DNA of 64,000 bases from Sulfobacillus sp. Its GTDB lineage: Bacteria; Bacillota; Sulfobacillia; Sulfobacillales; Sulfobacillaceae. Positions 1-64,000 of this stretch are shown one piece after another (within the stretch, counting starts at the first letter, position 1; each line of letters opens with the position of its first letter). A program made the position numbers and the translations under genes. The notes below the pieces were generated by a model, which was not told the origin of the DNA, made no database searches, and saw nothing but the letters and a program-made list of their open reading frames with translations. The stretch lies in assembly GCA_027343695.1 (NCBI GenBank), contig DAHWKJ010000081.1:1-64000 (forward strand), in the 5' to 3' direction.

Positions 1-94
1 TCGAGGTAGCGGGACGTAACGCTTAAGGATCTTATGCACGCAATGGCGGAAAGCCTATGGAAAATCCTTTTGTACGCGTGAATGAAAAAGGGGA

Positions 95-829
95 GTGGTC
101 CGCGTGACCGTCATGGTACTGGGTAGTTACCATTTTTACACGAATCAGAACCTGTTTCGGGTCCATGAGGACGTCGCGACGGCGGGTCGCCAGCGGGATG
201 TTGCCGAGATGGTTGACTGCTTGGCGGCCTATCAACCGACGCATGTGGCCGTGGAACTGCAGGTCTCGGACCAGGAGGTTGTCGACGCCCACTACCGGCA
301 ATTTCTCGATGGCCGATGGGACCTGCCCTCCAACGAGCGCTATCAGTTGGGATTTCGGGTGGCTCAGGCCATGAAGCTACCGCGGGTGCATGCGATCGAT
401 TTCAAGAATGAGTCCGATTCGCTCACAATCGGTGAAGTGATGGCATGTGCGAAGACCGCCATGCCTGAGCTCTACCGATCGATGATGGAGGCGGGCGAAG
501 AGCGGAATCAGGGCATGCAGCACCGGGTCAACCAGCAATCGATTCGCGAGATTTTGCGGTGGATGAATCAACCGGAAGAACTCATGGGCGTGTTGCCGTT
601 CTATCTCGCGATGACTCAGATCCGGGATACCAATGGGCGACGGGTGGGGCTGGAGTGGGTGGCTACCTGGCAAGCGCGAAATCTCACCATTTATGCCAAC
701 CTTCGCGAGCGCATGCAGCCCGATGACCGTTGGTTGGTCATTTATGGGGCCGATCATGTGGCCCCATTACTCCAGTTGCTGCAGGACAGTCGAGCGGTGG
801 ATCTCGTGCCTGTGTCCGACTTCCTATAA
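95..829 (+). CDS. conserved hypothetical protein, DUF5694-like
   Basis: 244 aa ORF beginning VMVLGSYHF and containing HVAVELQ; resembles DUF5694/TraB-like proteins from memory. The start could be 95 or 104 (GTG codons near GGGGAG). Confidence 0.6.
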   Translation: MVRVTVMVLGSYHFYTNQNLFRVHEDVATAGRQRDVAEMVDCLAAYQPTHVAVELQVSDQEVVDAHYRQFLDGRWDLPSNERYQLGFRVAQAMKLPRVHAIDFKNESDSLTIGEVMACAKTAMPELYRSMMEAGEERNQGMQHRVNQQSIREILRWMNQPEELMGVLPFYLAMTQIRDTNGRRVGLEWVATWQARNLTIYANLRERMQPDDRWLVIYGADHVAPLLQLLQDSRAVDLVPVSDFL

Positions 830-871
830 GGACGCAGGAGGAGGGGGGTGGATCACGGAGGGAGGCAATTC

Positions 872-1696
872 ATGGATGGGCTCGTCGAAAATCTGATTCC
901 GTCGGCGGTTCAGGCGGCATGGGGCCTGTCGGCGGATGACACGGCATCGCTGCTGAACGGCGGTGGTCATCGCATTGTTCGGGTAGGGGATGTCGTCTTT
1001 AAGCCGGTCGACGACATCGTGGAAGCAACCTGGTGCCAGGAATGTGTGTCGCAACTGGTCCGCGATCGGTTTCGGATTGCTGAGCCGGTCCGGAGCTTAC
1101 GCGGTCGTTGGGTCGAGTCAGGCTGGATGGCCTCACGCTGGATCGAAGGCGTCGCGGGACCGGACGGGCATTGGGGCCAACTACTGGAGACGTCGGCGCG
1201 GTTTCATCGGTCCCTGTCGAGGGTCGAGCCCCCGCCATTTCTGGGACAGCGGACACATCGGTGGGCCGTCGCGGATCGCGCGGCGTGGCGAGAGGTTCCA
1301 CTGAAATGGTTACCGACGACGATATCCCGGGCCCGGCTCCTATACGGGTTATGGGAACCTTTGGATCTTCCGGCCCAAGTCATTCATGGCGATCTGTCGG
1401 GTAATGTTTTGTTCGGGGTGGGCTTGATGCCAGCCGTGATCGACTTTTCTCCGTACTGGCGCCCTGCGGCCTTTGCCGAGGCGGTCATTTTGATGGATGG
1501 GATGCTCTGGTTTACCGAGGAGGACATTGTGCCCCTTATTCCCCGCACCCCAACGTTCTCGCAATTATTGGTCCGCGCCGCCTTGTTTCGGCTTGGAGCT
1601 CTGAACGAGCGGGCACGCACGGTCGATCCCGCTGGCTTGGATGAGCTATCGATATTCGATCAGGCCATCGGGTGGTTGACCGAGAACATCTGCTAG
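872..1696 (+). CDS. aminoglycoside phosphotransferase/kinase-fold family protein (TIGR02569-like)
   Basis: ATG at 872 preceded by GGAGGGAGG; motif VIHGDLSGNVLF (HGDxxxxN catalytic loop) followed by AVIDFSPYWRP. Confidence 0.7.
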   Translation: MDGLVENLIPSAVQAAWGLSADDTASLLNGGGHRIVRVGDVVFKPVDDIVEATWCQECVSQLVRDRFRIAEPVRSLRGRWVESGWMASRWIEGVAGPDGHWGQLLETSARFHRSLSRVEPPPFLGQRTHRWAVADRAAWREVPLKWLPTTISRARLLYGLWEPLDLPAQVIHGDLSGNVLFGVGLMPAVIDFSPYWRPAAFAEAVILMDGMLWFTEEDIVPLIPRTPTFSQLLVRAALFRLGALNERARTVDPAGLDELSIFDQAIGWLTENIC

Positions 1697-1739
1697 GGCA
1701 CGGCACGTGCCTCGCATCGGGCTACTCCAGCTCTAGCAT

Positions 1740-2000
1740 CTAGTACACCCGGTGCACCACGGTGCTCGCCGGCGCATTCGTATGAGTCACGCCATAGGTA
1801 TCGGCTAATGATAGACCATGGAGGTTGACCAGCAAATCGACGTCCGAATGGGCATCGGCGGTTCCCCGGGCCAAGGACCCTTCGAGGTAAACTGGGCGGA
1901 CGCCGGCCTGCTGGATGAGATGCGAGACGACGTGCGTCACTACATCCCATTGGGGTTGCAAGGCCTTATCGTGGATGCCTGGAATACCCATGATGTCCAA
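1740..2000 (-). CDS. short nucleotidyltransferase-domain protein or fragment
   Basis: 86 aa ORF containing GSLARGTADAHSDVDLLV, the GSxARGxxxxxSDxDLxV nucleotidyltransferase motif; appears short. Confidence 0.55.
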   Translation of the reverse strand: MDIMGIPGIHDKALQPQWDVVTHVVSHLIQQAGVRPVYLEGSLARGTADAHSDVDLLVNLHGLSLADTYGVTHTNAPASTVVHRVY

Positions 2001-2273
2001 TGTGTCGTCACCTCTTCATACGCCTTTGTTCAAGTGAGCGTCTCTGGGATGTTTAATGACGCGAATTACCTAGATCCGGGGGAGAGAGCGCCGCAATCAT
2101 CCCTATGTTTTTGAGGAGAAGAGTCTCGTTTTGATCACTCAATGATATCATGAGGAAAAAGTTTTAAGAGACCTATCTGCAACACCGGCGTGGCCCCCAT
2201 AAGGCGAGGAGCTTTCCCCATCGAGACGGGTGGGAGGGTCGGCGCAGAGATCCGTGACAGGGAGGCGCATCGC

Positions 2274-2975
2274 GTGATTATCGCTTCGAAGGACGTCGAC
2301 TTGGCAAACCGATTATTAGGGCGCCTCCGTCCCTTTGAGACGTACTGCGCCGGGTCTGTGGTGCCGTCGGGATATGAGTCTTATTGCCGGATTTTGCATC
2401 CGGCCCGGAGCGACTGCGGGAAGGTGGTCACGTGGGATACCATTGCCGCGTGGGCTGGGCGGGTTTATCACCCCGCGATGCAATTTGAGGCGATTGCAAC
2501 ACCACTCCCACACTTCGGATCCCCTCCGGTGCCGTGGGACGGTCAGATGCCGTGGAACCTGCCCATCGACCACGTGACGACATTGGCCAACCTTCTTAAG
2601 CCCTTTACGCAGCATCCCGATCAGATGTGGTATTTAGTATGGGAAGGATATGGAGAACACGGCCGGGTACTGGCCGAAAGGCAGCAGCGCAGGTATGTCG
2701 TGTATCGGGGTGAGCTTGGCGATCTCAAGCACTTTTACGAGTGGCCACGGCCGCACCCCGCCGACTATTGGTTTCCGCAGGATCAGGCCTGGTGCGTGGC
2801 CAGCGATGTAGACCTTTACTGGACCTACGTGGGCGGCACCCAGCGTTGCATCGAGGCAATTCTAAGTTGTGCGGACCTGGAAGCCGTGTCGGCGGACCTG
2901 GCCCACGGACTCACCGTCGATTCAGACCTCGTCAATCGGATTTCGCCCGAGGACAAGTCTCATTGGAATTGCTAG
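2274..2975 (+). CDS. hypothetical protein
   Basis: ORF 2190-2975; the GTG at 2274 has an upstream GGGAGG. Family not recognised. Confidence 0.5.
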   Translation: MIIASKDVDLANRLLGRLRPFETYCAGSVVPSGYESYCRILHPARSDCGKVVTWDTIAAWAGRVYHPAMQFEAIATPLPHFGSPPVPWDGQMPWNLPIDHVTTLANLLKPFTQHPDQMWYLVWEGYGEHGRVLAERQQRRYVVYRGELGDLKHFYEWPRPHPADYWFPQDQAWCVASDVDLYWTYVGGTQRCIEAILSCADLEAVSADLAHGLTVDSDLVNRISPEDKSHWNC

Positions 2976-3207
2976 ACACTGCCGAGTCAACCGTACTTCT
3001 GTACTTGCGTGGTGGGCAGTACGCCCCAAGGTGCTTGCTATTCTTGGGAGGAAATTCCTACTACGGATTTGGGCTCGTTACAGAGAAGTGAACCCGGCCA
3101 AATATCCGGATACCGGTCGGACATCGTGAGTCATGTGACTAGCCTCTTCTATTTATGAAACAGTTGTTTTATTATAAGCACGTGTATTGCAGTGAGGGGG
3201 GATTACT

Positions 3208-3774
3208 GTGGAATTAGACTGCGCGTGGTCCACTAGGGATCAGGAGTATCTGAGGTACCACGACGAGGAGTGGGGAGTTCCGGTCTGGGGAGACGCCCGA
3301 TTGTTCGAGATGTTGGTATTGGAGGGAGCACAAGCCGGATTGAGTTGGATCACGGTTCTTCGGCGGCGTTTGTCGTATCGCCAAGCCTTTTCTGGATTTG
3401 ATATAGGTGTGGTTGCGCAAATGGATCCGGCGGTTCTTTTAGCCTCGCCCGGTGTGATTAAGAACCGGCAAAAGATCCTTAGTACCATTCAAAACGCGCG
3501 AGTGGCCTTGAGGATTCAAGACGAGTGGGGATCGCTAGCCGGGTACCTTTGGAGCTTTACGCAGCATGAGCCCCTCATCAATCATTGGCGCGAGGCTTCA
3601 GAGGTCCCAAGCCAAAGTCGGGAGTCTCAATCGATGAGTCATGGGCTCAAAGCTTATGGCATGTCTTTCGTCGGCCCGACGATTTGTTACGCCTTTATGC
3701 AGGCGGTAGGGATGGTCAATGATCACTTGATGGGTTGTCCACGGTATCAAGCATTAGGCGGTTGCCGAATTTAG
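3208..3774 (+). CDS. tag: DNA-3-methyladenine glycosylase I
   Basis: CAWSTRDQEYLRYHDEEWGVPVWGDARLFEMLVLEGAQAGLSWITVLRRR and SFVGPTICYAFMQAVGMVNDHLMGC are characteristic of Tag. Confidence 0.9.
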   Translation: MELDCAWSTRDQEYLRYHDEEWGVPVWGDARLFEMLVLEGAQAGLSWITVLRRRLSYRQAFSGFDIGVVAQMDPAVLLASPGVIKNRQKILSTIQNARVALRIQDEWGSLAGYLWSFTQHEPLINHWREASEVPSQSRESQSMSHGLKAYGMSFVGPTICYAFMQAVGMVNDHLMGCPRYQALGGCRI

Positions 3775-3817
3775 ATGACCGTGGTCTTCATACGGTGATA
3801 CCATATCGTAGTGGCGC

Positions 3818-4900
3818 GTGATGGAATGGAGGATTCGGGTGAGGGTCTTGGAGGTGATTACCGGAGGTGAGCCCGGTGGTGCTCAGCGACATGTTGCAGA
3901 ATTAAGTCGATATCTGAAAGCGAAGGATCACGAGGTGATGGTCGTGCATGGAGGGGGATCATGGCTGACTAAGATCCTCGGCCCAGAGATTGCCACACGG
4001 TATGTCGCGTCCTTGGTTCGCGCGGTGAAACCGACGAAAGATATTGCCGCGCTGCATCGTTTACAGAGGGTGATGACCGAGTATCATCCTCATGTGGTGC
4101 ATCTACATAGTTCCAAGGCGGGGATTTTGGGACGTTGGGCGGCGTGGCGCAATGGGATCCCGTCCGTCTATACCGCCCACGGTTATGTGTTTGAGGACCC
4201 TACTCTATCAAATGTGATGCGCGGTATCTATCGACGGTTAGAGAGCTTTGCGGCCGCCCATAGTGCGGCCACGATTGTGGTATCACGCCGTGACTTCACC
4301 TTCGCGGCTGCTCATACCAAGAATCATCAGGCTCATTATATTAGCAATGGCGTTGCGCCAGTTGGGAGTGGTGTGCGTCGGATCCATGTGCCCCCAGTCG
4401 TGGGGTTTATGGGACGATTTTCTCGTGAAAAGGGTTTAGATTGGATCGTGCCGGCTGCCTCGCAGCACCCGGAATATGTCTGGCGCTTTGCCGGGGATGG
4501 GACCTTGCGATCAGGATTGGTGGATGCGACCCGAACCCATTCACACCTGCAGTGGGACGGCTGGGTGGACGACTTGGACGCCTGGTTCGCCGAGGTAGAT
4601 GTGCTCATCCAGCCATCGTGGAAAGAAGGAGCACCGTATACCTTGCTTGATGGCTTAGTGCGGGGAGTGCCAGCGGTCGGAAGCCGGGTCGGGGGAATTC
4701 CGGAAATCTTAGAGCCTATCGATCCCGCTCTTGTCATTAGGCCCGGACAGCCGGATCAACTGGTGACGGCCATTCAGCATGCTTTGGACCACCGGGATCG
4801 ATTGGAAGCGCCCATTCGCCGGCATATTGAACAACATTTTAATCGCGATACCCAACTTCAAAAAGTTGCCAATTTATTGGAAGAGGTGGCTCGCCCATGA
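3818..4900 (+). CDS. glycosyltransferase family 4 protein
   Basis: GGEPGGAQRHVAELSRYL N-terminus; VGFMGRFSREKGLDWIV; EGAPYTLLDGLVRGVPAVGSRVGGIPEIL. Confidence 0.85.
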   Translation: MMEWRIRVRVLEVITGGEPGGAQRHVAELSRYLKAKDHEVMVVHGGGSWLTKILGPEIATRYVASLVRAVKPTKDIAALHRLQRVMTEYHPHVVHLHSSKAGILGRWAAWRNGIPSVYTAHGYVFEDPTLSNVMRGIYRRLESFAAAHSAATIVVSRRDFTFAAAHTKNHQAHYISNGVAPVGSGVRRIHVPPVVGFMGRFSREKGLDWIVPAASQHPEYVWRFAGDGTLRSGLVDATRTHSHLQWDGWVDDLDAWFAEVDVLIQPSWKEGAPYTLLDGLVRGVPAVGSRVGGIPEILEPIDPALVIRPGQPDQLVTAIQHALDHRDRLEAPIRRHIEQHFNRDTQLQKVANLLEEVARP

Positions 4901-5949
4901 TCATGGTGGTAACCGGTATTCCTCTAAACGGGCCTCTGCAAGGAGACCGTCTCCGCTTGCAGGGAATTGTTGTGGGAGCCGAGCGCGTTGAGGAGACCCT
5001 GGTGAGGGTCGTCGGGGCCCTTCGACCGAAGCGTCAGCCTTGGTCGCGATCGCTTGCCCAAGTATTTATCGGGCAGTCGCCCTATCTGACCTGGCATCGC
5101 CACCAATGGACAGCGGGAAATATCGATCAAGTTCCTGATATTCTCTGTGCGTTTCAACTTCGGATGGCACCCGTCGCCCTCTCTTTGCCAGCGTCCTACC
5201 GGATTCTAGATCTGACCGATAGCATGGGTCTTTATCGACATAGTCTGGCTGCCGCGCCCGAGACTTGGCGTAAACGGTTGTGGCTTAGAGGCATCGAGAA
5301 GGATGAGGTACAATGGGGAAACCAGTTTGATGAAGTGTGGGTGAGCTCATCTCGCGACCAAAGATGGCTAGCGGAGAGGGGACTAAAGACCCTTGTGATC
5401 GAGAATACAGTGTTACAGCGCACACTCTTGGAACCGGGTGATCCTCGCCATCTTCTCTTTGTAGGCAATCTCGAGTATCTGCCTAATCGGGTGGGGCTTC
5501 AACAGTTCCTCAACACCGTATGGCCGCAGTTGGAACGGGCCGGCTATCGACTCACCGTGCTGGGGAAAGGATCAGAAACTCTTCATGTGCCGGGGGTCCA
5601 TAGCTATGGCTACGTGCCCGACTTACTTGCACATTACCAAAACGCCGGTGTTGTCATCAGTCCGGTGCCAATGGGAGCCGGCAGTCAGAACAAAATTTTG
5701 GAGGCCATGGGCTGGGGTCGGCCGATCGTTGCACATCGAGCGGCGATGGCGGGGCTTAGTGTTCCGCAGCAAGACATGGTGATCCCTGTCACCGAACCGC
5801 ACGAGTGGTTGTCCGCACTTCGCATGCTGGAAAACCCCGAAGAGTATCGTGAGCGTGCCAAGAAAGGATTAGAGGCAGTGAGCCTACTAGGAGACCCGGT
5901 GGCCACGCGCTTAAAGGTACTGTGTAACTCCAAGGCTAATGGACGTTAG
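4897..5949 (+). CDS. glycosyltransferase (GT4-like)
   Basis: LLFVGNLEYLPNRVGLQQFL; GAGSQNKILEAMGWGRPIVAH; overlaps the preceding GT gene by 4 nt (ATGA). Confidence 0.75.
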   Translation: MIMVVTGIPLNGPLQGDRLRLQGIVVGAERVEETLVRVVGALRPKRQPWSRSLAQVFIGQSPYLTWHRHQWTAGNIDQVPDILCAFQLRMAPVALSLPASYRILDLTDSMGLYRHSLAAAPETWRKRLWLRGIEKDEVQWGNQFDEVWVSSSRDQRWLAERGLKTLVIENTVLQRTLLEPGDPRHLLFVGNLEYLPNRVGLQQFLNTVWPQLERAGYRLTVLGKGSETLHVPGVHSYGYVPDLLAHYQNAGVVISPVPMGAGSQNKILEAMGWGRPIVAHRAAMAGLSVPQQDMVIPVTEPHEWLSALRMLENPEEYRERAKKGLEAVSLLGDPVATRLKVLCNSKANGR

Positions 5950-6835
5950 GTATTTCGGTCGCGTAAGCAGGATCCGGATCCGGGGTCGTCACAATGACTT
6001 CCATCTCGTTGGTAAGCGCCCATCGCTTGACGATTGCAGGAGACTGCTCGTGGGATGCCAATGCCATCACTGCTGGTCCGGATCCCGACAGCACGGCCGC
6101 ATAAGCTCCAGCCGCTAATGCTTGGTCGAACAGGAGCTGCATGTGGGGGTTAAGGCCCTGGCGGTACGACTGATGCAAACGATCAGCGCTGGCATCGCCT
6201 AGCACGCTCCAATCCTTCTGCGTCACGGCGTGCAACCATAACGCCATTCGTTGCGCGTTAAAGATGGCGTCTTGTCGTGACACCTGGTTAGGTAGAATTT
6301 TTCGGGCATCCCGGGTCGAGACTGGATACGAGGGCACAGCAACAACGACCGCGAGGTTTGGCGGAGGATAATGGCGAATGTGAACCTCAGAATTGGTGTC
6401 GGACCATGCCAGTATAAAGCCTCCGTAGAGAGCCGCTGCTGCGTTGTCCGCGTGTCCTTCGAGTCGACTAGCCCATTGTAATAAGTCATACCGAGATAGA
6501 GGCTCAGCTAGCAAACTGTTAGCCAGTAAGAGGCCGGCAACAATGGCCGCAGCACTGGAGCCGAGGCCTTTGCCGAGAGGAATTTGACTCGTAATAGTGA
6601 TTTGTCCGGTCGGCATGGGCTCCCCGGTGACCGTGCGATAGAGAAGCTCGGCGGTTTGCCAAATCAGGTTGTCTGGTTCCCGAGATAGAATCTCTTGGCC
6701 GTGGCCAAAAATCTTTATTGACCATAGGGGTCCGGGGTCAAAAGTCACTTCTAAGAATAGCGATAACGCCATCCCCAGCGTGTCCAGTCCCGAACCGAGG
6801 TTAGCAGTTGTTGCCGGTACCTTGATGTATAGCAC
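5936..6835 (-). CDS. thrB: homoserine kinase
   Basis: GHMP kinase motif PLGKGLGSSAAAIVAGLLLAN; VPATTANLGSGLDTLGMAL; adjacent to thrC. Confidence 0.92.
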   Translation of the reverse strand: MLYIKVPATTANLGSGLDTLGMALSLFLEVTFDPGPLWSIKIFGHGQEILSREPDNLIWQTAELLYRTVTGEPMPTGQITITSQIPLGKGLGSSAAAIVAGLLLANSLLAEPLSRYDLLQWASRLEGHADNAAAALYGGFILAWSDTNSEVHIRHYPPPNLAVVVAVPSYPVSTRDARKILPNQVSRQDAIFNAQRMALWLHAVTQKDWSVLGDASADRLHQSYRQGLNPHMQLLFDQALAAGAYAAVLSGSGPAVMALASHEQSPAIVKRWALTNEMEVIVTTPDPDPAYATEIPNVH

Positions 6836-6840
6836 TGTGT

Positions 6841-7917
6841 CTAACCCGCCATTTCCTCAAGCAGGGTGGTAATGGTGCTCAAGATCCCATCGGCAGGACT
6901 CAGCGTCGACGCGATGCTGGCCCACTGTAGTGGTGTGTCAGTGTCTTTTAGGCCAGCCCCGGTCAAGATCACCACAATGTCTCCACTGGGAAGGGTCTGG
7001 AGGCTTTGGCGTTGCAATAGCCCGGCATAGGCGGCGGCCGAGGCGGGCTCTACAAAGATTCCGCCGTGGGCGAGTTCTTTTTGCGCCGCGAGGATCGCCG
7101 TATCGTCTACCGATAAAAATTGTCCGTGGCTCTCTTTGACCGCGGTTTTAGCACTATCGGCACTGGCCGGGCGACCGATCCGAATGGCCGAAGCGATGGT
7201 GGCCACGTGGTCCAGCGGACGGTTCTGGACTAGGGGGTCGGATCCCTTGGCTTGGACCCCGAGGAATTCGGGGGCTCGTCCCGCATAGCGATGGAATCCT
7301 TGAAAGTATGCGGAAATATTTCCGGCATTGCCTACGGGGAGAACTAGCATCATGGGCACCGTACCCAATGCATCCACGATTTCGTAGGCCGCCGTTTCCT
7401 GACCCCGGATTCGCCATGGGTTGACCGAATTGACCAGTGCTATCCAGGATTCGTTGGCGGCTACAGTACGCACCCCGGATAGGGCCTGGTCAAAGTTTCC
7501 CCGTACGACTATTAACCGGGCACCGTGGGCAGCTGCTTGAACCATCTTAGGCGGGGCCACCTGACCTTCTGGCATCACCACGAAAGCAGGGAGTCCGGCA
7601 CGGCCTGCATAGGCCGCAGCTGAGGCCGCCGTGTTTCCGGTTGAGGCACAGATGACTGCTCTAGCCATGGAGTGGCGAGCGATCGAAACGGCTACGGTCA
7701 TGCCCCGATCCTTGAAGGATCCGGTTGGGTTGCTTCCTTCGAGTTTTAGCCAAACTCGCGTTGCCCCCCAAGTTTGCCAATGAACCAACGGGGTGTTGCC
7801 TTCCCCGATGGAATATGCGGTTAAATCCGAAGGAACATCCAACCAACGGCGGTAGCGTTCAATAAGTATGGGCAAAGGGTTCCACTCCTTCGGGGAAGAT
7901 GGGTAAAGTGGAACCAT
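6841..7917 (-). CDS. thrC: threonine synthase
   Basis: EGNTPLVHW, GSNPTGSFKDRGMTVAVS (PLP lysine), VICASTGNTAASAAAYAGRAG. Confidence 0.93.
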   Translation of the reverse strand: MVPLYPSSPKEWNPLPILIERYRRWLDVPSDLTAYSIGEGNTPLVHWQTWGATRVWLKLEGSNPTGSFKDRGMTVAVSIARHSMARAVICASTGNTAASAAAYAGRAGLPAFVVMPEGQVAPPKMVQAAAHGARLIVVRGNFDQALSGVRTVAANESWIALVNSVNPWRIRGQETAAYEIVDALGTVPMMLVLPVGNAGNISAYFQGFHRYAGRAPEFLGVQAKGSDPLVQNRPLDHVATIASAIRIGRPASADSAKTAVKESHGQFLSVDDTAILAAQKELAHGGIFVEPASAAAYAGLLQRQSLQTLPSGDIVVILTGAGLKDTDTPLQWASIASTLSPADGILSTITTLLEEMAG

Positions 7918-7965
7918 GGTAGCACACCCCGAAGTGCCTACACAACACTCGCATGACGCGGCGTC

Positions 7966-8715
7966 CTAAGATTGAGTCAATAGGAGGCTAAGGTCCGTGA
8001 TCTCGCGGCGGCGTCCAACATAAAATGGTCCAAAGTCTGCGAAGCGGGCACTGGCTTCATCGAACCGCATTTCATAAATCAACTTTTTAAATACAAGGGG
8101 ATCGTCGGCATAAAGGGTAACACCCCACTCCCAGTCGTCTAAGCCTTGGGAGCCCGTAATGATTTGAGTGACCGTGTCATGGTATTTGTGCCCGATGATG
8201 CCGTGGTCCTTCATAAGGTTACGGCGCTGATCTCGAGTTTGGGTATACCAGTTGTCGTTACCTTGGCGCCGTTTATTCATGGGATAAAAGCACAGGTAGT
8301 GAGTTTTGGGTAAGCTTGGGTAGAGGCGACGTCGTAAAAACGCATTAGAGTCAGGATTGGCATCCCCTTGCGCCAGGTACTTGCTTAATTCGACCACGGA
8401 ATAATAAGAATAGGAGCGCTTAAACAAATCGTCAATCCCCAGTCGATTGAATTGCCACTCAATATCCAGCAATTGGTCCGTGGACTCTCGGAAATTCAGA
8501 AACATGAGGTCCCCTTTATGGCCAATGAGTTGATACATGCCGAAACTGCCGGACTGCTCCTGATTAGACTGGTCCCATCCGGCCACCACGGAGGCAATAG
8601 CGGCTAGGGTTCGCTGCTGTTCTGCGGTGGATCGTTTGGTCCATTGGGCCCAATCGATGGTTCGGATATCATGCAAGGCATACCAACCTTCAATAGTTTC
8701 AATCGGCTCACTCAT
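7966..8715 (-). CDS. hemQ: coproheme decarboxylase / chlorite dismutase-family protein
   Basis: EGWYALHDIRTIDW; YYSVVELSKYL; FYPMNKRRQGNDNWYTQTRDQRRNLMKDHGIIGHKY; GLDDWEWGVTLYADDPLVFKKLIYEMRFDEASARFADFGPFYVGRR. Confidence 0.93.
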   Translation of the reverse strand: MSEPIETIEGWYALHDIRTIDWAQWTKRSTAEQQRTLAAIASVVAGWDQSNQEQSGSFGMYQLIGHKGDLMFLNFRESTDQLLDIEWQFNRLGIDDLFKRSYSYYSVVELSKYLAQGDANPDSNAFLRRRLYPSLPKTHYLCFYPMNKRRQGNDNWYTQTRDQRRNLMKDHGIIGHKYHDTVTQIITGSQGLDDWEWGVTLYADDPLVFKKLIYEMRFDEASARFADFGPFYVGRRREITDLSLLLTQS

Positions 8716-9165
8716 AAGATCAAGCCCCCCGTTCGGTTATCCCAGCAGTATAGCATATTGATTTGGGAGCTGTTCCCAACCAGGGCCCCCTTTGTTATGC
8801 CAAACGAAGAGGCTACAAGGCACGACAAGAATGGTTCGAGATTCGTCGGAAATGGACCCGTCGAATTCCCTCACGGATTAACCGCGACAAGAGTTCCAGA
8901 CGTTTGCCACTGGATCGAAATGGAGGGCGAGGTACCCCCGGGGAAAGGAGCGTTTAACTAGACATGAGGGCGGCTGGCAGGGAAATGAAAAGACGATGGA
9001 ACCAAGAAAACAGACTTCCCGAATGATTTTGTTACACCAGTTTCTCCGAGATAGCGGACGATACCATGTGATCGATCCGACTTACCTGCGATAAAAAATC
9101 GGACCGGGATTCGGGATCGCACAACGAAGCCGCGCCCCTGCATACGCACCATTCGGGGGCTCCGA

Positions 9166-9360
9166 CTACCGGTGCTGGAATTCGTTCATGATCGCGTCAA
9201 ACACGTGCCAAGCTTCTGCTGGCTTGGGCGCGTCGGTGTCCGGGTCGGCCATGGTGATTAGCGCTGTCCACAGGGCCCATCCCGGAGCACGCGTCCACGT
9301 CCCCTCATCCGCCGCCAGACACCGGCGGAACTCCTCTCCATCTAGGACCCTTAAACCCAT
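9166..9360 (-). pseudogene. C-terminal remnant of an aminoglycoside phosphotransferase-like gene
   Basis: 64 aa ORF with APGWALWTALITMA, resembling the RGWALWKALIT C-terminal motif of APH-fold kinases; no upstream catalytic portion in the adjacent sequence. Confidence 0.45.
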
Positions 9361-9530
9361 GCAGTCGTTCTGAAGGCCTAATCCACCCGGTCTTGCACAA
9401 AACAGGCCACATTTGGTGAGATGAAGCCGAAGACCATCCGACCGCAGCTTACAAATTGCCGTTTCTTTTTTCGTTCTGTTATGAGAGACTCATGGCAAGG
9501 TTATCCACATTATGTAGGAGGGATATTGAT

Positions 9531-10347
9531 GGCAGATGTCGAACAGCCGAAGGACTTGCCCGAGGATGCACTCGTGCGCTTAGACACCCAATCGGGGCAT
9601 TATGTGTTTACCAGTGATTTATCCGTAAACGAATTTGTTCTAGTGGACGAAGCAGGCTTTGAGCCGTTAGGCATGGTGATGGGTTCATCGATTTACCATA
9701 TTGGCTATCAACAATCTAACTGGTCTAAAAATCAGGAAATGACTGTGTTATCTCAGGCAATGTATAATGCACGCGAGCTGGCTATGGCTCGAATGGAAGA
9801 GGAAGCCGACCAACTGAAGGCCGATGGGATCATTGGCGTGAGATTGGAAGTCAAGCATGCCGACTGGGGCCAACATTTGGCTGAATTTATCGCTATCGGT
9901 ACGGCGATTCGGGCCAAAGACGGCAGCAATCATCGCACGATCAAGGGGAAACCGTTTACGTCTGATTTGTCAGGCCAAGACTTTTGGACATTGATGCGCG
10001 CAGGATATCGCCCGGTGAGCCTCGTGATGGGAACTTGTGTGTACCACATTGCCCACCAAGGGCTAGCACAGTCCTTACGCCAAATGGGACAAAATCGAGA
10101 ACTCACCATCTACACCCAAGGACTGTATGATGCACGGGAGCGCGCCATGGAGCGCATGCAGACGGAAGCGGCTGAGCTGAAAGCCTTAGGCATTGTTGGG
10201 GTCCATCTACACGAACAAAGCCATCAATGGGGTGCGCATGTCATCGAGTTCTTCGCCATTGGTACCGGTGTGGTGAAATATGCTGAATCAAATCTGGCGA
10301 CTCCGGGTCTGGTGTTGTCGCTGACCGATTCCGGGAACGCATTCTAG
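9531..10347 (+). CDS. tandem-duplicated YbjQ-like (putative heavy-metal-binding) domain protein
   Basis: Two internal repeats: YVFTSDLSVNEFVLVDEAGFEPLGMVMGSSIYHI and KPFTSDLSGQDFWTLMRAGYRPVSLVMGTCVYHI, each followed by ...YNARELAMARMEEEADQLKADGIIGVRLE / YDARERAMERMQTEAAELKALGIVGVHLH. ATG ~9531 has an AGGAGGG ribosome site; ORF extends upstream to 9421. Confidence 0.7.
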
Positions 10348-10363
10348 AGAGAGGGGGCTTCCC

Positions 10364-11371
10364 ATGCCGTGGTTTCGACGACCGCAAAATGATGCGAACA
10401 CGACTGGCCCCGACCCACTGGCCGGTAGAGGATTTGCCCAGTATGCGATGGAAGATGCGCAACAATGCCTACAGGACCAAGAGGCTTTAGAGCGCGGTAC
10501 CATTCCGGACAGTGCCAAGCGACGAGTCGAGCGCACTGTTAAGGGCGAGATGCCGTGGATGAGCACGCTATCTGTCCATGAACTCTTTCTCGGCGAGATC
10601 CTCCGAATCGAGCCCGTGGTCCAAGTGGCCGGGAGTTGTTACTACCATGCCTCGACTGACTCCCGTAATCGTGTGTACCTCGACAGCAACCTGGATGCGA
10701 CTAATCTGGTCCGAGCATATTATCAAGCGAAAGATATTTCCCTGGAACGGCTACGCGAAGAAGCTCGAGCAGCCGGTGCTCATGCCGTAATCGATGCGAA
10801 ATATCACTTTAAGCGTGAAGAAACGTTGGTGCATTTTAGCGTGGTGGGTACTGCAGTCCGGTTTCAGGGCCTTCGTAAGCCCCAACACCCCCTGGTGAGT
10901 ACCTTGAGCGCGGATGACTTTTACCGGCTGTGGCAGCGGGGATGGATGCCGATGAATATGGCCCTCGGTTACCACTGGCATTGTATGCCGGTTGGGTATC
11001 GAACTCGCTCTAGTACATTTAGTTGGTACAACCAAGAGGTGACCACAGTCACCGAGAAGCTAATGGAAACGCGTCGCCACGCGATGGACCGGATGCGCCA
11101 AGATGCAGCCCATGCAGGCCGCGCCGATGGGCTGGTAGGGGTGACGGTCGAGTCCAAGATTGAGGAGACGGAGATTATCTTTAGCCGCGGCGCAGGATGG
11201 GATTCAGGGGTCACCATTGATGGCACCTACTTTCCCTATGAAGCGAGTGGAATGGTGGAGGTTCCGGCCTTTAATACCGAGTTTTTTGCAACCGGAACCG
11301 CGGTGGCGCGTCTCTCGCAGTCTCCCTTAAAGGCGGATGAGATCCAGGCGGTACTGGGCGCACAAGGCTAA
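10364..11371 (+). CDS. second tandem YbjQ-like domain protein
   Basis: Repeats PWMSTLSVHELFLGEILRIEPVVQVAGSCYYHAS and PLVSTLSADDFYRLWQRGWMPMNMALGYHWHCMP parallel those of the upstream gene. Confidence 0.7.
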   Translation: MPWFRRPQNDANTTGPDPLAGRGFAQYAMEDAQQCLQDQEALERGTIPDSAKRRVERTVKGEMPWMSTLSVHELFLGEILRIEPVVQVAGSCYYHASTDSRNRVYLDSNLDATNLVRAYYQAKDISLERLREEARAAGAHAVIDAKYHFKREETLVHFSVVGTAVRFQGLRKPQHPLVSTLSADDFYRLWQRGWMPMNMALGYHWHCMPVGYRTRSSTFSWYNQEVTTVTEKLMETRRHAMDRMRQDAAHAGRADGLVGVTVESKIEETEIIFSRGAGWDSGVTIDGTYFPYEASGMVEVPAFNTEFFATGTAVARLSQSPLKADEIQAVLGAQG

Positions 11372-11405
11372 AATTCCGGATTACTTTAATAAGATGCGAC
11401 GTGCC

Positions 11406-11442
11406 ACGAGAGGGCGGTCTCCGTTCAGGGGACTTCCCTCGT
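11406..11442 (+). terminator. imperfect hairpin downstream of the YbjQ-like pair
   Basis: ACGAGaGGGcg-GTCTCC-GTTCA-GGGGAC-tt-CCCTCGT; no clear T-tract, so function uncertain. Confidence 0.4.
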
Positions 11443-11595
11443 CTGATCATAGTAAAAAAGGTCAGCTCACAGTATACTAATAGGAAAGACGCGGAAGACG
11501 GGAGAGCGATTACCGACGCCTCCTGATTTTCAGACTAAATTGTCTTTGTTTATTGCTGTCGTCGTGTGTGGCGAGAGCATTGAGGAGGTATCAAC

Positions 11596-13068
11596 GTGCG
11601 TTTACATAACTACATAGACGGCAAATGGGTGGAACCTGAAGACGGGCGATATGAAAGCGATATTGACCCTGCCAATGGGGAGATTGTCGCGGAAGTTCCC
11701 CAATCAAACGCTAAGGATACCCAACGCGCTATTCAGGCGGCAAAAAAAGCGTTCGAGAGCTGGCGGAAAGTACCGGCTCCGAGACGCGGAGAACTGTTGT
11801 TCCGAGTCGGCGAATTGCTTAAAGCCCAGAAGGAAGACCTCGCCCAAGCGATGACTCGTGAGATGGGAAAAGTGCTCACCGAAGCACGTGGAGATGTGCA
11901 AGAAGGAATCGACATGGCGTTTTATATGGCTGGTGAGGGGCGTCGGAGCTTTGGGTATACGACACCGTCTGAGTTGCCCGATAAATTTGCTATGGCAACC
12001 CGCGACCCCATCGGTGTGGCGGGAATCATTACCCCATGGAACTTTCCAATGGCGATTCCTACGTGGAAAATATTCCCGGCGTTGGTGTGCGGGAACACGG
12101 TGGTGTTTAAGCCTGCCAGTGAGACGCCAGTTTTGGCATACCGATTGGTTAAAATTCTTGAGGAAGCGGGAATCCCTGCGGGTGTGGTCAACTTAGTGTT
12201 TGGGTCGGGACAGGACGTTGGTGAGGTCATCATTAACGATCCTGATGTCGCGTTGATTTCATTCACGGGATCCAACGAGACTGGGCGCCATGTGGCAGCC
12301 ACTGCGGGACAGCATTTGAAGCGCGTATCGTTGGAGTTGGGTGGTAAGAATGCGATTATCGTGCTCGACGATGCCGATCTTGAACTAGCCGTGGAGGGAA
12401 TCTTGTGGAGTGCATTTGGCACCACTGGCCAACGTTGCACGGCGTGCTCTCGACTGATTGTCCAGCGCGGAGTCTACGAGGAATTACGTGAGCGTCTCGC
12501 CACGCGGATTCGAGCGCTTAAGTTAGGACACGGGTTGGACGATGCAATTGATGTCGGACCATTAATTACGCAAAAGGCCTTGGATAAAGTGCATCGGTAT
12601 GTTGAGATTGGGCAGAAAGAAGGGGCACAACTTGTGGTGGGGGGCCATAAAGCAGAAACTACCGGCCTCCCAGGGCATTTCTATGAACCTACCCTATTCG
12701 CGGATGTGATGCCTGAGATGACGATCGCCAAAGAAGAGATTTTTGGTCCCGTTCTCTCAATGATTCCTGTGGCAGATCTGGAAGAAGCGGTACGGGTGAA
12801 TAATCAGGTGGTATACGGTCTAAGTTCTTCGATTTTTACCCAGGACGTGAATCGAGTATTCCAAGCTATCCGTGATTTGGCGACAGGGATTGTGTATATC
12901 AATGCGGGGACGACAGGCGCTGAAATCCATCTGCCGTTTGGAGGAACCCGTGGTACTGGCAACGGGCATCGAGAAGCCGGAACCGCGGCGCTGGACTTTT
13001 TCTCGGAATGGAAAGCAGTCTATGTCGATTACAGTGGCCGCCTACAACGAGCCCAGATTGACACCTGA
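11596..13068 (+). CDS. aldehyde dehydrogenase (putative glutarate-semialdehyde dehydrogenase role)
   Basis: NFPMAIPTWKIFPALVCGNTVVFKPASETP, SLELGGKNAIIVLDDADLE, TTGQRCTACSRL catalytic Cys region; substrate inferred from neighbours. Confidence 0.9.
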   Translation: MRLHNYIDGKWVEPEDGRYESDIDPANGEIVAEVPQSNAKDTQRAIQAAKKAFESWRKVPAPRRGELLFRVGELLKAQKEDLAQAMTREMGKVLTEARGDVQEGIDMAFYMAGEGRRSFGYTTPSELPDKFAMATRDPIGVAGIITPWNFPMAIPTWKIFPALVCGNTVVFKPASETPVLAYRLVKILEEAGIPAGVVNLVFGSGQDVGEVIINDPDVALISFTGSNETGRHVAATAGQHLKRVSLELGGKNAIIVLDDADLELAVEGILWSAFGTTGQRCTACSRLIVQRGVYEELRERLATRIRALKLGHGLDDAIDVGPLITQKALDKVHRYVEIGQKEGAQLVVGGHKAETTGLPGHFYEPTLFADVMPEMTIAKEEIFGPVLSMIPVADLEEAVRVNNQVVYGLSSSIFTQDVNRVFQAIRDLATGIVYINAGTTGAEIHLPFGGTRGTGNGHREAGTAALDFFSEWKAVYVDYSGRLQRAQIDT

Positions 13069-13115
13069 GCGCTAAAGGACTCAAATAGCGCGCACTGAAA
13101 ACGGGGAGGGACTTA

Positions 13116-14474
13116 TTGATGACTACAGCAACCAAATATGTTTCCATAAAGACGGCAATTCCGGGTCCCAAGAGTCAAGCGGTTTTGGACCGTATCGACA
13201 AGGCGACGCCGAGGGCTGTTTCGATCTACGCACCCTTAGTAGCAGATCGGGCTCATGGCTCCATTTTGCACGATATCGACGGGAATACCTTTATCGATCT
13301 CACCGGAGGCGTAGGCGTCTTGAACGTGGGCCACACGCACGACAAGGTTCGGGCAGCCTTACATGAACAGGTGGACCGATTTTTACACACCGACTTCACG
13401 ATGATTCCCTATGAGAGCTATGTGCGGCTTGCCGAACGGCTTAATGCGCATTTTCCGGGTGGGGGACCGGCGACCACCGTGTTTTTCAATTCCGGTGCCG
13501 AGGCGGTCGAGAATGCCATTAAGATTGCGCGCGCCTATACCAAGCGCAAGGGTATTATTACGTTTGAGCGTGCATTTCACGGACGAACCTTAATGGCGAT
13601 GACGTTAACGAGTAAAGTTCATCCCTATAAGGCGGGCATGGGACCTTATGCTCCGGAAGTCTATCGGGTGCCGTTTCCCTACCCCTACCGATGTGAGTTT
13701 GGGCAAGGGAATCCGAATCACCAGTGTGCAGAGGCGTGTTATGCAGCGATCGAACGAGCACTGTTATTACAAGTCGCACCGGAGGATGTGGCCGCGGTCA
13801 TCGTTGAGCCGGTTCAAGGTGAAGGGGGATTCATCGTACCACCCCAGAGCTTTTTGCCATGGTTGCGGGAGTTTACTGAGAAGCACAACATTCTCCTTAT
13901 TGTGGACGAAGTGCAAACCGGATTCGGGCGCACTGGAACCTTCTTTGCGACCGAGCAGTCTGGCATTCGTCCTGACATTTTGACGATGGCTAAGTCTATC
14001 GCAGATGGAATTCCTCTGTCGGGCGTAATGGGACGACCGGAGGTTATGGACGGACCTGGCGACTCGCAAATTGGGGGCACTTATGTCGGAAATCCATTGG
14101 GAACGGTAGCTGGTAACGCCGTATTGGATGTGTTCGAAGAAGAACATCTTTTGGATCAGGCCAAGGCTCAAGGTGCACACCTCATGAAGCGACTCGAAAG
14201 CCTTTCTCAAGAACTGAAACAGATTGGGGACGTGCGTGGTCTTGGGGCGATGGTGGCGATCGAACTCGTCACGGATCGGACCACGAAAGAGCCGGATGCT
14301 GCCCTTGCAGAACGCGTGTTGCAAGGCTGCATGCAACGCGGGGTGTTGATGCTAAAAGCAGGAATTTACGGCAACGTCGTGAGATTTTTAGCGCCCCTCA
14401 ACACGCCATTGGATGTGCTGGATGAAGCAGTGGACATCTTGGCAGATGTCTTGCGCGCGGAGTCGGCCCACTAA
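13116..14474 (+). CDS. class III aminotransferase (4-aminobutyrate/5-aminovalerate type)
   Basis: FFNSGAEAVENAIKIARAYTKRKGIITFERAFHGRTLMAMTLTSK; LLIVDEVQTGFGRTGTFFATEQSGIRPDILTMAKSIADGIPLSGVMGR. Confidence 0.9.
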   Translation: MMTTATKYVSIKTAIPGPKSQAVLDRIDKATPRAVSIYAPLVADRAHGSILHDIDGNTFIDLTGGVGVLNVGHTHDKVRAALHEQVDRFLHTDFTMIPYESYVRLAERLNAHFPGGGPATTVFFNSGAEAVENAIKIARAYTKRKGIITFERAFHGRTLMAMTLTSKVHPYKAGMGPYAPEVYRVPFPYPYRCEFGQGNPNHQCAEACYAAIERALLLQVAPEDVAAVIVEPVQGEGGFIVPPQSFLPWLREFTEKHNILLIVDEVQTGFGRTGTFFATEQSGIRPDILTMAKSIADGIPLSGVMGRPEVMDGPGDSQIGGTYVGNPLGTVAGNAVLDVFEEEHLLDQAKAQGAHLMKRLESLSQELKQIGDVRGLGAMVAIELVTDRTTKEPDAALAERVLQGCMQRGVLMLKAGIYGNVVRFLAPLNTPLDVLDEAVDILADVLRAESAH

Positions 14475-14475
14475 A

Positions 14476-15627
14476 CTGGTGGAACACTTAGGCACGAGCT
14501 TAGAAGGTATACACGTTTTAGACCTGTCCAGAGTCTTGGCGGCACCCTATGCCACCATGGCTTTGGGAGAGCTTGGCGCAGAGGTCATCAAGATTGAGCG
14601 ACCGGGCACAGGCGATGAAACACGGCAGTGGGGTCCCCCTTTTTGGGGGGACCAGGCTGCCTATTTCTTATCGACGAATCGCAACAAACGGTCATGCGAG
14701 GCCGATCTGAGTACCCCTGAAGGGCAGGACTTGGTCAGGACCTTGGCCACGCAGTGGGCCGATATTGTCATTGAAAATTTCAAGCCTGGTACGTTACAGC
14801 GTTATCACTTGGCGTTGGCGGATCTTCGACAGGCTAATCCGCGTTTAATCACGGCGACGCTACGAGGCTACCCAGAGGGAGACGATCGCCCGGGGTATGA
14901 CTTTGTCATGCAAGCAGCCACAGGATTGATGTCTCTCACGGGACCAGTAGACCAGGAACCCTCCAAAGTCGGGATTGCGGTGGCGGATATTACGGCGGGG
15001 CTCTTTTTATTGTCAGGGGTCTTGGCCGCTCTCGTGACACGCTATGAAACCGGATTTGGTCAGCACGTTGGGGTATCCTTGTTTGATGCCCAATTGGCCT
15101 GGTGGGTTAATGTGGGAATGGCTCATTTGGTAACGGGCGATGCACCGCGAAGGTGGGGCAACGCGCATGCCCAATTGGCGCCCTACGAGACATTCGAGGC
15201 GTTAGACGGGCATCTTGCGCTCGCTGTCGGCAACGACCGTCAGTTTTTGGCCCTATGTCAGTTACTCGGCCACCCGGCGTGGGCGGTTAATCCGCTTTAT
15301 GCGACGAATCCGGCTCGGGTACGTCATCGGGAAAATCTTCACGCACTATTACAAGCAGAGATTGGACAAAACACCGTCGTGCACTGGGTCGAGGCCATGA
15401 GTCGTTGTGATGTGCCATCGGGACCCGTACGGACCGTGCCAGAAGCCCTCGCGTGGCGTGAACAGTTTTCGCCACCCATGCATGGGTGGGTCGAGGGCAT
15501 TCCACAAATGTTTTTACCCTGGCGGTTCTCGGCATCCACGGTGAAGCCGCATACCCCCCCACCCAGGCTAGGTGAGCATACTCAAGAAGTTTTAGCTCTG
15601 TACGAAAAATTGCGAAAGGACTCGTGA
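14476..15627 (+). CDS. CaiB/BaiF family CoA-transferase (putative glutarate CoA-transferase)
   Basis: LEGIHVLDLSRVLAAPYATMALGELGAEVIKIERPGTGDETRQWGPPFWG; PGYDFVMQAATGLMSLTG. ORF track starts at 14413; the likely start lies near the end of the preceding gene. Confidence 0.88.
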   Translation: MVEHLGTSLEGIHVLDLSRVLAAPYATMALGELGAEVIKIERPGTGDETRQWGPPFWGDQAAYFLSTNRNKRSCEADLSTPEGQDLVRTLATQWADIVIENFKPGTLQRYHLALADLRQANPRLITATLRGYPEGDDRPGYDFVMQAATGLMSLTGPVDQEPSKVGIAVADITAGLFLLSGVLAALVTRYETGFGQHVGVSLFDAQLAWWVNVGMAHLVTGDAPRRWGNAHAQLAPYETFEALDGHLALAVGNDRQFLALCQLLGHPAWAVNPLYATNPARVRHRENLHALLQAEIGQNTVVHWVEAMSRCDVPSGPVRTVPEALAWREQFSPPMHGWVEGIPQMFLPWRFSASTVKPHTPPPRLGEHTQEVLALYEKLRKDS

Positions 15628-15631
15628 CACA

Positions 15632-16816
15632 ATGGCCAGCACACAGAATTTAGGGCAACGGGTGGATGATTTTTACGGGTTGGAGCAACAATTTTCCTCT
15701 GATGAGATCCAAGTGCGTGACGCCGTGCGTCGCTTTGTCGATGCGGAGATACGGCCTCATGTGGGGGAGTGGTGGCAAGCGGGAGTGTTCCCCATCGAAC
15801 TGATACCCAAACTAGCAGAATTGGGCGTATTTGGTCCCACACTTCCTGAAAAATATGGGGGCGCGGAACTCTCGCCGGTGGCCTACGGACTTATGATGCA
15901 AGAACTGGAACGCGGAGACTCTGGCCTTCGGTCCTTTGCATCCGTGCAAAGTGGTTTGGCGATGTACGCGATTTATCGCTACGGGAGCGAGGAACAAAAG
16001 ACAACGTATCTGCCGGAAATGGCTCGTGGCCATATCATCGGGTGTTTTGGGCTGACTGAACCCGATGCGGGCTCCGATCCGGCGGCGATGCGCACGATAG
16101 CCAAGAGCGTCTCCGGGGGGGTGCGCATTACCGGGGTCAAGCGCTGGATTACTAATGGGAACCTGGCAAAAATAGCGATCGTGTGGGCGAAAGATGATGC
16201 AGGGACCATTCGCGGCTATATCGTCCCCACGAATACGGAGGGGTTTACGGCGAAGCATATCACTACGAAGGCATCCATGCGGATGTCGGTGACATCTGAG
16301 CTTTATTTGGACGATGTGTTCGTGCCCGATGACCACCGACTTCCGTTATCCAAAGGACTTGGGTCTCCACTAGGTTGCCTGACTCAGGCGCGTTACGGCA
16401 TTGCCTGGGGTACGGTCGGTGCCGCGCTCGACTGCCTGAATGAAGCCGCTGCGTATGCAAAAACCAGGATTGCGTTCGGTAGGCCTATTGCTGCGACGCA
16501 ACTGGTACAAGAACGCTTGGTGGACATGTTATCAATGACCGTTGACATGCAACTCAAAGCATTGCAATTAGGACGTCTTTATGGGTCTGGAACGATGCGC
16601 TACCCGCATGTGTCGTTAGCTAAACGGGATAATGCCCGGTCGGCGTTAGTGGTGGCCCGCATGGCGCGGGAGATTCTTGGCGGCAACGGGATCAGCGTAG
16701 ACTATGGGCCCATTCGTCATATGGCTAACCTCGAGACCGTGGATACCTACGAGGGCACCTACGAAGTCCACACCCTGATCGTGGGCCGCGATTTGGTGGA
16801 GGAAAACGCATTCTAG
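15632..16816 (+). CDS. acyl-CoA dehydrogenase, glutaryl-CoA dehydrogenase-like
   Basis: GLRSFASVQSGLAMYAIYRYGSEEQKTTYLPEMARGHIIGCFGLTEPDAGSDPAAMRT and GGNGISVDYGPIRHMANLETVDTYEGTYEVHTLIVGRDL are typical of GcdH. Confidence 0.88.
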   Translation: MASTQNLGQRVDDFYGLEQQFSSDEIQVRDAVRRFVDAEIRPHVGEWWQAGVFPIELIPKLAELGVFGPTLPEKYGGAELSPVAYGLMMQELERGDSGLRSFASVQSGLAMYAIYRYGSEEQKTTYLPEMARGHIIGCFGLTEPDAGSDPAAMRTIAKSVSGGVRITGVKRWITNGNLAKIAIVWAKDDAGTIRGYIVPTNTEGFTAKHITTKASMRMSVTSELYLDDVFVPDDHRLPLSKGLGSPLGCLTQARYGIAWGTVGAALDCLNEAAAYAKTRIAFGRPIAATQLVQERLVDMLSMTVDMQLKALQLGRLYGSGTMRYPHVSLAKRDNARSALVVARMAREILGGNGISVDYGPIRHMANLETVDTYEGTYEVHTLIVGRDLVEENAF

Positions 16817-16841
16817 AGCGGCAGAAAGGTGAGGCACTTTA

Positions 16842-18155
16842 GTGGACAATCGGACCTGGTTGGAACGTAGGCAGAAGGTTGTGGCGAATGGAATCTCTTC
16901 GGCTTTTCCTGTATTCATTGATCGCGCTGAGGGGTGTTGGGTGACCGATGTCGAGGGGAATCGGTACTTGGATTTTATCGCGGGCATCGGGGTCCAAAGT
17001 TTAGGTCATAATCGGCCCGAAGTGGTGAAGGCGATTCAGACGGCAGCGTCATCTCTCATTCACACATCTTTCCACACCGTGATGTATCCTCGATATGTCA
17101 CAGTTGCAGAACGACTAGTAGCATTGACCCCCGGAGACATCGACAAACGGGTCCTTTTTGTGAATAGCGGGGCCGAGGCTATTGAAAATGCTTTTAAAAT
17201 TTCCCGACAGTATACCGGCCGTCCGGGCATCGTGAGTTTCACCAATGGGTTTCACGGTCGGACTTTTGGGGCGTTGACCGCCACGGACAAGAATCGCCCC
17301 TACAAAATAGGATTCGGGCCGTTTTTGCCCGATGTGTATCGATTGCCCTCTCCATATTGCTATCGGTGTCCGCTCAAAGGGTCTCCGAGCGAGTGCCATC
17401 AGCGGCACGTGGAGTCTGTAGAAGCGGCGTTAGTGGATACCATTGGCGTCGACCAGGTGGCGGCCTTCGTGATCGAACCGGTGCAAGGCGAGGGCGGATT
17501 CATTCCCATGCCCAACGAATTTTTGATAGGCCTGCGCCGCCTCTGCGATCAATACGGGATCTTATTAATTGATGACGAAATTCAAGCGGGCCTTGGCCGC
17601 ACGGGGAAGTTATGGGCCATCGAACACGCTGGAGTGGTGCCTGACCTTTTGGTTACCGCCAAGGCACTCGGAGGCGGCTTGCCACTTTCGGCTGTGGTGG
17701 GACGAGCTGAGATTCTGGACACGATTGCCAAGGGTAGCATCGGTAGCACCTACGGGGGCAATCCGGTGGCGCTGGCTGCTGCAGAAGCGGTCTTGGACCT
17801 GATGGTCCAAGAGAATGTGCCACAGCAAGCTATGGCCATCGGGGAAATCATGCAGCAGCACGCGATTCAATGGCAACGCAAGTTCTCTCAAATTGGGGAC
17901 GTGAGGGCACTAGGCGCGATGGTTGCGCTGGAATTTGTGCAGCCTGGGACCGAAGAGCCCGACAAAGACACCTGTCAAGCTGTGATTCAGGCAGCTTTTC
18001 GCCAGGGCCTGTTACTGACAAAGGCCGGATTGGAAGACAATGTGATTCGGCTCTTGCCTCCGTTGACAATTGGCCACGAAGCCTTAAGCGAAGGGCTTGG
18101 GCGTCTTGGAGCAGCTCTTGAGGAGATTTTGAGCCCCAAGTCAGTTAAGGCCTAA
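16842..18155 (+). CDS. class III aminotransferase, second copy in the cluster
   Basis: LFVNSGAEAIENAFKISRQYTGRPGIVSFTNGFHGRTFGALTATDK; LLIDDEIQAGLGRTGKLWAIEHAGVVPDLLVTAKALGGGLPLSAVVGR. Confidence 0.88.
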   Translation: MDNRTWLERRQKVVANGISSAFPVFIDRAEGCWVTDVEGNRYLDFIAGIGVQSLGHNRPEVVKAIQTAASSLIHTSFHTVMYPRYVTVAERLVALTPGDIDKRVLFVNSGAEAIENAFKISRQYTGRPGIVSFTNGFHGRTFGALTATDKNRPYKIGFGPFLPDVYRLPSPYCYRCPLKGSPSECHQRHVESVEAALVDTIGVDQVAAFVIEPVQGEGGFIPMPNEFLIGLRRLCDQYGILLIDDEIQAGLGRTGKLWAIEHAGVVPDLLVTAKALGGGLPLSAVVGRAEILDTIAKGSIGSTYGGNPVALAAAEAVLDLMVQENVPQQAMAIGEIMQQHAIQWQRKFSQIGDVRALGAMVALEFVQPGTEEPDKDTCQAVIQAAFRQGLLLTKAGLEDNVIRLLPPLTIGHEALSEGLGRLGAALEEILSPKSVKA

Positions 18156-18185
18156 GACGGCACCTGCAAAAGCGTAAGGAGCGGG

Positions 18186-18216
18186 CGAGTGTGGGTAGTC
18201 AACCTACACTCGTTTT
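18186..18216 (+). terminator. rho-independent terminator
   Basis: CGAGTGTGGGT-AGTCA-ACCTACACTCG followed by TTTTC, just after the aminotransferase stop. Confidence 0.8.
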
Positions 18217-18399
18217 CGGCGTTTGATGCCAAGTGACCGCAGGTAACCGGAATGAATAGAGTAACGGGCCCTCATGGCGGTTCCTGGGTTCCCGGAATTA
18301 TCCTACACTAGGGGGAGGGGCACGACCTCAAGTACCACAACGAGAATTTTTTGGGTCGAGCTTCAGCGGTTGTGACGCCGGATGAACAAGAGGTGTAAC

Positions 18400-18801
18400 A
18401 TGATGTCTGATCAGTTTCTCGTGATTGTGGAAGGAAAGAACGATAAACGCCAAATTCAGCGGGTATTACCCGACAACGTGGTGATTGCCACCACTTTTGG
18501 GATTCCTAATGCGGAGCGTTTAGAGCGTATTCGGCATGCGGCTGAGAATCGGACCGTAATCATTTTGACGGACCAAGATGCCGCCGGCAGACGAATTCGG
18601 CGCAGCGTTCTTGAGATGATTCCTGACGCGATTAATATCTATACAAAGTCCGGGTACAATGGGGTAGAGCATACGCCATTGGAATATCTAGAAGAACGAT
18701 TCCGAAAAGTAGGAATTCTTTCAGAGGACGCGGTCCAATACGACAACGGATGGGAGCAGACCGGTGCAACAGGCGATTTGGACGATTACGACACAGAATG
18801 A
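18400..18801 (+). CDS. Toprim-domain protein, ribonuclease M5-like
   Basis: FLVIVEGKNDKRQIQRVLP (Toprim VEGxxD), VIILTDQDAAGRRIRRSV (DxDxxG-type motif), EHTPLEYLEE; ORF may start at 18382. Confidence 0.7.
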   Translation: MMSDQFLVIVEGKNDKRQIQRVLPDNVVIATTFGIPNAERLERIRHAAENRTVIILTDQDAAGRRIRRSVLEMIPDAINIYTKSGYNGVEHTPLEYLEERFRKVGILSEDAVQYDNGWEQTGATGDLDDYDTE

Positions 18802-19354
18802 TTTCTTGCGACAACGAACAGTGAAGGTTAAACAGGTAGGCCGTGCAGTGTCTCGGGTGACCAGGGATCTGGTTGATACGTGGGACACGGTGGCGGCGCA
18901 TGGGATTGCAGCGCCGCAAATCGGGAGCGATTGGCGGATTTTTATCTGGAAGGGAGGGGACATGGAGGAGCCCGAAATTATCGTCAATCCCAAGATTATC
19001 AAGGCACGTGGGGAATTGACGGATTTCGATGGATGCCTTAGTGTTCCCGGCATTTATGGGGTGACCCGGAGAGCTGCGGAAATTGAGATAACTGCATGGG
19101 ACCAGCACGGGTCTCCGATCCGGCGCAGTTTCGAAGGATTTGACGCCCGCATCATTCAGCATGAGGTGGATCATCTCGAAGGCGTACTTTTCATCGATCG
19201 GCTTGACTCGCTTGACGGGCTTTACACGTTGGAGTCCGTACACGAAGCAGGAACACGAGAGACATACCAGGAAAAACGCCCTCTTACTCCTGCAGTGCAA
19301 GATTTTATTGAGCGCATGCGCAGGCCGATTCCGGGACACGCCTTGATCTGGTAA
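18764..19354 (+). CDS. def: peptide deformylase
   Basis: AAHGIAAPQIG, DGCLSVPG and QHEVDHLEGVLFIDRL match the three PDF motifs; GTG start overlaps the upstream Toprim gene. Confidence 0.85.
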   Translation: MQQAIWTITTQNDFLRQRTVKVKQVGRAVSRVTRDLVDTWDTVAAHGIAAPQIGSDWRIFIWKGGDMEEPEIIVNPKIIKARGELTDFDGCLSVPGIYGVTRRAAEIEITAWDQHGSPIRRSFEGFDARIIQHEVDHLEGVLFIDRLDSLDGLYTLESVHEAGTRETYQEKRPLTPAVQDFIERMRRPIPGHALIW

Positions 19355-19396
19355 GCCCACACGCAATCAATGGCACGAATACGTAGGAGGTTGCAA

Positions 19397-21979
19397 ATGG
19401 CATCACTGGGAGAGCAAAAACTGTGGGGAGCCTTACCGCGCACGACGACGGGCGAGATTGCTCGCATGACCCCTGAGACCCGTAAGCAGCTGACTCAGCG
19501 ACTCTCGCATTTTATTTCCTCGGACCGGCTGTTGTCGGATCCCGATCGCTTACTGGCTTACAGCTATGATGCCACGGGGGAGCGCCATCGGCCCGACTTA
19601 GTGGTCTTACCAGACTCTGTGGCGGAAGCCGTCAAGGTGATGGAGATAGCCCATGCGGAGCACGCGATTGTGATCGGCAGAGGATCAGGGTCTAATCTCA
19701 GTGGAGGAACGATGCCGGTGGTGGGGGGCATCATCATTGCCTTTAGTCGCTTAAAGGCCATATTGGAGATCGACCGAGATAACCGCCGTGTGGTGATGGA
19801 ACCTGGCGTCGTGAATGCGGATTTACAAACCCGGCTGCGGAGCTTCGGATTTTTTTATGCGCCGGACCCGTCGAGTCATCGGATTGCGACCATTGGGGGA
19901 AATGTTGCGGAAAATTCTGGTGGTCCTCACTGTGTTAAATACGGGGTGACGACCAACCATGTGCTGGCGTTAGATCTGATGATGGCAGATGGCACCTTGC
20001 GAAGCACGCCACAAGTCGGGGCATCACGTAACGGGCTAGATTGGACTGGATTACTGGTCGGGTCGGAAGGAACTCTAGCGATGGTGGTCGGAATCACCGC
20101 GACGATCACACCCATGCCAATTGCAATTCGAACCATGTTAGCGGTGTTTTCTTCGCTGGACGATGCGGTTCGTTGTGTGGCGGCTATCGTGGCCGCCAAA
20201 ATTGTTCCAGCGACCTTGGAACTCTTGGACCGTGCGTCCCTTGAAATCATTGAACCCTTTGTACATGCCGGATACCCTGTGGGAGCCGAAGCCGTCTTGT
20301 TGATGGAAGTCGACGGGGATGAAGTAACCCTTGAGCATGATGTGCGGACCATTCAGCAGGTGGCCGAAGAATCCGGAGCCGTGGAATTCCGGCTGGCAAC
20401 CAGCGCGCAAGAAGCGGAGGCGCTCTGGAAGGGCCGTCGTGCCCATTACGGTGCGGCTGCCAGATTGGCACCGCATCTTTGGGTTCAGGACGTCACGGTG
20501 CCGCGTCCATTACTGCCGAACATGATGCGAGACGTCATTGCGATTGGGGAACGCCATGGCTTTCAGATTCTAACCGTCGCTCATGTGGGGGACGGTAATC
20601 TACATCCTGTAATCAGTTACGATCCGTCCGACCCGGATGCGGTGGAGCGGATGCGTAAGGCCGACCATGAAATTTTAAAGGCTTGCGTTCGCTACGGGGG
20701 CTCGATTACCGGCGAGCATGGTATCGGGATTGATAAAGTCGACAATTTGTCGCTGATGTATACCGACGACGAACTAGGATTGATGCAAGGTATCAAAGCG
20801 ATTTGGGATCCCTCCAAGCGGTTGAATCCGCTGAAGGCAATCCTCGCACCCCACACACTGATGTCAGAACCGGCACCTTCGTCCTATGATCTAAAGCCCT
20901 TCATGCGCCCGGAGTCGCTCGCCGAGGGGCAGGATCTGGTACGTGCCGCGTATTATCAAAGTCAGCCCCTCACCATTCGTGGCAGCGGGTGTCGCGGTTC
21001 GATGTGGGCACCACACCCTCGGGGATGGATTCTCGACCTGGGTGCATGGAATCGTCTAATCGATTTTGATAAAGAGAATCTGACCATTGAAGTAGAAGCT
21101 GGCTTTAAAGCCAATGACCTGGCTCTTTTGTTGCGAGATGAGGGTCTTTATCTCCCCGGGGTTCACCAGGGCCAGCCGGACACCATCGGCGGATTGATAG
21201 CCGCTAACGTAAGGGCGATTCAAAGCCCCCAAACGTGGCGGGACTGGGTGCTAGGCGTGGAATGGATTGATGGTCGTGGTCGACGGTTGCGGTTTGGACG
21301 TAAGACCATGAAAAACGTCGCGGGTTATGATGTGCCGAAGTTGGCCCCCGGTAGCGAGGGGCGGCTCGGGATTGTGGCCCGTATCATTTTGAGGTTGCGA
21401 CCGTTGCCGGTGCGACCTTGGGCTGCCGTGGGAGCCCATTCCGATCCCAGAGTACTGTTGGAGTTTAGCCAAGCGTTACTGCAAAAGCCTTGGAGACCTG
21501 AAACACTGGTTGTGGTTCGCGCAGCGAGCCAAGACTGGTCGCTGTGGATGGCGGGCGTTTCTGCTACGAGTGAAGCCTGGGTCAAAAATCTCGCAGACGC
21601 ATATCAGATGACGGTCACATTTTTACCGGACCCAGAAGCGGCACCAGCACGATGGGAGTCGCTGCGTGATGAGTGGTGGGCGCAAGCGGTCACCCAACGT
21701 CGTTACGTTGACGGCTCGGTTCTCCCCTCCCAATTGCGGGCGATCAGCGACGCGTGTGCGTCTGGTCATGGGCCTGTGGTACTCTTCCCCTATACAGGCT
21801 GTTACGAAATATATGGTGTAGTGGGTGCCGACGTTCCGCGCGTTACCAATCGCGTTGAGGGAACAGCGCTGTGGCGGACCAAGGCTCATGAGTGGGAAGA
21901 TATTGAATCTCGTACCGTCCGCCTCTTCGATCCTCGGGGACTTTTTAGCCTAGAGAAGGATGTGACGTATGGCTTTTGA
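19397..21979 (+). CDS. GlcD-GlcE fusion glycolate oxidase-type FAD oxidoreductase
   Basis: N-half: GRGSGSNLSGGTMPVVGGIIIAFSRL, GGNVAENSGGPHCVKYGVT, GEHGIGIDKV (GlcD). C-half: RGSGCRGSMWAPHP, ILDLGAWNRLIDFDKENLTIEVEAG, KNVAGYDVPKLAPGSEGRLGIV (GlcE). ATG 19397 after AGGAGG. Confidence 0.85.
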   Translation: MASLGEQKLWGALPRTTTGEIARMTPETRKQLTQRLSHFISSDRLLSDPDRLLAYSYDATGERHRPDLVVLPDSVAEAVKVMEIAHAEHAIVIGRGSGSNLSGGTMPVVGGIIIAFSRLKAILEIDRDNRRVVMEPGVVNADLQTRLRSFGFFYAPDPSSHRIATIGGNVAENSGGPHCVKYGVTTNHVLALDLMMADGTLRSTPQVGASRNGLDWTGLLVGSEGTLAMVVGITATITPMPIAIRTMLAVFSSLDDAVRCVAAIVAAKIVPATLELLDRASLEIIEPFVHAGYPVGAEAVLLMEVDGDEVTLEHDVRTIQQVAEESGAVEFRLATSAQEAEALWKGRRAHYGAAARLAPHLWVQDVTVPRPLLPNMMRDVIAIGERHGFQILTVAHVGDGNLHPVISYDPSDPDAVERMRKADHEILKACVRYGGSITGEHGIGIDKVDNLSLMYTDDELGLMQGIKAIWDPSKRLNPLKAILAPHTLMSEPAPSSYDLKPFMRPESLAEGQDLVRAAYYQSQPLTIRGSGCRGSMWAPHPRGWILDLGAWNRLIDFDKENLTIEVEAGFKANDLALLLRDEGLYLPGVHQGQPDTIGGLIAANVRAIQSPQTWRDWVLGVEWIDGRGRRLRFGRKTMKNVAGYDVPKLAPGSEGRLGIVARIILRLRPLPVRPWAAVGAHSDPRVLLEFSQALLQKPWRPETLVVVRAASQDWSLWMAGVSATSEAWVKNLADAYQMTVTFLPDPEAAPARWESLRDEWWAQAVTQRRYVDGSVLPSQLRAISDACASGHGPVVLFPYTGCYEIYGVVGADVPRVTNRVEGTALWRTKAHEWEDIESRTVRLFDPRGLFSLEKDVTYGF

Positions 21980-23198
21980 TGAAATCTTGCTCGAAACCGA
22001 TCAGTGTAATAAGTGTGGGTTCTGTTTACCGGCATGTCCAACTTATCAGATTACCGGGAACGAGTTGGCGTCGCCTCGGGGCCGGATCGCCATGGTGGAA
22101 GCGCTAGCGCGTGGGGAAATTGGGGTCGGCCCAGGTCTCAGCGAATCTTTAGACTATTGTCTTGGGTGTCGAGCCTGTGAAACAGCATGTCCGTCCGGGG
22201 TGCATTATGGGGTGATTTTAGAAGCGGGAAGAACGAGACTTCGAGAGGAGCGAGGAGGCTCTGGGCGAGAACCGTGGTTGGTGCGTCAAGCGCTACGGCA
22301 GGTTGGGAATCCCCGTCGATTGGCGCGCATGATAGGCTTGGCTCGCCGGCTTAAAGACTTCCCCATGCCAAGAAAACTCAAACGATTTACGCCGATGCTA
22401 GGCCCGACTCAAAGCGTACCAGCTCCCATCCAGTCAATAGCTTCCCCAACGAGCCCTTCGGTACAATTTTTCAACGGTTGTGTGATGAGTGCGGTATTTC
22501 CAGAGGCGAATCAGGCCGCGCGTAATCTCCTGGTGATGTCTGGGGTTGTCGTGCAAGAGCCATCAAACCAATCCTGTTGTGGGGCCTTACACTGGCATGC
22601 AGGGGATAAGGAGACAGCGATGGGGTTTGCAAAACGCAATATTGTAAGTTTTGAGGACAACCCGGGATGGGTCGTGAACACGGCTGGCGGGTGCGGCGCT
22701 ATGCTTTTAGAGTATCGAACACTCTTGGCCGATGACCGAGACTGGCAGGAACGGGCAGAGCGTTTTAGCGCACGCGTGCGCGACTGGTCCACGGTGCTGA
22801 TGCAACTGGGACAACCCCTGCGGATGAGAGGACAACGTGAGCGCGTTACGTTACAAAACTCATGTCATCTAGTGAATGTCGAAAAGGCCGGGGACGACGC
22901 AGTGGCGCTTCTTGAGCAGATTCAGGATCACGAATTTAGTCCGATAGCGGGACAGAACACGTGTTGTGGGTCGGCGGGAGTATACAACTTGACACATCCC
23001 GATTGGGCTCTGAAGATCCTCGACCAAAAGATGGCAGACGTGCGCACGGTGTCTCCGCAACGGATTCTGGTAAATAATCCGGGATGCCAGTTGCAAATGC
23101 AGTGGGGAGCTCAACGGATCGCAGACGACTTGACGGTCGAGGTAGAACATTTGGCAACCTACACCTATCGCGCGGCGATGCGGGGCCGTCAACCATAA
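21969..23198 (+). CDS. glcF: glycolate oxidase iron-sulfur subunit
   Basis: CNKCGFCLPACPTY, CLGCRACETACPSGVHYG, two CCG domains (CCGALHW, CCGSAGVYNL); overlaps glcDE. Confidence 0.9.
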   Translation: MAFDEILLETDQCNKCGFCLPACPTYQITGNELASPRGRIAMVEALARGEIGVGPGLSESLDYCLGCRACETACPSGVHYGVILEAGRTRLREERGGSGREPWLVRQALRQVGNPRRLARMIGLARRLKDFPMPRKLKRFTPMLGPTQSVPAPIQSIASPTSPSVQFFNGCVMSAVFPEANQAARNLLVMSGVVVQEPSNQSCCGALHWHAGDKETAMGFAKRNIVSFEDNPGWVVNTAGGCGAMLLEYRTLLADDRDWQERAERFSARVRDWSTVLMQLGQPLRMRGQRERVTLQNSCHLVNVEKAGDDAVALLEQIQDHEFSPIAGQNTCCGSAGVYNLTHPDWALKILDQKMADVRTVSPQRILVNNPGCQLQMQWGAQRIADDLTVEVEHLATYTYRAAMRGRQP

Positions 23199-23258
23199 TA
23201 ATTTAGGCCATAGGTGGCACACTCTTCAAAGATATTAGGTCAATTGAGGGGTGTAGGC

Positions 23259-24005
23259 ATGTCTACGACGACGGGATCCACCGGTCGTACCAAATGGAAG
23301 ACCACTAAAAACGCCGAGCGGGCATCGAAATCGCGCGGGGCGATCATACGTGAAGGAATTTTTGGGATTAATGATGGTCTCGTAGCAACGGTCGGATTAG
23401 TCTCGGGGGAAGCGTTGTCCGGTCAGACCCACGGCGCGATCCTTATCGCGGCACTGTCGGCCGTGGGCGCCGCTATCGTATCCATGTCGGTGGGATCTTA
23501 CCTCGCCACGACTTCGCAGAATGATTTCATGCGCCATCAAATCCGACAACAGGCCCTAGACCTAGAGCAACATCCGGGACGTGAGCGAGGAGAAGCTGGC
23601 GGGCTCTTAGAGGACATTGGAGTTCCTGCCCAGTCGGTGACCGTGGTGCTCGACAATATTGTACGTTCTCGTCCGCGGTGGTTGAAGTTCATGGTGCGCG
23701 AGGATCTTGGCATCCATGAACAGCATTTGGAGCCTCCCTTGAAAAATGCGTTGACCATGGGCGTAGCGGTCACCATCGGATCGATTCCCGCGGTGGTTCC
23801 CTATCTGTTGCCACTCGGTCCGATCGTCTCTCGGAATTTGAGTTGGGCGGCATCGGGCGTGGCGGCTCTGACTCTCGGGGGCCTCAAAGGACACTTTACG
23901 CAGAGTTCTATCCTAAAAAATGCCTTAGCATTCGGGTTTTTAGCGTCGGCGTCCGCCGCAGTGGGGGCAGGCATAGGTCTCTGGCTCGCACAACTGGGTG
24001 CCTAA
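23259..24005 (+). CDS. VIT1/CCC1-family transporter
   Basis: IIREGIFGINDGLVATVGLVSG and GAAIVSMSVGSYLATTSQNDF match the VIT1/CCC1 family. Confidence 0.82.
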   Translation: MSTTTGSTGRTKWKTTKNAERASKSRGAIIREGIFGINDGLVATVGLVSGEALSGQTHGAILIAALSAVGAAIVSMSVGSYLATTSQNDFMRHQIRQQALDLEQHPGRERGEAGGLLEDIGVPAQSVTVVLDNIVRSRPRWLKFMVREDLGIHEQHLEPPLKNALTMGVAVTIGSIPAVVPYLLPLGPIVSRNLSWAASGVAALTLGGLKGHFTQSSILKNALAFGFLASASAAVGAGIGLWLAQLGA

Positions 24006-24152
24006 GCACGGAATGCTGGGGGTCCCGTCCAAGAGTGACCTCCCGTAACCGACGACCCGTGAGTGCTTAGCGCATGGGGTATTTTAAGGACTCTAATGAA
24101 TGGGCCAAGGGGTTAAGACATCGCATCGGAGGGTTCACATTGGTTCGGATTG

Positions 24153-25211
24153 CTAGGGACCTGCCTTTTGCATGACGCGTCGAGCACGAGCGAATACCTG
24201 ATTGGGGCCGAATCGGGCAACCACATCGTCTCGTATGGTTTCGGCGTCCCAGGCCAACGGACCATGGGCAAGTGCCTGGGTGAGGGTGGTGGCCAGCGCT
24301 TCTACATCGCCAGGAGGACTCAACCAGCCGTTTTTTCCTGGAATGACAATATCTCTGGGCCCGGTAGGGCAATCGGTCGCAATGACTGGGATGCCTCGTA
24401 CCAAAGATTCCAAGAGCGCCATGGGAAAGCCCTCGAAATCTGAACTTAGGCAGAGGTAGCGCGGATTCAGCCCATCCCATGGCTCTTCTTTCCAAAGTCC
24501 CCAAGTGATTTTATGTCCGATCTCAAGGCGCCGTGCGAGGTCTTGCAGCATGGCCCGGTCCGGCCCGTCACCCACAATGGTCAGGTGCCAAGTGGGATGC
24601 GTTTGAAGCGCTAGGGCTTGAAAGAGTAAGTCAAGGCGCTTCTGGCGATTGTTGAGACGACCTATAAAGACCAGGGGGTTGCCTTTGTCATCAGGACGAG
24701 AAAGAGGTGGGATGGTTGGCAATGGATTATAAATCACCGTCGGCGTCGCTTGAGGATGAAGGGCCTGGATTTGATCTCGGATTCCGGTAGAGATGGCCAG
24801 ATGTCCATCTGCTTCCCGTAAATATTCCACGTTGGCGAGCGCGTCTAACGAAAAGTGGACCCACGACAAGACTTTTGGAACCTGTCCTCGGCGTGCTTTT
24901 AGTGCGGCCGCCACGAAAACCGGGTCCGTGGCTAAAATGATGTCTACCGGGTTTTTTTTCATCAGATGTCGGATAGCCCAGGTATAAAGCGGAAGTTTGG
25001 TTTTGAGTTGGAATCGCTTTCCAGTCCCTTGATCGATGGGCATGATGTGGTGGGGGAGATCCGCTAGCCAATGCCTATCGATGGGTGAGCCCATTGCCCA
25101 TACCTCTAAAAGATCTCCCGAGTGGTGAAAGGCCGCCTCGGCTAGGCTCCGAATTACGGTTTCCATGCCTCCTTTTCCTGATAAACGTCGGACAATGACC
25201 GCGATTTTCAT
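24153..25211 (-). CDS. glycosyltransferase family 4 protein
   Basis: RRLSGKGGMETVIRSLAEA; LVFIGRLNNRQKRLDLLFQAL; LSSDFEGFPMALLESLVRGIPVIATDCPTGPRDIV. Confidence 0.88.
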   Translation of the reverse strand: MKIAVIVRRLSGKGGMETVIRSLAEAAFHHSGDLLEVWAMGSPIDRHWLADLPHHIMPIDQGTGKRFQLKTKLPLYTWAIRHLMKKNPVDIILATDPVFVAAALKARRGQVPKVLSWVHFSLDALANVEYLREADGHLAISTGIRDQIQALHPQATPTVIYNPLPTIPPLSRPDDKGNPLVFIGRLNNRQKRLDLLFQALALQTHPTWHLTIVGDGPDRAMLQDLARRLEIGHKITWGLWKEEPWDGLNPRYLCLSSDFEGFPMALLESLVRGIPVIATDCPTGPRDIVIPGKNGWLSPPGDVEALATTLTQALAHGPLAWDAETIRDDVVARFGPNQVFARARRVMQKAGP

Positions 25212-25371
25212 AGGATGGCCCTCCCTGCTAGTCTTAACGCAATATCTGAGCGTAATTTTGCTGACCGACTTCGAGGTGAGAGCCGGCTTTTAGTAACCAT
25301 AAGCAGCGTCAACCTTAGGATAGATGGAGCAAGGGCACAATGTGGTGAAGTACGCCCTCATCGTAGGGGAT

Positions 25372-25983
25372 TTAGAGGGCGCTTATGGCATTCAAAATAT
25401 ACATGACCGCCAACATGCTTAGGATGCCCGCCCCCGTCGAAAGAATCACCTGACTCCACGTTGCGCGGTACACGTGCTGGGTAGCCCTTAGCACGCCGAC
25501 GATCAGGATACTGAGAGAGATGGCCATTCCCAGAAAGCCTAGAAGCGATGTTAACACAACGTAGGGCACGATCAGGCCGGATAGGACGATCATTTCGGTG
25601 CGAAGGTCGGTTACCGCGTAACGCTGTCGGGTGTTAGCGGACCGGCCCATGACCCAGTCAATCACCCAGGTCATGCCATAATAAAACAAAAAAGCCAGAA
25701 ATAGCGTATTGATGACAGCGGTCAGAATTAAAAGGAAGTGGAATCCGCTAAAGATCGTGAGAGCAATGGCACGGAGAATTCCGGCTCCCAAGGCGTTGCT
25801 CCATAACATACGCTCGGTCCACACCTGTCGGCCGGATAACTGCAGAGGATGAGCTAACATGCGCCTCCAATAGAGAACCAAATCGTCCCATTCATGGGGG
25901 CGCCCCGAGTTCTTGGGATGTCGCGAGCGCGACTGTCGTCGGCGACGTTGTTTATCGCGAAAGGAAATCAATTTTTTGGACAT
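25372..25983 (-). CDS. hypothetical membrane protein, YIP1-like
   Basis: Basic N-terminus followed by several predicted hydrophobic helices. Confidence 0.55.
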   Translation of the reverse strand: MSKKLISFRDKQRRRRQSRSRHPKNSGRPHEWDDLVLYWRRMLAHPLQLSGRQVWTERMLWSNALGAGILRAIALTIFSGFHFLLILTAVINTLFLAFLFYYGMTWVIDWVMGRSANTRQRYAVTDLRTEMIVLSGLIVPYVVLTSLLGFLGMAISLSILIVGVLRATQHVYRATWSQVILSTGAGILSMLAVMYILNAISAL

Positions 25984-26137
25984 GGTGTGCCTCCCCGAAT
26001 TGCATTCATCATACCAAATTATACCGGGCTAGGGGAGTCTGCTTCGAGCGAGGTCTGGCCAGTTGGGCAGCCGTCAGTTACAATCAGGTCGATGATGTCT
26101 CAGCCTAGTGCCACATTGAAAAGAGGGGATTTCTCAA

Positions 26138-27078
26138 TGTCTTTAGCGTTTTTTAAAGGACGTTTCCTTCCGTTAGAAGAGGCCACAGTGTCCATTGCGA
26201 CGCACGCTCTTAATTACGGAACGGGGTGTTTTGAAGGGATTCGCGGATACTATAACGCTGAGCGACATACGCTCTATGTGCTGAAGTTGCGAGAGCACTA
26301 TGAGCGCTTCATGCGATCCTGCCGAATTATGCGCATTGATCCCGGGTATACCGTCGACGAACTCTGTGCGGCGACGATCCGGATCCTGAAGGAAAATAGA
26401 ACCCCTGGCGATGTGTACATTCGACCTTTGGCGTTTAAGGCCGACCCTGTCATTAAAGTGACCCTCGATGGGGTCGGTGACGCGGTGGGAATCTTTACCG
26501 TGCCTTTGGGTGACTACTTACCCATCAATGGGATTCATGTGATGATCAGCGCATGGCGTCGCGTGGAGGATAATGCGATACCATCGCGCGCTAAGATTAC
26601 AGGTTCTTATGTCAACACGGCTTTAGCGGTAGCGGATGCCCACTACGCGGGATTTGACGACGCGATTTTTCTCAGCGAAGACGGGCATGTGGCGGAGGGC
26701 AGTGCAGCCAACTTGTTTTTGGTGCGGGATGGGGTCTTGGTCACGACTCCGGGTACCGAAAACATACTGGAAGGCATCACCCGCAATGGAATTTTGCAGT
26801 TCGCAGCAGATCTTGAAATTCCCAGCCAAGTGCGGGCCATCGATCGGACGGAACTTTATGTCGCGGACGAGCTGTTTCTAGTGGGCACGGGTGTTCAAGT
26901 GGCTCCGATAACTCGAATTGACCATCGAACGGTTGGCACGGGAGACGTGGGACCTGTCACCAGTCGGCTGCAAAGTCTTTACTTCGATGTGGCACACGGC
27001 TTACTGCATCGGTACGACGATTGGCTTACGGCCGTCGACTATGAGAAATCTGAAAAGGGGGCCGATATCCTTGAATGA
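26138..27078 (+). CDS. ilvE: branched-chain amino acid aminotransferase
   Basis: ATHALNYGTGCFEGIRGYY; GSYVNTALAVADAHYAGFDDAIFLSEDGHVAEGSAANLFLVRDG; ATG at 26138. Confidence 0.9.
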
Positions 27079-27502
27079 TACCGATCTCAAAACATTAACC
27101 GCGCCAGGACAGACCATTGCGGTCGTGGGGCTATCCCCTAATCCGGACCGTGCTAGTCATGAGGTCGCACGCTACCTTCAAGAGCATGGATTTCGGGTGG
27201 TTCCGGTACGTCCGGGGATTGACGAGATCCTAGGGCAAAAAGCTTATGCTCGGTTGGAGGATATACCGGAACATGTCGATATCGTGGATGTGTTTCGGAA
27301 AGCGGAAGACACTCCTCCCGTGGCAGAATCGGCCGTTCGGATCGGCGCTGGAGCGCTATGGCTCCAACTTGGGATTGAGAATGAAGTGGCGGCTTCAATC
27401 GCCGCTACCGGTGGGTTGCAAGTTGTCCAGAATCGATGCATGAAACTTGAACACCAGCGCCTATGGGCATCTGGCGAGAACGGGAGCGCAGACCATGGGT
27501 AA
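27071..27502 (+). CDS. CoA-binding domain protein (YccU-like)
   Basis: QTIAVVGLSPNPDRASHEVARYLQEHGFRVVPVRPG; VDIVDVFRKAEDTPPVAESAVRIGAGALWLQLGI; TTG start overlaps ilvE. Confidence 0.8.
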   Translation: MNDTDLKTLTAPGQTIAVVGLSPNPDRASHEVARYLQEHGFRVVPVRPGIDEILGQKAYARLEDIPEHVDIVDVFRKAEDTPPVAESAVRIGAGALWLQLGIENEVAASIAATGGLQVVQNRCMKLEHQRLWASGENGSADHG

Positions 27503-28166
27503 TCCGAAAACGCCAGGTGCTGTCGACCAGTTTAAGGCACTTCTCGAAGCGGGTGGTCATAAGGCCGAAGTACTTCACCGTGGCGAAGATTGGTTTTTGC
27601 AAGCGAATCGGGAAGGACTCTCTGGTTTGCGTTGGGTCGTACAACCACGGAAAGGTGCTGTTTATTTGGGCGCCCAAATTAATAAAGGCCTGGATCGTAG
27701 CGCCCTAGGATATAGTCCGAGCATTAAGTTAGTGATGCAAAAGCACTGGACCTGGATGATGGCGATTTCGGAATTGGTAGCAAGCATTCAAGAATGGTCT
27801 GGTGCCGAAGTGAATCTCCAGCTCGCCAACGGCATGGAGCCGGGATTTGTACCAGAAACCAGTGGCTATCGTCACAACTTTACCTGGACACTGCATGAAG
27901 GACGATTGCACCTGGTGCGTCCAGTGTATGATGCGTCCGCTGCTGGTGAGATAGCGAAGGACGAGACCCTAGGGGCCGTTATAGAGCACCTGACTTCTCT
28001 TCCGGAGTACCGTTGGCTGTGGGCTCGGTTGCAGTGGGGGCAGAGTGTCGCGGCTCAATCGGCCATAGTCGATGCGACGATTCGGGATATGATTACGCGA
28101 TTTGGGGTGTGGTATTCCAACGCACCACAGTTGACGAATTCTGCAGGAGGATCAGCCTATGCCTAA
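27495..28166 (+). CDS. hypothetical protein
   Basis: Intact 223 aa ORF between CoA-binding protein and yajQ, overlapping the neighbours; family not recognised. Confidence 0.6.
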   Translation: MGNPKTPGAVDQFKALLEAGGHKAEVLHRGEDWFLQANREGLSGLRWVVQPRKGAVYLGAQINKGLDRSALGYSPSIKLVMQKHWTWMMAISELVASIQEWSGAEVNLQLANGMEPGFVPETSGYRHNFTWTLHEGRLHLVRPVYDASAAGEIAKDETLGAVIEHLTSLPEYRWLWARLQWGQSVAAQSAIVDATIRDMITRFGVWYSNAPQLTNSAGGSAYA

Positions 28167-28656
28167 AGAGAGTTCTTTTGATATCGTATCGAGTCCAGAC
28201 GTATCCGAATTGCAGAACGCGCTGGACCAAACGCGTCGCGAAGTTGCGACTCGGTATGACTTTAGGGGGCACGACGTGTCGGTTACATGGGACGCGGCGC
28301 GGTGGTTGATTACCCTCGATGCGCCGAGCGGGATGGTCATGGATGCCTTGCAGAGTGTGTTAACTGACAAAGCGGCAAAGCGCGGGGTGGCTTTACGCTT
28401 TTTAGAATTTGGCAAGCCAGAACTCCATGGTATGGAGCGGGCGACGGTACCAGTGACGGTGAAAAACGGCATCGAGACCCCCAAGGCTAAAGAAATTCAA
28501 AAGGCGATTCGGGCTCTTGATGCCAAAGTGGATGTGCAAATCCAAGGGGATGCACTTCGGGTCACGTCTAAAAACAAGGACGATCTTCAAAAAGTTATTC
28601 AATGGCTAAAAAGCCAAGATTTCGAGATTGAATTAACCTTTACTAATTATCGCTAA
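28159..28656 (+). CDS. yajQ: YajQ-family nucleotide-binding protein
   Basis: SSFDIVSSPDVSELQNALDQTRREVATRYDFRG; IRALDAKVDVQIQGDALRVTSKNKDDLQKVIQWLK. Confidence 0.93.
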   Translation: MPKESSFDIVSSPDVSELQNALDQTRREVATRYDFRGHDVSVTWDAARWLITLDAPSGMVMDALQSVLTDKAAKRGVALRFLEFGKPELHGMERATVPVTVKNGIETPKAKEIQKAIRALDAKVDVQIQGDALRVTSKNKDDLQKVIQWLKSQDFEIELTFTNYR

Positions 28657-28680
28657 ACACTCACAACGAGGAGGGCGAGG

Positions 28681-31326
28681 ATGGCGCTACAAACATCAAA
28701 GCCGTATGCATTGAAGCTTCACCCACGCCACCCAGTTGTGCTGTGGCGCACCTGGATTGTCCTGGGCGCCATTGAGATCCTAGCTTTCTGTCTCAGGTGG
28801 ATTGGCTATGCCCGATACCCCCACCTGATTTATGATGAGTATTACTATGTCCCGGCTGCTGATGTGTTACTGGGCCGCAAGAGTCCGGTTCACATTGCCC
28901 ATATGGTACCGGGGATCGACCCCAATCTTCTTTCGCATCCACCACTGGCCAAGGAACTAATTGCCTTGTCCATCCTTTGGTTTGGCAATCATCCATGGGC
29001 TTGGAGACTCCCGGGGGAAGTGTTCGGTCTAACCGTTCCGCTCGTGATCTATGTCTTAGTCCGGCAGATGTTTCAGTCACGGCTGGCGGCCGAAGTATCC
29101 GCTCTCTTGTCAGCATTTGATGGGCTCATGATTAGTATTAGTCGGGTGGCGTTACCAGATTCTACGGCATTTCCTTTAGTCGTGATAAACCTTTTAGGGC
29201 TTTGGGTGCTCGTAGCACGGTTACGTCAAGGCAGGCCCACTGCCTATGCTTGGTGGGCTCTTTGGGGAATTGGTTTGGGACTCGGATTGGCGGCTAAATG
29301 GATCGGTGCCCAGACTATCTTGGCGAGTTGGATTTTTTTGGGACTAAACTACCGACATTTTCAGCGCATGTCCCGCCGATGGATTTACTATCTCTTGACA
29401 GTAACCTGGATCCCGTTAGGTGCCTATTTCCTGACGTATTTCTATGCTTTCCCTAGTGGCTTTCACCAAACATGGTTACCCCATAACGTCTTCCTAGCCT
29501 TTGGGAAACTGCAATACTTAATGTTTAAGGCGATGTGGACGCTTACGTTTTACCATCCATGGTCATCAAACGCCTGGTCGTGGATGCTTTTGCCACGACC
29601 CACGGCGTTCCTGATTATTAATCAGGCCGGACACATGATGCGCGTGATGGCATTTTCGGATCCGGTAGTGATTTGGTTCGGCTTGCTTGCGTTGATCGTG
29701 GGAACCTGGCGTCTGGGATTCGTCAAGAATCAACATCGGTGGGCCTGGTTATTTTTAGATGTGTGGTGGGTGGCGTTTTATGTGACGTGGCTGTTGACTC
29801 CACGATCGAAATTTACGTATTACCTGCTGTCAGCGATGCCCGGCCTGATTATAGCCGCCAGTGCATTGTGGGCGCATTTGTGGGAGCATCCCCGTAAAAC
29901 GGCCCGGGTGGTGGCCTGGGTGGGTGCGGCAGCTGTGGCGCTGAGCACACTCTATCTGGTGCCGTTATGGGTCGGATTTCCGACGCCGGTGGGATTTTAT
30001 CGTCAGTTGGTGTGGCCCCCGAGCTGGAACGCGCGTCCGAAGCCTCAGAATCTGGCTGTGGCTTCCTATAACGGACCTACTGCCATTCCCTTAGCTCCGA
30101 TTCAGGCCACCGTATCGTCACCGCGGTTCGTTGCGACCGGGTGGACGGAGTTAGGCCTAAATGAGAGCCATAATGTGATTCTGCCGCGTATTTCGGGGAT
30201 GATGTCGTCTTACGCCGAGTATTTTGGTGGCGCCATCGTCGATCAGCCGAGTGTCGTAGGCCACCACCTCTATTTTGGGACGAACGGGGACCGGGTCGTA
30301 GCGTGGAGCTTGCGAAGTCGTCGCAAGGTGTGGCAAGACACGGTTCCGAACATGGTAATGACAACACCCCTCATCAAGGGCTCGGCGCTCTATGTTGGGT
30401 TGGGCAATAAAATATTTCGATCATATAATGCTGTGCATGGTTGGATTAGGGGAACGGGAACCAACGGGATCATGGCCATCAATCGTACCACGGGACAGGA
30501 GCTTTGGTTTCACAAGACGCGTGGCGAAGACATGGCTACGCCGGTGATTTGGCATAATGTGTTGTATGAGGTCACGGGGGGCGGCCACTTAGATGCGTTA
30601 AACCTGCACACGGGGCATCTTTTATGGCAGAGAATGTTGTCGGGATTCGATAGCATGTCGAGTCCCTTAGTGGTCGGCCATGAACTCTTGGTTGCCACAA
30701 ATGTCTATCATAGTGCTTATCCGGCATCTAGTTCGACGGTTTGGGCGGTGAATCTGATGACCCATCAGGTGTTATGGGCCAAAAATCTGCCGGTTAAAAG
30801 TGGCTTGTCAGACTGCAGTCCGGCCAGTAATGGCAAGTTGGTCTTCATCGCGGGAGCCCCAACGGTAACCACCACCCTGTCGCACCAGACGCGGATTAGC
30901 AACGAACTTTTTGCTTTGGATGTGAAATCGGGTCAGGTGCGGTGGCATGTAGGACTAGGAAGTGGCATTATGCCTATAGATGTGGAAGAAGAAGGGACAC
31001 CGATGGTGGCTTCCGGCGTAGTATATATTGGCAGTCCTGCGGCCCACACGGTGGTGGCGGTTGGCGCGGATAGCGGACAAGTACTGTGGCGCAGTCCCGT
31101 GGGAACCGGCGTCACGGCGAGCCCTCTCGACCTTGGAAGCTCGGTCTGGGTGGCAGGTAATAATGGAACCCTGATGGAACTGGAGCCCGCAACCGGACGC
31201 CATATGGCAACCGTAGCGACGGGATTGGGACCATTTGGCCCTTCGGCGCCCTTTGTTATCGGACACCACTTGGTGATTGGGAGTCTTAAAGGTTGGCTCG
31301 GAGTCTTTACGATGACTGGACACTAG
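28681..31326 (+). CDS. GT39/PMT-like membrane glycosyltransferase fused to a PQQ-type beta-propeller domain
   Basis: N-half multi-TM with YDEYYYVPAADVLLG and HPPLAKELIAL (PMT-like DE motif); C-half repeats LWFHKTRGEDMATPVIWHNVLYE, LDALNLHTGHLLWQRM, ALDVKSGQVRWHVGLG, VVAVGADSGQVLWRS. Confidence 0.8.
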   Translation: MALQTSKPYALKLHPRHPVVLWRTWIVLGAIEILAFCLRWIGYARYPHLIYDEYYYVPAADVLLGRKSPVHIAHMVPGIDPNLLSHPPLAKELIALSILWFGNHPWAWRLPGEVFGLTVPLVIYVLVRQMFQSRLAAEVSALLSAFDGLMISISRVALPDSTAFPLVVINLLGLWVLVARLRQGRPTAYAWWALWGIGLGLGLAAKWIGAQTILASWIFLGLNYRHFQRMSRRWIYYLLTVTWIPLGAYFLTYFYAFPSGFHQTWLPHNVFLAFGKLQYLMFKAMWTLTFYHPWSSNAWSWMLLPRPTAFLIINQAGHMMRVMAFSDPVVIWFGLLALIVGTWRLGFVKNQHRWAWLFLDVWWVAFYVTWLLTPRSKFTYYLLSAMPGLIIAASALWAHLWEHPRKTARVVAWVGAAAVALSTLYLVPLWVGFPTPVGFYRQLVWPPSWNARPKPQNLAVASYNGPTAIPLAPIQATVSSPRFVATGWTELGLNESHNVILPRISGMMSSYAEYFGGAIVDQPSVVGHHLYFGTNGDRVVAWSLRSRRKVWQDTVPNMVMTTPLIKGSALYVGLGNKIFRSYNAVHGWIRGTGTNGIMAINRTTGQELWFHKTRGEDMATPVIWHNVLYEVTGGGHLDALNLHTGHLLWQRMLSGFDSMSSPLVVGHELLVATNVYHSAYPASSSTVWAVNLMTHQVLWAKNLPVKSGLSDCSPASNGKLVFIAGAPTVTTTLSHQTRISNELFALDVKSGQVRWHVGLGSGIMPIDVEEEGTPMVASGVVYIGSPAAHTVVAVGADSGQVLWRSPVGTGVTASPLDLGSSVWVAGNNGTLMELEPATGRHMATVATGLGPFGPSAPFVIGHHLVIGSLKGWLGVFTMTGH

Positions 31327-31344
31327 GAAGGGGAGCGGACTATT

Positions 31345-31527
31345 ATGTTGACCAAAAGATGGGGAACTTTGGAGCGCCAACGCCCGGCGTTACGGTGGGT
31401 CAAATGGGGAGAAATTGTGGGGGCGGTCCTTACAGTAGGGGGCATTGTTGGATTTGGGAGTATTACCTTAGGAGTCCTCCTCATGGTCGGGTGTGGAGTG
31501 TGGGGATACCGTATCCTTCGCGGCTAG
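31345..31527 (+). CDS. small membrane protein
   Basis: 60 aa with two hydrophobic stretches (VGAVLTVGGIVGFGSI, LGVLLMVGCGVWGY), preceded by GGGGAG; overlaps the 3' end of the opposite-strand GntR gene. Confidence 0.4.
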   Translation: MLTKRWGTLERQRPALRWVKWGEIVGAVLTVGGIVGFGSITLGVLLMVGCGVWGYRILRG

Positions 31528-32199
31528 TGCGGCATACCAGGATTGTATCATGGTGGCGGTATGCAACCAGCTTTGGGTCAGTATTTCTTGAGCACGTGTA
31601 ATGTTGTGCTGCACCAGTGCCTCTAAAATCATTCGGTGTTCGATGGCAGACTCTTGCCCAACCGGTTGTGCTGTGGAACGGTACGGATACTCGTAGCGGG
31701 CGGCTGTCTTTACTAATGGCGCCAATGCCTGCTGGCAGAACCGATTGCCGTCGGAGTAAACCAGACGCTGATGGAAGGCTCGCCCGGCGTCGAACATGGC
31801 GTGGATATTAGATTGATTTAGGGTTTGTTGATATCGATGGTTAAGCATGTAAAGCTCTTCAATGGTCTGCGAACGAACGGGGTTCATGGCTTCCTCGAGC
31901 CCTAGGGTCTCAAGTCGTGCGATGGTTTTATACAGGGCATAGATGTCGTCGACCCGTAAGCTACTAACATGGGTTCCTCGGTTAGGCTCGGTTTCGATGA
32001 AGCCGATGGTCTCTAAGGCTTGCAGGGCCTCTCGCACTGGCATTCTACTGACTCCTAACGCGTGGGCAATGTCGATGTCGCGGATTTTCTCTCCAGCCTC
32101 GAGACTTCCTTCAATGATCCAGTGCGAAATCATTTCTATCGCACGGGACTTGGCGTTGGGGGTGGGGGTCTGGAGCATGGCGCTGGTTGGGATAGGCAT
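31468..32199 (-). CDS. GntR-family transcriptional regulator (FadR-type)
   Basis: IIEGSLEAGEKIRDIDIAHALGVSRMPVREALQALETIGFIETEPNRGTHV winged-helix; C-terminal FCD-like helices. Confidence 0.88.
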   Translation of the reverse strand: MPIPTSAMLQTPTPNAKSRAIEMISHWIIEGSLEAGEKIRDIDIAHALGVSRMPVREALQALETIGFIETEPNRGTHVSSLRVDDIYALYKTIARLETLGLEEAMNPVRSQTIEELYMLNHRYQQTLNQSNIHAMFDAGRAFHQRLVYSDGNRFCQQALAPLVKTAARYEYPYRSTAQPVGQESAIEHRMILEALVQHNITRAQEILTQSWLHTATMIQSWYAALAAKDTVSPHSTPDHEEDS

Positions 32200-32281
32200 A
32201 TCGGGCCCTCCTCAAGTCATTCTGATCTGTGACAATAACCAATATATTGGATATCGGATGGGAAGTCTAGGCGGAGCGGGG

Positions 32282-33238
32282 ATGTTATTGGTGCGTGGTG
32301 TACGGCTGGGCATGAAAGTTTGGGGACCGCTCCTGGCGATTGTCAGCGCCTGTATGTGGGGCTTATCCGGTACCGCAGCCCAATATTTGTTTCAACATAG
32401 TGGTATCCAAGCGGGTTGGTTAGTAACGATTCGTATGGGGGTTTCAGGTGTCATGCTCGTGGGGTGGGGCATGATTACGCGGGGTGTGAAGCCTATGATG
32501 GCAGTCTGGACCTCTCAAGATCGCAGGGTTCTCGTGGTGTTTGGGATTGCCGGACTTCTGGGTGTGCAGTATACCTATCTGGCTGCGATTCAAGCTGGCA
32601 ATGCGGCATCTGCAACTCTCTTGCAATACGTGGGGCCGACGATGGTGACACTCTGGGTGGCGGTACACGTGCGAACATGGCCTAGGACTCGGCAGATGTT
32701 GGCCGTCGGCTTGACCCTAGGGGGAACATGGCTGGTGGTGTCTTCGGGCCAGTGGAGGACTTTGGCGGTGCCTCCGTTAGCTATGGTCCTCGGATTACTA
32801 TCGGCACTCGCTTTAGCCTTTTACACTTTATACCCGATGAAGTTGTTATCGACATGGGGTACGTTACCGGTTGTGGGGTGGGGCATGCTGATTGGGTCGT
32901 TAAGCGCTATGGTGCGATGGCCGGTTTGGGTAGTGCCTGACTTCCGGGGAGGAATCGTTACCTGGGCATTGATGGCGTTTATCGTGGTGTTCGGGACCTT
33001 GCTAAGCTTTTCACTGTATCTAATGAGCCTATCTCACATCGCTCCGAGTACTGCGAGCGTTTTGACGAGTGCGGAACCGTTGGTAGCGACGTGGGCTTCG
33101 GTGCTCTGGCTTCACGTACATCTAGGCATGCTTCAGGATGTTGGAGCGGGGTTGATTATCCTTGGGGTTGTATTGTTGGCTCTGCGGCCCGAAGGGACGT
33201 GTCAAGAGATGGGGATTGACCAGAAAATATCGGTCTAG
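32282..33238 (+). CDS. EamA/DMT-family transporter
   Basis: WGPLLAIVSACMWGLSGTAAQYLF; AIQAGNAASATLLQYVGPTMVTLWV; SHIAPSTASVLTSAEPLVATWASVLWL. Confidence 0.85.
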   Translation: MLLVRGVRLGMKVWGPLLAIVSACMWGLSGTAAQYLFQHSGIQAGWLVTIRMGVSGVMLVGWGMITRGVKPMMAVWTSQDRRVLVVFGIAGLLGVQYTYLAAIQAGNAASATLLQYVGPTMVTLWVAVHVRTWPRTRQMLAVGLTLGGTWLVVSSGQWRTLAVPPLAMVLGLLSALALAFYTLYPMKLLSTWGTLPVVGWGMLIGSLSAMVRWPVWVVPDFRGGIVTWALMAFIVVFGTLLSFSLYLMSLSHIAPSTASVLTSAEPLVATWASVLWLHVHLGMLQDVGAGLIILGVVLLALRPEGTCQEMGIDQKISV

Positions 33239-33481
33239 CACCTGGGGCAGCCCGATTGTCTCCTGGATGAGGGATCTTGGATTGCTAGGAGGCCAAGGAC
33301 GTCCTCCGGCCCGGGCCAACGGATCTATTTCACCGACACGCTTCGACATTATTTTCACGAGAATTCGTATCCTTGCAATTCGCTTTGGTTGAGTGAGAAC
33401 CAGCCAAAAAATATCAGCCTTTGAAAAGCTCGTTGTTTATGGACATCTAGATGTAGTGGGTTATAATTATCATTGCACAAG

Positions 33482-33961
33482 ATGATGGGGGATTTATCCA
33501 TGCGATGTCCATTTTGCCAATATCCAGATAGCAAAGTCTTAGATTCGCGACCGGCCCATGATGGACAAGAGATCCGTCGTCGGCGCGAATGCTTAGCGTG
33601 TCATCAGCGGTTTACATCATATGAACGAGTTGAGGACGTCCCGCTATGGATAGTAAAAAAAGATGGGCAACGAGAGGCTTTTGACCGGGGTAAAATTCTT
33701 CGGGGCATTCTTACCGCATGTGAAAAACGACCGATTGCGCTTGACGATGTGGAACGCGTAGTTGATGACATCGAACGCACGCTGCGAGATGGGCATCCCA
33801 GTGAAATTTCTACCCGCCAAATTGGGGAGCTGGTTATGGACCGACTGCGGCAAATGGACGAGGTGGCTTATGTGCGGTTTGCCTCGGTCTACCGGCAGTT
33901 CACCGATATCGAAGGGTTTCGCCAGGAACTCGAACGGCTCATTCAATTCACGCGTAAATAG
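33482..33961 (+). CDS. nrdR: transcriptional repressor NrdR
   Basis: MRCPFCQYPDSKVLDSRPAHDGQEIRRRRECLACHQRFTSYERVE; ATP-cone domain. Confidence 0.95.
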   Translation: MMGDLSMRCPFCQYPDSKVLDSRPAHDGQEIRRRRECLACHQRFTSYERVEDVPLWIVKKDGQREAFDRGKILRGILTACEKRPIALDDVERVVDDIERTLRDGHPSEISTRQIGELVMDRLRQMDEVAYVRFASVYRQFTDIEGFRQELERLIQFTRK

Positions 33962-34003
33962 TGAATAGGTGGGTCCTATCGTGAAGCAAATGAAGGAGGA
34001 TTT

Positions 34004-36493
34004 ATGGAGCTTAATACGGGATTTAGCTCGGAACTGAGTTGGAAAATTTTCCTTGACCGTTACACGGTCAAGGATGCTGGACGGCGCTTCGAAATTGACG
34101 ATTTGGTTATCGCATTGGTTGAACCTCACCCTAAATGGCCTAAAAAGGATATTGGTGTAGTGCGTGCCCTTTTACCTGAAGATTATCTGTCCATTGAACT
34201 CATTACCGGGCCTCAAAAGGGCGAAATTATCGAACGCCGCGTGGTGGAGTGCGATCGACCGACCGAGACGACGATTAATGAAGTGTCGAGGCGGATTGCA
34301 AGAGGCGTGGCGAGTGTCGAAGCGCCCGAAGTTCGGGAGGATATTGAGGCCAGTTTCGCAAGGGAAATCGCCGCCCTCCACTTTGTGCCCGGCGGACGGA
34401 TTTGGGCCGGGGCAGGCACCGACCAACAATTGACCTATTTCAATTGCTATGTCATCCCGAGTCCCCGTGATAGCCGTGAAGGCATTGTGGAGACGCTGGG
34501 GCAAATGATCGAAATCATGAGTCGGGGTGGCGGGGTTGGCATCAATGTGTCGTCTCTACGACCAGCTCGAGCGGCCGTTCGCGGCGTTAATGGGCGATCC
34601 TCGGGTGCTGTATCCTGGATGGATTTATACTCGAGAGCCACAGGGTTAGTCGAGCAGGGAGGCTCTCGTCGTGGCGCTTTGATGTTGCAAATTGAGGACT
34701 GGCATCCGGATTTGTGGCGGTTCATCGACGTCAAAAAAACGCCAGGTATGGTGGAAAACGCCAATATCAGTGTGCGTATCTCGGATGATTTTATGGCGGC
34801 CGTAAAAGTCGATGGTGATTGGCAGTTAGTGTTTCCTGATACGAGTGATCCCGAATATGACACGCTATGGGACGGTAATCTTGAGACTTGGAAAGCGCAG
34901 GGGAAAGCGGTTATCGTCTATGAGACGGTGAAAGCGCGCTCAGTTTGGCATGAAATTGTGCAAGGCGCATGGCAAGCCGCGGAACCCGGGATTGTGTTCG
35001 ACCAACGCCACGAAAAGGATTCCAACAGTTGGTACTTTAACCCGTTGATTAGCACCAATCCGTGTGCGGAACAGCCGTTGCCTGCGTGGGGTGTCTGTAC
35101 TCTAGGACACATAAATTTAGCCGCCTTTTATGATCCGATCGCATCCGATGTAGACTGGAATGCGTTGAGGGTCACGGTGCGGATGGGGACACGGTTTCTG
35201 GATGACATTGTGGACGCCACCCCCTACTTTTTTGAACAAAATCGGGAAAACCAGCAAAATGAACGGAGAATCGGGCTAGGCACAATGGGCCTTGGTGAGC
35301 TATTGATTCGGATGGGCCTCCGCTATGGTAGCCCGGAGGCGATTACCTTCATCGACAAAATTTACGAGTTTATCGCGATCGAAGCGTATGCCTATGATGT
35401 GGAGTTGGCGCAAGAAAAGGGAGCCTTCCCAGCCTTTGACGCTGAGAAATATCTGCAAAGTGGGTTCATGCAAAGAATGCCGGAATCTGTGCGCGATAAA
35501 ATTCGCCGACATGGGACCCGTAACGTGACCATCTTGACACAAGCGCCAACTGGGACCGTGGGGACGATGGTAGGAACCAGCACCGGAATCGAACCATTTT
35601 ATGCCCTGACCTATTTCCGGCAATCCCGCTTAGGTTTTGACGAGCAATATGTGCCCGTAGCCCAAGAATGGCGCGATGCGCACCCTGGCCAGGAACTCCC
35701 GAGTTATTTCGTCGGGGCCATGGACCTGACTCCAGAAGAACACGTGCATGTGCAGGCGGCAATCCAACGCTGGACGGATTCAAGTATTTCGAAAACGGCT
35801 AATGCACCCAGCGATTATACGGTGGAAGATACCGCCAAACTATACGAATTGGCCTATGACTTGGGTTGCAAAGGCGTCACCATATATCGAGACCAAAGTC
35901 GTAGCGAACAGGTACTGCACCTGTCGAGTGGAGAGAACGACGCGCCTGTCCTTCCTCAAAAACCTTTAGCCCCATTGGTGGAAGTGTATCCGGTGCCATC
36001 AACGGTCAATGGCCACACGTTCCGCAAGGAAACGCCAGCCGGTACGGCTCGGGTTGTCATTAATGAAGTGGATGGGGATCCGTTTGAGGTGTTTATGCTC
36101 CTGGGACGAGCGGGATCCGAGGTGCAGTCGTTCATGGAATCACTAGGACGCGTGATTAGTCTTTATCTTCGATCGCATGGCGATGTGAGTGCCCGGCGTC
36201 GGCTCGAGTTGGTTGCTGAGCAGTTAAAGGGCATTGGAGGCGCTAACCAAATGGGGTTTGGCCCGGGTCGCGTATTGAGTGTCGTAGACGGGATTGGGCA
36301 ATTATTGGAAAGTTACATCCGTCGCGACAATAACGAAGCAGCGGCAACGTTATCTGGGTCACTGGAATCCAAGCCCTCATCGTTGCGTCCTCGCTCGCAA
36401 CATATGGACCTCTGCCCACAGTGTGATGCGCCTACTCTGATCTACGAGGAAGGTTGCCAACATTGTAGTTCCTGCGGATACTCGAAGTGCTAA
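34004..36493 (+). CDS. nrdJ: adenosylcobalamin-dependent ribonucleoside-diphosphate reductase
   Basis: NPCAEQPLPAWGVCTLGHINLAAF; TILTQAPTGTVGTMVGTSTGIEPFYALTY; C-terminal zinc ribbon CPQCDAPTLIYEEGCQHCSSCGYSKC. Confidence 0.93.
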   Translation: MELNTGFSSELSWKIFLDRYTVKDAGRRFEIDDLVIALVEPHPKWPKKDIGVVRALLPEDYLSIELITGPQKGEIIERRVVECDRPTETTINEVSRRIARGVASVEAPEVREDIEASFAREIAALHFVPGGRIWAGAGTDQQLTYFNCYVIPSPRDSREGIVETLGQMIEIMSRGGGVGINVSSLRPARAAVRGVNGRSSGAVSWMDLYSRATGLVEQGGSRRGALMLQIEDWHPDLWRFIDVKKTPGMVENANISVRISDDFMAAVKVDGDWQLVFPDTSDPEYDTLWDGNLETWKAQGKAVIVYETVKARSVWHEIVQGAWQAAEPGIVFDQRHEKDSNSWYFNPLISTNPCAEQPLPAWGVCTLGHINLAAFYDPIASDVDWNALRVTVRMGTRFLDDIVDATPYFFEQNRENQQNERRIGLGTMGLGELLIRMGLRYGSPEAITFIDKIYEFIAIEAYAYDVELAQEKGAFPAFDAEKYLQSGFMQRMPESVRDKIRRHGTRNVTILTQAPTGTVGTMVGTSTGIEPFYALTYFRQSRLGFDEQYVPVAQEWRDAHPGQELPSYFVGAMDLTPEEHVHVQAAIQRWTDSSISKTANAPSDYTVEDTAKLYELAYDLGCKGVTIYRDQSRSEQVLHLSSGENDAPVLPQKPLAPLVEVYPVPSTVNGHTFRKETPAGTARVVINEVDGDPFEVFMLLGRAGSEVQSFMESLGRVISLYLRSHGDVSARRRLELVAEQLKGIGGANQMGFGPGRVLSVVDGIGQLLESYIRRDNNEAAATLSGSLESKPSSLRPRSQHMDLCPQCDAPTLIYEEGCQHCSSCGYSKC

Positions 36494-36542
36494 TTCCGGT
36501 GGAGAAGTCTCAACCATAGGGGTGGGTCTAACCCTCATGAAT

Positions 36543-36585
36543 TAATAATCGGGGAATTTATGTATCACATATTCCCCGATTATTA
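36543..36585 (+). terminator. long perfect-arm hairpin downstream of nrdJ
   Basis: TAATAATCGGGGAAT (36543-36557) / ATTCCCCGATTATTA (36571-36585), 15/15 match; the loop can also pair as ATGT-ATC-ACAT. Candidate terminator or structured RNA. Confidence 0.6.
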
Positions 36586-36839
36586 TTGTGAGATCGAGGA
36601 GAGGAACCCATGAGATCCCGTGTAACACTGGAGAGCCTCCTAGATTGTCTAGTTTTCTGGGACCACTATAGGTCAGGAGGCCCGTGTCAAAGAGGGGCTG
36701 CTCTGGGGCGCATTGGTGTCTCTCGTATGGCTGATTGTTCCCATAGGGTCTGGCCGGGGGACCAACAAAGCGATGACGGCACCTCACTTAGACCGAGTAC
36801 TTGTCGATATTGATGGGGCATATTCAGGGGTGTTCGTAT

Positions 36840-36875
36840 TATGAGGTCAGCCAGCATTTCCTGGTTGACCTCATA
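36840..36875 (+). repeat. 15-bp inverted repeat / hairpin in intergenic region
   Basis: TATGAGGTCAGCCAG-CATTTC-CTGGTTGACCTCATA (one G-T wobble). Confidence 0.6.
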
Positions 36876-37061
36876 GGCTTTTGGGGGTGTACAGCGGTAG
36901 TCGGAGTGGTATTCCACGGTTTTCTGCGGGAGGCACTGAAAGCTGTTCACATCCCGTATTGGTATTGAACTAGAGCACAAAAAACCACCGAGAAAGGTAC
37001 CCGTATTGGACTATTGACGCGAGTCCAATGAGCACGCCAACCGTCGCACTTGATAGATCAA

Positions 37062-37093
37062 AGCAGCCCCGTCCCATTGGGATCGGGGCTGCT
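37062..37093. terminator. hairpin terminator, likely serving acnA on the minus strand
   Basis: AGCAGCCCCG-TCCC-ATT-GGGA-t-CGGGGCTGCT immediately 3' of the acnA stop. Confidence 0.75.
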
Positions 37094-37105
37094 GTCTTAT
37101 ACACA

Positions 37106-39847
37106 CTACGCCATTGCATTCAGTACGGTTTGTAGAATGCCACCGTTATGGTAATAGTCGACGTCAATGGGCGTATCCAACCGAGCGAGTACGGGGAAGC
37201 GTTCAGATCGGCCGTCGGGTCGCGTTACCGTCACCGTTAGCTCTTGGCCTGGCTGAATGTCGGTGGGGATACTAATGTCCACAATCTCGTTACCGACCAG
37301 ATTGTGCTGATGCCATCCGTCTCCCTCTGTAAATTGCAGAGGAAGCACACCCATACCGACCAGGTTGGAGCGGTGAATGCGTTCAAAGCTCTCGGCGATG
37401 ACTGCCTTGACGCCGAGTAGTGCGGTGCCCTTGGCGGCCCAGTCTCGAGAACTTCCGGTCCCATATTCCTTGCCGGCCATGATTACTAGGGGCACATGTT
37501 CCGCCTGATAGCGCATCGCGGTCTCGTACACTGAGGATTCAACCTTGTCGGGATAGTGGTAGGTGTACCCCCCTTCCTTGCCGTCAAGCATCTGGTTTCT
37601 AATCCGGATATTGGCGAATGTGCCTCGCATCATGACTTCGTGATTTCCGCGACGCGATCCGTAGGAATTAAAGTCCTTGGGCTCAATGCCATGCTCGCGC
37701 AAGTAGCGGGCGGCCGGGCTCGAGCTCGCGATACTCCCGGCTGGCGAGATGTGGTCCGTCGTGACCGAATCACCAAGCAGCAGCAAAATTCTGCCATGGT
37801 CAATCGAGGTGGTCGCGGCAGGTCCCCGGGAATTGAGGAAGAATGGCGGCTCTTGAATGTAAGTGGATGCTTTATCCCATAGATAAAGCTCTCCTTGCGG
37901 CACCGGAAGATCGTTCCAGAGCTTATTGTCAGAAAATACCGTGGCGTATTCGTCGGCGAATAAATCCGGCGTGAGGGCGGACGTCATGGTGCTTTGGATT
38001 TCTTCGGCGGATGGCCACAAATCCTTAAGATAAACGGGGTGGCCATCTCGGTCTTTACCCAATGGGTCTTTTTCGAGGTCAATGTCAACGGTTCCCGCGA
38101 GAGCGTAGGCGACCACAAGGGGTGGCGAGGCCAGGTAGTTGGCTTTCACCAGTGGGTGGATCCGGCCCTCGAAGTTACGATTACCCGATAGGACGGCAGC
38201 CACCGTCAAATCTTCCTGGCTAATTGCATCGGAGACGGCTTCTGGCAGCGGGCCGCTATTGCCAATGCAGGTCGTACAGCCATACCCCACCACGTTAAAT
38301 CCAAGCTCGGCCAACGGTTCTAAGAGTCCAGCTTTCTCTAAATAGGCCGTGACTACTCGGGAACCGGGTGCTAGGCTGGTCTTTACATAGGGTTCGGGCT
38401 TGAGTCCTCGAGCCACAGCCCTTTGGGCAATAAGCCCGGCACCAATCATAACGCTGGGATTTGAGGTATTGGTGCAACTGGTAATGGCCGCAATTACTAC
38501 CGCACCTTGGCGTAAAGTGGTGGTCTTTTCCATGGTGATAGTTGCCGATCGACCTAGGGCTTCGGCGTTCAGGCCAAATCCACGTTCGGCAACGGGAGCC
38601 TTGAGCGATGCATGGAAGGTTGGTTGCATAGCGGACAATGCGACCCGATCTTGGGGGCGTTTCGGGCCAGCCAGACTAGGTTCGACCGTTCCTAGGTCAA
38701 GCTCCAATCCATCGGAAAAGACTGGTTCGGGAGAATGATCGGTCCTGAATAAGCCTTGGGTCTTACAATACCACTCCACCAGGCGTACATGCTCTTCTGA
38801 CCGCGAGGTTTGCCGCAGATACCTCAGGGTTTCATCATCTACTGGGAAAAACCCCATGGTGGCACCATATTCAGGCGCCATGTTCGCTACCGTGGCGCGA
38901 TCGGCGAGACTCATTTGGCTTACGCCCGACCCATAAAACTCGACGAATTTCCCGACCACGCCTTTTTTACGCAGTAGTTGGGTGACGGTTAAGGCAAGGT
39001 CTGTCGCCGTCGATCCGACCGGTAATTTCCCTGTGAGACGCATCCCAACGACTTCCGGAGTTACGAAATACAAAGGCTGACCCAGCATATTGGCTTCGGC
39101 TTCAATGCCGCCGACACCCCAACCTAAAACGCCGAGTCCATTAATCATCGTCGTGTGAGAATCTGTGCCTACCACGGAATCCGGAAAAACAATGTCACGG
39201 CCGGAGGTATCGCGGCGGGTCGCGACCACACTGGCAAGGTACTCCAAATTTACTTGATGCACGATCCCGGTACCAGGCGGGACGACCCGAAAGTTTTGAA
39301 AGGCACGCTGGGCCCAATTGAGTAATCGGTATCTTTCCAAATTGCGCTCGAATTCACGGTCAATGTTGAATTGTAAGGATGAGGCCTGGCCGAACCGGTC
39401 GACTTGGACCGAATGATCCACTACGAGGTCGACCGGCACCAGTGGATTAATTTGATGCGGGTCATGGCCCAGCCGATCGAGGCTGGAGCGCAATGCAGCC
39501 AGGTCGACCACGGCGGGGACCCCGGTAAAGTCTTGCAAGACTACCCGAGCCGGTTTGAAAGGGATCTCAGGGCGGAAACCTTGGTGGGGTTGCCACTGGG
39601 CCAATCGTTGAATGTCAGGTTCAGTGATTTGGTAATTATCAAATTGGCGAAGCACCGCTTCGAGTAAAATCTTGATCGAGAAGGGTAGTCGATCGATAGA
39701 GGTACCGAGATTCTGGGCGAGGGCCGCCAGACTATAGTATGTGACTGGGCGTCCTTCAATTACGGCGTCCGTTCTAGTACTAAACGGGTCTTTCATGGAT
39801 TCTGTCAAACTAGTCACCTCATTTCCCGAGTCGAACACTTCAACCAT
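37106..39847 (-). CDS. acnA: aconitate hydratase
   Basis: [82 protein letters not shown]. Confidence 0.95.
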
Positions 39848-39955
39848 TATATTTTAATCTACTTTCGGGAATTGTTCGATGCCTGACTTATGAGGGAGCG
39901 GGCAATGCTATAATCGTCCGATGAGAGGATCCTAGAAAGAGGTTGAGTTATTACC

Positions 39956-41530
39956 ATGGACTGGATACAACAAGTCGCGTCGGGACGGACGTTCGCAATC
40001 ATTTCGCACCCGGACGCGGGGAAAACGACTTTGACGGAAAAACTTTTACTGTTTGGGGGAGCCATTCGAGAGGCCGGTGCCGTCAAAGCTCGGAGGTCGT
40101 CGGCTCATGCTCGCTCCGATTGGATGGAAATCGAGCGCCAACGAGGAATTTCGGTGACATCGACGGTGCTACAATTTCCATATCAGGGTTACCGCATTAA
40201 TCTTTTAGATACCCCTGGCCATCAAGACTTTAGTGAAGATACCTACCGCACTTTGCTGGCCGCCGACAGCGTGGTGATGGTGATTGACGCAGCCAAAGGT
40301 GTGGAACCGCAGACGATAAAATTGTTTGAAGTGTGTCGGATGCGTAAAATCCCGGTGTTTACATTTTTCAATAAGCTTGACCGCGAGGCGCGAGAGCCTT
40401 TGGATTTGCTGGATGAGGTAGAACGGATCTTAGGCATTGAAACCTACGCGATGAATTGGCCCGTCGGGATGGGCCAATCATTTCAGGGTATTTTTGATCG
40501 ACAACAAGAGACCTTTCAACGATTTAATCGAGCTAGTCACGCCTTTGACGATGGAGCTTATAAAGACTTTAAAGATCAGATTCCGGCTGATTTAGACCAA
40601 GAACTCCAAGATGCCTTGGAATTGCTGGATGGAGCTGGAACGGCGTTAGACCTCGAGTTGGTGACTGCAGGATTGCAAAGCCCGGTATTCTGGGGGAGTG
40701 CAATCGCGAATTTCGGAGTGCAGAGTTTCCTTGATTATTATATTAAAATGGCGCCGAGTCCCACGGCACGTCAGAGCAATCTCGGAGTTATCAACCCAGA
40801 ACGAAAAGATTTCAGTGGCTTTATTTTCAAGATACAGGCCAACATGAATCCTGCCCATCGAGACCGCGTGGCATTTTTGCGTGTGGTGTCAGGACAATTC
40901 GAGAGGGGCATGGCTGTTACGCATGACCGTTCGGGCCGTACGACACGATTAGCCCAACCTCAACAGTTTTTGGCCCAAGATCGTCACATCGTGGATGAGG
41001 CGTTTCCTGGTGACGTCATTGGGCTCCATGACCCGGGCCTGTTTCACATCGGAGATACCCTCAGTACCATTCCCAACTTGAGCTTTGTCGGGTTTCCACG
41101 ATTCAGCCCTGAGCATTTTGCGGAAATGGAGCTCAAATACACCCTTAAGCATAAGCAGTATCAACGAGGTCTCGAGGAGTTGACCGAAGAAGGGCTGCTC
41201 CAGGTGTTTCGGTCGCCAGACCTTGGGCCGGAGGTGTATCTGGGTGTAGTGGGGCCCTTGCAGTTTGACGTACTGGCATATCGTTTGGAACATGAGTATG
41301 GTGTCGAAATTTCACTGCGGCAGTTGTCATATAGTTTGGCGCGCTGGGTCTTTGGGGGGATCCCCGAAATTGGACGGTTCGATCATGCTAAAATGGTGGT
41401 GGACAACGAACGACGGCCTGTGGTCCTTTTAGAAGACGCGAGAACTCTGGAACGCCTCCGTGAGAAGAATCCTCGATTAATGTTTTCGGAGTCATCCGAA
41501 GTGCACACACCAGAAGAGAAGGAAGGTTAA
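39956..41530 (+). CDS. prfC: peptide chain release factor 3
   Basis: AIISHPDAGKTTLTEKLLLFGGAIREAGAVKARRSSAHARSDWMEIERQRGISVTSTVLQF; DTPGHQDFSEDTYRTL. Confidence 0.95.
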   Translation: MDWIQQVASGRTFAIISHPDAGKTTLTEKLLLFGGAIREAGAVKARRSSAHARSDWMEIERQRGISVTSTVLQFPYQGYRINLLDTPGHQDFSEDTYRTLLAADSVVMVIDAAKGVEPQTIKLFEVCRMRKIPVFTFFNKLDREAREPLDLLDEVERILGIETYAMNWPVGMGQSFQGIFDRQQETFQRFNRASHAFDDGAYKDFKDQIPADLDQELQDALELLDGAGTALDLELVTAGLQSPVFWGSAIANFGVQSFLDYYIKMAPSPTARQSNLGVINPERKDFSGFIFKIQANMNPAHRDRVAFLRVVSGQFERGMAVTHDRSGRTTRLAQPQQFLAQDRHIVDEAFPGDVIGLHDPGLFHIGDTLSTIPNLSFVGFPRFSPEHFAEMELKYTLKHKQYQRGLEELTEEGLLQVFRSPDLGPEVYLGVVGPLQFDVLAYRLEHEYGVEISLRQLSYSLARWVFGGIPEIGRFDHAKMVVDNERRPVVLLEDARTLERLREKNPRLMFSESSEVHTPEEKEG

Positions 41531-41532
41531 TC

Positions 41533-42486
41533 ATGCAATATCGACGGTTAGGTAAGGCAGGAATTAAGGTTTCGGAAATCGCTTTGGGGAGTTGGCTCAC
41601 CTATGGGACGGTTACCGAACAGTCTGTGGGTGAAGCATGTGTACATAAAGCTTATGAACTGGGTATTAACCATTTCGACTGCGCCAACGCCTACGGCAGC
41701 GAGCCGCACGCCGCGGAACGGTTTCTCAAGGATGCTTTAGCCCCGTTTGGACGCGAGTCCTATGTACTGACGTCTAAAGCCTTTTGGCCGGTAGGCCCGA
41801 CGCCGAATGCGCAAGGTCTCAGCCGCAAGCACCTCATCCACCAAGTGGACGAAAGTTTACGGGCATTGGGCACCGATTACTTGGACATCTTTTACTGTCA
41901 TCGGTACGACCCCGATACGGAGATTGAAGAAGTCCTCTATACCCTGGATGATTTAGTCCGTCAAGGGAAAATTCTCTATCCTGGAATTAGTGAGTGGCCC
42001 GTTTCCAAGATTGCGCAGGCCATTCAAATCGTAGAAAAACGAGGACTACACAGAATTCGAGCGAGTCAACCGGTGTATAACTTGTTCAATCGATACATTG
42101 AACAAGGTGTTTTGCCCTTGTGCGAAGAAAACGGCATGGGGCTGGTGGTCTTTTCACCTCTAGCACAGGGTCTTCTCACCGGCAAATACCGTCGCGGTCA
42201 GGCGTTCCCTGAGGGCTCCCGAGCGGCCACGCCAAGAGTTAGCGGATTTATTACCCGTATGCTTGAGGACAAGACCTACGATCGGATTGAGGCCCTCCAA
42301 ACGGTCGCCAAAGATGTTGGCATGTCCTTAAGTCAATTAGCACTGACTTGGGTATTACGACAACCTGGTATTGCGAGTGCGCTCATCGGGGCATCGCATC
42401 CGGAACAAGTGGCAGAGAATGTCCAGGCGGTCGGGAAAACCCTTTCCCCCGAGGTTTTAGAGCGGATTGAGAGCATTCTTGTCTGA
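41533..42486 (+). CDS. aldo/keto reductase (YghZ/Kvbeta-like)
   Basis: MQYRRLGKAGIKVSEIALGSWLTYG; NHFDCANAYGS; DIFYCHRYDPDTEIEEVLYTLDDLVRQGKILYPGISEW. Confidence 0.92.
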   Translation: MQYRRLGKAGIKVSEIALGSWLTYGTVTEQSVGEACVHKAYELGINHFDCANAYGSEPHAAERFLKDALAPFGRESYVLTSKAFWPVGPTPNAQGLSRKHLIHQVDESLRALGTDYLDIFYCHRYDPDTEIEEVLYTLDDLVRQGKILYPGISEWPVSKIAQAIQIVEKRGLHRIRASQPVYNLFNRYIEQGVLPLCEENGMGLVVFSPLAQGLLTGKYRRGQAFPEGSRAATPRVSGFITRMLEDKTYDRIEALQTVAKDVGMSLSQLALTWVLRQPGIASALIGASHPEQVAENVQAVGKTLSPEVLERIESILV

Positions 42487-42507
42487 ACCTCACGCATAAA
42501 GCCAGAC

Positions 42508-42537
42508 GCCCCCCGTATGGATAGGCATATGGGGGGC
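42508..42537 (+). terminator. GC-rich hairpin after the aldo/keto reductase gene
   Basis: GCCCCCCGTATG-GATAGG-CATATGGGGGGC (one G-T wobble); no T-tract. Confidence 0.6.
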
Positions 42538-42604
42538 TAATGTTATGAAGCGTGAGATTGTGGGACAGCAATCATTGGGGATTCAAGATGGTACGGAGAA
42601 GTTT

Positions 42605-43336
42605 ATGCGTCTGGTACCGACGGGATCCGGGACCCGGGTGTTTGGTGCGACGCTGGTAGGCACATTGACGGTACTTTGGCTTTCCAAAGTCAGCCACAGT
42701 TCTCTTGTAGGCTATGCTTACGGTGCTGGGCTGTTTACGCTTTTGAGTTGGCCTTTTGTCCCACGGCTGCTACGCCAAGTACGCTGGCAAAAACGCGTAA
42801 TGGAACGGGCTTTAGGACTTTTGATTGTAAGTCTAGGGTTTGGTGCTTTAGGTGGCCTTATCCTGGGCTATAATCCCCAAGCCCAAGGGCTTAGCGAATT
42901 TAACTGGCTATTGGCCCAAAAACTACTGTGGCAGTTTCCCTTGGTGTTGCCGGTCGAAAACCTGCTGTTGTTAGGAGCTATGGTTGGATTTGTCCGGATT
43001 ACCCGTGCTCGTGGCACTCCTCAAATAATGCTGATGGCATTATTAGCGGCGGGGTTTTTTGGTCTGTGGCATGTGCCATTTTGGGGGTGGGGTACCCTTG
43101 TGACAATTGGTCTGACCGTACTGCCGTGGACATTATATATGGCAGTGACCGGGGACGTCGTCGTGCCAGTCATAACGCATGTGATGATGGATACCACGGC
43201 CATGGTGGTAAACTTCGCTCCCAATCATTGGGTGCGCGAGGGCTTTATGGCCGCACTGATTGTGGCGGTCCTGATTTGGTCCGTGGTTAGGTCATGGTGG
43301 GAAGACTGGCGCACTACGTCGCGCGACTTAGAGTAA
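42605..43336 (+). CDS. CPBP-family-like membrane protein
   Basis: AAGFFGLWHVPFWGWGT and VVPVITHVMMDTTAMVVNF resemble CPBP motifs; the expected EExxxR motif is not evident. ATG 42605 has GGAG upstream; alternative start 42545. Confidence 0.6.
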   Translation: MRLVPTGSGTRVFGATLVGTLTVLWLSKVSHSSLVGYAYGAGLFTLLSWPFVPRLLRQVRWQKRVMERALGLLIVSLGFGALGGLILGYNPQAQGLSEFNWLLAQKLLWQFPLVLPVENLLLLGAMVGFVRITRARGTPQIMLMALLAAGFFGLWHVPFWGWGTLVTIGLTVLPWTLYMAVTGDVVVPVITHVMMDTTAMVVNFAPNHWVREGFMAALIVAVLIWSVVRSWWEDWRTTSRDLE

Positions 43337-43697
43337 TGGTGCCCGTTAATGCTGGTTTAGGATGATCTTGGATAGTGACCGTGACCGATACTGCCAGGGT
43401 TGACGGGGCGGTCTCTTCGCAAGTTCCGGAGATGATTACGGTCTGGTTTACCGGGACCATGGCACGGAAACGGTTAGACCACTCGGTGACGTGGTAGCCT
43501 TGAACCAGGAGCGGTTCCAACAACCGCGTAATGAGACCCATTGTAAACATGCCGTGCGCAATGATGCCGGGTAATCCGTATTGGCGCGCGATGGATTCAT
43601 CAAAATGGATCGGGTTGAAATCGTGAGAAGCGCCTGCATACCGGACTAAGTCGGTCTGAGTCACGTGGTGCGTGACGGAAGTCAAGGGGGTGGTCAT
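43314..43697 (-). CDS. MaoC-family hotdog dehydratase (HadB-like)
   Basis: DLVRYAGASHDFNPIHFDESIARQYGLPGIIAHGMFTMGLITRLL matches the R-hydratase/MaoC motif. Confidence 0.85.
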   Translation of the reverse strand: MTTPLTSVTHHVTQTDLVRYAGASHDFNPIHFDESIARQYGLPGIIAHGMFTMGLITRLLEPLLVQGYHVTEWSNRFRAMVPVNQTVIISGTCEETAPSTLAVSVTVTIQDHPKPALTGTITLSRAT

Positions 43698-44122
43698 TAC
43701 GAAGACGCCTCCTGACTAGCAATGATGGTACTGGTGGACGTAAATACCCAATGCTGGTCTTGATTAGTTCCGACTGTTTCCAACGTCAGAAAGGTGAGGG
43801 GACCTCGCGCCTTGGTACCAATAACTTGGGTGACCACGCTGACGGTATCGTGAACCACTATGGGTGCCCCAAATTTAAAGGATTGTTCTCCATGGATAAG
43901 ACCTGCTTTAGGCAGATCCAGTCCTGGTACGGCGTGGCCCTGTAACGTGATAGCAAATGTCGGGGGAGCCACCACATCTTGAAATCCAAGGGTTCGAGCT
44001 TGGGATTGTGAGTAATATGCCGGATATTGAAGGCCGAGCGCTTCGGCAAAATCACGAATGGCGCCCGCTTCGATGGCATGCATTTTAGGAGTGGACATGG
44101 TACCAATCGGCGGGATATTCAT
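43697..44122 (-). CDS. MaoC N-terminal-like hotdog protein (HadA/FAS1-like)
   Basis: HAIEAGAIRDFAEALGLQYPAYYSQSQARTLGFQDVVAPPTFAITL resembles the MaoC_dehydrat_N domain; adjacent to the HadB-like gene. Confidence 0.75.
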   Translation of the reverse strand: MNIPPIGTMSTPKMHAIEAGAIRDFAEALGLQYPAYYSQSQARTLGFQDVVAPPTFAITLQGHAVPGLDLPKAGLIHGEQSFKFGAPIVVHDTVSVVTQVIGTKARGPLTFLTLETVGTNQDQHWVFTSTSTIIASQEASS

Positions 44123-44257
44123 TGGGATCCTCCCTTGCCAGATCTTCATCGGGTAAGATTGTATAATAGAATGCCAAGTCTTTACAAGGGTGGCCTGCGG
44201 GACTAACCAAGGCCGATACGTAGTCTTGCAGGATGGGATAGGGAAAATGATGGGAAG

Positions 44258-44458
44258 ATGGAGGAAGAGGCCGTGCTTTCGGATGAAAAAATTCGCGATA
44301 CTATCTATAGGTGGACCGGAATTAGGATTCACGCATCAGAAATTGAAGAGCGGATTGGACTCGAACTCATTCGACAACAGTTGACACCCCGTGCTCTAAG
44401 TCCCTTTGAACCAGAGGGAGGTATTGGACAGGACCCAGAAGGTTCGGTGCCCAGATGA
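44258..44458 (+). CDS. small AtzG/GatC-like protein (putative amidase partner)
   Basis: 66 aa acidic ORF overlapping the amidase start by 4 nt; position and size suit a GatC/AtzG-type partner. Confidence 0.35.
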   Translation: MEEEAVLSDEKIRDTIYRWTGIRIHASEIEERIGLELIRQQLTPRALSPFEPEGGIGQDPEGSVPR

Positions 44459-45783
44459 CATCGTCTATCCGAGAGTATCATCAGCAATTTCAATCGGGCC
44501 GAGCTACGCCACGGGATGTCATCGAAGAGTCCATCGCGCGCATTGAAGCCAGGAATTCCGAACTGAATGCATTTATTTCGGTGGATTGGGCCCGAGCCCG
44601 CCGCGAGGCCGATGAGGCCAGCGAAAGATATCGGACAGGTCTGATTAGAGGAGTGCTGGATGGCGTACCCGTCGGGCTGAAGGATTTGTTCAACACTCAA
44701 GGGATTGCTACGACTGCCGCATCAAAAATTCTGTTAAAGAACGTGCCAAATGACGACGCCGCGGTGGTGTCCCAACTTCACCTGGCTGGGGCGAACACAC
44801 GTCTCGGGAAATTGAATTTGCATGAATTTGCGTTTAGTCCTACCGGAACTGCGTCGTATTTTGGACCGATGAAAAATCCCCACGATCCCACGCGCATGGC
44901 TGGTGGATCGAGCGGGGGATCCGGGATTGCCGTCGCGACGCGGATGGTGACCACGGCCTTAGGAACCGACACGGGAGGATCCGTACGGATACCCGCAGCG
45001 TTTTGCGGAATTTATGGTCTAAAGCCTACCTATGACCGGCTCAGTCGTCACGGCGTGATACCGTTATCGTGGACATTAGATCACGTGGGTATTTTAGCCG
45101 ACAGTCTCGATAACTTGGCCGTCATGTCCACGTGCTTAGGTTTTAAAGACCCGGATCTCACCGGCTCGGAGTCTTTTGGGTTCCCTGACATGCGGGTGTT
45201 ATGGCTCCAAGATGATATGTGGGACCCGTTGGACGAGGTGGTCCAAAATTCTATGCGTCAGGTCATCCAACGTATGATCGGGATGGGGATAGACATTGTG
45301 CCGGGTGATTTACCGAGAGCCGGAGAAATTCGTGCCAGTCAACAGGTGATTTTAGGGTCTGAGGCGGCTAACTACCACTGGTTGTGGCTACAAAACCAAC
45401 CCGAAGACTATCAACCCGATGTCCGTGAGCGCCTGACAACCCGCGCTAGTTTTTTGGCAATTCACTACATTGAAGCGCTGCGTCGCAGGCAGGAACTCAT
45501 CATGTTTTATCGTGATACCGTGTTTCGGGATGTCGCTTTTATCGTATCACCGACGGTTCCCATCCGCCCCCCAAAGTTGGAGGTGGATCAGGTGAACGGA
45601 ATAGATGTGCGGCAGGTGCTGACGGTATGGACGGCACCGTTCAATCTTTTAGGGTTGCCTGCGGTGACACTGCCGGTTGGTCGGCCAGAAGAGGGCATGG
45701 GTCTACAAATTGTAGCTCCATGGGGGGAGGAAAGACGGCTCCTGCAGTTTGCGGCGTCGGTGCACGGTGGGTATAGGGGATAA
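44455..45783 (+). CDS. amidase signature family protein (GatA-like)
   Basis: GVPVGLKDLFNTQGIATTAASKIL; MAGGSSGGSGIAVATRMVTTALGTDTGGSVRIPAAFCGIYGLKPTYDRLSRHGVIPLSWTLDHVG. Confidence 0.93.
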   Translation: MTSSIREYHQQFQSGRATPRDVIEESIARIEARNSELNAFISVDWARARREADEASERYRTGLIRGVLDGVPVGLKDLFNTQGIATTAASKILLKNVPNDDAAVVSQLHLAGANTRLGKLNLHEFAFSPTGTASYFGPMKNPHDPTRMAGGSSGGSGIAVATRMVTTALGTDTGGSVRIPAAFCGIYGLKPTYDRLSRHGVIPLSWTLDHVGILADSLDNLAVMSTCLGFKDPDLTGSESFGFPDMRVLWLQDDMWDPLDEVVQNSMRQVIQRMIGMGIDIVPGDLPRAGEIRASQQVILGSEAANYHWLWLQNQPEDYQPDVRERLTTRASFLAIHYIEALRRRQELIMFYRDTVFRDVAFIVSPTVPIRPPKLEVDQVNGIDVRQVLTVWTAPFNLLGLPAVTLPVGRPEEGMGLQIVAPWGEERRLLQFAASVHGGYRG

Positions 45784-45812
45784 ATCTTCGTCAAGACCCT
45801 CATGCTACCGGC

Positions 45813-46949
45813 ATGAGCTCCCGACGAATGCGCCTTGCGAAGAGCCTGAAGCATATTCACTGGGGGACTACGCTTCAGGTCATAAAGACCGGCTTAGCAT
45901 CTGGGCTGTCATGGGGATTGGCTCGGATTCTACTGGACAGCCCGAGACCATATTTTGCGCCACTGGCGGCTATTTTGTCTGTGCAAGTCACCGTCAAGGA
46001 GTCGGTTTCGCGAGGCCTGCAAAGAGTGGTCGGGGTGGTGGCCGGGATCCTGGTGGCACTCCTTGCAGTGCATGTGATGGGGAATTCAGCTTGGAGCATT
46101 GGGATATTGGTGTTCGTGTCCATGATGATTGCGACGCGGCTCAAGTTGGGAGCCCAAGGGATACCTCAAGTGGCGATCAGTGCATTACTGGTGATGACGA
46201 TAGGGGCGAGCGTCCCCGGGTACGCTCTAGCCCGGATTCTCGACACCTTTTTAGGGGCTCTGGTGGCCATCGTGGTAAATGCTCTGGTGGTGCCTCCCGA
46301 TTTTACGGGAATTGCCGAAACGGCCTTGGATGGGCTGGCTGCGGCTATCGGGCAAGTACTGAGTGGAATTCGAGATGATCTGATAGATGGACTCGAATCT
46401 GAAGAAGCCAATCGTCACTTAGCCCGAGCGCGGGAGGTGGATCGTGCATTGCACTATGCCCAAAGTGCGATTCACCAGGCGGAGGCCAGCCTGCAATGGA
46501 ACTACTTATTACGCCATCGAAAGTCGCGATTAATGCGACTCCGCCATGCTATTGTGGTCTTGGAGCACTCGGTCAGCCAAGTGCGTGGGATTGCTCGGAC
46601 ACTATTCGTGACGTTGAATCGGGACGTCACCCAGACGTTTGGAGCCCTAGGGTCCCCGGTCGCCGCCGAGATGATGGACCTCTTTACCGTGATGCAGCAA
46701 GCGCTCGCGATCTATGCCGTCCTGATTCGGGGACAAGACCGGAACGCGGCCGTGCATCTGGATGAGCTTCTCGCCGCGGCCGGCAATCGGCGTTCCCGGC
46801 TTCTGTATCAAGCTGCCGATATATTACTGAGGAATCATGCCATGCAATTTCTCGATATTGCGGCGGTGGTCTCTGATTTGGAAAAGATGAGCGAAGACCT
46901 GACGGTCTCCGCCCATCTCTTAGTACCACTCGTGACCACGTCCGATTAA
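45813..46949 (+). CDS. FUSC/ArAE (aromatic acid exporter)-like membrane protein
   Basis: KTGLASGLSWGLARILLDSPRPYFAPLAAILSVQVTVKESVSRGLQRVVGVVAGILVALL. Confidence 0.82.
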   Translation: MSSRRMRLAKSLKHIHWGTTLQVIKTGLASGLSWGLARILLDSPRPYFAPLAAILSVQVTVKESVSRGLQRVVGVVAGILVALLAVHVMGNSAWSIGILVFVSMMIATRLKLGAQGIPQVAISALLVMTIGASVPGYALARILDTFLGALVAIVVNALVVPPDFTGIAETALDGLAAAIGQVLSGIRDDLIDGLESEEANRHLARAREVDRALHYAQSAIHQAEASLQWNYLLRHRKSRLMRLRHAIVVLEHSVSQVRGIARTLFVTLNRDVTQTFGALGSPVAAEMMDLFTVMQQALAIYAVLIRGQDRNAAVHLDELLAAAGNRRSRLLYQAADILLRNHAMQFLDIAAVVSDLEKMSEDLTVSAHLLVPLVTTSD

Positions 46950-47425
46950 TGCGGTTGATATCGGGACCGGCTTTCAGCCAGTACACGTTCCCCGTCTTCT
47001 TTCGGCAACCAACCACCAATCGTGGTGGCTTTTCCTTCAAGTTGTTTATAGGTGGCAAAAAAATGGGCGATTTCCTTGAGGGTATGGCCGTTGACTTGGT
47101 CCAAATTTGTAATGTGGGTGAATCGTGGGTCATCGACCGCGACCGCTAAGATTTTGTTGTCGATTCCTTTGTCGTCTGTCATTTCCAAAAGCCCCACGAT
47201 CCGGGCATTGATCACGCAACCCGGAAAGGTAGGAAAGCTCGTCAGCACCATCACGTCGATGGGGTCCCCGTCTTCGCTTAGGGTGTGATCTACAAATCCG
47301 TATTCCATCGGGTAATGAAACGGCGAATGAAGAACCCGATCGAGTCGTATCTTACCGGATTCATGGTCGACCTCGTATTTGTTTTGGCTCCCTTGAGGGA
47401 TTTCAATAATGACTTCTACGTCCAT
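46946..47425 (-). CDS. ppa: inorganic pyrophosphatase
   Basis: VIIEIPQGSQNKYEVDHESGKIRLDRVLHSPFHYPMEYGFVDHTLSEDGDPIDVMVL. Confidence 0.95.
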   Translation of the reverse strand: MDVEVIIEIPQGSQNKYEVDHESGKIRLDRVLHSPFHYPMEYGFVDHTLSEDGDPIDVMVLTSFPTFPGCVINARIVGLLEMTDDKGIDNKILAVAVDDPRFTHITNLDQVNGHTLKEIAHFFATYKQLEGKATTIGGWLPKEDGERVLAESRSRYQPH

Positions 47426-47550
47426 GTTATGGCCTCACCTTCTGTCGATTTTCTTGGGATATTGTGGCGGATGCGATGGAGAAAATCAATCCTGATGTTG
47501 ACCCTGAAGGGACGGTATGCCAATATGGTCCATTGAGGTAGGAGACAGGA

Positions 47551-48762
47551 ATGAGCACAACGCGGCCCGAACGATTGACCCACGCCACGCGGCGATTATT
47601 GTGGACCTATGGGGGTTCCAACGTGGCAGGAGCCCTTGCATCAACGTTTGTGAATCTTTTTATCTTTGTCGTCACTGGTCAGTTAAAAGCCCTGGCTATC
47701 TTTAACGGAGCCTATTTCATTTCACTGACATTCGTTTTCTATGGGGTGGCGTGGCTTTTTAAGCGGAAGACCCCATTATTTGCCTACCAATGGGGATTGG
47801 TCCTTACCACGCTGTTTTATGTTAGTTTGCTGGCCCTGCTAACACGAGCTTCAGGTTACATTGGATGGCTCGGCCTATTTTATGGAGTAGCTCAAGGCGT
47901 GTTCTGGTTTGGTGTGAACTTGATGACATTTGATACCGTACCTGCTCAACAACGGATTCGGTTTTATGGTGTCAGTTCGGCGCTTGGGAGCGTAACGGGA
48001 ATCCTTGGTCCTTTAGCCGGGGGGGTGATTGTTAGCGCCATTCCAGGAATTATCGGCTATGTGGCGTTGTTTTTGTTAGCGACCATCATGTATGGTCTTA
48101 CGTTTGTTCTAAGCTTACGAGTCGAACCAGGGCCTCCTCTCGGCCGGATTCCTCTCACGTTTAGCCTGGCGTTGCCGTGGCGCGACCGATTGTGGTCCAA
48201 GGCATTTAGTTCCTTAGTGATTCGGGGCACTCGGGAAGGGATCACAGGTCTGGCTGGGGTGTTTTTAGTCTATATCGCGACCCGGCAAGCGTGGGCCGTA
48301 GGTGTCTTCGGAGGGGTAACAGCGCTGGTACGTACTGGAACCTCGCTCTGGGTGCCCCGATGGGTGACGCCAGAGCGCCGTGTGAAGGCTTTATGGATTG
48401 GGACGTTCGGAATGACGGCAGCGGCTTTGATCCTGTTGATTCATACGTCATGGCCCTTCGTATTTATCTATGGGATTGTAACGGGATTTACCATGCCATG
48501 GTACATGATTCCCAATGCGGCCATTCCTCTGGACGTGATGGACCAAGATCCGAATATTGGTGAGCACCGGGTGGCTTATACATTGAGTCGCGAAATTGGG
48601 TTGAATCTTGGTCGCCTTTTTAGCATTGCAATTTTGGTAGCGGCATACGCCGTTTATCCTAGCCCAGGCATTCTGGTGGGGTTATTAATCGGAACGTCTA
48701 TGATTCAAGGCGGGGTGGCAACCCTGGCACGACAAATCTGGAGTCGCATTGTCGTGGCCTGA
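47551..48762 (+). CDS. MFS transporter
   Basis: About 12 hydrophobic segments; GVSSALGSVTGILGPLAGGVIVS. Confidence 0.8.
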   Translation: MSTTRPERLTHATRRLLWTYGGSNVAGALASTFVNLFIFVVTGQLKALAIFNGAYFISLTFVFYGVAWLFKRKTPLFAYQWGLVLTTLFYVSLLALLTRASGYIGWLGLFYGVAQGVFWFGVNLMTFDTVPAQQRIRFYGVSSALGSVTGILGPLAGGVIVSAIPGIIGYVALFLLATIMYGLTFVLSLRVEPGPPLGRIPLTFSLALPWRDRLWSKAFSSLVIRGTREGITGLAGVFLVYIATRQAWAVGVFGGVTALVRTGTSLWVPRWVTPERRVKALWIGTFGMTAAALILLIHTSWPFVFIYGIVTGFTMPWYMIPNAAIPLDVMDQDPNIGEHRVAYTLSREIGLNLGRLFSIAILVAAYAVYPSPGILVGLLIGTSMIQGGVATLARQIWSRIVVA

Positions 48763-48809
48763 AATTTTGCTCCGGGTGGCCGCGTTAGGTAAGATAGGCA
48801 AGGGAGGCG

Positions 48810-50039
48810 ATGGATAGCATGCAACGACGGTGGGCTAACTTGGCTTTAGCCATTGCCTTATTATTGTTCGTGAGCACGTTGTGGTTCCGGCATTACCTCC
48901 TGGCCCAGTACGTGGAAACCATGGCCTTGGCGGGTTTGGCCGGAGGAATTGCCGATTGGTACGCCGTGACGGCATTGTTTCGCCATCCCTTAGGTCAGAA
49001 GTGGCTACCCCACACCTCGATTATTGCGGCCAATCGGGAACGCATCATTGAGGCCATTGCCACCATGGTTGAACAGGAGCTGTTGTCGGTCACTTTCATC
49101 GAGGCCAACATTGAAAAACTTAATATTGGACTTCAAATTATCCGGATTTTGCGCTCTGAAAGTTCAAGACTTGATGGGGTGGTTCGTGATGTGATTCTCG
49201 AATTACTCGAAATCCTTCCCATGGAGCAAATAGCTCAGATGGTCCAAGAGTTCGCTGAAACTAAAAGTGAAAGCATTACGTTATCCGATTATCTGGTCAA
49301 TTTGATGCGCTGGCTTATTGAGAGTGGTAATGATAGGAGCCTCTTTCGATTTCTTAGCCGCCATGTGATAACCGTGTTGGAGAGCGTGGAATTTACTGAG
49401 GATATGGAAGAACGGCTCAAGGCACTCTTAGAGAACTACACTAAAACCACCACGCAAAAACTGTTGCTCGGGCTCTTAGAATCGTTAGGTACGGTCGACT
49501 ACCAAGATCTTAGTAAAACGGTTAAAGATCAATTGGTCCAATGGCTGATGTCCGACAAGGCCCTCGATCAGTTCGAGTTGGCGTTGGTGCGTATCATGAT
49601 GACGTTACGGGATGACGAGAAGCTCAGGGCTCGAATTGAAATGGTGAAGACCGACGCCATTCATCAAATCCCTTGGCTACGATTGGTCGATCTCGGGGCC
49701 GGCCAATTGCGGAACACGGTTAATAACGGGGAGTTCGCACAGGCTGTTGGACGATTTCGACATCAAATTGCCGATATGTTGGACAGCAATCCCGAGCACC
49801 AGGCGGTCTTGGAAACCATGGTTAAGAGCTCCACCGTTCAATTGGTGCGCCGCTACCACCCGGTTATCGGCCGCTTAGTTCGGGACAACCTCACCCAGAT
49901 GGACGAGCGCGACTGGATCAACAAGTTAGAATGGTACGTGGGTCGCGACCTCCAGTGGATTCGGGTCAATGGAGCCTTAGTAGGGGGCCTCGTGGGTCTC
50001 TTGTTATCCGTACTGGTGCACACCTTCCTACACCTCTAG
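48810..50039 (+). CDS. DUF445-family membrane protein
   Basis: ALAGLAGGIADWYAVTALFRHPLGQKWLPHTSIIAANRERIIEAIATMVEQELLS is typical of DUF445. Confidence 0.85.
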   Translation: MDSMQRRWANLALAIALLLFVSTLWFRHYLLAQYVETMALAGLAGGIADWYAVTALFRHPLGQKWLPHTSIIAANRERIIEAIATMVEQELLSVTFIEANIEKLNIGLQIIRILRSESSRLDGVVRDVILELLEILPMEQIAQMVQEFAETKSESITLSDYLVNLMRWLIESGNDRSLFRFLSRHVITVLESVEFTEDMEERLKALLENYTKTTTQKLLLGLLESLGTVDYQDLSKTVKDQLVQWLMSDKALDQFELALVRIMMTLRDDEKLRARIEMVKTDAIHQIPWLRLVDLGAGQLRNTVNNGEFAQAVGRFRHQIADMLDSNPEHQAVLETMVKSSTVQLVRRYHPVIGRLVRDNLTQMDERDWINKLEWYVGRDLQWIRVNGALVGGLVGLLLSVLVHTFLHL

Positions 50040-50881
50040 GACTGTTTAGCCATCCGTCGCACCATGGCATTAATCTCTGCGCCTAGGAGGAGCGACCACG
50101 CTAGTAAATACAGGTATAGCATCAAGATCATCACAGCTCCAAAGCTGCCATACATACGATTGTAGGACGAGAAATGCCCCGCATAGTATGAAAAACCCCA
50201 AGAAATCCCAATGAATATAAAGAGGGCAAACACTCCGCCCCAGGTCCATAGTTTAAAAGGCTGAGGTTTATCCGGCAAAAAGGCATAGAGAAATGCCAAA
50301 ACGAACAAAAACCCAACCAGAACGGCGGCCCAACGCAGGGTATCAGCCACCCATGGGGTTGCGTGAAGTCCAAAGCCCCAGAGCAGAACCCACTGCACCA
50401 CCCGGACGCCAGACAGAGTAAGGCCGATGCCCATCACTAAAAGCACCCCAACCCCAAGACCGAGGCCGATAGACATCAGATAGGTTTGCCATAGTTTACG
50501 GCGCCGCGGATAGGGAAACTCGTAGGCATGATTCACCGCGTCGATGAGCTGACGAAATGCCCCAGACATGGCCCAGAGGAAGGCTAGCGCACCCAGCGAA
50601 AGTAGCGCGGGACTCTTACGGTGAATGATGCCTTGCAGCGTGCTCAAAATAAACTGAAGCACCGATGATGGAACCAGTGTGGCGATAGGGCCACGAATGC
50701 TCTGTTGCAAATCCGGGAAGTGAAGAAATGCTAAGAGGGCCGTGAGGAACAACATGAGGGGAAAGATCGCGAACAAGAAGTTATATGCGAGAGCAGCAGC
50801 GTAGGAACTGACGTCATCGCGTGCGACCCGCGATGCTAATTGGCGCACCCAGTCAAGTTTAAGTTTATGCAGATGACTCAC
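50036..50881 (-). CDS. YihY/BrkB-family inner membrane protein
   Basis: SSYAAALAYNFLFAIFPLMLFLTALLAFL; ALAFLWAMSGAFRQLIDAVNHAYEFPYPRRRKLWQTYLMSIGLGLG. Confidence 0.9.
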   Translation of the reverse strand: MSHLHKLKLDWVRQLASRVARDDVSSYAAALAYNFLFAIFPLMLFLTALLAFLHFPDLQQSIRGPIATLVPSSVLQFILSTLQGIIHRKSPALLSLGALAFLWAMSGAFRQLIDAVNHAYEFPYPRRRKLWQTYLMSIGLGLGVGVLLVMGIGLTLSGVRVVQWVLLWGFGLHATPWVADTLRWAAVLVGFLFVLAFLYAFLPDKPQPFKLWTWGGVFALFIFIGISWGFSYYAGHFSSYNRMYGSFGAVMILMLYLYLLAWSLLLGAEINAMVRRMAKQS

Positions 50882-50976
50882 CTCCGTAGTGTACTCTATC
50901 TATCGCCGCCGTCATGATTTGCGAGCACTTGTGGAATAGTAGTCGGTATCTCGAGAAACAGAGGAGTGCACTCTTG

Positions 50977-51756
50977 ATGCCGCCTACGTTAGAGCCTATG
51001 ACACTGGCCCTTGGAACGGGAATCTTGATCGGCGCCGCGTGGCCATGGATTGTGGCGGGGGGATCGGTGCTCGCGATCCCGGCCATCATTGCTGTGGTCG
51101 GCTTAAGGCATCCTAGGTCTGCCCAAGGCACTTCGATTGTGGCGATGTCGGCCATTGCGTTGCTGGGAACCGTAACGCGTGTTCGGCAGCGCAGCATCGA
51201 CTGGGTCGGCACTCTGGAATTTACCATTCCCGCCTTGGCAGGTTTGGAGTTAGAACGGGTGCTTGGTTACGGACTTCTTCTCCGGGTTCGTCTCATTGTT
51301 TTGGGTTGCCTCTTGCTCCTCACGGTGTCGTTTATGTTAAGTTTACCAAAATCTCGGGATTCGTGTCATTCCGGCGACGCGAGGGCACGGGTCCCTCGGA
51401 TTCCTTTGGGCTTCGTCGTGGGCATCTTAGGGGGGTGGCTCGGGTTAGGGGGAGGCCTCTTGGTGCTGCCGTCCTTACTGTTGAGCGGACTCCCACTGAT
51501 GGCGGCGGCAGGAAGCTCCTTTGTCTCGATTACCTCCCTTGGGATCGCTAATGCGATTCCTTACGCAGCGAGTAACACCATCCAGTGGAAAATTCTTGGG
51601 ACATTCTTGCTTGGGGTACTGCTTGGGACCGGACTCAGTGGGATAGTGGTACGTAAGATAGGACATCCACCCACCCTGTCGCGGATGGTGATGTATGGCC
51701 TTGCGTTACTCTCGCTCCTCATTATTGGGGTCAATGTCCATGGCCTTTACACCTAA
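50977..51756 (+). CDS. TauE/SafE-family sulfite exporter-like permease
   Basis: GFVVGILGGWLGLGGGLLVLPSLLLSGLPLMAAAGSSFVSI; ATG 50977 after GAGGAG. Confidence 0.8.
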   Translation: MPPTLEPMTLALGTGILIGAAWPWIVAGGSVLAIPAIIAVVGLRHPRSAQGTSIVAMSAIALLGTVTRVRQRSIDWVGTLEFTIPALAGLELERVLGYGLLLRVRLIVLGCLLLLTVSFMLSLPKSRDSCHSGDARARVPRIPLGFVVGILGGWLGLGGGLLVLPSLLLSGLPLMAAAGSSFVSITSLGIANAIPYAASNTIQWKILGTFLLGVLLGTGLSGIVVRKIGHPPTLSRMVMYGLALLSLLIIGVNVHGLYT

Positions 51757-51794
51757 AGCAGGAGACACTATGATACAAAGAGGAGGGATTCTAC

Positions 51795-52115
51795 ATGGAA
51801 ATAGCTGTTACCGTAACTCCCGAGGCAGAACAAGCCCTAAGTCAGTTGAGTGCGGATCGTAAGGCGGAGTATGTTCGAGTGTCTGCGGCCCAATCTTGTG
51901 GATGTGGAAACGTCGGATACCGAATGTTTTGGGATGATGCGAAAAACGAGCAGGACATGGCGCTAGAACGCGGTGGGTTAACGTTGGTCATTGACCGTGA
52001 AAGTCAGCCGCACATTGAGGGCTGCATTATCGATTACAAATCCGAGGACATGCGTGAAGGATTCGTGATTACAAATCCCACCGCAACCTCTGGTTGTGGG
52101 TGTGGAGGACACTAA
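51795..52115 (+). CDS. HesB/IscA-like (A-type) iron-sulfur carrier protein
   Basis: VTVTPEAEQALSQL; AAQSCGCGNVGYRMFWDDA; C-terminal SGCGCGGH. Confidence 0.75.
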   Translation: MEIAVTVTPEAEQALSQLSADRKAEYVRVSAAQSCGCGNVGYRMFWDDAKNEQDMALERGGLTLVIDRESQPHIEGCIIDYKSEDMREGFVITNPTATSGCGCGGH

Positions 52116-52144
52116 TCCCAAACCATTGCAAATCTTTTTGTGCA

Positions 52145-52171
52145 GGCCCCCAGACGCTGGTTCTGGGGGCC
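52145..52171 (+). terminator. rho-independent-like terminator hairpin
   Basis: GGCCCCCAGA-cgctggt-TCTGGGGGCC followed by TT. Confidence 0.7.
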
Positions 52172-52196
52172 TTAGCACTGAATGCGCGCACCACGG

Positions 52197-53429
52197 CTAA
52201 GCAACCCAGTGCGCGGTGGCAAATAGAGATACAAACAAGAGACCCAGTGGTAACGCGACCACAAAGTAAGTCCACTGGATCCATCGCTTTTGAGTCATTA
52301 GGACCCCGAGTCCAATGAATAACGGGAAGGCTTCCAACAGCAGTCTTGGCATAGACATCAAAGGGTTTCCTGTCGCAGGATAAGACAATGGGACCAGCAG
52401 GGCTAATACCATGTAAACCCACAGATAGAAGGGGAGCCGCTTAAATGTGACGACGACCAGGAGTATGGCGACCAGCGCAAATACGAAATTGTAGAAGTTG
52501 CTGGGTCCCAAAGACGGCATCCCCACTCTGAACAGTACTACCGGGTTCAAAGCTTGGAGCCAGAACCGCGAAGCGGATGTCGCTGCCGTCCACAGGGTGG
52601 TCCAAATCCAGGCAAAGTGTCGGCCCCAATTGGATTGGGCATGCTCGAAGATGAGCGGGTCACCGAATGTTGTCAATAGGTATCCCATGTAAACCGAAAG
52701 TCCTAGTGGCGGCCATGCTAGGTGCAAGTATTTCTTCCACCGGAGTCCTTCTTGTTGCCAGAGGAGGATCGCGAAAGGCGCCGCCAGTAGGATCCCATAC
52801 ATGCTTACCAATGTCGTGAGTGCCGCCAAGGGACCCGCAATCCAGTATTTACGATTGCGGGCGTAGTAAAGCGATCCGATGGCGAGAACTAGAAACAACG
52901 ACTCGGAGTATACCGCGTTGGTATAAAATGCTGTGGGGAAGAAGGCTAAGGCTAGTCCCGCGTACCAAGCCGCCCTTGGACCAAATTCCATATTTACGAG
53001 TTTAACTAGGAACCACACGGCCCCGATAAACGCTAATAGGCTGATTACAACGCCCCCAATGACACTCCCTTGAAATAGCCGGAGTGTTAGTGGGTATAGT
53101 GGAAAGAATGCGGTGGCGGTAGCGCGTCCTGCGTAGCCAAAGTTGGCGATCGAATAGTACCAGAGTCCGTCCCAGTGCACCCAGAGCCCTAACGTAGCAT
53201 GGTATAGCAGACTGCCCGACGGCGGTAAGGTTCCCGGCGGGGCTTCAACCCATGCATGGGGCAAGTACAAATACGCCAAACTTGCGGCTTCCATAAAGAA
53301 GAGCCGAGACAGCACGACAATCCACACCACCGACCGAAGACTTTTTGTGGTGGCGGTGGTGCGAGCCACCCCAGAGCCCACGAACCCAGTCCCTGGAGCG
53401 TCCGTTGAAGGGGAAAAGTTTTTAGCCAT
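52197..53429 (-). CDS. PIG-V-like membrane mannosyltransferase family protein
   Basis: LWVHWDGLWYYSIANFGYAGRATATAFFPLYPLTLRL and FFPTAFYTNAVYSESLFLVLAIGSLYYAR are typical of PIG-V-like proteins. Confidence 0.75.
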   Translation of the reverse strand: MAKNFSPSTDAPGTGFVGSGVARTTATTKSLRSVVWIVVLSRLFFMEAASLAYLYLPHAWVEAPPGTLPPSGSLLYHATLGLWVHWDGLWYYSIANFGYAGRATATAFFPLYPLTLRLFQGSVIGGVVISLLAFIGAVWFLVKLVNMEFGPRAAWYAGLALAFFPTAFYTNAVYSESLFLVLAIGSLYYARNRKYWIAGPLAALTTLVSMYGILLAAPFAILLWQQEGLRWKKYLHLAWPPLGLSVYMGYLLTTFGDPLIFEHAQSNWGRHFAWIWTTLWTAATSASRFWLQALNPVVLFRVGMPSLGPSNFYNFVFALVAILLVVVTFKRLPFYLWVYMVLALLVPLSYPATGNPLMSMPRLLLEAFPLFIGLGVLMTQKRWIQWTYFVVALPLGLLFVSLFATAHWVA

Positions 53430-54168
53430 GGTGACTCCTTGACGATGACGTGCGATATTGTTGCGCGTAGCCTAGTTGTAAGCTATCGCCTCTAATGTAG
53501 TTCGCTAAAAGGAAAAGTTGATAACTGGTAAGATTGGTTACGGACGTTTGAGTCACTCCCAAGAGGTGTGACGCCGCGATAGGGCTGACGCCCGGCAGAC
53601 GTGCAATGATTTTGGACAGTAGGTGAATCGTTGCCCATCCATGATTTTTACCATAAGGATATCCTAGGGTCGAAGCCATGACACTGGGGGTTTCTGCCAG
53701 GGGCCAGTGACGCGTGTGATAGTATAGGGCGTTCAACACCATATTGAGGTCCGTTGCAGTCAAGAAAAAGTAGTGATGGATGGGGATTCCCGTCGCTTCT
53801 GAGATCATTGTCACCGCAGTCTTGGGTTTCGTGCCCGTAAGGGCCACATACAAGGGCACCCCATGAATCCGAATGCTCCCGTTAATGGGTACAACCGATA
53901 ACACGTCAGAATGCGGATCCACCACCGCTAGCAACCCAATAAATGCTGGGGACCCAGCGCTTCCTTGCACGGCTACCAACACCTTAGAGGGTTGATGTTC
54001 ATTTAGAGCAATAGGACTGACTCTCGTCGGGATACGGGTGTGAAACACCACCGAGAGACCAATCACCAAAGCCCCAAAGAACGCGAGTGTCGCCATCATC
54101 CAGATGTGAACCCGGGTGAAGCCCCGAGCCTCTTGCGATGTTGCCGGTATGGTACTCATTAATCCCAT
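53422..54168 (-). CDS. LytR-CpsA-Psr (LCP)-like protein, divergent
   Basis: N-terminal TM; FIGLLAVVDPHSDVLSVVPINGSIRIHGVPLYVALTGTKPKTAVTMISEATGIPIHHYFFLTATDL resembles the LCP core but lacks the usual PRD(T/S) segment. Confidence 0.5.
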   Translation of the reverse strand: MGLMSTIPATSQEARGFTRVHIWMMATLAFFGALVIGLSVVFHTRIPTRVSPIALNEHQPSKVLVAVQGSAGSPAFIGLLAVVDPHSDVLSVVPINGSIRIHGVPLYVALTGTKPKTAVTMISEATGIPIHHYFFLTATDLNMVLNALYYHTRHWPLAETPSVMASTLGYPYGKNHGWATIHLLSKIIARLPGVSPIAASHLLGVTQTSVTNLTSYQLFLLANYIRGDSLQLGYAQQYRTSSSRSHHG

Positions 54169-54459
54169 CCTTCTAATGCAAAATAAACAACCAATGACGC
54201 TAATTGTAACAGGTTGATCGCAAGCCTGCGGTGGAAATCCTTAGAATTCTTCTAGCATGCCCAAAGTTATACAATATGCACCGGGGCGAACAGGGACTTA
54301 ACGATGCCAGTTTCCGATATACTAGCAAGTGCCGTAGGACACAGCGGCGCCACGGGGCTGGTCAACGCTATCCCTTGCTGTGATGGCTCGACTCTATGGT
54401 GTCTCGGTCCTATGGTAAAAGATTCCGTAGGGTTAAACAAGGTCCACGGAGGGATGCTT

Positions 54460-55086
54460 GTGTGCGGGCGGTTTTCTTTAGGAATGACGGTTACTGAGGT
54501 CCAACAGGCTTTTCCCTTTATGCTAAAGGACTCCGCAACTCTGGGCGCATGGAATCCTCGTTATAATGTGGCTCCGGGTACCGACGTCTTGGTCGTGGTC
54601 GAACGCCACCAAATGCGATGGGGTGGGTTAGTGCGTTGGGGATGGCCACTGCGCTGGCAACCTGGTCACCAGATGATTAATGCTCGAGTCGAAACGATTG
54701 CATCCAAGCCGTGGGTTCGCGGAGCTGACCGAGCGATTGTCGTAGCTGACAGCTATTATGAATGGCATCCAACAACGAAGCAACCTTTTAGGATTTGTGA
54801 GGAATCGGGCCAGGTCCTGACGTTGGCGGCGCTGATTCTTCGCACCCCGAGTCCCCCGGAGTCTCGTGTGGTAATCGTGACCGAAGCCGCTAGTGGAGAC
54901 ATGAAGGCCATTCATCATCGTGCCCCACGGTTATTGTCGGGTGCGGCTATCGATGCCTGGTACGCCGGGGAGGATGTCGTGAATGGGCAACCGTCGGCCG
55001 TGCGTACCCGTGCCATTCCCATCAGTACGATGGTTAACAATGTCCGTGCCGATGGTCCGGACCTTCATGTTCCATATCCTGGATAG
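54460..55086 (+). CDS. SOS response-associated peptidase (HMCES/YedK family)
   Basis: GTG start giving MCGRFSLGMT (catalytic Cys2), WNPRYNVAPGTDVLVV, WGWPL, MINARVETIASKPWVR, YYEWHP, HHRAPRLL. Confidence 0.88.
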   Translation: MCGRFSLGMTVTEVQQAFPFMLKDSATLGAWNPRYNVAPGTDVLVVVERHQMRWGGLVRWGWPLRWQPGHQMINARVETIASKPWVRGADRAIVVADSYYEWHPTTKQPFRICEESGQVLTLAALILRTPSPPESRVVIVTEAASGDMKAIHHRAPRLLSGAAIDAWYAGEDVVNGQPSAVRTRAIPISTMVNNVRADGPDLHVPYPG

Positions 55087-55094
55087 GGATCCGG

Positions 55095-55757
55095 TTACGC
55101 CTTGGGCCCCGACTGTTGAATCGAGATGCTGAGAATGGTGACCGGATGTACAGGATAGCTCAATTCTCCGGTATTCGGGTTTTTAACGACTTTGCCGTTG
55201 GCTATGGTCTGGACGGTGGACATCCCCGAAGTGACGCGACCAAATTCCGTATAAATCGGATTTTGGTTGAGGGAAGTACTCTCAGAGCCGGTGCAGACAA
55301 AGAATTGACTACCGTTGGTGGTATTGGAACCCGTATTCGCCATGGCGACAATACCCGCTTGGTAAGGGAATGTCGCGGACTTGCCGGTCCACTCGTAGCC
55401 GGGTCCTCCGGTTCCTGTGTTTGTGGGATCTCCGGTTTGAAACATAAAAGGAGCAATGACCCGGAAGATTTTGTCGCCGTTAAAAAATCGATGTCGAGCT
55501 AAAAACACAAAATTGTTCACCGCGTGGGGATCGTGCTTGGTGAATAAATGCATCACGAACGAACCAGCCGTGGTTTTGACGGTGGCCTGGTAGGTGTCTT
55601 TGGGATTAAGCGCCATGGCGGGGGCGTGGGGCCATCGGAGATTACGGCCACTGGCCAGCGTGGCTTTCGGATGTTGGACAGGGCTCGCGGTACTACCGCA
55701 CCCAGCCAAAATGGTGGTTAAGGCGCCGATGCTCAAGAACACTAAAGGTTGTCGCAT
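55095..55757 (-). CDS. cyclophilin-type peptidyl-prolyl isomerase lipoprotein
   Basis: MRQPLVFLSIGALTTILAGCGST lipobox; FRVIAPFMFQTGDPTNTGTGGPGYEW; GIVAMANTGSNTTNGSQFFVC. Confidence 0.9.
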   Translation of the reverse strand: MRQPLVFLSIGALTTILAGCGSTASPVQHPKATLASGRNLRWPHAPAMALNPKDTYQATVKTTAGSFVMHLFTKHDPHAVNNFVFLARHRFFNGDKIFRVIAPFMFQTGDPTNTGTGGPGYEWTGKSATFPYQAGIVAMANTGSNTTNGSQFFVCTGSESTSLNQNPIYTEFGRVTSGMSTVQTIANGKVVKNPNTGELSYPVHPVTILSISIQQSGPKA

Positions 55758-55812
55758 TTTTGTCACTCCATCGTGTAAGTTATGGTGCACATTGTACATG
55801 CGTAGCGAAGTC

Positions 55813-57003
55813 TTAGGCAAGATCCCGGTGTATCCGGTGCTTGCGAAGGCTTTGGATGTGCACAAGGACGGCCAGCAGCAAAAAGCTTAAGGCCACGACA
55901 GTCACGCCGTTCCAACGCCAATGATCCCAGGCCCAACTTCCGAGGCCAGCTCCCAATGATCCCCCAATGAAGTAAAAACCCATATACACTGTATTGAGCC
56001 GAGCGCGCGCGTCGGATCGTAGTGCATAAATGCGCGCTTGGTTTGAGATCTGACCGGACTGAACGGCTAAATCTAGGGCCAGGATACCCAATATCAGTCC
56101 CCAGAGGATACTATTGAACCATGCCAGCCAGACAAATGCGGCGATGACCATGGCGATGCTGAACGACACCAGCCTTCGCGGGTCTTGGCGGTCGGCCAAT
56201 CGCCCGGCCAGCGGGGCCATGGACGCACCGGCAATCCCGAGTAGCCCAAACATCCCGATAAGCGCAGCGTTAAAATGGTATGGGCTTACTCCCAAGCGGA
56301 AGGTTAAGGTGGTCCAAAAAGCGTTAAATGCGCCAAAAAGCGCTCCGCCGGTTACGGATGCACGATTCAATTCGGGTTCTTGCTGCATCAGAGGAATAAT
56401 CGATCGTAGCACGGCCCCGTAGGTTGTCTTTTGGGCTATGGGATGCGTGATGGGGAATTTCCACTGAACCAAGAGGGCTAAAATTAGCATGAGGGCCGCC
56501 CCAAACACATAGACGGCTTGCCACCCCAAAGCCCCACCAATCCACCCACTGACCGTACGGGCACCGAGTACCCCGATGAGTAAGCCGCTCATCACAATTC
56601 CTACGATGCGGCCTCGGTGTTCGGTATTAGCCAGGTCGGCCGCGACGGGAACGATGATCTGGGGGACCACAGTAACCGTACCTAACACAATGCTGGCAGA
56701 CTCTAGCCACCAAAAAGTGGGTGAGACCGCCACAAGCAGACTGGCCCCTGCCGTTAATAACAGGAGTACCACGATCAGACGGCGTCTCTCCACTAAGTCC
56801 GCCAAAGGAACATAGGCAAAGAGGCCGAGCGCATATCCAATTTGCGTCACCATGGCTACACTGCCGGCTGCTGAAAACCCTACATGGTAGGTTCGCCCAA
56901 TCAAGGATAAAAGAGGCTGGTTATACCACAGGTTAGCAACGCTAGCGCCCGTGGCAAAGGCCATCAACACAGTGAGTCCAGTGGATAGTGAGGGTCGGTT
57001 CAT
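55813..57003 (-). CDS. MFS transporter (YgaY/sugar efflux-like)
   Basis: ASVANLWYNQPLLSLIGRTY; GYALGLFAYVPLADLVERRRLIV; GRIVGIVMSGLLIGVLGARTVSGWIGG; ATG 57003 preceded by GGGAG. Confidence 0.85.
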   Translation of the reverse strand: MNRPSLSTGLTVLMAFATGASVANLWYNQPLLSLIGRTYHVGFSAAGSVAMVTQIGYALGLFAYVPLADLVERRRLIVVLLLLTAGASLLVAVSPTFWWLESASIVLGTVTVVPQIIVPVAADLANTEHRGRIVGIVMSGLLIGVLGARTVSGWIGGALGWQAVYVFGAALMLILALLVQWKFPITHPIAQKTTYGAVLRSIIPLMQQEPELNRASVTGGALFGAFNAFWTTLTFRLGVSPYHFNAALIGMFGLLGIAGASMAPLAGRLADRQDPRRLVSFSIAMVIAAFVWLAWFNSILWGLILGILALDLAVQSGQISNQARIYALRSDARARLNTVYMGFYFIGGSLGAGLGSWAWDHWRWNGVTVVALSFLLLAVLVHIQSLRKHRIHRDLA

Positions 57004-57231
57004 GAGTACACTCCCAAATCGTTCGTGCAATGGCGGCTGGTCCGCCTTTCCGAGAGCCGATCATACCATAACGTGTCGATGCTACAATAGAAGTGGTGTG
57101 GGGGGCGGATGACGTTTACCACTAAACCTCGTATGATTCTGGTAAAGCATGGGAATGTACGGGGGTAAGCCGTAGAAGTTGGGTGTGTGAAATGACCCCA
57201 AGGCTCCGCTCAAGATGGGAGGAAATTGAAG

Positions 57232-58254
57232 ATGAAAGCAATTGTCCTGGAAAAATTCGGAGGCCCGGAAGTCTTGACGTTACGCGATGTAGACGCACCC
57301 AAAGCGGGTCCTGACGACATCGTGATCCAAGTAGAGACTACTGCGGTAAATCGTGCAGACCTCTTAGAGCGACAGGGTCATTATCCGCCGCCAGATCCCA
57401 AGCCTCGATATCAGATTCCGGGGCTTGAATGTGCGGGAATCGTGGTTGAGAAGGGAGACCGGGTAACCAAGTTTTCCTTAGGGGATAAGATTTTGGCATT
57501 ATTGCCGGGCGGGGGGTATGCGGAATATGTGACATGCCCGGAGGATCTCGCATGGAAGATGCCCCAGGGTCTGACATGGGTGGAGGGGGGAGCTATTCCG
57601 GAGGTGTTCTTAACGGCATTCGATGCGTTATGGGATAAAGCCGGATTGATGCCGGGCGACCGAGTACTTATTCACGCTGCGGCCGGGGGCGTAGGCTCGG
57701 CAGCGGTCCAATTGGCGGTCAGGGCCGGGCTTCAGGTAGTGGCTACGACGGGTACTGCCCAGAAAGTGGCTTTCGTGAAGACGCTCGGGGCAGATTTAGT
57801 GGTGAATTATCGGGAACAGGATTTTGTACAAGAGGTCCAGGAATGGTCCGGGGGCCGTGGCGTTCATGCCGTTATTGACTTTATTGGGAAGGATTACTTA
57901 ACGCGCAACTTGAAGGCCATGGCAGCAGGAGGAACGTTGGTTGTGGTGGGAACTTTGAGTGGAGTAGACGCACCGCTAGATCTTCGGGAAATTCTGGGAC
58001 GGCGCCTTACGGTTCGGGGGACTGCGTTACGATCTCGTCCGCGCCCTGACAAGATGCGGTTAGTGCAAGATTTTGCCGACAGGACGACCACCGATTTTGT
58101 TACGGGAAAACTCCGACCGATCATCGACCGCGTACTACCCTTGGATCAGGTGAGTGATGCCCATCGGCTATTAGCGGGGAACCAGACGATGGGCAAGTTG
58201 GTGCTAGCAGTTAAGGCGCAAGAATCCGGCGAATCTCTTGAAGCACCGCATTGA
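57232..58254 (+). CDS. NAD(P)H:quinone oxidoreductase (zinc-type alcohol dehydrogenase superfamily)
   Basis: MKAIVLEKFGGPEVLTLRDV; VNRADLLERQGHYPPPDPKPRYQIPGLECAGIV; LIHAAAGGVGSAAVQLA. Confidence 0.92.
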   Translation: MKAIVLEKFGGPEVLTLRDVDAPKAGPDDIVIQVETTAVNRADLLERQGHYPPPDPKPRYQIPGLECAGIVVEKGDRVTKFSLGDKILALLPGGGYAEYVTCPEDLAWKMPQGLTWVEGGAIPEVFLTAFDALWDKAGLMPGDRVLIHAAAGGVGSAAVQLAVRAGLQVVATTGTAQKVAFVKTLGADLVVNYREQDFVQEVQEWSGGRGVHAVIDFIGKDYLTRNLKAMAAGGTLVVVGTLSGVDAPLDLREILGRRLTVRGTALRSRPRPDKMRLVQDFADRTTTDFVTGKLRPIIDRVLPLDQVSDAHRLLAGNQTMGKLVLAVKAQESGESLEAPH

Positions 58255-59089
58255 GGGACTCCGGTGATCCGGATAGGTTGGGAGTCAGCCGGCCGCCCGC
58301 GGCCCGTGCATGGCCCCCACCCCGGAAATGTTTCTCCATGAGGGCGGCTGCATCAATGGTGGAACGTGTTCGCGCAGAGATGCGACCATCCGCTTTTAGG
58401 AAGAGGACGAGATCAACGCCGCGCTCTAACAGGGTGTGGGCGACTTCGTTGACTGGGCCGTCGCCGTCCAAGAGTACGCCAGCCAACAGCAAAGGTCCGG
58501 CAGCCAGACGCTGGGCAGCCGTCACGTGGCGCGCGATAAATTCGGTTTCATCATAGATAATGTGCGCCAACTGATCTGCTTCGTCTGAGGTGAAAGGCGC
58601 CCATCCGGTGGCGAATCGGGAACGATACCATTCGAAGCCGCGAGCCCGAAATAGGCGATTAAGGTCCTGACCGGGACCATGGTCGGATTGCCAGAGATCA
58701 TACCGCTCGACCATATGGATCAGTCGGTCCCAGCTGCCATTTGCCGAAATCCATCCTTCTGATACCGCAAACCGATACAGGAGTGCTGCGCCGGAGTGGG
58801 ACAGGTCGATCGTCGCTTTGGCATCGTTCTGGAGTGGGAGGGCTGTTTTATGGTGGTCGACGATGTATGTGATGCGCGATCGTACGGATGACCATTCCGT
58901 TATCGGAAGGGAAACATCTGCGAGATATAGTGGTTTGTCAACGGGGACCTGCGACAAAGCTCCCGCGACGCGGTCTGGTTCGGTAAAGATCGGGCTCAAT
59001 CCAGACGCCAATCCCACCAAACCGGCGGTCGCCCCATCCAAACAATTTTGATGGGTTACAAGCCACCCTCGTGTTATGTGCGTGACCAA
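58211..59089 (-). CDS. DHH/DHHA1 family phosphoesterase
   Basis: THQNCLDGATAGLVGL, YIVDHHKTALPL; C-terminal GRISARTRSTIDAAALMEKHFRGGGHARAAGG (DHHA1 GGGHxxAAG). Confidence 0.85.
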   Translation of the reverse strand: MVTHITRGWLVTHQNCLDGATAGLVGLASGLSPIFTEPDRVAGALSQVPVDKPLYLADVSLPITEWSSVRSRITYIVDHHKTALPLQNDAKATIDLSHSGAALLYRFAVSEGWISANGSWDRLIHMVERYDLWQSDHGPGQDLNRLFRARGFEWYRSRFATGWAPFTSDEADQLAHIIYDETEFIARHVTAAQRLAAGPLLLAGVLLDGDGPVNEVAHTLLERGVDLVLFLKADGRISARTRSTIDAAALMEKHFRGGGHARAAGGRLTPNLSGSPESLNAVLQEIRRILAP

Positions 59090-59196
59090 AGCGAAGACCT
59101 CCTATCGTATCGGTCACATGGTACCATATGGGTGGGTTAAGCGGAAAAGACTACGTGGCCGTGCTGCCGCGATGGTTTGGTGAGGGAGGGGGTTTT

Positions 59197-59376
59197 ATGG
59201 AAGAGAATAAAGCAATGCCCAGCAAAGCCCGTTCGGTACACTACTGCGCTACGTGTATCTGGATCCGGCATCAGGAGCCCGGGGTCTTTTTGTGTTCTCG
59301 GTTGGGCTGGGAAACTAAGCCGCGATGGACATTTAGCTGTTGGTCACCGAGAGACCAGTTTAAGGGGCAGGATTAA
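59197..59376 (+). CDS. small four-cysteine protein
   Basis: MEENKAMPSKARSVHYCATCIWIRHQEPGVFLCSRLGWETKPRWTFSCWSPRDQFKGQD; GAGGGAGG upstream. Confidence 0.55.
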   Translation: MEENKAMPSKARSVHYCATCIWIRHQEPGVFLCSRLGWETKPRWTFSCWSPRDQFKGQD

Positions 59377-59651
59377 CTAAGAACCTCAATCCGGGTCGCC
59401 CTTAAGGTGTTGCCGCGCATGGACCCTGCAACCCGTACTTGCACGCCAGGCATCAAGTTGGCGGATCCGATGACTTCGGTAGCAGGCGTAGCTTGGACGG
59501 TCACTAATGCTGGCGATTCGACGTTGGCGATGGCAAGAAATCGTCGCGTTGTAGTGCCGCGACTAGCGTGCGGAATGCTGCCACCGGTGAGGAGTGTGGC
59601 GCCCATCACGAATGTTGCTAAGACTTGTCGTGATCGCGAAGTATGACTCAC
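59373..59651 (-). CDS. secreted/hypothetical protein, possibly DUF5666-like
   Basis: GTG start after AGGAGGGG; signal-peptide-like N-terminus; LMPGVQVRVAGSMRGNTLRATRIEVL. Confidence 0.5.
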   Translation of the reverse strand: MSHTSRSRQVLATFVMGATLLTGGSIPHASRGTTTRRFLAIANVESPALVTVQATPATEVIGSANLMPGVQVRVAGSMRGNTLRATRIEVLS

Positions 59652-59935
59652 AGCGCATCGTCCCCTCCTGGATAATACTGCGATGGTATATTTCGGCCCC
59701 GGGATCGAAAAATCCTGCCTGGCAACCTGAATCTTACTTAAAGTCCTATAAGGGGTAATGCACAATGCTTGTTGGACCTTTCGAGAGATTTCTCACCCAT
59801 TGGCATTAAGCGCACAGCGGCAGGTTCACCACACAGATGATACAATCGGTGAGAAAGTGTTAAAGGTGCGAGAGTTTTGGCAAATTGCCGGGGGCCGCTC
59901 CAGGTACGGTGGCGGACCGAGGGGGAAGCCCATTG

Positions 59936-60823
59936 ATGACGAACCGCAAGGCGTATATGGCTGCACTGATTACCGTGGTGTTCTGGTCCTCAGCCTTTGT
60001 CGGAATTCGAATTGGGCTCGGATCGTTTAGCCCCTATCACTTGGTCTTATTTAGGTTTTTGGTCGCGAGTTTGGTGTTTGTGGCCTTGGTGCCGATCTTT
60101 AAGATCAAGGCGCTGCCTCGGCGGTCCTGGTTGCGTGTCATCATGAGTGGATTAGTGGGCTTAACGATTTACCACACGGCTTTATCCATCGGGGAACAGA
60201 CTGTGGACCCTGCGACGGCAAGCTTCATCATTGCTGGAGCCCCTATCATGTCGGCCATTTTGGCGTCGTGTTTTTTGAAAGAACGTTACACTCGTTGGGG
60301 TTGGTTGGGTGTTTTAATCAGTTTTCTCGGAGTAGTAATTATCACAGGGGTGGGGTCTTCTTTTCATCGTGACGCACTCCTGATTGTACTCTCTACCGTA
60401 GCGACCTCAGTCTATTTCGTGGTGGAGAAACCACTTCTGGCGACATACCGAACCCTAGATGTGACCGCTTGGGTTACGTGGGCGGGTACCGTCCCCATGC
60501 TCTTTTATTGGCATGGCTTTTTCGGCCAGTTATCTCGGGCTTCGTTCGATGCCGTCGGATGGATAATTTATATTGGGATTTTTCCCGCCGCACTGGCTTA
60601 CCTCACGTGGAATATTGCGCTGGCGAACGCGGACGCGACTCAGGTCACCCCGTTTCTCTATCTAAGTCCCATCCTCGCGGCGGCTTTGAGTTGGGTTATG
60701 CTCCATCAAATGCCCGGCGCCCCGGTTTGGGTTGGAGGCACACTGGTGCTGGTAGGCGTCATTTTGGTTCAGCGTTATGGGAAGGAGAGAGGTCCCCTGG
60801 GGCGAGACCTCTCGGTGTCGTAA
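59936..60823 (+). CDS. EamA/DMT-family transporter
   Basis: AALITVVFWSSAFVGIRIGLGSFSPYHLVLFRFLVASLVFVAL; PATASFIIAGAPIMSAILASCFLKERYTRWGWLGVLISFLGVVII. Confidence 0.9.
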   Translation: MTNRKAYMAALITVVFWSSAFVGIRIGLGSFSPYHLVLFRFLVASLVFVALVPIFKIKALPRRSWLRVIMSGLVGLTIYHTALSIGEQTVDPATASFIIAGAPIMSAILASCFLKERYTRWGWLGVLISFLGVVIITGVGSSFHRDALLIVLSTVATSVYFVVEKPLLATYRTLDVTAWVTWAGTVPMLFYWHGFFGQLSRASFDAVGWIIYIGIFPAALAYLTWNIALANADATQVTPFLYLSPILAAALSWVMLHQMPGAPVWVGGTLVLVGVILVQRYGKERGPLGRDLSVS

Positions 60824-60831
60824 TGTTAAAG

Positions 60832-62061
60832 CTAGCGCGCTGTTTTGACTTTTTGAATGAAGATGGACCCTAGGATAAAGTATAGGAAGGTCACAATAAA
60901 CAAAATCCGATAGGCTACACCGAGATTGATGAGCAGTGCGAGTGGGGCGACCACGGCTCCGGCAATTAAGCCGGCCCCAACCTGAGCCAGGTTAAAGGAT
61001 GCTTGCCAAAGACCCATGCTACGTCCCTCTAAACGGCCTGGCGGCAGGACATCCACGGCTAGGGCCCAGTCGGTGGAGAGGTAGATGCCATAGCCGAATC
61101 CAAACACCACGCCCATCACCATAATTAAAGAGATGTTTGTGGTAACGGCGAATACTAGAGCGGTGAGGCCCATAAGGCTTCCGCCGATTACCACTAGACT
61201 TTTCCGCTGGCCAAGGCGATCGCTAAGCCATCCAGCGGCCAAGACAGATACCAATGAGCCCACGGTGAGAAGAGCCAACAGGTCAAACACGGTGGATTCT
61301 GGATTACTAATGTGCGCCGTGAATTTTAGATAGTAAAAGAGGTAATTTTCGAGTGTGCCAAATCCCAACATGACCAACAATCGGGTTCCGAACACCCACC
61401 AAAAATCTGGATGCTGCCGGGGAGAGATCCACATGTCGCGGATCCAGTGAGTAGGCTCTGTGGACGTAACTGCCTGTCCCGAACTTTGCTCTCGAACGCC
61501 CCAATGCGTGATGGCCCAGCCGACAACAAGAAAGCCGGCCATAGCCCAATACACGGTGGTGTCTCCTAGGAGACGCGGCAAAAGCGCGCCAAATATGATG
61601 GCAAACTGCGTCATAAACCCCATATAGCCCGCTGCAGTGCCTCTTTGGGTATCAGGAACCAAGTCTGGAATGAGCGCCTGGTATGCGGCTTGAGCAAAAT
61701 TCGATGAGAGTTGAACCAGCATGTATCCGGTAACAAAGATCCAGAAGTTATGTCGGGCGTAGCCCATCAGAAGGAGTCCCGCAATATTTCCGGAAGTGCC
61801 GGCAAGGATATAGGGGCGCCGGCGTCCCCACCGATGGCGCAGGTGATCACTGACCAACCCGCCCCAGGGCTGCACGACTGTGGCAATTAACGATCCAATG
61901 ATGACTAGTATGGATAGCACGCTCGCTGAATGATTTTTTCCAACGAGATAGAGGACCTCACGGGGCACCACGATGATGATAAGGGCGGTCCATTGAACAT
62001 TGGATGCGAACCAGTAAAAGCTTAGGTAGATATTCTGTAGGGTGGACAGATGTGGCTTCAT
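60832..62061 (-). CDS. MFS transporter (GPH/SLC45-like)
   Basis: QPWGGLVSDHLRHRWGRRRPYILAGTSGNIAGLLLMGYA; WLSDRLGQRKSLVVIGG. Confidence 0.85.
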   Translation of the reverse strand: MKPHLSTLQNIYLSFYWFASNVQWTALIIIVVPREVLYLVGKNHSASVLSILVIIGSLIATVVQPWGGLVSDHLRHRWGRRRPYILAGTSGNIAGLLLMGYARHNFWIFVTGYMLVQLSSNFAQAAYQALIPDLVPDTQRGTAAGYMGFMTQFAIIFGALLPRLLGDTTVYWAMAGFLVVGWAITHWGVREQSSGQAVTSTEPTHWIRDMWISPRQHPDFWWVFGTRLLVMLGFGTLENYLFYYLKFTAHISNPESTVFDLLALLTVGSLVSVLAAGWLSDRLGQRKSLVVIGGSLMGLTALVFAVTTNISLIMVMGVVFGFGYGIYLSTDWALAVDVLPPGRLEGRSMGLWQASFNLAQVGAGLIAGAVVAPLALLINLGVAYRILFIVTFLYFILGSIFIQKVKTAR

Positions 62062-62227
62062 AGGGAAACCTCATTTCCAGTGAATTGGGGCCACGCGAAT
62101 ATTCCACGGGCCCAGGTGTGGTTCCTGCAACAGTGCCGCCCGGTGGGACATTTCTTTTCCGGCCATCGGTTGGGTTCAAGACAGGGATCCGCTATAATGG
62201 CAATAGATTGCTAAGAGGAGGCGTCCT

Positions 62228-63166
62228 GTGGAGCGATGGGCCCGCATCAAAACCACGGTTCTTGACGTGGTGGGGGACACCCCCATGGTTTGGTTACAGC
62301 GCGTTGGTACTCCCGGCGGAGCAAGGATTGCCCTCAAACTTGAGTCATTTAATCCCGGGGGGAGCATTAAGGATCGTATCGCGCTCGCCTTGATTCAGGA
62401 CGCCGCACACTCTGGAAGGCTTTTACCAGGCGGGACCATCGTCGAAGCAACGGCGGGTAATACCGGGATAGCGCTTGCGATGGCTGCCGCAGTGTTGGGA
62501 TACCGTTCGATATTTGTGGTGCCGGATAAGATGAGCCCCGAAAAAGTTGGCATCCTGAAGGCCTACGGGGCCGAGGTGCGAGTGGTGGCGGACAAGCCGC
62601 GCTCGGATCCTGATAACTATCAAAATATTGCCAGAAAACTGGCCCAGTCACTGCCCGGAGGGTGTTACATGGGACAATTTGAGAGGCAGGCAAACCCGGA
62701 GGCCCATTTTTTGAGCACTGGTCCGGAAATCTGGAAGGATACCGGTGGGAATGTGGCGGCAGTCATTGCCGGCGCGGGTACGGGAGGCACGATAACCGGG
62801 ATTGCGCGTTATCTTAAGAGCCAGGATGCCACCATTCAGGTAATTGGCGCCGATCCCGAGGGCTCAATCTTAAGTGGAGGATCCTATCATCCATTCAAGA
62901 TTGAAGGGATGGGCGAGGACTACATTCCAGAGACGCTGGATATCGGTCTCGTCGATCGGTGGATCCCGGTGTCGGATGACGACGCCTTTGCTATGGCCCG
63001 GCGGTTGGCCCGTGAGGAAGGTATTTTGGCCGGTGGCTCAACTGGTGCCATGGTCGTGGTGGCTCAAATGGTCGCCCAAGAGTTGTCGTCCGACCAATTG
63101 GTGGTGGCAGTGGCACCCGATACCGGCCGCAACTACTTGAATAGCATTTTTTCAGAAACGCCTTAG
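62228..63166 (+). CDS. cysK: cysteine synthase A
   Basis: VGDTPMVWLQRV; LESFNPGGSIKDRIALALI (PLP lysine); EATAGNTGIALAMAAAVLGY; AVIAGAGTGGTITGIARYLK. Confidence 0.92.
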   Translation: MERWARIKTTVLDVVGDTPMVWLQRVGTPGGARIALKLESFNPGGSIKDRIALALIQDAAHSGRLLPGGTIVEATAGNTGIALAMAAAVLGYRSIFVVPDKMSPEKVGILKAYGAEVRVVADKPRSDPDNYQNIARKLAQSLPGGCYMGQFERQANPEAHFLSTGPEIWKDTGGNVAAVIAGAGTGGTITGIARYLKSQDATIQVIGADPEGSILSGGSYHPFKIEGMGEDYIPETLDIGLVDRWIPVSDDDAFAMARRLAREEGILAGGSTGAMVVVAQMVAQELSSDQLVVAVAPDTGRNYLNSIFSETP

Positions 63167-63179
63167 GAGGGATAATTCT

Positions 63180-63629
63180 ATGGATATTGGCTCGGTAGCA
63201 CCAGAAATTGTCTTGAGAGCAACCGATGGCGAAGAGTTCAGCTCACGTGATGCCGTCAAACGCGGCAAGTTAGTGTTAGCCTTTTTTCCGCTTGCCTTTA
63301 CACCAGGCTGAATTCACGAGTTGTCCACCTGGCGGGGGGACTTCAAAAAGATCGAGGAAGCGCATGCGACGATTGTAGGATTGAGCACGGACCAAACTTA
63401 CGCACAACGCGTGTTTAAAGCCTCTTTAGGCGGTCTACCCTATGAGTTATTGTCGGATTGGATGCGACATGTTTCAGCAGCTTATGGCGTGCTAGATGAA
63501 AAGGGTGGCTACGCGAAGCGTACAGTATTTGTCCTGGGACAAGACCATGAACTGGTGTATCAAGATCTGGCTTTCAAGCCTGGGGATGACGCTAGCTACG
63601 CGGCGGTCATTCAAGCGTTATCGCGCTAG
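63180..63629 (+). CDS. peroxiredoxin (AhpE/BCP-like) with predicted selenocysteine at codon 44 (UGA 63309-63311)
   Basis: ATG at 63180 preceded by AGGAGG. Reading through TGA gives MDIGSVAPEIVLRATDGEEFSSRDAVKRGKLVLAFFPLAFTPG-U-IHELSTWRGDFKKIEEAHATIVGLSTDQTYAQRVFKASLGGLPYELLSDWMRHVSAAYGVLDEKGGYAKRTVFVLGQDHELVYQDLAFKPGDDASYAAVIQALSR-stop. U sits at the peroxidatic Cys of PxxxTxxC. Confidence 0.85.
63312..63344 (+). promoter_or_regulatory. candidate bacterial SECIS element
   Basis: Hairpin just 3' of TGA: GAG-(UU bulge)-GUCC-a-CC-[UGGCG]-GG-g-GGAC-UUC. Apical loop starts 18 nt after UGA and has G at its second position. Folded by eye. Confidence 0.55.
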
Positions 63630-63653
63630 TCGTATGCATCGGTGGCTAACAGC

Positions 63654-63682
63654 AAAAGCCCGGACACTGTCCGGGCTTTTTT
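63654..63682 (+). terminator. rho-independent terminator after the peroxiredoxin gene
   Basis: AAAAGCCCGGAC-act-GTCCGGGCTTTTTT, 12-bp stem plus T-tract. Confidence 0.92.
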
Positions 63683-64000
63683 CATGGGATGTCCGGCATG
63701 GGCGTCTCCCTGCGATAAGAGGATCCGAGGCAAGTGTACATTGCGCTCAATGGATCTGTTAGAATGATAAATAGATATTGTATGAATTATCGTAAAAACT
63801 GGCGATGACGGTGGACATGTTGAGGGAAAGGACCCCACCATGTGGTTTGGTCATTTGTTCCTGCAATCCTCCACCCACGGATGAAAACCCATTCGTGAGT
63901 GCGATAAGGGGAGGGGTGCCACGATGCAAAAAGGGCCCGACAAATCGAGGACAAATAGTTAAAGATGCGAGGCGGGCAATAATCAGGATGGCAGTGACGA

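Follow-up and report, generated by a model that had tools for sequence, protein, structure and literature searches.

A reading frame in the window, by which we mean the whole stretch of 64,000 nucleotides of Sulfobacillus sp. DNA analyzed here, starts with an ATG at 63180 and ends with a TAG at 63627-63629, with one in-frame TGA between them, which raises the question of whether this gene is defective or encodes a selenoprotein. A sequence-only reading had proposed a peroxiredoxin in which the TGA at 63309-63311 takes the place of the catalytic Cys and stands for selenocysteine (Sec), with AGGAGG ahead of the ATG; its description of the frame was exact. The gene and its flanking signals are as follows:

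63180 to 63629, forward strand: predicted Sec-containing peroxiredoxin gene, 149 amino acids with U44, stop codon TAG included; one TGA, with an AhpC-TSA domain across it
63309 to 63311, forward strand: TGA codon, predicted to be read as Sec 44, at the peroxidatic position of PxxxTxxU; TGA in every one of the 22 orthologs from the order and in 8 from Bacillus-related genomes, TGC or TGT in distant homologues
63165 to 63171, forward strand: Shine-Dalgarno sequence AGGAGGG, overlapping the stop codon of the upstream gene
63654 to 63680, forward strand: intrinsic terminator just past the TAG stop, 12-bp hairpin with a loop of 3 and a T-run

Translation with TGA as U placed U44 inside the motif PLAFTPGU, and the same codon was found in close relatives, in agreement with the proposed substitution of the catalytic Cys. 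The Pfam families AhpC-TSA (residues 3-127, E value of 5e-24) and Redoxin (residues 4-144) matched on both sides of U44, so the domain spans the TGA. Folding of the terminator gave -19.8 kcal/mol (z of -5.57), although a pattern scan for terminators did not have it in its list; its position just past the TAG indicates a transcription unit suited to the full-length frame.

The simplest alternative is that a nonsense mutation or a sequencing error cuts short an ordinary Cys peroxiredoxin. The assembly is indeed a draft, and under translation table 11 the longest ORF in the peroxiredoxin frame is a piece of 102 amino acids from 63321, as the earlier ORF track had it. However, the TGA occupies the identical codon in about 30 genomes that belong to several genera and two distant lineages, with no other lesions, and the earlier argument that a chance hit on this codon is unlikely gained weight from its presence in every close relative examined. 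Furthermore, purifying selection acts on the part of the gene past the TGA, since omega in close pairs was 0.04 to 0.11 there, similar to the 5' part. The pseudogene reading is thus practically refuted by conservation, and we assign it hardly any probability.

The distribution of the codon was then assessed in several collections. Of 101 genomes searched, from the same class and closer groups, 22 were found to carry an ortholog; all 22 belong to the same order, and each ortholog has exactly one internal TGA. In an alignment of 20 orthologs, the TGA column was invariant, as were P37, T41, G43, E47, D71, D93, and R114. A search of genome contigs with the window protein alone returned no match; an alignment-based search of genome contigs led to 169 relatives. 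Among named genomes, all 24 close matches had TGA at the peroxidatic codon, and the carriers include Sulfobacillus benefaciens, S. harzensis, other Bacillota, and Bacillus-related species (Neobacillus, Alkalicoccus, Alkalihalobacillus, and Bacillus sp.); eight Bacillus-related genomes have it. No Sec relatives were found in viral contigs. As had been expected of position 44, U was present in all close homologues and C in distant ones (approximately 29 to 40% identity, TGC or TGT in those read), and P37, T41, U/C44, and R114 were conserved. No Cys ortholog above approximately 40% identity was found in the named-genome collection; since one of the search patterns required a Cys codon, any close Cys forms present there should have been caught. 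A quick tree grouped the Sec rows of the peroxiredoxin group into one set without Cys rows (SH-aLRT of 93), and the label Sec needed two changes overall, the second being a paralog group with the motif PLAWTPVU. This second Sec peroxiredoxin is present in relatives (L031-L034), again with TGA at the peroxidatic codon.

The earlier reading had made its proposal depend on selA, selB, selC (tRNA-Sec), and selD, and all four are present in the source genome, which is a draft of 107 contigs that is 83.6% complete. The tRNA-Sec (C40:952-1043) has the anticodon TCA and scored 72.9 bits against a cut-off of 47, and SelA (563 bits), SelB (338 bits, in an open frame of 648 amino acids), and SelD (345 bits) were all above their cut-offs. 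Two further genes of this genome have an in-frame TGA:

L166, G000:C72:35443-36375: SelD, predicted selenoprotein, TGA in SGUGCK
L172, G000:C35:40866-42785: FdhA, predicted selenoprotein, TGA in CNRTUHAP

Together with the peroxiredoxin, they bring the predicted selenoprotein genes of the genome to at least three; a selenocysteine FdhA has previously been recorded in Sulfobacillus (PMC4378227). SelA was above the cut-off in 20 of the 22 carriers of the order; of the two remaining genomes, one is 63% complete. It was likewise above the cut-off in all seven Bacillus-related carriers tested and in neither of two genomes with distant Cys homologues. In two genomes of one genus (G003 and G012), SelA, SelB, SelD, and tRNA-Sec were all absent above the cut-offs, and there was no TGA peroxiredoxin among the matches listed; the entire Sec-decoding system has apparently been lost in this genus of the family.

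In-frame TGA codons in SelD and FdhA could also be read as signs of a general reassignment of UGA, for example to Trp, in place of site-specific Sec insertion. Yet both TGAs are found at known catalytic Sec/Cys positions, and the genome has the tRNA-Sec, SelA, SelB, and SelD. In addition, the Trp positions of the peroxiredoxin are encoded by TGG, and its distant homologues have Cys, never Trp, in place of the TGA. A general reassignment is therefore extremely improbable.

The expectation that a SECIS element follows the UGA was borne out by a SECIS-like hairpin:

63323 to 63341, forward strand: predicted SECIS hairpin of the bacterial type; its register of 8 bp is interrupted by one A.G mismatch, and the invariant Trp codon UGG supplies the apical GGC

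This stem-loop lies immediately 3' of the UGA, 14 to 32 nt from its first base, and has a G in its apical loop, and its support comes from synonymous permutations and comparison. In the window, it was more stable than permutations of synonymous codons (z of -4.15; P = 0.0025, the lowest value attainable with 400 permutations), and the mean z in 19 representatives was -2.7. When synonymous codons were permuted within each gene of 30 sequences, the 42 nt right after the UGA had a mean z of -1.37 (standard error of 0.25), and other offsets were between -0.56 and 0.37, so that only these 42 nt showed a clear excess of structure. The pairing register had its maximum 14 nt from the U of the UGA. Pair counts of the hairpin (76% paired) were above those of shuffled and slid controls, with a covariation of 0.374 as compared to 0.264 in shuffled and at most 0.217 in slid controls; the sequences in these tests are related to one another, and loop sizes of 3 and 4 nt both occur. 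With dinucleotide shuffles and plain minimum free energy folding, the window hairpin was not distinct (z of 0.55 to -0.91), nor did RNAalifold arrive at a consensus structure, which is probably due to two coexisting registers. The data support a predicted hairpin after the UGA of the kind that a bacterial SECIS element would form. As a separate observation, the base after the UGA (63312) was A in 23 of 23 aligned sequences, and the next residue was Ile, Ser, or Thr; the invariant UGAA may be a read-through context.

Some selenoproteins are known to receive Cys by misincorporation at their Sec codons. It is thus conceivable that translation mostly terminates at the UGA, or that at low selenium the Sec machinery mostly inserts Cys there, and that little of the full-length selenoprotein is made; a TTG start is present at 63321. 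Against this stand the invariance of the Sec codon, the SECIS-like hairpin, and the failure to find a close Cys ortholog, and the downstream fragment would be devoid of the catalytic loop. We consider such a regulated stop very unlikely, if marginally less so than a broken gene or a reassigned codon.

Decoding as Sec is the reading that we retain: the gene almost certainly encodes a Sec-containing, cysteine-free peroxiredoxin, as judged from its sequence. SelB and Sec-tRNA-Sec would decode the UGA at 63309-63311 on the ribosome, and sequence comparison suggests that they would be recruited by the hairpin that starts 11 nt after it. The window protein does not contain any cysteine, and most Sec orthologs likewise have none, the rest having one or two. 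Sec44 is therefore the sole possible peroxidatic residue, and its selenenic acid would have to be reduced from outside. An AlphaFold2 model with Cys substituted for Sec (pLDDT of 97.5, pTM of 0.92) had its best structural matches in Sulfolobus Bcp4 and in AhpE, a 1-Cys peroxiredoxin, with a TM-score of approximately 0.9, in agreement with the sequence search. A single peroxidatic residue, no resolving Cys, and an AhpE-like fold in this model point to the 1-Cys (AhpE) type, and the predicted protein must be a "1-Sec" peroxiredoxin whose catalytic cycle would resemble that of 1-Cys peroxiredoxins. Sec44, with Thr41, Pro37, and Arg114, would reduce H2O2 or organic peroxides and be converted to a selenenic acid, which an external thiol would reduce, with thioredoxin or some other dithiol protein as the most likely donor. 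Bacillithiol is an unlikely reductant because a search of the order for its synthase, BshC, gave no match.

The upstream neighbor of the peroxiredoxin is as follows:

62228 to 63166, forward strand: cysteine-synthase-like (CysM) gene, directly upstream of the peroxiredoxin, an adjacency kept in relatives

Many of the Sulfobacillaceae loci that were examined (L010, L087, L089-L095, and L025) have a CysM-like gene directly 5' of the Sec peroxiredoxin gene, mostly with gaps of -4 to approximately 80 nt, and the two genes are probably co-transcribed. A cysteine-synthase-like gene is also found directly 5' of tRNA-Sec in the same genome (G000:C40:948-2037, L001) and in 15 relatives, with 60 to 84% identity (tRNA-Sec loci in relatives: L063, L064, and L069-L081). 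The genes on the tRNA-Sec side and on the peroxiredoxin side are different paralogs with 43% identity.

Taking a wider view, we put forward, tentatively and with more doubt than conviction, a Sec-obligate, cysteine-free ("1-Sec") subfamily of Sulfobacillus relatives and Bacillaceae that shows no replacement of Sec by Cys and that in Sulfobacillaceae is co-expressed with a dedicated cysteine-synthase-like enzyme. If true, the recurrent association of cysteine-synthase-like genes with Sec genes, tRNA-Sec among them, would point to an unrecognized step of sulfur/selenium handling. The analysis corrects a gene that is cut short by standard ORF calling and reveals the same hidden enzyme across the lineage, in the 22 genomes of the order and in Bacillus-related species. 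A peroxidase that keeps Sec and has no close Cys ortholog is useful as a natural example in which to ask why Sec is retained, and the host lineage is related to acidophilic, metal- and sulfide-oxidizing Sulfobacillus, in which high oxidative stress is expected.

In the literature, of which our coverage was incomplete, we found no paper on this peroxiredoxin clade. A "PrxU" of Sb. thermotolerans was reported to be up-regulated in a proteomic study (PMC7409299); it may be the 178-amino-acid thioredoxin peroxidase of the table in that study, and thus perhaps another protein, and we did not use it as evidence. The TxxU-type Sec peroxiredoxins form a recognized family of selenoproteins, of which PrxU of Eubacterium acidaminophilum is the biochemically studied member (PMC1088965, PMC1794560, PMC9312934, PMC13188914). 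The earlier assignment to a PrxU-type Sec peroxiredoxin held for the Sec-containing TxxU class and failed for the curated PrxU equivalog (NF040737): Sec in place of the peroxidatic Cys is shared, but the window protein has 149 residues as compared to the 233 positions of the model and scored 42.1 bits where the curated cut-off requires 270; none of 61 genomes passed that cut-off.

The best sequence and fold matches were archaeal proteins of the PrxQ/BCP type (Bcp4 of Sulfolobus, 3hjp; Aeropyrum PrxQ, 2cx3/4gqc), which use Cys, whereas the window protein has Sec and lacks cysteine altogether. The atypical 2-Cys PrxQ/BCP type was rejected, as a resolving cysteine (e.g., CxxxxC) is lacking in a protein without Cys. 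AhpE, the 1-Cys peroxiredoxin of Mycobacterium tuberculosis (1xxu), is similar in fold, in its single catalytic chalcogen residue, and in its external reductant; it differs in having Cys instead of Sec, and the identity is 28%. With an AhpC/TSA domain, PxxxTxxU, Sec machinery in the genome, and distant Cys homologues (at most approximately 40% identity), the assignment of the window protein to the Sec-containing TxxU peroxiredoxins (COG1225/PF00578; reviews, PMC13188914 and PMC9312934; Sargasso set, PMC1088965) is well supported at the sequence level, which would make it a member of a known enzyme class and not a new kind of system. Like that class, it has PxxxTxxU at the peroxidatic position, the AhpC/TSA fold, and predicted bacterial UGA/SECIS decoding; its clade stands apart in that all members found have Sec, that most have no cysteine, and that they occur in Sulfobacillus relatives and Bacillaceae.
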